Positions 1 to 35,994 of a DNA stretch of 35,994 nt are shown one piece after another. The stretch lies in the NCBI GenBank assembly GCA_028695025.1, contig JAQVJV010000009.1, positions 1-35,994 of the forward strand. The letters are read 5' to 3'. This stretch comes from Candidatus Moraniibacteriota bacterium (GTDB lineage Bacteria > Patescibacteriota > Minisyncoccia > Moranbacterales > UBA11712). The notes under the pieces are model-generated. The model was not told the DNA's origin. It was given only the letters and a program-made list of their open reading frames with translations, and did no database searches. The position numbers and the translations under genes are program-made. Within the stretch, counting starts at the first letter, position 1; each line of letters opens with the position of its first letter.

Positions 1-65
1 TCTTCTTTCTTGGGAAGATCGATAATTGGGGCGATTAACGCCCACTGTTCGTTGGTAGTGTCCAT
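1..65 (-). CDS. Partial IS transposase N-terminus (IS5/IS4-like, DUF4096-type), runs off the left edge
   Basis: Reverse complement from 65 reads MDTTNEQWALIAPIIDLPKKE, resembling 'xxTDEQWxxIxPLLP' transposase N-termini; possible TGGTATAAT -10 at 104..96 (minus). Confidence 0.7.
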   Translation of the reverse strand, partial: MDTTNEQWALIAPIIDLPKKE

Positions 66-149
66 AGCACAATTTTTGTTTTGTTTATGCTATGAATTAT
101 ACCAAAGAATTTTGAGATACGCTCTAATATGTATTAATTCGTAATTTTT

Positions 150-1763
150 ATGAACAAAGACTATATAATCGAATCATTGAAAAAACAAATCGAAGGTTTC
201 AAGGCCGAAACAAAATCCGAGAAAACCGGGCGGGTGGTTGAAGTCGGGGACGGAATCGCGCGCCTAAGCGGGCTTTCCGACGCGATGGCTTCGGAAATGC
301 TGGAATTTCAAAGCAAATCCGGAACGACTTTCGGCGTGGCTCTCAACTTGGAAGAAGACCAGATCGGAGCGATGATCCTCGGGGAATATGAACAGATCAA
401 AGAAGGCGACGCGGTGCGCTCGACCGGGAAAATTCTTTCCGTCCCGGTGAGCGAAAAAATCATCGGGCGTGTTGTGAATCCGCTCGGGATTGCAATTGAC
501 GGAAAAGGTTCAATAACAGATTCGCACGAATTAGATACAGATTCAACACAGAGGACACAGATGGGTAATCTGTGTAATCCGCGTGAAATCAGTGATAAAT
601 CCGCGAAAATTGGTGGGTTAAAATTCTATCCGATTGAAAAAATCGCCGCAGGGGTGATTGAGCGCGAATCAGTGAAAGAACCGCTCCAAACCGGGATCAA
701 AGCGATTGACTCGGTGATCCCGATCGGGCGCGGCCAGCGCGAACTCATCATTGGCGACCGCCAGACCGGAAAAACGGCAGTGGCGATTGACGCGATTATC
801 AACCAAAAAGATGGCGACGTGATTTGCATATATGTCGCGATCGGTCAAAAGGAATCAAAAGTGGCGCGTATCGTGGCGGAACTCGAAAAAAACGACGCCA
901 TGGAACATACGATTGTCGTGGTGGCGGGTGCGTCTGATCCAGCTTCCCTTTCTTTCATTGCGCCGTATGCTGGTTGCGCCATCGGGGAATATTTCATGGA
1001 TCAGGGGCGCGACGTGCTCATCATCTACGACGATCTTTCCAAGCACGCCTGGAGCTATCGCCAAGTCTCGCTTCTTCTTCGCCGTCCGCCGGGACGCGAG
1101 GCCTATCCGGGGGATATCTTCTATTTGCACTCCCGTCTTCTTGAACGAAGTGCTAAGCTCTCAAAAGAATTCGGGGGCGGATCAATCACGGCTCTTCCGA
1201 TCATTGAAACCCAAGCCGGCGATGTTTCCGCATATATTCCGACGAACGTCATTTCCATTACGGACGGGCAGATTTATCTTGAAGCCGATTTGTTCTACAA
1301 GGGAATTCGTCCGGCTCTGAACGTCGGTCTTTCAGTGTCGCGCGTGGGATCAGCCGCCCAAATCAAGGCGATGAAAAAAGTGGCCGGGAAACTGCGGCTT
1401 GACCTTGCCCAGTTCCGCGAACTCGAGGCCTTTGCCCAATTCGGTTCCGATCTGGATGAATCAACCCGCAAACAGATTGAACGAGGCCAGCGGACGGTGG
1501 AAGTTTTGAAGCAGGATCAGTATGAACCGATGCCGGTGGCGAACCAGGTGGCGATTATCTACGCGCTCACCAACGGATATCTCGACGATGTGGCGGTGGC
1601 CGACATTCAAAAATGGGAAAAAGATTTTCATAGCTATTTGAAAGACGCGAAGCAGGATGTTTTGGATCTCATCGCGGAGAAGAAAGAAATCACGGAAGAA
1701 GTTGAAGAGAAACTCAAGAAAGCGATTGATGAGTATAAAGAAATTTATAGTAATGATCAATAG
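150..1763 (+). CDS. atpA: F0F1 ATP synthase subunit alpha, with an in-frame insertion
   Basis: [16 protein letters not shown]-loop, [26 protein letters not shown], and AtpA C-terminal region. Confidence 0.97.
511..602. repeat. Inverted-repeat element of the ACACAGATTA family lying in frame inside atpA
   Basis: aacagattcgcacgaattagatacagattcaacacagaggacacagatgggtaatctgtgtaatccgcgtgaaatcagtgataaatccgcg; arms match the repeats flanking the GxxExxY gene. Confidence 0.8.
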
Positions 1764-1784
1764 AATTTTACAATTTGGTTTTCT

Positions 1785-1821
1785 GAAGGCTCAACCTTCG
1801 GAGGCCGAAGGTTGAGCCTTC
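1785..1821. repeat. Perfect palindrome between atpA and atpG (16-bp arms); same family as the element inside uppP
   Basis: GAAGGCTCAACCTTCG-GAGGC-CGAAGGTTGAGCCTTC. Confidence 0.9.
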
Positions 1822-1824
1822 ATT

Positions 1825-2787
1825 ATGCCACAAGGAATACGCGAACTGAAAAGACGCATCAAGTCCGTCAACAATACCAAAAAAATCACCCGCGCCATGG
1901 AAATGGTGGCGGCTTCGAAGATGCGTCGGGCGGTATCGGCGGTTCTTGCAGTGCGTCCCTACGCCCATTCTGCCTGGTCAATTCTCACCAATATGGCGCG
2001 TGCTTTTGAAAACTACGAAACCCCGCTGCTGGTTGCACGGGAAGTGAAAAATATTTGCGTGATTGTGATAACTTCAAACCGCGGTCTCTGTGGCGGATTC
2101 AACTCACAGATTTTGCGAAAAGTGAACGAACAGCTGAAAAAGCCAAGCCTCCTCAAGATCAACCGGGTTGGCGATAAAAGGATCGAATCAAAAGTGGCGG
2201 ATGAGGATATAAAAATTGATTTCATTACTATCGGCCGGAAGGGAAGTGATTTGGTTTCGAAACTGGGGCGGAAAATTATTGCCCAATTTAACGAGTTGAC
2301 TTATATGCCCAAAGCCGAAGAAGTGCGGGCGATGGCGCGATTGGTGATGGATGATTATGCGGCGGGAAAATACGACAAGGTTGTGATCGCTTATACGGAC
2401 TATGTTTCGGCGGTTTCCCAGCAATCGAAACTGCGCCAGATCCTTCCGATTTCGAAAATTGATCTTGAAAAGCAATTGGCTGAAATGGATATTCACGCCG
2501 ATGAGTATGGACTCAACGAGCCGCCGATGGAATATAAAGTAGAACCGGATGCCCGGACAATCCTTGAAAATATTCTACCGCGGCTGGTCGAGATGCAGAT
2601 ATACCACGCGATCCTCGAGTCGAACGCTTCGAAGGAATCGGCGCGGATGGTGGCGATGCGGAACGCGACGGATGCGGCGACGGATATGGCGGACAACCTC
2701 ACCCTTGTTTTCAACCAGGCTCGCCAAGCCGGAATCACGCAGGAAATCGCGGAAATTTCCGCGGGACGCGCGGCGCTGGAGCAATAA
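1825..2787 (+). CDS. atpG: F0F1 ATP synthase subunit gamma
   Basis: MPQGIRELKRRIKSVNNTKKITRAMEMVAASKMRRA; SNRGLCGGFNSQ; C-terminal MRNATDAATDMADNLTLVFNQARQAGITQEIAEISAGRAAL. Confidence 0.96.
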   Translation: MPQGIRELKRRIKSVNNTKKITRAMEMVAASKMRRAVSAVLAVRPYAHSAWSILTNMARAFENYETPLLVAREVKNICVIVITSNRGLCGGFNSQILRKVNEQLKKPSLLKINRVGDKRIESKVADEDIKIDFITIGRKGSDLVSKLGRKIIAQFNELTYMPKAEEVRAMARLVMDDYAAGKYDKVVIAYTDYVSAVSQQSKLRQILPISKIDLEKQLAEMDIHADEYGLNEPPMEYKVEPDARTILENILPRLVEMQIYHAILESNASKESARMVAMRNATDAATDMADNLTLVFNQARQAGITQEIAEISAGRAALEQ

Positions 2788-4285
<1,498 letters not shown>

Positions 4286-4817
4286 ACGCGGATTTAAAAC
4301 GGATTTAACACAGATAACACAAATTAAAACAGATTATTTAATGTATAATAGGGAGGATAAAAAATTTTTGTACAAAGATTTGAGTTATAGGCTTGTTGGA
4401 ATTTGCATGGCAATACACAGAGATTATAAAGCTATCCACAGCGAAAGGATATATCACAAGGCATTTGAAGAAAAATTGAATCTGGAGAATATCAGATTTT
4501 TGTCAAAACCGAAAGTTACAATTTATTCAAGAGATACTGGAAATGAAATCGGATATTATGAGCCAGATTTGGTGCTCGACGAGAAGATTGTTGTTGAGCT
4601 TAAAGCAACGCCACAAAATTTTAGAAAATATGAGATCCAGCTCTCGGAGTATCTGAAAATATCAGAATATGAGTTGGGATATTTGATAAATTTCGGCTTG
4701 CCTTCCCTTTATTTTAAAAGAATTATTTATACCAACGATAATAAATCATTTTTTTCGAGAATTAAGCAAAAAAAATCTGTGTAATTCGTGCCAATTTGTT
4801 ATAAATTTGTGTAAAAT
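4286..4817. mobile_element. Putative GxxExxY cassette: ORF bracketed by inverted ACACAGATTA-type repeats, between the atpD stop and atpC start
   Basis: Left: acgcggatttaaaacggatttaacacagataacacaaattaaaacagatt. Right, reverse complement: ttttacacaaatttataacaaattggcacgaattacacagatt. Confidence 0.5.
4341..4784 (+). CDS. GxxExxY-family protein (possible PD-(D/E)xK-like fold)
   Basis: SYRLVGICMAIHRDY...SERIYHKAFEEKL...YEPDLVLDEKIVVELKATPQNFRKYEIQLSEYLKISEYELGYLINFG; D...ExK-like pattern; start at 4341 excludes repeat-encoded residues. Confidence 0.8.
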   Translation: MYNREDKKFLYKDLSYRLVGICMAIHRDYKAIHSERIYHKAFEEKLNLENIRFLSKPKVTIYSRDTGNEIGYYEPDLVLDEKIVVELKATPQNFRKYEIQLSEYLKISEYELGYLINFGLPSLYFKRIIYTNDNKSFFSRIKQKKSV

Positions 4818-5255
4818 ATGTCTACCATAAAATTCAAGATCGTCACTCCCGAACGCACTGTATATTCCGACGCGATCGGCCAGCTTACCATTCCGACCAT
4901 GGAAGGCGAAATCACCGTGCTTCCTGGACATATACCGATTATTTCCGTTTTGGTTCCGGGCGAGCTTATGGTGAAAAAAGACGGCGAAGAGGTAGCGATG
5001 GCGGTTTCCGGCGGTATGGTGGAGGTTCGCAAAAACGAAATAACAGTGCTCGCCGACACGGCCGAACGGGCGGAAGAAATCGATCTCGCGCGGGCGGAGG
5101 AGGCGCGGGCCAAAGCCGAAAAGATCAAGGAAGAAAAAATCCGGATGGATGACGTGGAATACGCGGCGGCCGTCGCGGCGCTTCTCGAAAGGAACCTTGC
5201 CCGCATCCGCGTGGCCAAAAAGCACCTGACGAAAAGGGGAATGAGGATTGAGTAG
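4818..5255 (+). CDS. atpC: F0F1 ATP synthase subunit epsilon
   Basis: MSTIKFKIVTPERTVYSDAIGQLTIPTMEGEITVLPGHIPIISVLVPGEL; C-terminal helical segment. Confidence 0.96.
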   Translation: MSTIKFKIVTPERTVYSDAIGQLTIPTMEGEITVLPGHIPIISVLVPGELMVKKDGEEVAMAVSGGMVEVRKNEITVLADTAERAEEIDLARAEEARAKAEKIKEEKIRMDDVEYAAAVAALLERNLARIRVAKKHLTKRGMRIE

Positions 5256-5365
5256 CACAAGTTTAACACAAATTTTTCCCAGATTAAGGCAGATTACGCA
5301 GACTGTATTTGTGTAATCTGTGCAATCTGCGGAAATATGTTAATAATCCGTGTAAAATCTGTCTT
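5256..5365. repeat. Gene-less inverted repeat of the ACACAGATTA family (MITE-like)
   Basis: agcacaagtttaacacaaatttttcccagattaaggcagattacgcaga...tttgtgtaatctgtgcaatctgcggaaatatgttaataatccgtgtaaaatctgtc. Confidence 0.75.
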
Positions 5366-5812
5366 ATGAAAACAGAATTTAAATTCAAAGGAATTCACTG
5401 CTGTGAGGCCGTCGTCCTCGCCTGTATCGACTTCCGCTTTTGGAAGGAGACAATGAAGTTTGTCGAAGAGGAACTCGGGATTAAATCGTATGACTTTCCG
5501 AAGCTTCCCGGCTCGGCGAAAGCCATCAACGAGTGCGCGAGCGGCGCGGACGTCCCGATGGCCTGTATCGGCGTGCCATGCGATTTGCACCATGTCGGAA
5601 AAATCGTGATTGCGAATCACTCCGATTGCGGTGCCTACGGCGGATCGGCAAAATTCAACGGAGACGATGAAGCCGAACAGAAGTTCCACGAATCGGAACT
5701 CAAAAAAGCCGAAGAAAAAATCAAAGCCCAATATCCCGGTAAAGAAGTGGTTCTCGTCTACGCGAAACTGGTGGACGATGGGGAGAATATTGATTTTTTG
5801 CGGGTGGATTAG
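5366..5812 (+). CDS. Compact beta-carbonic-anhydrase-like protein
   Basis: C-x-D-x-R (ACIDFRF) and H-x-x-C-G (HSDCGAYGG) zinc-ligand motifs; start re-assigned to MKTEFKFKG. Confidence 0.65.
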   Translation: MKTEFKFKGIHCCEAVVLACIDFRFWKETMKFVEEELGIKSYDFPKLPGSAKAINECASGADVPMACIGVPCDLHHVGKIVIANHSDCGAYGGSAKFNGDDEAEQKFHESELKKAEEKIKAQYPGKEVVLVYAKLVDDGENIDFLRVD

Positions 5813-5839
5813 ATTTTTTGTGTTTATAGCTGAAATTAT

Positions 5840-5878
5840 AAAAGGCGAGTCTCATTGGACTCGCCTTTTATTTTTTTA
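5840..5878 (+). terminator. Rho-independent terminator
   Basis: AAAGGCGAGTC-TCATTG-GACTCGCCTTTT followed by a T-rich run. Confidence 0.85.
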
Positions 5879-5880
5879 TA

Positions 5881-5909
5881 TTGACAAGAAAAAAATATTT
5901 TTGTATATT
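5881..5909 (+). promoter_or_regulatory. Sigma70-like promoter for the cytidylyltransferase-like gene
   Basis: TTGACA (5881-5886), 17-bp spacer, TATATT (5904-5909). Confidence 0.75.
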
Positions 5910-5945
5910 ACAAAAAAACATTTCCAGGAAAGGAGATTTAGGTTT

Positions 5946-6470
5946 ATGCCTCAAAACAAAATTTTCGGGTTAGGGGATGTCGGAAATGTGTGTCGCGAAC
6001 TGAAACATCGCGGCGAAAAAATTGTTCTTACTACGGGTTGTTTTGACTTGGTACATCCGGGTCATGTCATTCATGTGCATCAAGTCGGTGCATTTGGGTG
6101 TCTTGTTGTTGGTATTAATAGTGATCAGTTTGTCAAAAAAATGAAAGGACCCTTTCGACCTGTCCAAGGCCAGGATGCAAGGGCGTTCATTATGGCTGGA
6201 TTTACTCCAGTCCGAATCGTCACGGTTTTTGATGACGATTATCGCCTTATTGAAGAAGTTCAGCCAGACATATATGTTTTGTCCACATTGTCGCATATAC
6301 GGGTCGGCGAAGATCCGGAACGCGTTCAGCTTCTCAAGAGTTTGGGTGCAGAAATCAGAGAAGTTGATGGGCGAAAGATCGACTCAACGACAAATTTGAT
6401 AAAAAGGGCAGCACTGATTGCGGCAAACCCATACAATGCCGTCACGACAACCCAAGCTCCTCAGCAATGA
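5946..6470 (+). CDS. Adenylyl/cytidylyltransferase-like protein (RfaE/HldE C-terminal-like)
   Basis: TTGCFDLVHPGHVIHVHQV (GxFDxxHxGH-type nucleotidyltransferase motif), INSDQFVKKMKG; SD aggaaaggag. Confidence 0.8.
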   Translation: MPQNKIFGLGDVGNVCRELKHRGEKIVLTTGCFDLVHPGHVIHVHQVGAFGCLVVGINSDQFVKKMKGPFRPVQGQDARAFIMAGFTPVRIVTVFDDDYRLIEEVQPDIYVLSTLSHIRVGEDPERVQLLKSLGAEIREVDGRKIDSTTNLIKRAALIAANPYNAVTTTQAPQQ

Positions 6471-6514
6471 AGCTAGCCACAATATTGGCTTTGGAAGTCG
6501 AAATGATTACTTTT

Positions 6515-6547
6515 CGGTCGCCTTGAATCATCGGGCGACCTTATTTT
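6515..6547 (+). terminator. Rho-independent terminator
   Basis: GGTCGCC-ttgaatcatc-GGGCGACC then TTATTTT. Confidence 0.7.
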
Positions 6548-6569
6548 GGGAAAATATTAATAAAATCAT

Positions 6570-7052
6570 ATGCGAATCCTCGACAAAAAAAGAGCCACCT
6601 ACAAAAAAGTATATACGGATGACGATTCGTGCGTTTTTTGCCGGAAAGACGAGCATGAGTGCGACGGCCTTTCGGGCAGGTATTGGCGTGTAATGGCAAA
6701 CAAGTTTCCATATATGGATGGAAATGTCATGATCGTTTCTAAGAGGCATGTTGGAAAAGTGGAAGAAATCACAAAAAAAGAATGGGAAGAATTCGGAAAA
6801 ATTCTTTCCAATACTCAAAAAGTTTTGGGTGAAATATTCAAAACAAATTCTTTCAATGTCGGATTGAATGTCGGTCCAGAGTCTGGTGCGTCCATCGAAC
6901 ATTTGCATTGGCAGGTCATCCCGAGAAAGTTCAAGAATATCACAGTGATGAATACATTCGCAGATCTATATCTAGTGGCAGTTTCAGCGGAAGAGACAAA
7001 AAAGATGATAGATGCGATTACTAAAAAATCTAAATTAAATCTGAAAAAATGA
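6570..7052 (+). CDS. HIT-superfamily protein with H-x-H-x-Q active-site motif (GalT/Ap4A-phosphorylase-like)
   Basis: CVFC near N-terminus; GPESGASIEHLHWQVIPRK. Confidence 0.75.
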   Translation: MRILDKKRATYKKVYTDDDSCVFCRKDEHECDGLSGRYWRVMANKFPYMDGNVMIVSKRHVGKVEEITKKEWEEFGKILSNTQKVLGEIFKTNSFNVGLNVGPESGASIEHLHWQVIPRKFKNITVMNTFADLYLVAVSAEETKKMIDAITKKSKLNLKK

Positions 7053-7188
7053 CCCATCTTCTCAATTTCGAAGCGGGGCTTTCTTCTTGACTGAAAAGCG
7101 CGGAAGTACTATAAAGACAAAGGTTCTTTTAAGTTAATTACATATTGTCAGGCAAATTTTTTTGTAAATAAAATTTTTAGGAGGAGAC

Positions 7189-7638
7189 ATGTCACACATA
7201 TGTGAGGCGGTGCTTATTACTTGCATGGACTTCCGTCTTCATCAAAGAAAAGATGGGCGCAATTACATCGCTGATTATATTCAGATGATGGGTATTGACT
7301 GCGACCTAGTCACGCGCGCTGGTGGAATACTCGATTTATTGAATCCGGCAAAAAATAGTTTTGCGGATTCAATACTTCGTGATGCAAATGTATCTCATCA
7401 GCTTCACAGTGCCCACACTCTCTTGTTTATTAATCACGAAGATTGTGGAGCCTATGGTCAATTCAAATTCAAGACGAGGCACGAAGAAATCAGAAAACAT
7501 GAAACGGATCTTCGTTGGACATTGAAAACTCTTCATTTATTGTTTCCCGAGAAAAGGATAATCGGTTCATTTGCTGAGTTGGAAAATGGGACAACGGATG
7601 TTTTTAATATCCACAAAGTATTTCAATACATGCCGTAA
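7189..7638 (+). CDS. Second compact beta-carbonic-anhydrase-like protein
   Basis: TCMDFRL (CxDxR) and NHEDCGAYGQF (HxxCG) match the layout of the 5366..5812 protein; SD aggagga. Confidence 0.6.
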   Translation: MSHICEAVLITCMDFRLHQRKDGRNYIADYIQMMGIDCDLVTRAGGILDLLNPAKNSFADSILRDANVSHQLHSAHTLLFINHEDCGAYGQFKFKTRHEEIRKHETDLRWTLKTLHLLFPEKRIIGSFAELENGTTDVFNIHKVFQYMP

Positions 7639-7668
7639 TAGACTGAAATTGAAATATTTGAAAATCAT

Positions 7669-7704
7669 AAGCTCGGGGCTTCAATGAACCCTCGGGCTTT
7701 TTTC
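7669..7704 (+). terminator. Rho-independent terminator
   Basis: AAGCTCGGGG-cttcaatgaa-CCCTCGGGCTTTTTT. Confidence 0.7.
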
Positions 7705-7756
7705 TTGATAAAATCCCCAAAACGAGCTAAAGTGAGTATGTATAAAAGTGGCATTT

Positions 7757-10639
7757 ATGAAAAAATATAATCCAAAATCTATCGAGGCGAAATGGCAGAA
7801 ATACTGGCGGAAAAAGAAATTGCATAACACTTCCGACAGCGTGCCCGGGAAGAAAAATTTCATACTGCTCACCGAATTTCCCTATCCGTCCGGGAATTTG
7901 CATATCGGCCATTGGTATGCGTTTGCTGTGCCGGACATCCTGGCGCGGTTTTTGCGTTTTCAGGGAAAAAATGTGATGTATCCGATGGGCTTTGACGCTT
8001 TCGGCCTCCCGGCGGAGAACGCGGCGATCAAGCGGAAATTGGATCCCAAAAAATGGACCGAGCAGAACATCAAATACATGGCCGACCAGTTCGAAACAAT
8101 GGGAGCGAGTTTTGATTGGTCGCGGAGCGTCTCGACGATTGATTCGGAATATTACAAATGGACGCAGTGGATATTTCTCGAAATGCTCAAAAACGGGCTT
8201 GCCAGGAAAGCCGAAACGACTGTCAATTGGTGCCCGGGATGCAAGACGGTGCTTGCGAACGAACAAGTGGTGAATGGCGCATGCGAGCGTTGCGACGCGG
8301 CGGTCGAGCAAAAAAAGATGGCTCAGTGGCTGTATCGGACCACGGCTTATGCCGACAAACTGACGGACGATCTTGAGAAACTCGATTGGCCGGAGTCGAC
8401 GAAACTGGCGCAGAAGAATTGGATTGGAAGAAGCGAGGGAACAACCATAAAGTTCAAAGTTAAAAGTGAAAAGTTAAAAATTAAGGAAGACATTCATTTT
8501 AAAGTCTTCACGACGCGCTTGGATACTATATATGGCTGCACTTATTGCGTGCTTGCTCCCGAGCATCCGCTCGTCGAAGAATTGAGAGACGGAATAAAAA
8601 ACTATAAAGATGTAGAAAAATATATTGCCAAAGCCAAGAAGAAAACCGAACTTGAGCGCACCGAACTTCAAAAGGAAAAAACCGGCGTTGAGCTCAAAGG
8701 CGTAAGCGCCATAAATCCATTTACAAATGAAGCCGTGCCGATATTCGTTGCCGATTATGTCCTGGGAAACTATGGGACCGGCGCGGTGATGGCGGTTCCC
8801 GCCCACGACGAACGGGACTGGGAATTTGCGAAAAAATACAAATTGCCTGTGAAGCAATCAATCGCTCCCCATAGCTTTGATGAAAAAAATCCTCCTCGAA
8901 AAGGAAAAAAGAATACGGTGAGAAAAGTGGTTCACGTTTTGCTCACAAGAAAAAACGGCGATGTCCTGACATTGAACCTGAAAGGCGATGAGTGGGGAAA
9001 AGAGAAGCCAAAGACATTTGTCATTGGCGGAATCGAAGATGGGGAAAGTCCTGAAAAAACGGCGCTTCGCGAAGTGCGGGAAGAAACCGGATATGCGGAC
9101 GTGGAAGTCGTGAAGGTGATGCCCATTGAATTCCATGCGGAATTTTTTGCGGCCCACAAGGATGTGAACCGGTACGTGAAAACGACCGGCGTGGTTTGCC
9201 GATTGAAATCGGAAAAGAGGCGGGAAGTGAGCGAGGAAGAAAAAAACCTCCACGAGCTTGTTTGGGTGAAGCGGGAAAAGCTCCCGACTTCCCTTACTAT
9301 TCCGGACGATATTTTTCTTTCTAAGGCCTATCTTGAAGCTGTTGATACTTATGCCGGACCGGGGGTTCTGATCGACTCCGGAAAATATTCCGGACTTGAT
9401 TCCGCAAAAGCCCGCGAGGAAATGGCGAAGTGGCTTGAGAAAAACAGGCTTGGAAAAAAAACGGTGAACTATCGCCTTCACGACTGGGTGATTTCGCGGC
9501 AGAGATATTGGGGAGCGCCGATCCCGGTCGTATACTGCGAAAAGTGCGGAATTGTTCCTGTTCCAGAAAAAGATCTTCCGGTGAAACTTCCTCCGCTCAA
9601 GGATTTTCTTCCGACCGGAGACGGAAAATCGCCGCTTGCGAAAGCCACGAAATGGGTGAATGTGAAATGTCCGAAATGCGGGAGCCGGGCCGAGCGCGAG
9701 ACGGACACGATGGACACGTTTGTCGATTCATCCTGGTATTTCTTGCGCTACGCCGACCCCAAGAACAAGAAAAAATTTGCCGAACGCGCCAAGATGAAAA
9801 AATGGCTTCCGGTTCCGCTATATATCGGCGGCGCGGAACACAATACGATGCATCTCCTCTACTCCCGCTTTTTCACGAAAGTTCTCAATGATCTTGGGCA
9901 TGTCGATTTCGACGAACCTTTTGTCGGGCGGCGCAATCATGGGACGATCCTCGGTCCGGACAACCAAAAAATGTCCAAATCACGCGGGAACGTCATTGAT
10001 CCGGATGAGCAGGTGAAGAAATGGGGCGCGGACAGCGTGCGGATGTATCTTGCTTTCATGGGTCCGTACGACCAAAACGCCAGCTGGCAAATGACCGGAA
10101 TTGTAGGCGTACGGCGGTTTTTGGAGAGAGTATGGAAATTGAAATCAAAGATCAGTGAACAAAGACCAGTGAACAATGAATTGGAAAGCTTGTTCAATAA
10201 AACCATCAAAAAAGTTACAGAAGATATTGAGAATCTGCATTTCAATACTGCTATAAGCTCATTGATGATACTTCTTAACGAATTGGAAAAACAAGAACAA
10301 ATATACATTATACATTATACATTATACATTATACTTTTAAGCCCTTTTGCTCCTCATGTCGCCGAAGAAATCTGGTCTGAACTCGGTCATGGGAAGTCTA
10401 TTTTTCTTGAAAAATGGCCGAAATATGATCCGAAACTTGTTCAGGAAACGGAAGCGACGCTTATCATCCAGGTGAACGGAAAAGTCCGCGATGAGATGAA
10501 AATTGCGATTGAGGCGGGCGAGCGAGAAGCCAAGGGCCTGGCTCTCCAGTCAGAAAAAATCCAAAAATATATTCCGGACGAAGCCGAAATCAGAAAAATA
10601 ATTTTTGTTCCCGGACGGCTCATCAATTTTGTGCTATAG
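7757..10639 (+). CDS. leuS: Leucyl-tRNA synthetase with a Nudix domain inserted in the CP1 editing region
   Basis: YPSGNLHIGHWYAFAVPDILAR; NQKMSKSRGNVIDPDE; editing-domain FTTRLDT and AVPAHDERDWEFA; Nudix box GGIEDGESPEKTALREVREETGY. Confidence 0.95.
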   Translation: MKKYNPKSIEAKWQKYWRKKKLHNTSDSVPGKKNFILLTEFPYPSGNLHIGHWYAFAVPDILARFLRFQGKNVMYPMGFDAFGLPAENAAIKRKLDPKKWTEQNIKYMADQFETMGASFDWSRSVSTIDSEYYKWTQWIFLEMLKNGLARKAETTVNWCPGCKTVLANEQVVNGACERCDAAVEQKKMAQWLYRTTAYADKLTDDLEKLDWPESTKLAQKNWIGRSEGTTIKFKVKSEKLKIKEDIHFKVFTTRLDTIYGCTYCVLAPEHPLVEELRDGIKNYKDVEKYIAKAKKKTELERTELQKEKTGVELKGVSAINPFTNEAVPIFVADYVLGNYGTGAVMAVPAHDERDWEFAKKYKLPVKQSIAPHSFDEKNPPRKGKKNTVRKVVHVLLTRKNGDVLTLNLKGDEWGKEKPKTFVIGGIEDGESPEKTALREVREETGYADVEVVKVMPIEFHAEFFAAHKDVNRYVKTTGVVCRLKSEKRREVSEEEKNLHELVWVKREKLPTSLTIPDDIFLSKAYLEAVDTYAGPGVLIDSGKYSGLDSAKAREEMAKWLEKNRLGKKTVNYRLHDWVISRQRYWGAPIPVVYCEKCGIVPVPEKDLPVKLPPLKDFLPTGDGKSPLAKATKWVNVKCPKCGSRAERETDTMDTFVDSSWYFLRYADPKNKKKFAERAKMKKWLPVPLYIGGAEHNTMHLLYSRFFTKVLNDLGHVDFDEPFVGRRNHGTILGPDNQKMSKSRGNVIDPDEQVKKWGADSVRMYLAFMGPYDQNASWQMTGIVGVRRFLERVWKLKSKISEQRPVNNELESLFNKTIKKVTEDIENLHFNTAISSLMILLNELEKQEQIYIIHYTLYIILLSPFAPHVAEEIWSELGHGKSIFLEKWPKYDPKLVQETEATLIIQVNGKVRDEMKIAIEAGEREAKGLALQSEKIQKYIPDEAEIRKIIFVPGRLINFVL
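8453..8475. repeat. Short AT-rich repeat in the leuS reading frame, near-identical to 23059..23081
   Basis: TTCAAAGTTAAAAGTGAAAAGTT vs TTCAAAGTTAAAAATGAAAAGTT (22/23). Confidence 0.7.
10304..10334. repeat. 7-bp tandem repeat (TACATTA, about 4.4 copies) inside leuS
   Basis: TACATTATACATTATACATTATACATTATAC, encoding YIIHYTLYII. Confidence 0.9.
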
Positions 10640-10669
10640 AGAATATTCCAGCGACATGGAATATAAAAA

Positions 10670-12109
10670 ATGAAAAAAAAGAAACACAAAAAAGAACATC
10701 TCCACACTCTTTCCGAATTTCGGCGCGAAGCCGGAATTCCGCTTGTGGTTGCCAAAAAAATGGTTCTCTGGGGCGAAGTAGGCGTGGTTCGAATGACGGA
10801 CGGGGCGCTTCGGATAACGGAGGCTGAAGTCCAAAGGATCAAAAAACTTCTTTCAAATCCGCGGCAAAAAATACGCTATTTCCTCCGTGTCATCGGTCCC
10901 GGAGTCATCACCGGCGCTTCAGATGACGATCCGGGCGGCATCGGGACCTATTCTTCGGCCGGGGCGATGTTTGGGTACGCGATTTTATGGACGGCAGTTT
11001 GGTTGCTACCGATCATGTTTGCCATCCAGGAAGTTTCGGCCCGCATCGGGATCGTCACCAATCACGGCCTCACCCATGTCCTCCAAAAACATTACTCGAA
11101 AAAAATTATCATTGGGATTGTGACGCTCCTTATTATCGCCAATGTGGTGAATATCGGCGCCGATCTTGGAGCGATGTCGGCCTCTCTCCGTTTGATTGCC
11201 GGGACGGATTTCTATTTTGGGGCGATTCTCTTTGCTTTTCTCATCATTCTTGCTGAAATATTTTTTCGCTATCATGTCTATGTGCGCGTTCTCAAATGGC
11301 TCACCTTTTCCGTTTTTGCTTATATCATCGCCGGATTCATGGCGCATCCAAATTGGATCGAGGTGGCGAAAAACGCTTTTGTGCCAAGACTCTATTTCAA
11401 TGAAAGCTATATTTTTGCCCTCATCGCTGTTTTTGGAACAACTATCACACCCTATATGTTTTTTTGGCAAACTTCGGAAGAGGTGGAAGAAAACAAACTG
11501 ATAAAACTCAAGTCAACGAAATCAGTCATTCATACCCGAGTCCAGGAAATGCGGACGGATGTCGGCGCGGGAATGCTTCTCGCCAATGTCGTTTTTTTCT
11601 TCATCGTGCTCACTGCCACCCAGGTTCTTTTCAGGAACGGGGTAACAAACATCGGATCAGCCCAAGAAGCGGCACTTGCCCTCAAGCCCTTCGCGGGAAA
11701 CGCGGCCTATATTCTATTTGCGCTTGGCATCATTGGAACGGGAATATTGGCGGTTCCGATCCTGGCCGGTTCGGGAGCTTATGCCCTTTGCGAAGTTCTC
11801 AAATGGCGCGAGGGGCTTGAGCAAAAATTTTCGCGGGCGAAAGGATTCTATCTCATCATCGCTTTTTCCATCTTCGTCGGGCTTCTTATGAACTTCATCG
11901 GAATTGAGCCGATTACGGCATTATACTACTCCGCCTATTTGAACGGCATTATTGCGCTTCCGCTTCTGGTTGCTATAATGATTGTCGGAAACGATAAGCG
12001 GATCATGGGCAAAGAAACGCACCCGACTTGGGTCAAGTTCTTCGGCTGGCTCGCGGTGGCGTTCATGGCGGCGGCGATTGTTGCGACCATCATATTATTT
12101 TTCAACTAA
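10670..12109 (+). CDS. NRAMP-like divalent metal transporter with N-terminal HTH-like extension
   Basis: VIGPGVITGASDDDPGGIGTYSSAGAMFGYAILWTAVWLLPIMFAIQEVSARIG; multiple TM segments; N-terminal LSEFRREAGIPLVVAKKMVLWGEVGVVR...ITEAEVQRIKKL. Confidence 0.85.
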   Translation: MKKKKHKKEHLHTLSEFRREAGIPLVVAKKMVLWGEVGVVRMTDGALRITEAEVQRIKKLLSNPRQKIRYFLRVIGPGVITGASDDDPGGIGTYSSAGAMFGYAILWTAVWLLPIMFAIQEVSARIGIVTNHGLTHVLQKHYSKKIIIGIVTLLIIANVVNIGADLGAMSASLRLIAGTDFYFGAILFAFLIILAEIFFRYHVYVRVLKWLTFSVFAYIIAGFMAHPNWIEVAKNAFVPRLYFNESYIFALIAVFGTTITPYMFFWQTSEEVEENKLIKLKSTKSVIHTRVQEMRTDVGAGMLLANVVFFFIVLTATQVLFRNGVTNIGSAQEAALALKPFAGNAAYILFALGIIGTGILAVPILAGSGAYALCEVLKWREGLEQKFSRAKGFYLIIAFSIFVGLLMNFIGIEPITALYYSAYLNGIIALPLLVAIMIVGNDKRIMGKETHPTWVKFFGWLAVAFMAAAIVATIILFFN

Positions 12110-12111
12110 AA

Positions 12112-12930
12112 ATGGCTATTTTTCACGCAATTCTTTTGGGGCTGGTCCAGGGGGCGGGGGAATTTCTTCCTATATCCAGCTCGGCGCATTTGGTTCTCAT
12201 GCCGTGGTTTTTTCATTTTCCGGATCCGGGACTTTCTTTTGATGTTGCTTTGCATCTTGGGACATTGGTTGCAGTAATATTATACTTCTGGCGAGATTGG
12301 CTTGAGATTTTGAGGCTTGCCTTTCTTCCGAAGGTTCAATCTTCGGAGCTTCTAAGGTTGAACCTTCAAGGGCAATACAATAAAAAAATACTATATTTCC
12401 TGATCATTGCGACTATTCCCGGTGCGGTCTTTGGCTATTTCCTCGAATCCTATGCCGAAACCGTTTTTCGTTCCCCGCTTCTCATTGCATTCACCCTCAC
12501 CGCGCTCGGCCTGATCTTGTATCTTGTTGACCGCTATCACGTCCATCGGAAAACTATCGAAAATATGACCTGGCGTGACAGCTTGTGGATTGGGCTCTCA
12601 CAGGCGGGCGCAATCATTCCCGGGGTATCCCGTTCCGGAGCGACAATTACTGCCGGATTGTTTCTGGGCCTCAATCGTGAATCGGCGGCCCGGTTTTCGT
12701 TCCTTCTTTCCACGCCGATCATCTTGGGAGCGGCCTTGGTGAAACTGCCGCATTTGTTCGCCGCGGGATTTGACGCCCCGCTCATTGTCGGGATGATCAC
12801 GGCGGCGGCGAGCGGATATATTTCCATTAAATATCTCCTTTGTTGGATCCAAAGGGCGAGCTATGCTGTGTTTTTCTGGTATCGGATCGCATTGGCGGCG
12901 GTGATAATTGCTGTATATTTTGCAAGATAA
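12112..12930 (+). CDS. uppP: Undecaprenyl-diphosphatase (UppP/BacA)
   Basis: MAIFHAILLGLVQGAGEFLPISSSAHLVLMPWFF; QAGAIIPGVSRSGATITAGLFLGLNRESAARFSFLLSTPIILGA. Confidence 0.95.
   Translation: MAIFHAILLGLVQGAGEFLPISSSAHLVLMPWFFHFPDPGLSFDVALHLGTLVAVILYFWRDWLEILRLAFLPKVQSSELLRLNLQGQYNKKILYFLIIATIPGAVFGYFLESYAETVFRSPLLIAFTLTALGLILYLVDRYHVHRKTIENMTWRDSLWIGLSQAGAIIPGVSRSGATITAGLFLGLNRESAARFSFLLSTPIILGAALVKLPHLFAAGFDAPLIVGMITAAASGYISIKYLLCWIQRASYAVFFWYRIALAAVIIAVYFAR
12330..12367. repeat. Palindromic element in frame inside uppP, same family as 1785..1821
   Basis: GAAGGTTCAATCTTCGGAGCTTCTAAGGTTGAACCTTC, translated as KVQSSELLRLNLQ. Confidence 0.85.
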
Positions 12931-12932
12931 TA

Positions 12933-13865
12933 GTGAAAAAAATCAAGAAACCAAAAGCACTTCTTCTTTTTTCCGGAGGGTTGGATTCGATTTTGGCGGC
13001 AAAAATTCTGGAAAAACAGGGGATCCGGGTCACGGCTCTTGCCCTCGAGAGCTATTTTTTCAACGTGGCTGAAGCCAAAAAATCAGCGAAGAAAAATGGC
13101 TTGAAAATCGTCACTAAAAATATTTCCGGGACGCATTTCGGAATTGTGAAGAATCCGCGCTTCGGATGCGGCGCGGGATTGAATCCTTGCATCGATTGTC
13201 ATTTGCTGATGGTGAAAACAGCGAAAAAATTTTTGAAAGAGAAAGGATTTGATTTTCTCGCGACGGGGGAGGTGCTCGGACAGCGTCCCCTCTCCCAAAA
13301 CAAAAGCGCGCTTGCGCTCATCGAAAAAGAGGCGGGGATGGTTGGGAAAATTCTTCGTCCCCTTTCGGCAAGAATCCTCCCGGAAACAGAAATGGAAAAA
13401 TCAGGATTGGCCGACCGGGAAAAACTTTTGGGAATTTCCGGACGCTCGCGAAAAGAGCAGTTGAAACTGGCCAAGAAATTAAAAATAAAATATTTCCCTG
13501 CGCCGGCCGGAGGCTGTATTCTCACCGACAAAGAATATTCAAAAAAACTGGAAGACTTAATGAATAAGGCAAAAAAAATCGGCGAAACCGATCTCGCTCT
13601 TCTTCGCCTTGGGCGTCATTTCTGGTTGGATGGCATAAAAATTATCCTGGGTCGAAACCACGGAGAGAATCTCGCGCTCAAGAAAATGGCGGAAAGCGGG
13701 GACATGATAATTGATCCAAAAACCGTTCCTGGCCCCACTGCGCTTGTTAGGGGAAAAGTTAACAAGAAGAATAATGATTACGTAATTGGTTATGTAATTC
13801 AGCTTCTTCAAAAATACTCCAAAAAATCGGATGGGGATTTCGAAATTATAACCAACCAAAAATAA
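12933..13865 (+). CDS. PP-loop ATPase, tRNA thiouridylase (MnmA/ThiI)-like
   Basis: LLLFSGGLDSILAAKILEKQGI PP-loop, CIDCH, FLATGEVLGQRPLSQN; GTG start at 12933. Confidence 0.75.
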   Translation: MKKIKKPKALLLFSGGLDSILAAKILEKQGIRVTALALESYFFNVAEAKKSAKKNGLKIVTKNISGTHFGIVKNPRFGCGAGLNPCIDCHLLMVKTAKKFLKEKGFDFLATGEVLGQRPLSQNKSALALIEKEAGMVGKILRPLSARILPETEMEKSGLADREKLLGISGRSRKEQLKLAKKLKIKYFPAPAGGCILTDKEYSKKLEDLMNKAKKIGETDLALLRLGRHFWLDGIKIILGRNHGENLALKKMAESGDMIIDPKTVPGPTALVRGKVNKKNNDYVIGYVIQLLQKYSKKSDGDFEIITNQK

Positions 13866-13866
13866 A

Positions 13867-13891
13867 AAGCCGATCAAATCGGCTTTTTTGT
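13867..13891 (+). terminator. Rho-independent terminator
   Basis: AAAAGCCGATCAAATCGGCTTTTTTG. Confidence 0.8.
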
Positions 13892-13932
13892 GCCTCGGGC
13901 GAGAGTCGCCCCTCCTCTTGCAAGAGGAGGGA
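13891..13932. repeat. GC-rich palindromic repeat, left arm bracketing tRNA-Leu
   Basis: TGCCTCGGgcgagagtCGCCCCTCctcttgcaagaggaggg. Confidence 0.75.
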
Positions 13933-13953
13933 TAAAAACTCGCACTTCGGTTT

Positions 13954-14040
13954 TGGTGGGCGAGGAGGGAGTTGAACCCTCACGATATTGCTATCACAGG
14001 ATTTTGAGTCCTGCGTGTCTGCCAATTCCACCACTCGCCC
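13954..14040 (-). tRNA. tRNA-Leu (anticodon CAA), CCA encoded
   Basis: Reverse complement GGGCGAGTGGTGGAATTGGCAGACACGCAGGACTCAAAATCCTGTG...GAGGGTTCAACTCCCTCCTCGCCCACCA; acceptor GGGCGAG/CTCGCCC; anticodon loop CTCAAAA; long variable arm. Confidence 0.95.
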
Positions 14041-14059
14041 GATATTTTCCGCCAGTCAG

Positions 14060-14099
14060 CCTCGCCTCTTACGAGGGGCGGGGTTCCGCCACCGAGGCA
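14060..14099. repeat. GC-rich palindromic repeat, right arm bracketing tRNA-Leu
   Basis: cctcgcctcttacGAGGGGCGgggttccgccaCCGAGGCA. Confidence 0.75.
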
Positions 14100-14153
14100 T
14101 TGTTTTCTTGATTTATTCACTATAAAAAATATATATACTTGTGTCAATGATTA

Positions 14154-14162
14154 TGTTATAAT
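14154..14162 (+). promoter_or_regulatory. Extended -10 promoter element upstream of parA
   Basis: TGTTATAAT (TGnTATAAT). Confidence 0.6.
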
Positions 14163-14171
14163 ACCTCCGTA

Positions 14172-14960
14172 ATGGCCAAAATTATATCCCTCGTCAACCA
14201 AAAAGGCGGAGTGGGGAAAACCACGACCGCCGTCAATTTGTCTACGTCGCTTGCGCAAGCGGGAAAGTTTGTGTTGCTTGTCGATCTTGATCCGCAGGCA
14301 AACGCGACAAGCGGCCTGGGGGTGGATCCGCGGAGCATCGAAAAAAGCTTATACCACAGCATGGTTTTGGGGGAGCACCCGGGCGAACATATCATCAAGC
14401 TTCAAACCATGGGCCACAATCTTCTTCCTTCAAATCGGGATCTTGCCGGGGCGACGGTGGAACTTGTGAATCTCGACAACCGGGAATATCGGCTCTATAA
14501 CGCCCTTCGCCATGTCCGGACGGAATATGACTACATAATCATCGACAGCCCGCCGAGCCTCGGGCCGCTCACGATCAACGGGCTGGTGGCGTCGGATGAA
14601 GTGGTGATTCCCGTCCAGTGCGAATATTATGCCCTTGAAGGCTTGAGCCAGCTTCTGGAGACGATTAATTTGGTGCGTGACAATCTTCAGCCAGACCTCA
14701 AAATCATGGGGGCGGTGCTCACCATGTTCGACCGGCGCAACCGGTTGAGCTATCAAGTTGTCCGCGAAGTGAAAGACCATTTCCCGGGGCGGGTTTTTGA
14801 ATCAGTCATTCCCCGCAGTGTCCGTCTCGCTGAAGCGCCAAGTTTCGGGAAATCGATTTTTGATTTCGACCTTTTTTCGCGGGGGGCAAAATCCTATAAA
14901 AATTTGGCCAATGAGATTTTACGGACGGAATCGGAAGGCGAAAGCGGTTTTCATTTGTGA
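14172..14960 (+). CDS. parA: ParA/Soj chromosome partitioning ATPase
   Basis: MAKIISLVNQKGGVGKTTTAVNLSTSLAQAGKFVLLVDLDPQANATSGLG. Confidence 0.95.
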   Translation: MAKIISLVNQKGGVGKTTTAVNLSTSLAQAGKFVLLVDLDPQANATSGLGVDPRSIEKSLYHSMVLGEHPGEHIIKLQTMGHNLLPSNRDLAGATVELVNLDNREYRLYNALRHVRTEYDYIIIDSPPSLGPLTINGLVASDEVVIPVQCEYYALEGLSQLLETINLVRDNLQPDLKIMGAVLTMFDRRNRLSYQVVREVKDHFPGRVFESVIPRSVRLAEAPSFGKSIFDFDLFSRGAKSYKNLANEILRTESEGESGFHL

Positions 14961-15015
14961 AAATATTTTGTATAATGCCTGATAGCGCTAGGGGCGTTTT
15001 TTATTTTTGAAAATT

Positions 15016-15429
15016 ATGAAAGAAGATAAAGAAAAATACATCTTGAAACGCGGTCTTAGCGGCCTCGGCCTTTTTGCGGCGCGCAGGATCAAAAAAGGTG
15101 AATTCGTGATCGAATATATCGGAAAAAAGCTCACTCCCGAAGAGTTCGACAAAAGTCCCGACAAAAAATATTTTTTCGAAATTGACGATTATTGGACGGT
15201 GGATGGGTCGGGTCGGGACAATACGGCGCGCTATATCAACCACGCCTGCCGTCCGAACTGCGAAGTGCGGATCTATGCCAAGCGCATCCGCATCTGGGCG
15301 ATCAAAAATATCAAAGAAGGAGAAGAATTCACGTACGACTACGGAAAGGAATATTTCAACGAATACATCAAGCCGAAAGGTTGCCGGTGCAAATCGTGCA
15401 TGAAAAAAAAGGCCAAAGCCTCTCCATGA
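15016..15429 (+). CDS. SET-domain protein (putative protein lysine methyltransferase) with post-SET cysteines
   Basis: GLSGLGLFAARRIKKGEFVIEYIG; ARYINHACRPNCEVR; IKEGEEFTYDYG; post-SET KGCRCKSCMKK. Confidence 0.9.
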   Translation: MKEDKEKYILKRGLSGLGLFAARRIKKGEFVIEYIGKKLTPEEFDKSPDKKYFFEIDDYWTVDGSGRDNTARYINHACRPNCEVRIYAKRIRIWAIKNIKEGEEFTYDYGKEYFNEYIKPKGCRCKSCMKKKAKASP

Positions 15430-15443
15430 AAGAGGCTTTTTTG
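15415..15443 (+). terminator. Terminator-like hairpin overlapping the SET gene 3' end
   Basis: AAAGCCTCTCCATGAAAGAGGCTTTTTTG. Confidence 0.7.
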
Positions 15444-15459
15444 TATATTTTTCTTTATT

Positions 15460-15468
15460 TGCTATAAT
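15460..15468 (+). promoter_or_regulatory. Extended -10 promoter element upstream of parB
   Basis: TGCTATAAT; TTGTAT-like -35 about 16 bp upstream. Confidence 0.55.
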
Positions 15469-15505
15469 AACATCAAACAAATAACCCTCTTTAAATAAAA
15501 ACAAA

Positions 15506-16405
15506 ATGGCGAACAATAATTATGGCCTCGGGCGGGGACTTGCCTCGCTCATTCCTCAAAAAAACACTCCCGTGGCGAAGAATGTCGCCCAGATGCCCGC
15601 CAAGATTCAATCCGAAGCGCTTCAGGATGATTTTCTTGAGGTGCCGGTGGAAAAAATCGCGTCGAACCCCCAACAACCAAGGCATAATTTCAAAGAAAAA
15701 GAACTTCAGGAGCTTTCTGATTCCATCAAGGAACATGGCATTATTCAGCCGTTGGTGGTGGCGAGGATTGCGCCGGAGCAATATGAGCTCATTGCCGGCG
15801 AGCGGCGTCTCAAGGCCTCCAAGATGGCAGGGCTCAAAATGGTCCCGGTGGTCGTTCGGGAAGAATCCGGCGAGCGGGAAAAGTTGGAGCTCGCCCTTGT
15901 GGAAAATATCCAGCGCCATAACCTTGACGTGCTCGAAGAAGCGCGGGCCTACAAAAAACTGATCGAAGAATTCGATCTCACCCAGGAAGACGTGGCGGAA
16001 AAAGTGGGAAAAAGCCGGAGCGCGGTGGCGAACAAAGTGCGGCTTCTGGGGCTTCCTATTGAAATCCAAAAAGCGCTTCAGGAAGGGAAAATCACCGAAG
16101 GGCACGCCCGATCCATCCTCGCGCTTGATAATCCGGAGAAACAAAGGGCTTTATTTGAAATGATCCTTAAGGACAATCTCACTGTGCGACAAGTGGAGGA
16201 CAAAGTGCGCGAAGTGACGGTGAATACGCACCAGCGGCGGATGGGCGCGGGAAACGCTTCGCCGTTCCACGCTGAAGAAGAAACGCTGGCGGTGAAATTG
16301 GGAACCAAAGTCCAGATCAAAAAATCCGGCGGGGGAGGAAAGATTATTGTTGACTTCTATTCAAGGGAAGAGCTGGATGGAATAATGGGGAAGATTAGCT
16401 TATAG
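15506..16405 (+). CDS. parB: ParB/Spo0J chromosome partitioning protein
   Basis: GLGRGLASLIP; VPVEKIASNPQQPRHNFKEKELQELSDSIKEHGIIQPLVV; AGERRLKASKMAGL; ALVENIQRHNLDVLEEARAYKKL. Confidence 0.95.
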   Translation: MANNNYGLGRGLASLIPQKNTPVAKNVAQMPAKIQSEALQDDFLEVPVEKIASNPQQPRHNFKEKELQELSDSIKEHGIIQPLVVARIAPEQYELIAGERRLKASKMAGLKMVPVVVREESGEREKLELALVENIQRHNLDVLEEARAYKKLIEEFDLTQEDVAEKVGKSRSAVANKVRLLGLPIEIQKALQEGKITEGHARSILALDNPEKQRALFEMILKDNLTVRQVEDKVREVTVNTHQRRMGAGNASPFHAEEETLAVKLGTKVQIKKSGGGGKIIVDFYSREELDGIMGKISL

Positions 16406-16490
16406 TTTGACTATTGATTGATCAAATGCTACACTTGTTTATCGCCTGATATTTCTAATAAAAATATTTCTAGCAAAGGGGGAGCTTCTA

Positions 16491-16913
16491 ATGAGTAAAA
16501 AAGGATGCGGAATAATCTTCTTTAATGCCAAAAGGAGAGCTGTCCTTCTTTTTCGTAGAGACAATAAAGATTCCATACCTTTCCCAAACATGCTTGATCT
16601 GCTCGGAGGTCATGTCGAGGAAGGTGAAGATCCGGCTCAAACAGCAGTGAGAGAAATGGCAGAGGAGCTTTTGGATCTTCGAACAGGAAGGCCTTATAAA
16701 CTTCAAGGGCACAATCTTTTCCTTGTTTATACGGACAAAAGAGGTTGTGAGCAACATATATTTACTTGTCCTGTCGATTTTGACACAAGTAATGTTCAGT
16801 TGCTCGAAGGACAAGAACTTGTTTGGCTAACTGAATTGCAGCTAGCTTCTGGCGTGCCTATTGCTTTCGACTTCGGCGATATACTCAAGAAGTTTTTCAG
16901 CAGTTTGGGGTAA
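16491..16913 (+). CDS. Nudix hydrolase
   Basis: Nudix box GGHVEEGEDPAQTAVREMAEELLDL. Confidence 0.85.
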   Translation: MSKKGCGIIFFNAKRRAVLLFRRDNKDSIPFPNMLDLLGGHVEEGEDPAQTAVREMAEELLDLRTGRPYKLQGHNLFLVYTDKRGCEQHIFTCPVDFDTSNVQLLEGQELVWLTELQLASGVPIAFDFGDILKKFFSSLG

Positions 16914-16922
16914 ACCAAGCAC

Positions 16923-16961
16923 AAGAGGCTAAGCTTTTGAAATCAAGAGCTTAGCCTCTTA
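16923..16961. terminator. Bidirectional terminator-like hairpin between the convergent Nudix and relA/spoT genes
   Basis: AAGAGGCTAAGCTTTTGAAATCAAGAGCTTAGCCTCTT. Confidence 0.75.
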
Positions 16962-16978
16962 AAATACTCAGTATGCAA

Positions 16979-18469
16979 TCAGCTTTCCGCTTTCTCCGCC
17001 CTTCGCAACTGCTGCCTGATCCGCGATTTGGCGTAAGTCGTCCGCACGATCCGCAGCCAGTCCTGGTTCGGAAGCTTCATTTCTTTTGAAGTGAGAATTT
17101 CAACCACTTGCCCGTTATGGATCTTATAATCGAGCGCCACCATCTTCCCGTCCACTTTGGCGCCGACGGTGCGCGCGCCGATTTCACTGTGGACGGCATA
17201 GGAAAAATCGATCGGTGTGGCTCCTTCCGGCAAATTGATGATATCCCCTTTCGGCGTGAAGGCGAAAATATGGTTCTGGAAAAAATCCACCTTGACACTT
17301 TTCAAAAAGTCTTCCTCGTTATCCCCCTGGCCGGTTTCCGTCTGCCATTCGCGAAGCTGTTTCACCCAGAAAAGTTCCTGTTCGGGGATTTCTTCCGGCG
17401 AATAGCGCCGCAAGAAATAGTCCCGCCAGGTTTTGGGCGAAGAATATATCCAGTGGGCGGCGATTCCGAATTCAGCTTCGTTGTGCATGCGCGGAGTGCG
17501 GATCTGGATTTCGATGATGCGGCCGGAAGGGCCGAAAACGGTTGTATGGAGCGAGCGATACCCATTCGGCTTCGGAAGGGAGATATAGTCCTTGATCCGC
17601 CCGACCAGCGGCCGGAATTTGGTGTGGACGATTCCAAGGGCTTCGTAGCAGTCGGGAATTTCGGGGACGATGATGCGCACGGCGACGACGTCATAAACCC
17701 TTTCGACATTCATGTTGTGCTTTTTTAATTTCAGAAAAAAACGGTAAACGTGTTTTGCTCGGCCGTGGACTTCCAAAACTTTAATCCGATGGCTTCCTAG
17801 TTCTTTTTTAAGTTCTTCAATAGCTACTCCAACGTCTTTTTTGCGTTGGGTGAACTCCCGGTCAAGAATTTCTTTGGCGGTTTTATAATTTTTCGGTTCA
17901 AGAAATTTGAAAGAAAGATCTTCAAGTTCCCCTTTGATCTCTCCGATTCCAAGCCGGTTGGCAATCGGAGCGAAAATTTCCATGGTCTCCTTGGCGATTC
18001 TTTGCTGTTTTTCGGGAGGAAGAGCTTCGAGCGTGCGCATATTGTGCAGGCGGTCGGCCAGTTTGATGATCACCACCCGGATGTCTTCCGCCATTGCCAT
18101 GAAAATTTTCCGCAGATTTTCAAGCTGGACTTCTTTTTTGTCGCCGCGCAGTTTGAATTTCCCGAGCTTGGTGATGCCGTCGACCAGCTTCGCGATTTCT
18201 TCCCCGAATTTGGCTTTGATATCTTCGAGCGTGATTTCCGTGTCTTCCGGAACGTCATGAAGAAGTCCCGCCGCCACGGTTCGCGAACGCATACCGATTT
18301 CAGCAAGGATCGCTCCGGTTTGGACAACGTGTTCGAAATAATCCTCGCCGGATTTTCTTTTCTGTCCCTCGTGGGCATGCTTGGCAAATTCAAAAGCCTC
18401 CGCCACCAGTTTTTTCTGCTGCTGGTTGAGGGGGTTTTTGAATTTGGTGTAAAGTTGGTCTAGGGTCAT
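16979..18469 (-). CDS. RelA/SpoT-family (p)ppGpp synthetase/hydrolase (HD, synthetase, TGS; no obvious ACT domain)
   Basis: AAGLLHDVPEDTEITLEDIKAKFG; KPNGYRSLHTTVFGPSGRIIEIQIRTPRMHNEAEFGIAAHW; TGS FAFTPKGDIINLPEGATPIDFSYAVHSEIG. Start moved to 18469; residues upstream in the ORF are repeat-derived. Confidence 0.92.
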   Translation of the reverse strand: MTLDQLYTKFKNPLNQQQKKLVAEAFEFAKHAHEGQKRKSGEDYFEHVVQTGAILAEIGMRSRTVAAGLLHDVPEDTEITLEDIKAKFGEEIAKLVDGITKLGKFKLRGDKKEVQLENLRKIFMAMAEDIRVVIIKLADRLHNMRTLEALPPEKQQRIAKETMEIFAPIANRLGIGEIKGELEDLSFKFLEPKNYKTAKEILDREFTQRKKDVGVAIEELKKELGSHRIKVLEVHGRAKHVYRFFLKLKKHNMNVERVYDVVAVRIIVPEIPDCYEALGIVHTKFRPLVGRIKDYISLPKPNGYRSLHTTVFGPSGRIIEIQIRTPRMHNEAEFGIAAHWIYSSPKTWRDYFLRRYSPEEIPEQELFWVKQLREWQTETGQGDNEEDFLKSVKVDFFQNHIFAFTPKGDIINLPEGATPIDFSYAVHSEIGARTVGAKVDGKMVALDYKIHNGQVVEILTSKEMKLPNQDWLRIVRTTYAKSRIRQQLRRAEKAES

Positions 18470-18476
18470 ATAAAAT

Positions 18477-18561
18477 TTGTCATTGCGATCCCGCTTTAGC
18501 GGGAGAAGCAATCCTGTGATTATTGTTGCTCGAGATTGCTTCGTTGCGCTCGCAATGACAA
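18477..18561. repeat. GTCATTGCGA-type palindromic dispersed repeat between divergent genes
   Basis: TTGTCATTGCGATC ... GCTCGCAATGACAA terminal inverted repeats; internal agaagcaatcctg / gagattgcttcg. Confidence 0.85.
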
Positions 18562-19115
18562 GTTGCTTACAATTTGTCATTTTGCTATGCTTTCAGTGTA
18601 ATATTACTCAGACGAAAGGGCAAATAATCCAGAAATCAAAAGAAAAGCAGTTACAGGAACTTGTTTCATTTTTGCGAAAAGCAATATTGGCGACTTATGC
18701 CGGTGGCGGACCAGAAAATGTTTCTGAAGAATCAGGCTTCACGGAACATGATTTTAGTGAGAAGGGTTGGTCTTATAAAGACAGCTATATGGGATTTTTC
18801 CAATCGTGGGGCCGGGAAACAGTATGGCTGAATGGCAAGCTATTTTGGAATCAGAGTTATGGAGGAGGAATGACGGGGGGATTTCAGAGGAATGCGAAAT
18901 TTGCAGAAGAAACATTTGATTTTTTGAAAAAAGCTCTTTCGGCCGGTAAGAATAACAAATTTCGGCCAAGAGGCCCGAAAGAATTTTCGGCGAACGGCTG
19001 GAAATACATCTGTCGGTGGCAGGGAGATGTTTGTTCGTTTAGCGGTTATGAAAGAATTATTTTCCAGGGGAGAATAGTGTTCAAGCACAATTTCTTTGGC
19101 GGATTAGTTTTATAA
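18555..19115 (+). CDS. DUF5680-like domain protein; start may lie in the repeat
   Basis: ATYAGGGPENVSEESGFTEHDFSEKGWSYKDSYMGFFQSWGRETVWLNGKLFWNQSYGGGM; no ATG in frame downstream of 18555 before the domain. Confidence 0.6.
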   Translation: MTSCLQFVILLCFQCNITQTKGQIIQKSKEKQLQELVSFLRKAILATYAGGGPENVSEESGFTEHDFSEKGWSYKDSYMGFFQSWGRETVWLNGKLFWNQSYGGGMTGGFQRNAKFAEETFDFLKKALSAGKNNKFRPRGPKEFSANGWKYICRWQGDVCSFSGYERIIFQGRIVFKHNFFGGLVL

Positions 19116-19179
19116 TCTCGGGAGTGTAAATATATAAATAAGCAAGGTGGCTAAATTCGCGCCTTGCTTTTTTTCAGGA

Positions 19180-19210
19180 AAAAATCCTAGAGCCGAGCTC
19201 TAGGATTTTT
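19180..19210. terminator. Hairpin terminator at the topA 3' end, containing the topA stop codon
   Basis: AAAATCCTAGAGCCGAGCTCTAGGATTTTT. Confidence 0.75.
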
Positions 19211-21533
19211 CGTATCCGCATTCTTTGTTTGCGCATTTTTGCTTTCCTTTGGCGGCGAAAGTGAGCAGTCCGCCGCATTGCGGGCAAGTTTCGCCGGTCG
19301 GTTTGTTCCAAAGGGAATAGTCGCAATCGGGATAACGCGAACAGCCGTAAAAAATCCGTCCGCGCTTCGATTTCCGCTCGACAATTTCACCCTCCTCGCA
19401 TTTCGGGCACTGGACGCCCGTTTTTTTGACGATCGGCTTGATGTTTTTGCATTCCGGATATTTCGAACATCCCAAAAACGGGCCGAAGCGTCCCCGTTTC
19501 ACGACCATCGGCGCGCCGCATTTCTCGCAGACCTCGCCGGAATTTTCTTCTTCGAATTTTTTCTCGTCCTCGGTTTTTTCGGTGTATTTGCATTCGGGAT
19601 ATTTTGAGCAAGCGATGAATTTTCCGAATCGGCCGAATTTCACCAGGAGATCGCCGCCGCATTCCGGGCATTTCCGATCCAGTTTTTCAAGCATATCTTC
19701 TTTTTTGATCTCCTTCGATTTCGAAACGAGGTTTTCGTGGAAAGGGTCGTAGAATTTTTTGACGATCGGCACCCATTTCTTTTCGCCGCCTGCCACTTTG
19801 TCAAGGTCCTCTTCCATCTGTGCCGTGAAGCGCATATCGACGATTCCGGGAAAATGTTCGACGAGCAAATCGTTGACCAAAAGCCCGATTTCGAGCGGCT
19901 GGAGTTTTTTTTCTTCGTTTTTCTCGACATATTTCCGGTCAATGATCGTGGAAATGGTCGGAGCATAGGTCGACGGCCGGCCGATGCCGTATTCCTCAAG
20001 CACTTTCACGAGCGTCGCTTCCGAATATCTCGGCGGCGGGGTGGTGAACTTTTGCGCCGTATTGATTTTCTCGAGATCAAGCCCTTCTTTTTCTTTGAGA
20101 TCGGGCAACAAGTTTTCGCTCACGGGCATTTTATCGCCATAAACTTTCAAGTAGCCGTCGAATTTCACGGTCGACCCGTTGGCTTGGAGGATGTATTCAT
20201 TTTTCGCGCCCCGTTCTTTCTTTTGTTCTGAAACCTGTTTCGAAATAACTTCGTTTTGTTGGTCTTGATTTTGAGCGAAAGAACAGGGTGAACCTTTCGC
20301 CCCGATCAATACTTTCACCGAATTGAGAACGGCCGGTTGCATCTGGCTTGCGACCATGCGCCGCCAAATGAGGGCGTAGAGTTTTCGCTGGCGGTCATCA
20401 AGTTTCGCAAGATCTTCAGGGGTCTGGGCGGGATTGGTCGGCCGGATGGCTTCATGCGCTTCCTGCGCACCTTTGGATTTTGTCTTATAAAACCGCGGAC
20501 TTCCAAGCGCGTATTCGGATCCGAATTTTTTCTCGATCGTTTTTCTGGCGGCGAGCATCGATTCCATCGACAAATTGGTGCTGTCCGTACGCATATAGGT
20601 GATGTGTCCTTGTTCGTATAGTTTTTGGGCGAGCATCATCGTGGTTTTCGCGGAATATCCGAGTGAATTGATGGCCGCCTGCTGGAGCGTTGAAGTGGTA
20701 AATGGCGGCGGGGGAGTGCGGGTGGTTTCTTTTTTCGCAATTTCCGAAACCTTGAAAGCCGCTTTTTCCAGTTCCGCTTTGATTTCACCGGCTGTTTTTT
20801 CATCTTTTATGGTTGACTTTTTCGTTTTGTAATCTCCCGCAAAAAGCTTGAGAGTCACTGTTTCCTCGATTTTTTTGTCGTTTTGGTGGGTAAGAGTGGC
20901 TTCAAAATAATTTTTGGAGACTAAGTCTCCAATTGGAGACTTAGTCTCCAATTGGGCAGTGATCGTCCAATATTCTTCTTTTTTGAATTTTTCAATCTCG
21001 CGTTCACGCTCGGCGATGATACGAAGGGCGATTGACTGCACGCGTCCCGCTGAAAGGCCGTACTTTATTTTTTTCCAGAGAAGCGGGGAGAGTTCGAAAC
21101 CGACCAAGCGGTCAAGGATTCGCCGGGCTTGCTGGGCGTCGACCAAATCAAAATTTATTTTCCGGGGGCTGTCGAGCGCTTTTTGAATGGCAGTTTTGGT
21201 AATTTCATGGAAAACGATGCGGTTTTTTTCATCTGGTTTGAGTTTCAATATTTCAGAAAGATGCCAGGCAATGGCTTCTCCTTCGCGGTCTTCATCAGTT
21301 GCGAGGATCACAAAATCGGCCTTTTTGGCATCGGCTTTCAAGGGCTTCACTTTTTCCTGAGCTTTCCGGTTCACGACGTATTTTGGTGCAAAGTCATTTT
21401 CGACGTCGATTCCCATTTCCCGTTCCGGAAGGTCGCGGATGTGGCCGAAAGAAGATTTGACCGTGAATTTCGGCCCCAGGAATTTGGATATGGTTTTAGC
21501 TTTGGTAGGAGACTCGACGATGATTAGTGTCAT
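19200..21533 (-). CDS. topA: DNA topoisomerase I with C-terminal zinc ribbons, carrying an in-frame palindromic insertion
   Basis: MTLIIVESPTKAKTISKFLG; ATDEDREGEAIAWHL; YMRTDSTNLS; repeated CPxC/CxKYPEC zinc ribbons. Confidence 0.97.
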   Translation of the reverse strand: MTLIIVESPTKAKTISKFLGPKFTVKSSFGHIRDLPEREMGIDVENDFAPKYVVNRKAQEKVKPLKADAKKADFVILATDEDREGEAIAWHLSEILKLKPDEKNRIVFHEITKTAIQKALDSPRKINFDLVDAQQARRILDRLVGFELSPLLWKKIKYGLSAGRVQSIALRIIAEREREIEKFKKEEYWTITAQLETKSPIGDLVSKNYFEATLTHQNDKKIEETVTLKLFAGDYKTKKSTIKDEKTAGEIKAELEKAAFKVSEIAKKETTRTPPPPFTTSTLQQAAINSLGYSAKTTMMLAQKLYEQGHITYMRTDSTNLSMESMLAARKTIEKKFGSEYALGSPRFYKTKSKGAQEAHEAIRPTNPAQTPEDLAKLDDRQRKLYALIWRRMVASQMQPAVLNSVKVLIGAKGSPCSFAQNQDQQNEVISKQVSEQKKERGAKNEYILQANGSTVKFDGYLKVYGDKMPVSENLLPDLKEKEGLDLEKINTAQKFTTPPPRYSEATLVKVLEEYGIGRPSTYAPTISTIIDRKYVEKNEEKKLQPLEIGLLVNDLLVEHFPGIVDMRFTAQMEEDLDKVAGGEKKWVPIVKKFYDPFHENLVSKSKEIKKEDMLEKLDRKCPECGGDLLVKFGRFGKFIACSKYPECKYTEKTEDEKKFEEENSGEVCEKCGAPMVVKRGRFGPFLGCSKYPECKNIKPIVKKTGVQCPKCEEGEIVERKSKRGRIFYGCSRYPDCDYSLWNKPTGETCPQCGGLLTFAAKGKQKCANKECGYEKS
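20914..20951. repeat. Perfect 38-bp palindrome inside the topA coding sequence
   Basis: TTGGAGACTAAGTCTCCAATTGGAGACTTAGTCTCCAA is its own reverse complement; encodes ...LETKSPIGDLVSK... on the minus strand. Confidence 0.95.
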
Positions 21534-21547
21534 AGAAATTTGAAATT

Positions 21548-22645
21548 TTATAGCTTAATAAAATTTTGTCCTCCAATGTTCTTTACAACTCCTTCAATCT
21601 CCATTGTAGCAAGGATCGAGGCAACTGTCGCAGTGTCCAGTTTAGCCATTTTCGAAATCTTGTCAATGTGAAGAGGTTCATTGGAAAGATTTTTCCAGAT
21701 CAATTTTTCTTCGTCGGTTTTCGGCTCAAAATTGGTGAGCGGAAGGGCGGATTGGCCTCGGTTTATGTTCAATTCTTCAAGGATGTTCGCAGTTGAGCCG
21801 ACGAGCTTTGCTCCTTTTTGGATGAGGGCGTTTGTGCCGGCGGACTGGGGCGAGAAAATGTCTCCCGGAACGGCAAAAACCTCGCGGTTGAATTCAAGAG
21901 CGTATTCAGCGGTGATGAGCGATCCGGAACCTTCAGCTGCTTCAATGACAAGCGCACCGAGGGAAATCGCGGCCATGATGCGGTTCCGCGCCGGGAAATT
22001 TTGCCTGATGGATGGGGTTTTCGGCGGATATTCGGATAGGAGCGCGCCGCCGCCCGCGATGATATTTTGCGCCAAATTGAAATGCTCGCGGGGATATATT
22101 GTCTGGTCGTCAACTCCGGTGCCGAGAACTGCAATGGTCAATCCGTCACTCGAAAGTGTTGTCTGATGGGCGATTCCGTCGATTCCAAGAGCGAGTCCGC
22201 TCACGATAGTGATTCCGGCGCGCACGAGGTCGCGGGTGAGGTTCTCTGCGACGCGCTGGCCGTAAGCCGTGAATTTTCGCGATCCGACGACTGCGATCGA
22301 CTTGTTTTTGAGTATTTTTTTCTCGCCGCGGATATACAGCACCGGAGGAGCGGAGCCAATTTCTTTGAGCTGGGGTGGGTAGTCTGGGTCGTTTGTAGTG
22401 ATTATATAAATTTTTTCTTTTAATGTTTCCTCGTACAGTTTCTCAGGCAGATAGTTTTTGCGGAAATCCAGAAATTTTCCCACTTGTTTTTCATTGAGGC
22501 CGATTTGGAAGAAAATCCCGCCATCATCTCGCCAAGCGTCCTCAAGGCTGGGAAAACCGGCCGAAAGTTTTTTGAAGGTTTGCGGGCCGAAGCCTTCCAC
22601 GCAATTGAACGCGTGCCAGTATATTTTTTCGTTTTCTTGGGACAT
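21548..22645 (-). CDS. dprA: DNA processing protein DprA/Smf
   Basis: SIAVVGSRKFTAYGQRVAENLTRDLVRAGITIVSGLALGIDGIAHQTTL; LGTGVDDQTIYPREHFNLAQNI; start set at MSQENEK. Confidence 0.93.
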   Translation of the reverse strand: MSQENEKIYWHAFNCVEGFGPQTFKKLSAGFPSLEDAWRDDGGIFFQIGLNEKQVGKFLDFRKNYLPEKLYEETLKEKIYIITTNDPDYPPQLKEIGSAPPVLYIRGEKKILKNKSIAVVGSRKFTAYGQRVAENLTRDLVRAGITIVSGLALGIDGIAHQTTLSSDGLTIAVLGTGVDDQTIYPREHFNLAQNIIAGGGALLSEYPPKTPSIRQNFPARNRIMAAISLGALVIEAAEGSGSLITAEYALEFNREVFAVPGDIFSPQSAGTNALIQKGAKLVGSTANILEELNINRGQSALPLTNFEPKTDEEKLIWKNLSNEPLHIDKISKMAKLDTATVASILATMEIEGVVKNIGGQNFIKL

Positions 22646-22703
22646 TTTGTTTTGTTGAAGATCCCCTACGTGAACATAATAACACATTCTTGGCGTAAAT
22701 ACC

Positions 22704-22731
22704 GTAGAGACGCCCCGCCGGGACGTCTCTA
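22704..22731. repeat. Short GC-rich palindrome upstream of dprA
   Basis: gtagagacgccccgccgggacgtctctat (AGAGACG / CGTCTCT). Confidence 0.65.
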
Positions 22732-22773
22732 TGATGATGTTTTATCAGAGTCCTAACTTACAAACAGCGGGGT

Positions 22774-22801
22774 TGACAAATTTCGCCAAAGTGCTATAAT
22801 G
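22774..22801 (+). promoter_or_regulatory. Near-consensus sigma70 promoter driving the ncRNA candidate
   Basis: TTGACA (22774-22779), 16-bp spacer, TGC-TATAAT (22796-22801), extended -10. Confidence 0.85.
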
Positions 22802-23058
22802 CCACTTCTGGATCTGCCCTGTTGAATCATCACTTCGCGAGGGGCGGCGAAGCCACCATTCAATAGGGTAAAGGATTTCAGAATTCGTGTAAAAATAGCT
22901 ATTTTTTCAATATATAAGGTATTTTCGTGTCTTTTGTCCCGTCTGGAAGTCCGGCGGTGTGACCCCTCCTTAAGCGCCGTTGGGTAAGTTTGGGTAAGGG
23001 AGCAAATGCTTTCGAACCCGGCACTTTCAGGCGGGACAGAGGATGCGATAGTTAAAAT

Positions 23059-23081
23059 TTCAAAGTTAAAAATGAAAAGTT
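23059..23081. repeat. Short AT-rich repeat shared with leuS
   Basis: TTCAAAGTTAAAAATGAAAAGTT. Confidence 0.65.
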
Positions 23082-23084
23082 CTG

Positions 23085-23112
23085 GTGTCGCTGGGCGGCG
23101 CTTTTATTATGT
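23085..23112 (+). terminator. Rho-independent terminator of the ncRNA candidate
   Basis: GTGTCGC-TGG-GCGGCGC then TTTTATTAT. Confidence 0.65.
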
Positions 23113-23116
23113 TGTC

Positions 23117-23359
23117 ATGGAAATTTCCGAAAAGAAGAAAAAGTTTTTATTGAAAAGCAAAAAAGCCGCCGAGCGCGGGGTGTTTTTGTTTTTTGGGATA
23201 TTTGTTGCTTCGATGTTCTTGGGCACATTTGCGATCAATTTCAGCACAAAAGCGGCCAGTCTCGCCGGAACGATTTCGGTCTACAGCGCGCTTTTGTTTG
23301 CTTTTTCTGCGGTCATCCTTTTTCTCATCCAAGTTGAAGTTTGGGAAAAGGGGATATAA
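23117..23359 (+). CDS. Small two-TM membrane protein, unknown function
   Basis: MEISEKKKKFLLKSKKAAERGVFLFFGIFVASMFLGTFAINFSTKAASLAGTISVYSALLFAFSAVILFLIQVEVWEKGI. Confidence 0.6.
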   Translation: MEISEKKKKFLLKSKKAAERGVFLFFGIFVASMFLGTFAINFSTKAASLAGTISVYSALLFAFSAVILFLIQVEVWEKGI

Positions 23360-23441
23360 AAATTGACCGAAACTTTTTTTATTGATATATTTTTATAGGC
23401 TTATAAGGGTCCCCACGGCGGGGTTTTATTTTTCAAAAAAT

Positions 23442-25226
23442 ATGGAAATTAGAAATATTGCCATTATTGCCCACGTTGATCACGGGAAGACCACGATCAC
23501 CGACGCTATCATGCGCCAGACGGGAGCGGTGACGGAAGAAAATTCAACCATGGACAGCGACGCTCTGGAAAAAGAGCGGGGGATTACCATATATTCTAAA
23601 AACGCGTCCATATTCTACCAAGGCACGAAAATAAACATCGTGGATACGCCGGGACACGCGGATTTCGGCAGCGAAGTGGAACGGGTTCTTCGATCGATCG
23701 ACTCGGTGCTTTTGGTCGTGGACGCGCAGGAAGGGCCGATGCCGCAGACGCGGTTTGTGCTCAAAAAATCGCTCGAACTGGGCTTGAAGCCGATCGTGGT
23801 AATCAACAAAATAGACAAACCGGCGGCGCGGCCGGAAATTGTCCAGGAAATGGTATTCGAATTGTTTTTGGACCTTGGCGCAAACGACGAACAGCTTGAT
23901 TTCACGACAGTCTATTCCATTGGCCGGGAAGGAATTGCCAAAAGAAGCCTCGATGACGAATCAAAAGATTTGACGCCGCTTCTTGACATAATCCTTGAAA
24001 AAGTGCCGGCGGCCGGATCAAACGCAGAACTCCCTTTCCGTTTTCAGCCGTTCAGTTTGGGGTATGATAATTTTCTGGGACGGTTGGCGGTCGGACGCAT
24101 TCACGAAGGGACGATACGAGCGGGAGAAGTGGTCGTGAAAAAACCGTCCGGCGACGAACGCAAAGGAAAAATAATCAAAATGTTCACATTCGAAGGGCTT
24201 CAGAAAAAAGAAATCGCGGAGGCTGTGGGCGGGGATATCGTCATGGTTGCCGGGATTCCCGACATCGATATCGGCGAAACGATTTGCGCCACAAGCGACC
24301 AAGAACCGCTTCCGGCGATCAAGATCGACGAACCGACCATCACTCTCAATTTTTTGGTGAATGACTCGCCCTTTGCCGGGCGCGAAGGAAAATTCGTGAC
24401 AACGAAACAAATCAAAGAGCGTCTCGAAAAGGAACTTGAAGTGAATGTCGGGCTCAAAGTGGATTTTTCCAATAGCGATTTCTATAAAGTGAGCGGGCGG
24501 GGAGAGCTTCATATTGCTATTCTCATTGAAAATATGCGCCGGGAAGGCTACGAACTGCAAGTGTCGCAACCCCAAGTTATCGTGAAGGAAGAAAATGGGC
24601 AAAAATTGGAGCCGTATGAAGAAGCGACGATTGACGTGCCGGAGCAACATTCCGGAACAATCATTGAAACTCTCGGAAAAAGAAAGGGGATTATGTCCGA
24701 TATGAAGCAAGAAGGCAGCCAAGTCCGGATGGTTTTTGAAATTCCGACCCGGGGAATTTTGGGATACCGCAACCAATTCATGGTCGAAACGCGCGGAGAA
24801 GGGATTTTCGCGAGCCGTTTCTTGGAATTTCACCCCTACGCCGGGGAAATTTCGAAACGCGATACGGGCTCGATGGTTTCGATGGCGACCGGAAAAGCGC
24901 TTGGATTCTCGCTTGCCAATTTGCAGGAGCGCGGCGTGCTATATATCGGCGCGAATACGGAAGTGTATGAAGGCATGGTGATCGGAAACGTGGCCAAAGG
25001 GAACGACATGGCGGTGAACCCGATCAAGGGGAAGAACTTGACCAATATGCGCGCGTCCGGCGCGGATGATGCCATCCGGCTCACGCCCCATATGGAACTC
25101 ACGATCGAACGGGGGTTTGAAATCATGGCCGATGACGAATATCTCGAGGTGACGCCCGGGAGCGTGAGATTGCGGAAAAAAATCCTCAACGAAACGGAGA
25201 GGGTAAAAGCCGGAAGGAAGAAATAG
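23442..25226 (+). CDS. typA: Ribosome-associated GTPase TypA/BipA
   Basis: [65 protein letters not shown]. Confidence 0.96.
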
Positions 25227-25233
25227 CGAAAAT

Positions 25234-25794
25234 TTAAACTCTAATTTCAAATTTTCCCGCTAATTCTTTCTGAATCTCGGAAATAACTCCCGAGATTTTT
25301 TTTATTTCTGCAGTCGTGAACTTCCCCAGCACATACTTCTCTGTTTCTATCTTTTTCTCACCCCGGTTTTCGATCCCTATCCTGACCCTCGTGAAATCTT
25401 TTGTGCCGAGCATTTCTATAATATTTTGCACACCATTATGTCCCGCCGAAGATGATCCGGCGGCGATTTTGTATTTTCCAAGAGAAATATCAATATCATC
25501 GTGGGCGACGATAATATCCTCAATTTTTACTTTATAATATTTCTTCGTGGCGGATACGGATTCCCCGGAGAGATTCATGAAAGTCCGGGGTTTGAGCAGG
25601 ATGTATTTATTATCTTCATGTTTTCCAATGCTTATTTCAGCTTTCAGTTTCTTTGAAAATTCCCACTCTGAAAACGCAAAGTTATCGCGGTATTTTTCAA
25701 AAAAATGGTCGACAAGCATGAACCCGGCATTGTGGCGGGTACTCGCATATTTCCCCCCCGGATTTCCCAACCCGGCAATTAAAACTGTTCTCAT
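25234..25794 (-). CDS. pth: Peptidyl-tRNA hydrolase
   Basis: MRTVLIAGLGNPGGKYASTRHNAGFMLVDHF; KPRTFMNLSGESV; VAHDDIDISLGKYKIAAGSSSAGHNGVQNI. Confidence 0.96.
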   Translation of the reverse strand: MRTVLIAGLGNPGGKYASTRHNAGFMLVDHFFEKYRDNFAFSEWEFSKKLKAEISIGKHEDNKYILLKPRTFMNLSGESVSATKKYYKVKIEDIIVAHDDIDISLGKYKIAAGSSSAGHNGVQNIIEMLGTKDFTRVRIGIENRGEKKIETEKYVLGKFTTAEIKKISGVISEIQKELAGKFEIRV

Positions 25795-25801
25795 ATATTT
25801 T

Positions 25802-25824
25802 ACCCGAACATTCAATGTTCGGGT
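25802..25824. terminator. Palindromic hairpin between the LCP gene and pth
   Basis: ACCCGAACATTCAATGTTCGGGT. Confidence 0.6.
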
Positions 25825-25831
25825 GAGTTAA

Positions 25832-27391
25832 TTAATACTTCACACTGCTTCCTTTCTTCAACAAGTCAATAAAACTTTTTTCATCGATTTTGTCTTGGTC
25901 GTATCCGCTTTCAAGGTCTTCAACTGAATTTTCTTCATAGTTGAGCCGATCGGTCAAATCCGATCCAAGGATGAGGCACAGATTGAAATCCTTGCAATTT
26001 TCGGGCATTGAATTTTCGCTTACGATTTTTGCGGGCAGTTTCTTGGAAAGATTTTCAAGCGAAAAAGGTTTCAGGCCGTCTGTCAGGTCATATAAAAGCG
26101 TCTGGGAGATTATAGTCCGATTGTGTGAAGCTGAAATCACTTTCGAGTCATATCCCATTTTTTTGAACAAGGCGTTAACTTTTCCGTCAAATCCATTTGT
26201 ACCACTTTCATTCACGATGGCCACGCTCGCGTTTTCATCTTCAACTTCTTTTTGTTTTCTGGCAAGCGCGTCAAGGTCGAAAATATTTTTGGAGATATCC
26301 TGAATTTCGGAATAATCCCCCACGCGCGGGATCAGGATGAAAGCCCGGACGCCGCCCAGAAAAACGTGCGAAACGGCCATGACGCTATCCGGTTTTCCGG
26401 CATCGAGAACTTTATTGATGGTTGTATGTGTGTCGATTTTTTCCACAAGATCCAGAAAGGATCCCATTTCTTCGATTTGGATATTGGTCCGCAAGTGATC
26501 GCCGAGAGTATCAAGGAGGCCCGTGATTTTGGGAATATTGAGGATTGTTCCCAGCGAATATGCTTTTGATCGGGCGGCTTCAAGGATTTGTTGCTGGCGG
26601 TAGGCCCGGCCGAAATCCCCGCCCTTGTCGTGGCGGGTGCGGGCGTATTTGAGGGCGGTTTCTCCGTCGAGATCCTGAAGTCCGGCTTTTAAGTCGAAAA
26701 TTTGATAGGAATAGTTCGGCCCCGGATAGCGCTCGTCGTGCAAATCCTCCGGAACTTGAATTTTGACGCCGCCGAGTTCGTCGATGATTTGCTTGAAGCC
26801 GTCGAAATCAAGGGCGATATAGTAGTCAATCGGCTGGCCGGTGATGTCAGTGAGCGTTTCTTTGAGGTTATCAATGCCGCTTTTCCCGCTCGCGTCGGTG
26901 TCTTCGGACCGGGCGTAAAGAGCATTGATCTTAGTGGACAGTTTTGTCCCGGGAATAGGGACAAAAAGGTCGCGGGGAATGGAGAGAAGGGCGGTTTGCC
27001 AGGTTTTCGGATTCACGCTTGCGATGATGATCGTGTCGGTGAGATTTGTTCCGGGATAATTTTTTCCGGCAAGCCCCACGAGGAGGATGTTAATCCTTCC
27101 CCGGTCTTCGCCGCGAAGGGGCTTGTGGTTGTCTTTGGTGACTCCCCTCACGGTTTCGAGAAATGATTTGTCTTGGTTGCCGTCAATCACTTTTTGGCTG
27201 GTGGTATAGAATTTGTAGGCAAGAGCCATCGACGCCGCAAAAGCAAGGAGCAACACGATTGCCGCTCCCGCAAGCCAAATCCAAAACCGTCCCCGGCGTT
27301 TTTTCGGAGGAAAATTATTCGGTTGATTTATATATTGATTATATGGCGATTGGCTTGGCCGCTCAAAATGCGGGGGATATGGCTGGCTCAT
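25832..27391 (-). CDS. LytR-CpsA-Psr (LCP) family protein with LytR_C-like domain
   Basis: N-terminal TM; INILLVGLAGKNYPGTNLTDTIIIASVNPKTWQTALLSIPRDLFVPIPG; QQILEAARSKA; C-terminal VAIVNESGTNGFDGKV. Confidence 0.9.
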   Translation of the reverse strand: MSQPYPPHFERPSQSPYNQYINQPNNFPPKKRRGRFWIWLAGAAIVLLLAFAASMALAYKFYTTSQKVIDGNQDKSFLETVRGVTKDNHKPLRGEDRGRINILLVGLAGKNYPGTNLTDTIIIASVNPKTWQTALLSIPRDLFVPIPGTKLSTKINALYARSEDTDASGKSGIDNLKETLTDITGQPIDYYIALDFDGFKQIIDELGGVKIQVPEDLHDERYPGPNYSYQIFDLKAGLQDLDGETALKYARTRHDKGGDFGRAYRQQQILEAARSKAYSLGTILNIPKITGLLDTLGDHLRTNIQIEEMGSFLDLVEKIDTHTTINKVLDAGKPDSVMAVSHVFLGGVRAFILIPRVGDYSEIQDISKNIFDLDALARKQKEVEDENASVAIVNESGTNGFDGKVNALFKKMGYDSKVISASHNRTIISQTLLYDLTDGLKPFSLENLSKKLPAKIVSENSMPENCKDFNLCLILGSDLTDRLNYEENSVEDLESGYDQDKIDEKSFIDLLKKGSSVKY

Positions 27392-27449
27392 GTTTTCAGT
27401 ATAGCGAAAAACTCCCCTTTTGGAAAAAGAGGAGCGGTGGAGAATTATG

Positions 27450-27551
27450 CTACTTTCCCTTGAGCGTGGGATAAAGAATAATCGCGAGAGCAAGAAGGAC
27501 AAGCGCCCCGACTATGTAGAAAGTCGACATCGGATTGAAATTAAAAATCAT
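27450..27551 (-). CDS. 33-aa single-TM microprotein
   Basis: MIFNFNPMSTFYIVGALVLLALAIILYPTLKGK; ATGA overlap with the stop of the upstream ORF suggests translational coupling. Confidence 0.5.
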   Translation of the reverse strand: MIFNFNPMSTFYIVGALVLLALAIILYPTLKGK

Positions 27552-27742
27552 AAATGGGTTTGTTTGGCTATCGCCAGGGAAAAAATGATAAAACCAAATG
27601 AAAGAAAAAGCCCGGAGAATACAAATCCCTCCTGAAAATCTTTTCCTGCGAAAAAGGGCGCGACCATTGAAGCGAAAAATATAAGGCCAATGTTTGATAA
27701 TATTTCGGCAAGGAGTTTGAGTTGCGGTTCAGTGAACTTCAT
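27548..27742 (-). CDS. Small two-TM membrane protein
   Basis: MKFTEPQLKLLAEILSNIGLIFFASMVAPFFAGKDFQEGFVFSGLFLSFGFIIFSLAIAKQTHL. Confidence 0.6.
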   Translation of the reverse strand: MKFTEPQLKLLAEILSNIGLIFFASMVAPFFAGKDFQEGFVFSGLFLSFGFIIFSLAIAKQTHL

Positions 27743-27876
27743 GAGTAATATCTTATCAAATAATACGCGATTTATCAAAACAATCTTTTTGCCAATAGGT
27801 GTATTTCCCTTTATATAAAACAAAATCCGCCCCTTGCCAAGCGGCGGAAAAACTGCTATTATCAATGCAGTGAAAT

Positions 27877-27975
27877 GCAAATACGCGAATGAATGCAAAT
27901 GATGCGAATATGCAAATTTGCAAGTTTTTATTCACAAATTCTGTATTTGTGTAAGATTCGCGTCATTCAAGTAGT
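27877..27975. repeat. Inverted-repeat element (ATGCAAATnCGCGAATGAATGCAAATG family) upstream of lepB
   Basis: atgcaaatacgcgaatgaatgcaaatgatgcgaatatgc...tgtatttgtgtaagattcgcgtcattc; about 34/39 identity with 32486... Confidence 0.85.
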
Positions 27976-27984
27976 ATCTCTATT

Positions 27985-28590
27985 ATGTCCGACAAAGAAA
28001 AAAGCGATTCCGATTCCTATGAATACGGGTTTTCCGGCGTAATTTGGGAAATCGTGAAAATGGTTTTCTGGGTGGTGGTGATCATAGTCCCCATCCGGGT
28101 TTTTTTGATTCAGCCTTTTTTTGTCCAAGGCGCTTCCATGGAGCCGAATTTTGAGGACAAGCAGTATCTTATCGTGAATGAATTCGGCTACAAAACCACG
28201 GAACTCGGGAATTTTTATGCCGTAAAGCCCTTCAAGGAACTCAAGCGCGGCGATGTGGTGGTTTTCCGCTATCCGCGCAACCCGTCCGTTTTCTATATCA
28301 AACGCATCATCGGTCTTCCGGGCGAGCGGATCCAGGTTTCCAACGATCAGGTGAAAATCTTCAACGCCGAAAATCCGAATGGTTTTGTCTTGGACGAAAG
28401 CGGCTATCTCTCAAAAGACGTGAATACTTCCGGAGAAGTGAGTGTCGCTCTGGGCGAGGAATATTTCGTGATGGGGGATAACCGGGAATTTTCTTCCGAT
28501 TCTCGCTCTTGGGGACCGGTGCCGGAAAAGGATGTGATGGGGAAAGTGGTTTTGCGCGCTTGGCCGCTAAATAAGGCCTCAATATACTGA
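27985..28590 (+). CDS. lepB: Signal peptidase I
   Basis: FFVQGASMEPNFEDKQYLIVNEF; RGDVVVFRYP...YIKRIIGLPGERI; YFVMGDNREFSSDSRSWGPVPEKDVMGKV. Confidence 0.96.
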   Translation: MSDKEKSDSDSYEYGFSGVIWEIVKMVFWVVVIIVPIRVFLIQPFFVQGASMEPNFEDKQYLIVNEFGYKTTELGNFYAVKPFKELKRGDVVVFRYPRNPSVFYIKRIIGLPGERIQVSNDQVKIFNAENPNGFVLDESGYLSKDVNTSGEVSVALGEEYFVMGDNREFSSDSRSWGPVPEKDVMGKVVLRAWPLNKASIY

Positions 28591-28599
28591 AAGTTTGGG

Positions 28600-28700
28600 A
28601 TTTTCAATTTGAAATTTAAAATGAGTTTTAAATGAAAAAATTTTAAATTTAGCAATTTTGGATTTTATTTTAAGCTTCAAATTTCGAATTTAAAATTTAC
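28600..28700. repeat. AAATTTGAAATTT-type inverted-repeat spacer
   Basis: CTTCAAATTTCGAATTTAAAATT (28675..28697) matches 30463..30485 at 22/23; left arm tttcaatttgaaatttaaaatg. Confidence 0.75.
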
Positions 28701-28705
28701 GATTT

Positions 28706-30052
28706 ATGCCTAAGAAAAAAGTTATCAAGAAAACTATTACTAAGAAAAAAACGAAACCTGTTGAGGTGAAAGAAGATCTTCTCCTTCAGCCGCCACGGGG
28801 AATGCGCGATATTTTGCCCAAAGACCAGCCCTATTGGCAGCAAGTGCGGCGCGTTTCCGAGAAAGCGGCATCGGATTTCGGCTATCGCCGGATCGATCTT
28901 CCCGTGCTTGAATTTTCCAACCTTTTTTCCCGCGGGATCGGGACCGGAACGGATATTGTCGAGAAAGAAATGTACTCCTTTTCCACGAAAGGCGGAGAAA
29001 AAGTTTCGCTTCGCCCCGAATTCACGGCAGGTCTTGTCCGCAGCTATGTCCAAAACGGCATGCAAGTGGATCCGAAGCCGGTGAAGCTGTATTATATCGG
29101 TCCTTGTTATCGCTACGACCGGCCCCAAGAAGGGCGTTTCCGTGAATTTTTCCAGTTCGGATGCGAAGCCTTCGGCGAGATTGACGCGATCCTTGACGCC
29201 CAGATGATCCAGATGGCTTGGCGGATTGTCCACCAGCTTGGGATTAAAAACGCTTCGGTGAGCGTGAACAGCATCGGCTGTCCGGTTTGCCGCAAGCAAT
29301 ATCGCAATTTGCTGGTGAGCTATTTTGAATCCAAACGGCAAAAGCTTTGCATTGACTGCAAACGGCGGCTGGAAACCAACCCGATGCGGATCCTCGACTG
29401 CAAAGAAGACAAATGCGTCCAGGTGAGCCAAAATGCGCCGCAGTCGGTCGACCACTTGTGCGACGAGTGCCGGGCGCATTTCAAGGATCTTCTTGAATAT
29501 CTCGACGAACTCGAAATTCCTTTTACGATTGATCCGAATCTGGTGCGGGGGCTGGATTATTACACCAAGACCGTTTTTGAAATATTCGCGGGGTCGATAG
29601 AAGACGGAGTGAAAAAGAATGCGCTGGGCGGAGGAGGAAGGTATGACGGGCTCGTGAAACTCATCGGCGGCGAAGATACGCCGGCCATCGGTTTTGCCCT
29701 GGGGATGGATCGGCTGGTGAATGAAATGAAAAAAACCGGCGCGAAATCCTATATCCCGCCACAGCCGAAGGTGTTTCTCGCGCAACTTGGCAGTTTTGCC
29801 AAGAGAAAAAGTCTCAAGATGTTTGAAGCGCTCGAGCGGGCCGGGATCATGGTGGCGGAAAGTTTCGGCCGGGGAAGCCTCAAATCCCAGCTCAAGATCG
29901 CCGACCGTTTGGGGGTGGAGCTCACGCTGATCCTGGGCCAGAAAGAAGCGATCGACGGAACCGTAATACTCAAGGAAATGGCGAGCGGGACGCAGGAAGT
30001 GATCAACGCGGCGAAAATCGTGGATGAAGTGAAAAAACGGTTGAAGAAATAG
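28706..30052 (+). CDS. hisS: Histidyl-tRNA synthetase
   Basis: PPRGMRDILP; LRPEFTAGLVRSY; YYIGPCYRYDRPQEGRFREFFQFGCEAFG; VRGLDYYTKTVFEI; GGGGRYDGLVKLIGG. Confidence 0.96.
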   Translation: MPKKKVIKKTITKKKTKPVEVKEDLLLQPPRGMRDILPKDQPYWQQVRRVSEKAASDFGYRRIDLPVLEFSNLFSRGIGTGTDIVEKEMYSFSTKGGEKVSLRPEFTAGLVRSYVQNGMQVDPKPVKLYYIGPCYRYDRPQEGRFREFFQFGCEAFGEIDAILDAQMIQMAWRIVHQLGIKNASVSVNSIGCPVCRKQYRNLLVSYFESKRQKLCIDCKRRLETNPMRILDCKEDKCVQVSQNAPQSVDHLCDECRAHFKDLLEYLDELEIPFTIDPNLVRGLDYYTKTVFEIFAGSIEDGVKKNALGGGGRYDGLVKLIGGEDTPAIGFALGMDRLVNEMKKTGAKSYIPPQPKVFLAQLGSFAKRKSLKMFEALERAGIMVAESFGRGSLKSQLKIADRLGVELTLILGQKEAIDGTVILKEMASGTQEVINAAKIVDEVKKRLKK

Positions 30053-30063
30053 TTTTACGAAAC

Positions 30064-30414
30064 ATGAACGAATGTATTTTTTGTAAAATTGCAAACAAGC
30101 AGATTCCTGCCAAAATCATCTACGAGGACGATTCAGCGGTTGCTTTCCATGACCGCGCGCCGCTTGCTCCGGTCCATGTTCTCATCATTCCCAAGAAGCA
30201 TATTGAATCAGTGGCTGATATGGAAGAGCGGGACGCGCCGCTTATGGGGCATATGATCTATACTGCCAAGAAAATCGCCGACGACTTGAAAATTTCCGGG
30301 AAAGGGTATAAACTGCTTTTTCGGGTCGGGCGTCACGGCGGACAGGAGGTGGAGCATATCCATCTGCATCTGATCGGCGGGGCTAGATTGAGAGAAGACA
30401 TAGGGCCGGCATAA
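30064..30414 (+). CDS. HIT-family protein (HinT-like)
   Basis: CIFCKIANKQIPAKIIYEDD; VEHIHLHLIGG histidine triad. Confidence 0.93.
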   Translation: MNECIFCKIANKQIPAKIIYEDDSAVAFHDRAPLAPVHVLIIPKKHIESVADMEERDAPLMGHMIYTAKKIADDLKISGKGYKLLFRVGRHGGQEVEHIHLHLIGGARLREDIGPA

Positions 30415-30485
30415 AATTTGAAATTTTCGATTTGAAATTTGAAATTTGAAATTGATTTCGAACTTCAAATTTAGAATTTAAAATT
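30415..30485. repeat. AAATTTGAAATTT-type inverted-repeat spacer
   Basis: aatttgaaattttcgatttgaaatttgaaatttgaaattgatttcgaacttcaaatttagaatttaaaatt. Confidence 0.75.
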
Positions 30486-30504
30486 CTCTGAAAGGGGGTT
30501 ATAT

Positions 30505-30762
30505 ATGATCGAAGTAAAAAAGAAAGATCGCGAAACATCGGAAAGCCTCATCCGGCGTTTTTCCCGTCGGGTTCATCAGAGCGGCGTGCTTCTCTCGGCA
30601 AGAAAGGGGCGTTTTTACGCGAAGCCCAAGAGCCGCCGGCAGGTGCGCGAATCGGCCCAGTATCGGGCCAAAGTCCGGAAGGAAGTGGACAAGCTCAAGA
30701 AAATCGGCAAATTCGATGATGAAGCATTGAAGCGCGTGAAAAAGCAGATCAGCGAACAATAA
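30505..30762 (+). CDS. rpsU: 30S ribosomal protein S21
   Basis: MIEVKKKDRETSESLIRRFSRRVHQSGVLLSARKGRFYAKPKSRRQVRESAQYR; SD gaaaggggg. Confidence 0.85.
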   Translation: MIEVKKKDRETSESLIRRFSRRVHQSGVLLSARKGRFYAKPKSRRQVRESAQYRAKVRKEVDKLKKIGKFDDEALKRVKKQISEQ

Positions 30763-30767
30763 TTAAA

Positions 30768-30845
30768 ACCTCATCCCATCCTTCTCCTTGTTAAGGAGAA
30801 GGCGATCGGTTCCCTCTCCTTTATAAGGAGAGGGTAGGGTGAGGT
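30768..30845. repeat. REP-like palindromic repeat (ACCTCAyCCyAyCC...)
   Basis: ACCTCATCCCATCCTTCTCCTTGTTAAGGAGAAGG...CCCTCTCCTTTATAAGGAGAGGGTAGGGTGAGGT. Confidence 0.85.
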
Positions 30846-30853
30846 CAAAAAAT

Positions 30854-31306
30854 ATGCTACATGAAACCATCGAAGCCGAACTCAAGTCTGCGCTCAAATC
30901 CGGCGAAAAAGAAAAAGCCGGAGTTTTGCGTTTCCTGATTTCGGCGATCAAAAATTTCCAAATCGAAGCCAAAAAGAAAGACAAGCAACATTTGCCGGAT
31001 GAAGATATCATCACTGTCGTCAAACGCCAGGTGAAGCAAAGGAAAGACTCGATCGCGGAATTTGAAAAAGCCGGACGGACGGATTTGGTTGAAAAAGAGC
31101 AGGCGGAACTTTCGGTGCTTGAGCAATATCTCCCGGCCCAAATGGACGAAGCCAAAATCCGGGAAATAGTCAAAGCGAAGAAGTCCGAGCTGAATATTTC
31201 CGATAAATCTGGCTTTGGCCGGCTCATGGGCGCGGTGATGGGCGAACTCAAAGGCCAGGCGGATGGTGACGCGGTGAAGAAAGTGGTGGAAGAGGAATTG
31301 GGATAA
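30854..31306 (+). CDS. GatB/YqeY domain-containing protein
   Basis: IEAELKSALKSGEKEKAGVLRFLISAIKNFQIE; LSVLEQYLPAQMDEAKIREIV; GRLMGAVMGELKGQADGDAVKKVVEEEL. Confidence 0.92.
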   Translation: MLHETIEAELKSALKSGEKEKAGVLRFLISAIKNFQIEAKKKDKQHLPDEDIITVVKRQVKQRKDSIAEFEKAGRTDLVEKEQAELSVLEQYLPAQMDEAKIREIVKAKKSELNISDKSGFGRLMGAVMGELKGQADGDAVKKVVEEELG

Positions 31307-31317
31307 AGATTTATTGA

Positions 31318-31345
31318 GGGCGTCCGAAATGGCGCCTTTCGTTTT
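31318..31345 (+). terminator. Rho-independent terminator
   Basis: GGCGTC-CGAAAT-GGCGCC then TTTCGTTTTTG. Confidence 0.55.
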
Positions 31346-31365
31346 TGTTTAACGTTTTTCGGATC

Positions 31366-31391
31366 GTATGATAAACAAGTATGATAAACAA
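31366..31391. repeat. 13-bp exact tandem duplication
   Basis: GTATGATAAACAA GTATGATAAACAA. Confidence 0.95.
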
Positions 31392-31440
31392 GAAAGTCGA
31401 AGTTTTTGATATCCAAATATAACCGAAGGAGGGTCTAAGG

Positions 31441-31983
31441 GTGATAAGCTTCATAATAAAGTTCATTCAATGTTTTTTCTATTGGAAAGTGTTGCCGAAT
31501 TCAGAGGAGGAATTGGGGACAGCCCAAGCCATTCTTAGCGAGGCTTTTGGTTTGTGCGGGGACAAGCCCGGTAAAAGTAACGAAGCTTTAGCGGCTTGCG
31601 TATTGTGCCTTTGGCATAAGCTCCATCTGCCCCTTATTCTTACGCGAGAGGTTTCTGATTGTCTGCCCGATCTTCCCAAGGCGGGTGTTATAAGCCAACG
31701 TGATACAAATGGAAAGCGCAGAGATGCTTATAGAGCCATTGTTAAAGAAGTCTCTATTTGCAAGAAAAATGGATGGGTGAGGGCAATAATTATTGCACAT
31801 CCTCTTCACTACTGGCGATGCATGATGGTTGCCAGAAAACTTAACCTTGAAACCCTGACTGCGAGCGTACCCAGGATTCCCTATGATAAATATTCAGATC
31901 AGGTATGGACAAGGCATCCCGCTTTTTTCATTCCCTATGAAATCGGTGCGAGGATTTTCTATCTTCTTACCGGAAAAATCTGA
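31441..31983 (+). CDS. DUF218/YdcF-SanA-like protein (tentative)
   Basis: GTG start with upstream gaaggaggg SD; GWVRAIIIAHPLHYWRCMMVARKLNLET...FIPYEIGARIFYLLTGKI resembles the C-terminal part of DUF218 proteins. Confidence 0.45.
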   Translation: MISFIIKFIQCFFYWKVLPNSEEELGTAQAILSEAFGLCGDKPGKSNEALAACVLCLWHKLHLPLILTREVSDCLPDLPKAGVISQRDTNGKRRDAYRAIVKEVSICKKNGWVRAIIIAHPLHYWRCMMVARKLNLETLTASVPRIPYDKYSDQVWTRHPAFFIPYEIGARIFYLLTGKI

Positions 31984-31993
31984 AATTTTTTAG

Positions 31994-32027
31994 CGGCTCC
32001 ATACTCAACAAGATATGGAGCCGTTTT
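31994..32027 (+). terminator. Rho-independent terminator
   Basis: CGGCTCCATA-CTCAACAAGA-TATGGAGCCGTTTTG. Confidence 0.8.
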
Positions 32028-32062
32028 GCTTTTTCCCAAATTTGCGGATATTATTGATATAT

Positions 32063-32503
32063 ATGCGAGTGAATATCGAAATCAACAACCTCACCCGAAG
32101 GAAGATCGATCCGGAGTTGGTGAAAAAAGTCGTGAGAAAAACGGTGAAACTGTCCGGAGCGGATGCGGCATCTTTTGAGCTTTCAGTTGTTTTTGCGGGT
32201 GAAGCGGAAATGCGGAAAATTTACCGTGAGTATAAAGGAAAAAACAAATCCACAGACGTGCTTTCTTTCCAGCTCGATTTGGGGTATAATAAAAAGAGCC
32301 GAAAAAATCTTTCAAAAAATATTTCCGGGGAAATCATTTTGTGCCCGGCGGTGATCGCGAAGAACGCCCGCGAGAACGAGGTCAGTTTTTCAAGTGAGCT
32401 GGCTTTTGTCTTGAGCCACGGGACGCTTCACGTTTTGGGATGGAACCACAGCCGGAAAATGTATGAACTGCAGGATGAAGCTATGATGCAAATCCACGAA
32501 TGA
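32063..32503 (+). CDS. ybeY: Endoribonuclease YbeY (rRNA maturation factor)
   Basis: NKSTDVLSFQLD; LSHGTLHVLGWNH (HxxxHxxxxxH); stop codon supplied by the downstream repeat. Confidence 0.92.
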   Translation: MRVNIEINNLTRRKIDPELVKKVVRKTVKLSGADAASFELSVVFAGEAEMRKIYREYKGKNKSTDVLSFQLDLGYNKKSRKNLSKNISGEIILCPAVIAKNARENEVSFSSELAFVLSHGTLHVLGWNHSRKMYELQDEAMMQIHE

Positions 32504-32574
32504 ATGCAAATGGCGCGAATTTGCGAATTCTCATATTCGTGTATTTGCATAAGATTCGCATATTTGTGTTTTCT
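32486..32574. repeat. Inverted-repeat element of the ATGCAAAT/CGAATGAATGCAAATG family, overlapping the ybeY 3' end
   Basis: atgcaaatccacgaatgaatgcaaatggcgcgaatttgc...tattcgtgtatttgcataagattcgcatatt. Confidence 0.85.
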
Positions 32575-32577
32575 TAA

Positions 32578-32949
32578 ATGTCCAATTTTCAAAAATTCAT
32601 CAAAAGTTTCCGTTATGCCTTTCGGGGGCTCAAGTATGCCCTCAAAAACGAGCAAAATTTCCAAGTGGAGATTTTGGTCGGGATTTTCATCGTAGTGCTG
32701 ATGTGCCTTTTCCCCACCCGGACGCTTGAAAAAATCGCCCTGTTCATCGTCATTTTCGCGGTTTTGGTGATGGAGCTTGTCAACACGATTTTTGAAAGGA
32801 TAGTGGATATGCTCAAGCCCCGCGTCCATCCCTATGTCCAGCTGGTGAAGGATATCATGGCGGCGGCGGTGCTTCTTGCCTCGATCGGGTCGATCATTGT
32901 GGGCGTGCTCATTTTCTGGCCCTATTTCCAGGAATTATTTTTTGGCTAA
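32578..32949 (+). CDS. dgkA: Diacylglycerol/undecaprenol kinase family protein
   Basis: FRYAFRGLKYALKNEQNFQVEILVG; VMELVNTIFERIVDMLKPRVHPYVQLVKDIMAAAVLLASI. Confidence 0.9.
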   Translation: MSNFQKFIKSFRYAFRGLKYALKNEQNFQVEILVGIFIVVLMCLFPTRTLEKIALFIVIFAVLVMELVNTIFERIVDMLKPRVHPYVQLVKDIMAAAVLLASIGSIIVGVLIFWPYFQELFFG

Positions 32950-32961
32950 TTCGGCGGATTT

Positions 32962-32970
32962 TGCTATAAT
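32962..32970 (+). promoter_or_regulatory. Extended -10 element upstream of ftsA
   Basis: TGCTATAAT. Confidence 0.5.
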
Positions 32971-32981
32971 CCAAATATTGT

Positions 32982-34247
32982 ATGGCTAAAGACGAGATCA
33001 TCATCGGTTTGGATATCGGTTCGTCCAATATCCGGGTGGTGACACTGCAAAAATTTGAAGAAGAAGAAAAACCCCGAGTCATGGGCGTTGGCATGGCTCC
33101 GTCTTTGGGTATGCGCCGGGGAGTCGTTTCGGACGTGGAGGACGTGATCAAATCCATCTCCACCGCAGTTGGAAACACTGAAAGGACATCCGGAATTCCG
33201 GTTTCACACGCGATCGTGAGCATCGGCGGAAGCCACATTAGCACCCAGGAAAGCCAGGGAGTGGTGGCGACGGGAAAAGCGGACGGTGAAATCACCGTGG
33301 ATGATCTTTCCCGCGTTTTGAGCGCGGCCGAGACGGTTTCGCTTCCCTCCAATACGGAAATCATCCATGTCATTCCGCGCAATTATTCCGTGGACGACCA
33401 AAAAAACGTGAAAGACCCGATCGGGATGAACGGAATCCGGCTCGAGGTGAATTCGCTCCTGGTGCTGGGATCCATCCCTTTTATCAAGAATCTTTCCAAA
33501 TGCGTCTATCAGGCCGGAGTGGAAATCAACGATTTGGTTTTTGGGGCTCTCGCGGCGGCGAAAGCGGCTCTCAACAAGCGGCAGAAAGAATTAGGTGTGA
33601 TTTTGGTTGATATGGGTGGGGGAACCACCAATTTCATCGTTTATGAAGAAGGGGAATTGGTGCAGATGGGAGTGGTGCCGATCGGAAGCGGGCACATCAC
33701 GAACGATATCGCGATCGGTCTTCGCACCTCGATCGACGTGGCGGAAAAAGTGAAAATCAACTACGGATCGGCCCTTCCGGATGAGGTGAGCAAGAAAGAA
33801 CATATCAACTTGGCGGAAATTGATTCCAACGAAGAGGGGGAAGTTTCCCGCCACCATATCGCGGAAATTATCGAAGCGCGGCTTGAAGAAATATTCACGC
33901 TTGTGGACAAAGAACTTCGAAAAACCGGCCGGTCGGGAATGCTTCCGGCGGGGGCGGTTTTGGTGGGTGGAGGGGCGAAGCTTCCGGGGGTGGTGGACGT
34001 GGCCAAGAAAATTTTGCGTCTTCCGGCCCAAACCGGATTTCCGAAAGAGCTTGGCGGGATTGTCGACAAAGTGGATGAGCCGGGATTCGTTACCGCAGTG
34101 GGGCTGGCGCTTTGGGGGATGGAAGAAATGGAAATGCATCACTATTCCGGCGAGAGAGGGATGAAAATGCCCGGATTTGACAGTGTGCCGGGAATGGGAA
34201 AAACCGTGGAGAAAATGAAAGGATGGTTTCGGAAGTTTTTGCCATAA
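32982..34247 (+). CDS. ftsA: Cell division protein FtsA
   Basis: IIIGLDIGSSNIRVVTLQ; ILVDMGGGTTNFIVYEEGELVQMGVVPIGSGHITNDIAIGLRTSIDVAEKVK; GAVLVGGGAKLPGVVDVAKKIL. Confidence 0.95.
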   Translation: MAKDEIIIGLDIGSSNIRVVTLQKFEEEEKPRVMGVGMAPSLGMRRGVVSDVEDVIKSISTAVGNTERTSGIPVSHAIVSIGGSHISTQESQGVVATGKADGEITVDDLSRVLSAAETVSLPSNTEIIHVIPRNYSVDDQKNVKDPIGMNGIRLEVNSLLVLGSIPFIKNLSKCVYQAGVEINDLVFGALAAAKAALNKRQKELGVILVDMGGGTTNFIVYEEGELVQMGVVPIGSGHITNDIAIGLRTSIDVAEKVKINYGSALPDEVSKKEHINLAEIDSNEEGEVSRHHIAEIIEARLEEIFTLVDKELRKTGRSGMLPAGAVLVGGGAKLPGVVDVAKKILRLPAQTGFPKELGGIVDKVDEPGFVTAVGLALWGMEEMEMHHYSGERGMKMPGFDSVPGMGKTVEKMKGWFRKFLP

Positions 34248-34366
34248 AAAAGGCAAAGGGCAAAAATCAAAAGTCAAAATTACAATTCAAAATTAAAAAG
34301 TATTCCGGAATGGAAAATTTTTGACTTTTGACCTGCACTTTTGCCTTTTGAATTTTGGATTTTAAT
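34247..34366. repeat. Inverted repeat (CAAAAGGCAAAnG...TCAAAAGTCAAAA) between ftsA and ftsZ
   Basis: Left arm aaaggcaaagggcaaaaatcaaaagtcaaaatt; right arm reverse complement caaaaggcaaaagtgcaggtcaaaagtcaaaaatt. Confidence 0.75.
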
Positions 34367-34444
34367 CTTGCTTGACATTTTGGGTTTAATTATGCTAGTT
34401 TACTTAACCAACCAATTTCAAATAAATTAGACATAGGAAATATT

Positions 34445-35662
34445 ATGGCCGAAGTAAAACCAGATATTGAAACATTTGCCCGGATAAAAGTCGTCGGTGT
34501 CGGCGGATCGGGAAATAACGCGATCAGCCGGATGATCGAATGCAAGTTGCGAGGCGTGGAATTTTTGGCGATAAACACGGATGCCCAGGATCTACATCAC
34601 TCAAAAGCCGGCGAAAAAATCCATATTGGAAAAAACTTGACCAAGGGCCTTGGGGCCGGGATGAATCCGGAAATCGGACGTCAGGCGGCGGAAGAAAACA
34701 GGGATGAAATTGCGGAAGTCCTCAAGGGATCCGACATGGTTTTTGTCACTTGCGGTATGGGCGGCGGAACAGGGACCGGTGCGGCGCCGATTGTGGCGGA
34801 AGTGGCCAAGGAAGCCGGAGCCCTCACGATTGCGGTTGTCACCAAACCTTTCTCCTTTGAAGGAGCGCAAAGAAAAGCGATTGCCGCCGAAGGCCTTGAG
34901 AATCTCAAAGAAAGAGTTGACGCGCTGATTACTATTTCCAACGACCGTTTGCTCCAAATCATCGACCGCAAGACTACCCTCATCAACGCTTTCCGGGTGG
35001 TTGACGATGTTCTTCGTCAAGGCGTCCAAGGCATTTCCGATTTGATCTCGAAGCCGGGAATTGTCAATGTTGACTTCGCGGACGTGAAAGCGATCCTTCA
35101 AGATTCCGGGTCGGCTCTCATGGGAATTGGAACGGGTTCCGGCGAGAACCGGGCGGCGGAAGCGGCGAAATACGCGATCAACAGTCCTCTTCTCGAATTC
35201 TCCATCGATGGCGCGCGCGGGATTTTGTTCAACGTGAGCGGCGGTCCGGATATGACTATGCTTGAAATCAACGAGGCGGCCAATGTCATCACGGAGAGCA
35301 TTGATCCGAACGCGAAAGTCATCTTCGGCGCTTCAGTGGATGAATCAGCCAAGAAAGGAGAACTCACCATCACGGTGGTGGCGGCCGGTTTTGATGCGGA
35401 TATGATAAGTGACATGGCGCCGGTTTCTCTTCCGACTCCGGAACCGGTCCGCGAGATGAAGCCGATGAAGCCGATGCGGGAAGAGCCGGCTATTTCCATC
35501 CCTCCGATGATGGAAGACAAGCCGAAATTCATCGTGGAAGAAAAGGTTTCGCCGAAACCCAAAAGGCAGATCAATTTCGAATCAAAAACAACTTCAATCG
35601 GCGAAGAAGAGGATGATGAACTGGAAATCCCGGCTTTCATCCGGCGGAAGATGAAGAAATAG
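34445..35662 (+). CDS. ftsZ: Cell division protein FtsZ
   Basis: [57 protein letters not shown]-terminal [13 protein letters not shown]. Confidence 0.97.
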
Positions 35663-35700
35663 GCAAATCCTTTAATTTAAGTTTTCAAAGATTTATCAAG

Positions 35701-35730
35701 AAAGTCTCATTGCGGGGCTTTTCTTATTTT
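35701..35730 (+). terminator. Rho-independent terminator after ftsZ
   Basis: AAAGTCTC-ATTGC-GGGGCTTT then TCTTATTTTTTT. Confidence 0.65.
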
Positions 35731-35737
35731 TTTGGTA

Positions 35738-35746
35738 TGTTATAAT
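35738..35746 (+). promoter_or_regulatory. Extended -10 element for the small secreted ORF
   Basis: TGTTATAAT. Confidence 0.5.
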
Positions 35747-35775
35747 GGAAATAAATTAAAACTAAAAACAAAAAA

Positions 35776-35874
35776 ATGAGAAAAATTGCAATTTTGCTAT
35801 TATTGCTGGCCATGTCCCCAGTCAATTTTGTCGTGGCCGCGGATAGTCTTCAAACCACAGAACCGTTTAAGTAA
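35776..35874 (+). pseudogene. Signal-peptide-bearing ORF, probably truncated by the adjoining IS
   Basis: MRKIAILLLLLAMSPVNFVVAADSLQTTEPFK*; the reading frame ends inside the presumed IS terminus. Confidence 0.5.
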
Positions 35875-35944
35875 CTGTTCAATATCTTTTCTTTGATATA
35901 TACTTCTTTGCAGAGCTTTGTTTAAGCCAAAAACAAACAAAACT

Positions 35945-35994
35945 ATGCAAAGAAAAATGTATCCAAGCGACATTACTCGCGAGCAATTTGAAAA
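35945..35994 (+). CDS. Partial IS5-family transposase N-terminus, runs off the right edge
   Basis: MQRKMYPSDITREQFE, matching the usual MYxSDITREQFExIRPxLE start of IS5-group transposases. Confidence 0.75.
   Translation, partial: MQRKMYPSDITREQFE

Follow-up and report, generated by a model that had tools for sequence, protein, structure and literature searches.

A candidate homing-like palindromic element with a predicted PD-(D/E)xK nuclease of the GxxExxY family between atpD and atpC of a Candidatus Moraniibacteriota bacterium

REP/RAYT systems consist of palindromic, non-autonomous repeats and a dedicated enzyme gene that is flanked by those repeats. Short palindromes that lie in frame in unrelated protein genes have been described as Rickettsia palindromic elements (RPEs) (PMC10969869). 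Intervening sequences of 23S rRNA, which are located in rRNA, are excised by RNase III (PMC4990558). The models of the protein families PF13366 (PDDEXK_3) and TIGR04256 (GxxExxY) cover the protein only; neither their names nor their descriptions mention paired arms, in-frame insertion, or mobility, and GxxExxY is named just in passing in open-licence PMC papers. In this study, we analyzed a GxxExxY gene in a stretch of 35,994 nucleotides (here called the window), which is contig C11 (JAQVJV010000009.1) of a 984-kb, 99% complete genome (GCA_028695025.1). We regard the feature as a homing-like selfish palindromic element that is spread by its own PD-(D/E)xK nuclease, a reading to which we assign a probability of roughly 0.6.

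Anatomy of the atpD-atpC unit and its predicted nuclease

An earlier note on this DNA had placed a GxxExxY unit exactly between the atpD stop and the atpC start, and sequence and ORF list confirmed this position. The atpD stop codon occupies 4283-4285, atpC starts with the ATG at 4818, and an arm-ORF-arm unit of 532 bp fills 4286-4817 exactly. The parts of the locus are as follows.

2852-4285, plus strand: atpD, left neighbour, intact (ORF list; 77-90% identity to atpD of relatives)
4286-4340, plus strand: left arm, made of directly oriented ACRCRRATT-like units of ~10 bp, from the atpD stop onward (sequence, unit scan, RNA fold, complementarity above shifted controls)
4341-4784, plus strand: GxxExxY/PDDEXK_3 predicted nuclease ORF (PF13366, TIGR04256, invariant residues, AlphaFold2 model, PDB fold matches)
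4772-4817, minus strand: right arm, inverted ACRCRRATT-like units that begin within the 3' end of the ORF and run to the atpC start (sequence, unit scan, RNA fold, complementarity)
4818-5255, plus strand: atpC, right neighbour, intact (ORF list; 73-78% identity within the same family)

The ORF may start at ATG 4341 or at TTG 4368, the latter behind AGGGAGG, and its stop codon (4782-4784) lies inside the right arm. The unit scan found the arms to be inverted copies of degenerate ACRCRRATT-like units, on the plus strand in the left arm and on the minus strand in the right one, with a local complementarity score of 20 compared to a 95th percentile of 14 in shifted windows. The proposal of inverted arms of the same kind thus held in orientation and in exceeding the controls, but ACACAGATTA is exact in neither arm (at least one mismatch), and the two arms match imperfectly, at 78% over their best 18 nt. 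This copy is the sole GxxExxY gene found in its own genome. No Rfam match was obtained in window positions 1 to 6000, which include the unit, and the unit lies outside any rRNA gene, the location that defines 23S rRNA intervening sequences.

Arms of this kind could also act at the RNA level, in the manner of 23S rRNA intervening sequences: RNase III or the GxxExxY protein would cut the arm stem in the mRNA, and the insert would be insulated or excised. Left and right arms of the window unit do pair in the RNA minimum-energy fold, RNase III cuts the terminal stem of the Coxiella intervening sequence (PMC4990558), and the same arm type is found around four-helix-bundle genes whose products are related to those of 23S rRNA intervening sequences. 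However, in the in-frame copies described below neither arm interrupts the host reading frame, a constraint that would be needless if the insert were excised and the ends religated; the fold class best matches DNA nucleases; and an RNA-level role by itself leaves an insert younger than its host unexplained. We consider this explanation improbable.

The window ORF belongs by score to both PF13366 (E = 3e-22, 79.4 bits, cut-off 22) and TIGR04256 (E = 2e-22, 80.1 bits, cut-off 35) and has PD-(D/E)xK residues. Alignment assigned the catalytic residues to E35, D76, E86, and K88 (numbered from 4341). E, D, ExK, Q, and Y are invariant across alignments of 27 and 41 relatives (A1 and A3), and the window protein keeps all of them; judged by these alignments, its putative PD-(D/E)xK set, E-D-ExK-Q, is intact. 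An AlphaFold2 model (pLDDT 88.7) was matched by Foldseek to Cas4 and lambda-type exonucleases, the catalytic domain of I-Bth0305I also being among the matches. Because VIA-align Z scores stayed below 8, the fold class alone is claimed: the protein is a predicted nuclease with a PD-(D/E)xK fold, as the earlier note had proposed. Two further identities were considered. T7 endonuclease I is a junction-resolving enzyme, and a profile match of the T7 type (E = 0.015, weak) together with a structural Z of 5.9 for Hjc makes a Holliday-junction resolvase no more than suggestive; the match would fit cutting of cruciforms and is too weak to count as evidence enough. A role as a defense system was rejected, the sole indication being a weak Cas4 profile match (E = 0.003).

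Arms and junction states in relatives

We gathered 118 distinct GxxExxY copies from relatives and from named genomes, the latter searched with a five-sequence alignment (A2), which gave a set biased toward the LTYKIR clade. For the 113 copies with enough flank, arms were scored as local complementarity between the upstream and downstream 160 bp, with windows of the same locus shifted by 600-1200 bp as controls. The median score was 22 (n = 113) compared to 10 in shifted windows, 10 in dinucleotide shuffles, and 11 in mismatched upstream/downstream pairs; 98/113 copies lay above the 95th and 82/113 above the 99th percentile of the shifted windows. Paired arms flank GxxExxY genes generally, and the possibility raised beforehand that other genes of the family lack them did not come true. 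Many named relatives of the element fall in Patescibacteria, and among the 30 copies counted outside this group by locus number and record title, which come from Bacteroidota, Halomonadaceae, Desulfobacterota, Planctomycetota, and others, 24 exceeded the 95th percentile. Copies in cultured Halomonas, Oceanisphaera, Lacibacter, and Segatella make the element testable. Presence is patchy, with GxxExxY genes in 25/54 and 69/237 genomes and up to eight copies per genome. At one locus (L036, G117:C19:11629-13000), two GxxExxY genes that are 44% identical lie ~1 kb apart. A GxxExxY gene is also annotated in an algal virus, Chrysochromulina parva virus (PMC12085832), which extends the family beyond bacteria.

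The arms consist of short units every ~10 bp, direct in the left and inverted in the right arm. Arm autocorrelation was in excess at lag 10 in free and in-frame copies, as well as at lag 11 in the free and lag 21 in the in-frame set; this spacing suggests that the units might be contacted on one face of the DNA. The unit sequence varies by element (ACACAGATTA-, ACTAAT-, ACGAATTACGAA-, ATGCGAAT-, and ACGCGGATT-like), with the arms of one element agreeing, so that a single protein family would have to recognize structure or to coevolve.

Comparison of the atpD-atpC junction revealed several states. It is empty (9-17 bp) in five genomes of the same family and order, and in eight others a spacer of 91-150 bp is, as judged by eye, an arms-only palindrome with other unit sequences. 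One further genome has a 516-bp unit with a four-helix-bundle ORF (Pfam 23S_rRNA_IVP), which also gives a weak score for bAvd, an accessory protein family of diversity-generating retroelements. Three genomes were left out because their alignment ends overlap atpC. It is thus not the case that relatives all carry the gene here without repeats, and the empty, arms-only, and alternative-cargo states bear out the earlier suggestion of a mobile unit that entered an essential operon without breaking either gene. A second junction, ribF-ribE, has no gap in three genomes, an arms-only palindrome in one, and a GxxExxY unit in two; no target-site duplication was seen there by eye. Some junctions are held in different genomes by GxxExxY proteins that are just 32-35% identical (neighbors about 35-60%), which suggests that these copies may have arrived independently. 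Two points go beyond the earlier note: some arms lack the nuclease or surround a different ORF, and a sister lineage is found in frame within host proteins. Among four-helix-bundle genes of relatives, 21/24 had arms above the 95th percentile. Since arms of the same kind carry this gene instead of the nuclease at some sites, the nuclease would be dispensable in some units; this and the variable unit sequence speak against an element spread by its own nuclease.

Arms without an ORF were also detected in the window itself, at the following positions.

519-611, plus strand: arms-only palindrome in frame in atpA, adding 31 amino acids (unit pattern +++---; insertion relative to solved AtpA; fold)
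5266-5364, no strand assigned: arms-only palindrome just past the 3' end of atpC (unit pattern +++-----; fold)
27883-27963, no strand assigned: arms-only cluster whose unit is a variant, located upstream of the signal peptidase gene (unit pattern +++--)
32513-32569, no strand assigned: arms-only cluster whose unit is a variant, located between two genes (unit pattern +---)

Further arms-only clusters of the window type, with plus and then minus units, occur on two other contigs (C10 and C31) in sampled stretches of the same genome, where a census of unit clusters gave 11 compared to 8 in five shuffles. Strong palindromes with other units are present at window positions 2780-2920 (atpG/atpD) and 34260-34375 (ftsA/ftsZ) and probably represent further arms-only elements of this general kind. 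Transcription terminators are an unlikely identity for the palindromes, which also occur in frame inside ORFs.

These forms raise the question of whether the arms are the mobile entity, moved in a MITE-like manner by an unrelated host or transposon enzyme or by template switching during replication, with the GxxExxY and four-helix-bundle proteins as passengers that have another role. The occurrence of arms alone at several sites and with two unrelated ORFs agrees with this, as does the presence of arms-only palindromes of other unit sequences at junctions that carry the nuclease unit in other genomes. This reading is opposed by the lack of any variation at the catalytic residues among the aligned copies, by purifying selection on the domain even in LepA and RecG, and by the RibF case, in which the block that moved is the whole arm-ORF-arm unit (see below). 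We therefore hold a passenger role to be unlikely, although less so than an RNA-level one, and prefer an element moved by its own nuclease.

In-frame copies and signs of repeated spread

About 40 of the 118 GxxExxY copies are located in open frames of >250 amino acids that run on into a host protein; another (L078), in a long frame unlike a host gene, was set aside from this count. Pfam analysis of six in-frame hosts identified LepA, RecG, LeuRS, type II NADH dehydrogenase (NDH-2), a heavy-metal P-type ATPase, and riboflavin kinase (RibF) around PDDEXK_3. The same scan found no protein-splicing (Hint) domain in the six proteins, and an intein was rejected on this ground. The insert is located in the loop before LNLIDTPGH in LepA and in the loop between DEQHRFG and TATPIPR in RecG, and genomes of the same genus have the loop uninterrupted (two genome pairs for LepA, one for RecG). 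LepA was found at one place per genome among 20 searched, with no spare copy seen and two genomes listing two pieces of one frame. Downstream stops are present in 77/77 free copies and stops near the domain in 1-2/40 in-frame copies, a difference that is partly due to the construction of the groups.

The arms of in-frame copies encode linker peptides, TNADYTQ-like on the left and SLRESASS-like on the right. In an AlphaFold2 model of a LepA fusion (pLDDT 71.7, moderate), an ordered nuclease domain lies between low-confidence linkers, a model that does not give the domain arrangement. Outside the insert, the coding sequences of LepA and RecG hosts contained 5 short palindromes compared to 1 in codon shuffles, numbers too small for statistics. 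Other inserted domains were seen in LeuRS. The LeuRS gene of the window (7748-10639) has a NUDIX domain within the editing region, and the LeuRS of locus L101 has a serine-hydrolase-like domain in this region besides its GxxExxY insert. The L101 ORF further encodes CHSELDSESQ...IPDQVRDD, an additional short peptide of palindrome-like appearance that resembles a repeat common in other bacteria.

In a tree of 96 domains, 35 in-frame copies (18 in LepA, 13 in RecG, and 4 in others) form one supported clade (99/90), within which LepA and RecG hosts interleave, including a supported LepA-RecG sister pair, and the LeuRS copy nests among LepA copies; as the domain is short, some forks of this tree are open. 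Synonymous divergence was compared between inserts and hosts in pairs sharing a site, a contrast that rests on three or four pairs. The dS was 0.075 for the insert compared to 1.27 for the host in a RecG pair, 0.088 compared to 0.365 in a LepA pair, and 0.079 compared to 0.73 in a RibF pair, i.e., the insert is younger than the host gene at all three shared sites. Sharp edges were found in RibF only, where the block of high identity is bounded by the arms (ACTCGCGAAT ... ATTCGCGAGT). In the RecG pair, similarity ends clearly on the right but not on the left, and a recombined tract is an alternative reading of its contrast. A Halomonadaceae pair was uninformative on transfer, its flanks being as similar as the insert. 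For pairs unsaturated at synonymous sites, dN/dS of the domain was 0.05-0.2 (the LepA and RecG host genes gave 0.04-0.07), which indicates purifying selection on the GxxExxY domain, even inside LepA and RecG.

Alternatively, GxxExxY could be a vertically kept host domain or regulator, e.g., in repair or defense, and the palindromes terminators or mRNA stabilizers. Recurrent LepA and RecG sites across families and the weak Cas4 similarity of the protein could be taken in its favor. Yet presence is patchy with empty alleles in the same genus, the insert is much younger than the host and switches hosts in the tree, copies at the same junction share just 32-35% identity, and palindromes occur in the middle of ORFs, where a terminator makes no sense. 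Of the explanations weighed, we find this one the least credible. As in homing genes, occupied and empty alleles are both seen, in the LepA and RecG loops (same genus), at ribF-ribE, and at atpD-atpC (related genera). Taken at the level of sequence, the data support repeated movement of an arm-ORF-arm unit into a restricted range of sites.

Proposed mechanism and comparison with known systems

We infer that the nuclease is the mover, that it cuts DNA at a particular substrate, and that copying occurs by repair. Most likely, the nuclease would cut an empty or palindrome-bearing site, or else a cruciform made by the arms, and repair would then fill the break with a copy of the whole arm-ORF-arm unit, as in homing. 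Copies would persist at harmless positions. These are the boundaries between operon genes and, for one lineage, surface loops of essential proteins that are entered in frame; there, the arm-encoded peptides would act as flexible linkers and the nuclease as a tolerated inserted domain. Arms-only copies would represent a non-autonomous form and four-helix-bundle copies a form with alternative cargo. This homing-like model is the most economical. A broader proposal, which we advance more tentatively, is a distinct class of bacterial mobile elements with phased palindromic arms and interchangeable cargo (a PD-(D/E)xK nuclease or a four-helix-bundle protein) that homes to cruciforms or earlier palindromes, with arms-only copies as landing pads, and that in one lineage has become a permanently translated, unspliced domain in essential proteins.

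The model offers a function hypothesis for a family annotated merely as GxxExxY protein, which the common architecture of the arms connects with the 23S rRNA intervening-sequence protein, likewise unexplained. LepA, RecG, and LeuRS can contain a selfish-looking nuclease as an in-frame insert for which no splicing apparatus was found, and annotators should avoid reading such inserted domains as host functions.

No description of an arm-gene-arm element of this kind was found in open-licence PMC papers, and an earlier account may exist elsewhere. In REP/RAYT systems, the enzyme is an HUH-type transposase and the REPs are conserved in sequence, whereas the element described here has a PD-(D/E)xK enzyme and a unit that varies. 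23S rRNA intervening sequences with an S23/IVP protein likewise have terminal complementary arms around a small ORF, and the relative with the 23S_rRNA_IVP gene at atpD-atpC has it in the same arm type; in contrast, the element here lies between or inside protein genes and mostly encodes an unrelated nuclease. Homing endonuclease genes are also small nuclease genes that reach the same conserved sites repeatedly, and PD-(D/E)xK folds occur among homing enzymes. Unlike these genes, the element has palindromic arms, no intron or splicing domain was found with it, and the insert is kept in the host protein; we speak of homing by analogy.

The closest description of in-frame palindromes is that of RPEs. 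The atpA insert of the window looks the same in kind, as do the short palindromes that LepA and RecG host genes carry in frame. RPEs measure ~150 bp and form ten named families in Rickettsia, while the element here has a nuclease-bearing form, a variable unit, and arms built of ~10-bp units. We know of no nuclease form and no mover of RPEs. For in-frame palindromes, the element thus supplies a candidate enzyme whose active site is intact and which shows signs of having spread more than once.

Follow-up and report, generated by a model that had tools for sequence, protein, structure and literature searches.

The 23S rRNA intervening sequence of Coxiella, which occurs with the protein S23p, is cut out of the rRNA, and S23p itself is a four-helix bundle and not a nuclease. 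The Rpn (YhgA-like) nucleases have a PD-(D/E)XK-type fold, and we know of no link between Rpn proteins and flanking periodic palindromes. Like the elements described here, the Coxiella sequence is a short selfish element of about 430 nt that has one small gene and is inserted in a conserved gene (PMC4990558). Rpn proteins are nucleases linked to recombination and offer a further likeness, although they belong to a different family from GxxExxY (PMC5350276). Free-standing homing endonuclease genes carry out intronless homing, for example in T4-like phages (PMC2988022). Short periodic palindromes occur in Patescibacteria-type spacers and inside proteins, and for palindromes like the Rickettsia palindromic elements (RPE) the accessible part of a review names no enzyme for entry into genes (PMC10969869). 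A search of open-access literature found no paper on GxxExxY-linked repeats or their words. Here, a palindrome after atpC is described that, judged from its sequence, is a putative gene-less, non-autonomous derivative of a nuclease-carrying, mobile-looking element. Comparisons overall covered about 400 related genomes.

The palindrome after atpC and its copies in the genome

The stretch 5256-5365 of the window (the whole 35,994-nucleotide stretch of DNA that was analysed) sits between atpC and a small carbonic-anhydrase-like gene. The first-pass annotation had read it as a MITE-like copy with two inverted arms and no ORF between them, one of three copies within 5 kb together with a copy in atpA and a GxxExxY unit. 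Both arms were recovered by an arm sequence model, no ORF was found between the arms of the post-atpC copy, and the three copies share one consensus of four boxes, ACACnAATTTnTnACAGATTnAACACAGATTACACAGATTA, obtained from 12 aligned arms of six loci. The features of these copies are:

518-562, plus strand: left arm of a gene-less in-frame copy inside atpA (model R1, E 1.6e-9)
565-611, minus strand: right arm of the gene-less in-frame copy inside atpA (model R1, E 1.2e-11)
4281-4327, plus strand: left terminal inverted repeat of the full element, atpD|atpC (model R1, E 1.6e-10)
4341-4784, plus strand: GxxExxY gene, PD-(D/E)XK nuclease (TIGR04256, PF13366; conservation)
4773-4818, minus strand: right terminal inverted repeat of the full element, ending at the atpC start (model R1, E 7.5e-11)
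5260-5304, plus strand: left arm of the gene-less copy after atpC (model R1, E 1.2e-9; alignment A1)
5305-5312, no strand: loop between the arms, without an ORF (sequence; fold)
5313-5358, minus strand: right arm of the gene-less copy after atpC (model R1, E 3.1e-11)

The arms at 5260-5304 and 5313-5358 are imperfectly complementary and form a hairpin with a loop of 8 nt. Their E-values follow by construction, because the model was trained on the post-atpC arms among others. Against dinucleotide shuffles, the RNA fold of the stretch had an energy of -33.8 vs -17.5 kcal/mol (z -5.64, 0/200) and its DNA fold a z of -3.37 (1/200). A chance origin is ruled out by the shuffles together with the genome-wide arm model, and a known RNA family by the lack of any Rfam match in positions 1-9000. 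Two different Pro_CA_2 (putative carbonic anhydrase) proteins are encoded within 2 kb, at 5366-5812 and 7189-7638, and in the leucyl-tRNA synthetase at 7748-10639 an inserted NUDIX domain (PF00293, 49 bits) follows the match to the editing domain.

The copy count for the 984-kb genome comes from searches with patterns and models. The genome-wide search with the arms that had been proposed at first pass, made with a sequence-only arm model, returned seven two-arm copies, one of which encloses GxxExxY. The training set held six of the seven, and the rpsL|rpsG copy was found by the model. The four copies outside the window, all from the arm model, are:

C31:1105-1199: two-arm copy, atpE|atpF
C31:125-204: two-arm copy after atpH
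C1:45955-46038: two-arm copy, secY|adk
C1:30108-30216: two-arm copy, rpsL|rpsG

Since contig C31 carries the upstream half of the atp operon that continues in the window, five of the seven copies lie in one operon. Such clustering would suit old within-operon duplications spread by repeat recombination, two of which happen to enclose the nuclease gene. The flanks of the seven copies, however, have no mutual similarity, and the copies are therefore dispersed and not segmental duplications. In addition, two copies (secY|adk and rpsL|rpsG) are far off in ribosomal-protein operons, and the same layout with other words recurs at 112 loci of the order and at most of 28 other loci of the phylum. Local duplication is thus highly improbable.

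The palindromes have also to be weighed as selected host intercistronic stem-loops that act in mRNA stability or translation uncoupling in highly expressed operons and are not mobile. The strong RNA fold of the post-atpC copy agrees with this, as do the position of 7/7 copies in atp, str or spc operon genes and the presence of some palindrome in the same atp spacers of most family relatives; in genus g24 there is a palindrome in nearly every atp spacer. One copy, however, lies inside atpA, where AtpA is 32 residues longer than in G002 (AtpA alignment), and others are in frame inside lepA. Sequences differ between relatives and track the nuclease clade and not the operon, and some relatives have no palindromes: at atpD|atpC the site is empty in G003 and G004, where the spacer is absent and atpD and atpC overlap. 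Host stem-loops as the whole explanation are improbable on these grounds. Because the palindromes in the same atp spacers of most family relatives are unrelated ones, retention of hairpins by the host, the chief competing influence, could also contribute.

Copies in many genomes without GxxExxY, which the first-pass annotation had named as the observation that would separate the repeat from the protein, did not appear. A gene-less ACACAGATT pair was found in one other genome (G003, one copy, beside galT), the only one of seven other family genomes with a copy. With a less strict word search, four of 132 genomes of the order matched, including G009 with two isolated word matches and G025, in which a 17-mer was rejected as a chance match inside a coding gene. 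From our own reading of its translation, we take this gene to be a U32 peptidase.

Other palindromes were also observed in this genome, two of them in the window:

27874-27955, no strand: gene-less palindrome with ATGCAAAT/GCGAAT words of another GxxExxY subfamily
32484-32568, no strand: second gene-less palindrome with the same ATGCAAAT/GCGAAT words

These words match those of the GxxExxY subfamily L036, L101, L106 and L112, and this genome has no such gene. Repeats of the AAATTTGAAATTT type at 28590-28705 and 30413-30487, on both sides of hisS, may represent yet another palindrome family. A palindrome GTCATCCCGG...CCGGGATC of the GTCATCC type follows adk (L002 about 2270-2420, G000:C1), and an ACGAAT-word palindrome after fusA in the str operon (L210, G000:C1 about 32830) is possibly a copy of another subfamily. 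The 17-mer TTTTGAGATACGCTCTA occurs at the window start (1-126) and, inverted relative to the operon, at the end of C31 (L003:110-126), which suggests that an insertion sequence lies between atpH and atpA and breaks the assembly there.

The GxxExxY nuclease and the repeats around it

The element at atpD|atpC is the only full copy in the genome and carries its only GxxExxY gene (4341-4784). It measures about 530 bp, 460-500 bp being usual. The encoded protein belongs to the GxxExxY family, with scores above both curated cut-offs (TIGR04256, 80.1 bits, cut-off 35; PF13366 or PDDEXK_3, 79.4 bits, cut-off 22). It has the catalytic D...(D/E)xK arrangement of PD-(D/E)XK enzymes, with D76, E86, K88, Q100, Y104 and R127, and the G of the motif is replaced by K30. 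None of the D, K, Q, Y and R residues varies across 115 GxxExxY proteins, and at the position of the catalytic E every protein but one has E or D. In same-site pairs of related genomes dN/dS was 0-0.24; the GxxExxY proteins have therefore been kept working by purifying selection. A profile search for structural kin gave weak matches, and all four nuclease matches were T7-endonuclease-I-like junction-resolving enzymes (best E 0.014). The single-sequence structure model of the nuclease had a pLDDT of 49, too low for fold searches. A viral origin was considered and rejected, since 0/4 viral-contig pattern matches encode a relative and no phage record matched.

GxxExxY loci (117 from 56 genomes of the order, 112 usable) were compared for their flanks. 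When the left flank was aligned with the inverted right flank at the 112 loci, the median score was 50 vs 24 for mismatched pairs, and the mean rank of the own partner was 0.946. The repeats consist of boxes of 6-7 nt with spacing peaks at 8, 10-11, 18-19 and 26-27 nt, and box words include TACGAAT, TACTAAT, ACAAAAT, CACTGATT, GCGAAT, ATCCGAAT, ACGCGGAC and ACACAGA. Phylum-wide, the GxxExxY gene is present in 47/287 genomes, and the same flank test on 28 loci gave a weaker yet clear result (40 vs 22, mean rank 0.85). Of four plasmid loci outside the phylum, one (Bernardetia, Bacteroidota) had clear repeats with CACAGAG words and the other three were weak. Nuclease and adjacent genes were co-directional in 94 of 103 cases, and both neighbours were opposite in none (21 to 1 in the phylum), which fits expression by read-through and strand-specific insertion alike, the data not separating the two.

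It is the protein, and not the genome, that the box words follow. In comparisons between genera, repeat similarity was correlated with protein identity at a Mantel rho of 0.40 (1000 permutations: null sd 0.027, maximum 0.087), and in 85 of 88 cases the repeat of a locus was more similar to that of its closest protein in another genus than to those of paralogs in its own genome. Insertion sites, too, go with the protein clade: on the protein tree, 16 changes account for the site labels (minimum 15; shuffled 37.2), and 75 changes on 96 rows for the genus labels. The sister of the window protein, which is 57% identical and has ACACAGA words, is exactly at atpD|atpC in four genomes of another family. 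The start of the hydrogenase large-subunit gene is the site of one clade and of part of another (10 loci, 8 genera). One subfamily occurs in frame inside host proteins, namely in a RecG loop between QRAxLQ and PHFLTMTATP, in a LepA loop before DTPGH, and in LeuRS. Many genera have the gene in frame in these RecG and LepA loops, both sites recur elsewhere in the phylum, and the LepA site has been entered at least twice by different members (51% identical). Exact TACTAAT (TACTAATATACTAAT) words in one genus numbered 9, 3 and 3 in genomes with a TACTAAT-clade gene vs 0, 2, 1 and 0 in those without.

The gene could also encode a host or passenger protein that binds the repeats, an unrelated enzyme doing the moving. 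GxxExxY is not a known transposase, insertion takes place without duplication, and G003 has a gene-less copy without a cognate gene, all of which are in line with a passenger role. The correspondence of words and sites with the nuclease clade points the other way, as do the invariant catalytic residues and the absence of any gene besides GxxExxY inside the elements. A passenger protein is consequently an unlikely reading.

Empty sites and signs of spread

Empty and occupied states of the same site were found when empty sites were looked for, as had been proposed at first pass; the target duplications named in the same proposal were not. In lepA of one genus, the full element is present in G043, G113 and G116 and there is none in G111, G114 and G115. 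The same genus has, in another loop of lepA, a gene-less in-frame palindrome of 26 residues with the same ACGCGGAC words. Joined-flank searches showed full, gene-less, one-armed and empty states in different species at four further sites. Among 89 non-redundant full elements, end repeats were no longer than in shuffled sequences (0.55 vs 0.67 +- 0.11), giving no target-site duplication, and a clear target consensus was not found. When elements at one site were compared between species, they were more similar than both flanks in 19 of 20 pairs, which points to spread after the hosts had split; for the atpD|atpC pair, the element was 99.0% identical and the flanks 86.7 and 90.1%. The same-site similarity could partly reflect old vertical inheritance. 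Taken with arm homology and clade-tracking words (112 loci), the empty sites and the presence of cognate words in gene-less copies from the same gene or genus uphold the earlier proposal that the repeat is linked to GxxExxY in an autonomous and non-autonomous layout.

Other genes were observed between palindromes in atp spacers. A GIY-YIG gene in the atpG-atpD spacer (L213, G031) is flanked by GTCATCCTGAA-type palindromes, and a 23S_rRNA_IVP gene in the atpF-atpH spacer (L212, G071) by GTTCACAGT repeats; both Pfam matches were confirmed. These are possibly parallel nuclease- or protein-linked palindrome families, and they suggest that there are several such nuclease-palindrome pairs.

Proposed mechanism and comparison with known systems

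The element is probably a homing-like nuclease element with non-autonomous palindromic derivatives, of which the post-atpC copy would be one. Homology, architecture, association, site preference, empty sites, purifying selection and recent spread come from the data; DNA binding, cleavage, the insertion route and mobilisation in trans are the steps that we infer. The autonomous unit consists of one small gene, for the PD-(D/E)XK nuclease GxxExxY, enclosed by inverted repeats. Each repeat has about four boxes of 6-7 nt at distances of roughly 8 and 10-11 nt. The boxes, or the cruciform that they can form, may be recognised by a dimer or tetramer of the nuclease, which would cut at or near a conserved target, the element then being copied in through repair or a single-stranded intermediate without target duplication. 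Every protein clade has box words of its own and favours particular sites in housekeeping genes, atpD|atpC in the clade of the window protein. Arms-only copies could still be placed, probably in trans, and would build up between the genes of strongly expressed operons or, in frame, inside protein loops.

These comparisons suggest an undescribed family of elements that may enter fixed places in essential bacterial genes. As a tentative proposal, GxxExxY elements may constitute a separate class of bacterial mobile elements in which the ends of the autonomous unit and the entire gene-less palindromes are both made of clade-specific box words, and in which homing into essential genes is combined with non-autonomous dispersal. 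Periodic palindromes are now linked to a specific nuclease family of unknown function, with predicted recognition boxes and a predicted target site for each clade. If this is true, the variable inserts in AtpA, LepA, RecG and LeuRS would be explained, and a range of small, site-specific nucleases whose target preferences can be read would be at hand.

As for the MITE-like character assigned at first pass, terminal inverted repeats without an ORF are present, but target-site duplication and a DDE transposase partner are not, the partner encoding a PD-(D/E)XK protein. A strict MITE reading is ruled out by the lack of both. The REP/REPIN-RAYT (TnpA-REP) systems are similar in that dispersed palindromes are tied to one nuclease gene that is itself surrounded by related palindromes, the sequence class follows the enzyme, and there is no target duplication (PMC3116915, PMC8266576). 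Unlike these systems with their Y1 HUH transposase, the gene of the present element is PF13366 and its enzyme PD-(D/E)XK, the arms have four boxes and about 45 nt, the gene lies between two arms, and the sites are clade-specific. Some copies are moreover in frame in genes, the atpA copy among them, and location is therefore not extragenic only. The in-frame copies in atpA and lepA resemble RPE, described in the accessible part of a review as palindromes of roughly 100-150 bp in frame in essential protein genes (PMC10969869). That part names no mobility gene for RPE (PMC10969869), whereas in GxxExxY elements a nuclease gene carries the same arms. Like free-standing homing endonucleases, GxxExxY elements have a small nuclease gene with a patchy distribution in a fixed, conserved place between or inside conserved genes, with empty alleles, and spread later than the host genes (19/20 same-site pairs; PMC2988022). 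Unlike them, GxxExxY elements have inverted repeats of short periodic boxes and are found in bacterial chromosomes with many gene-less copies elsewhere. Overall, the behaviour of the element is closer to site-specific homing than to that of a freely jumping transposon.
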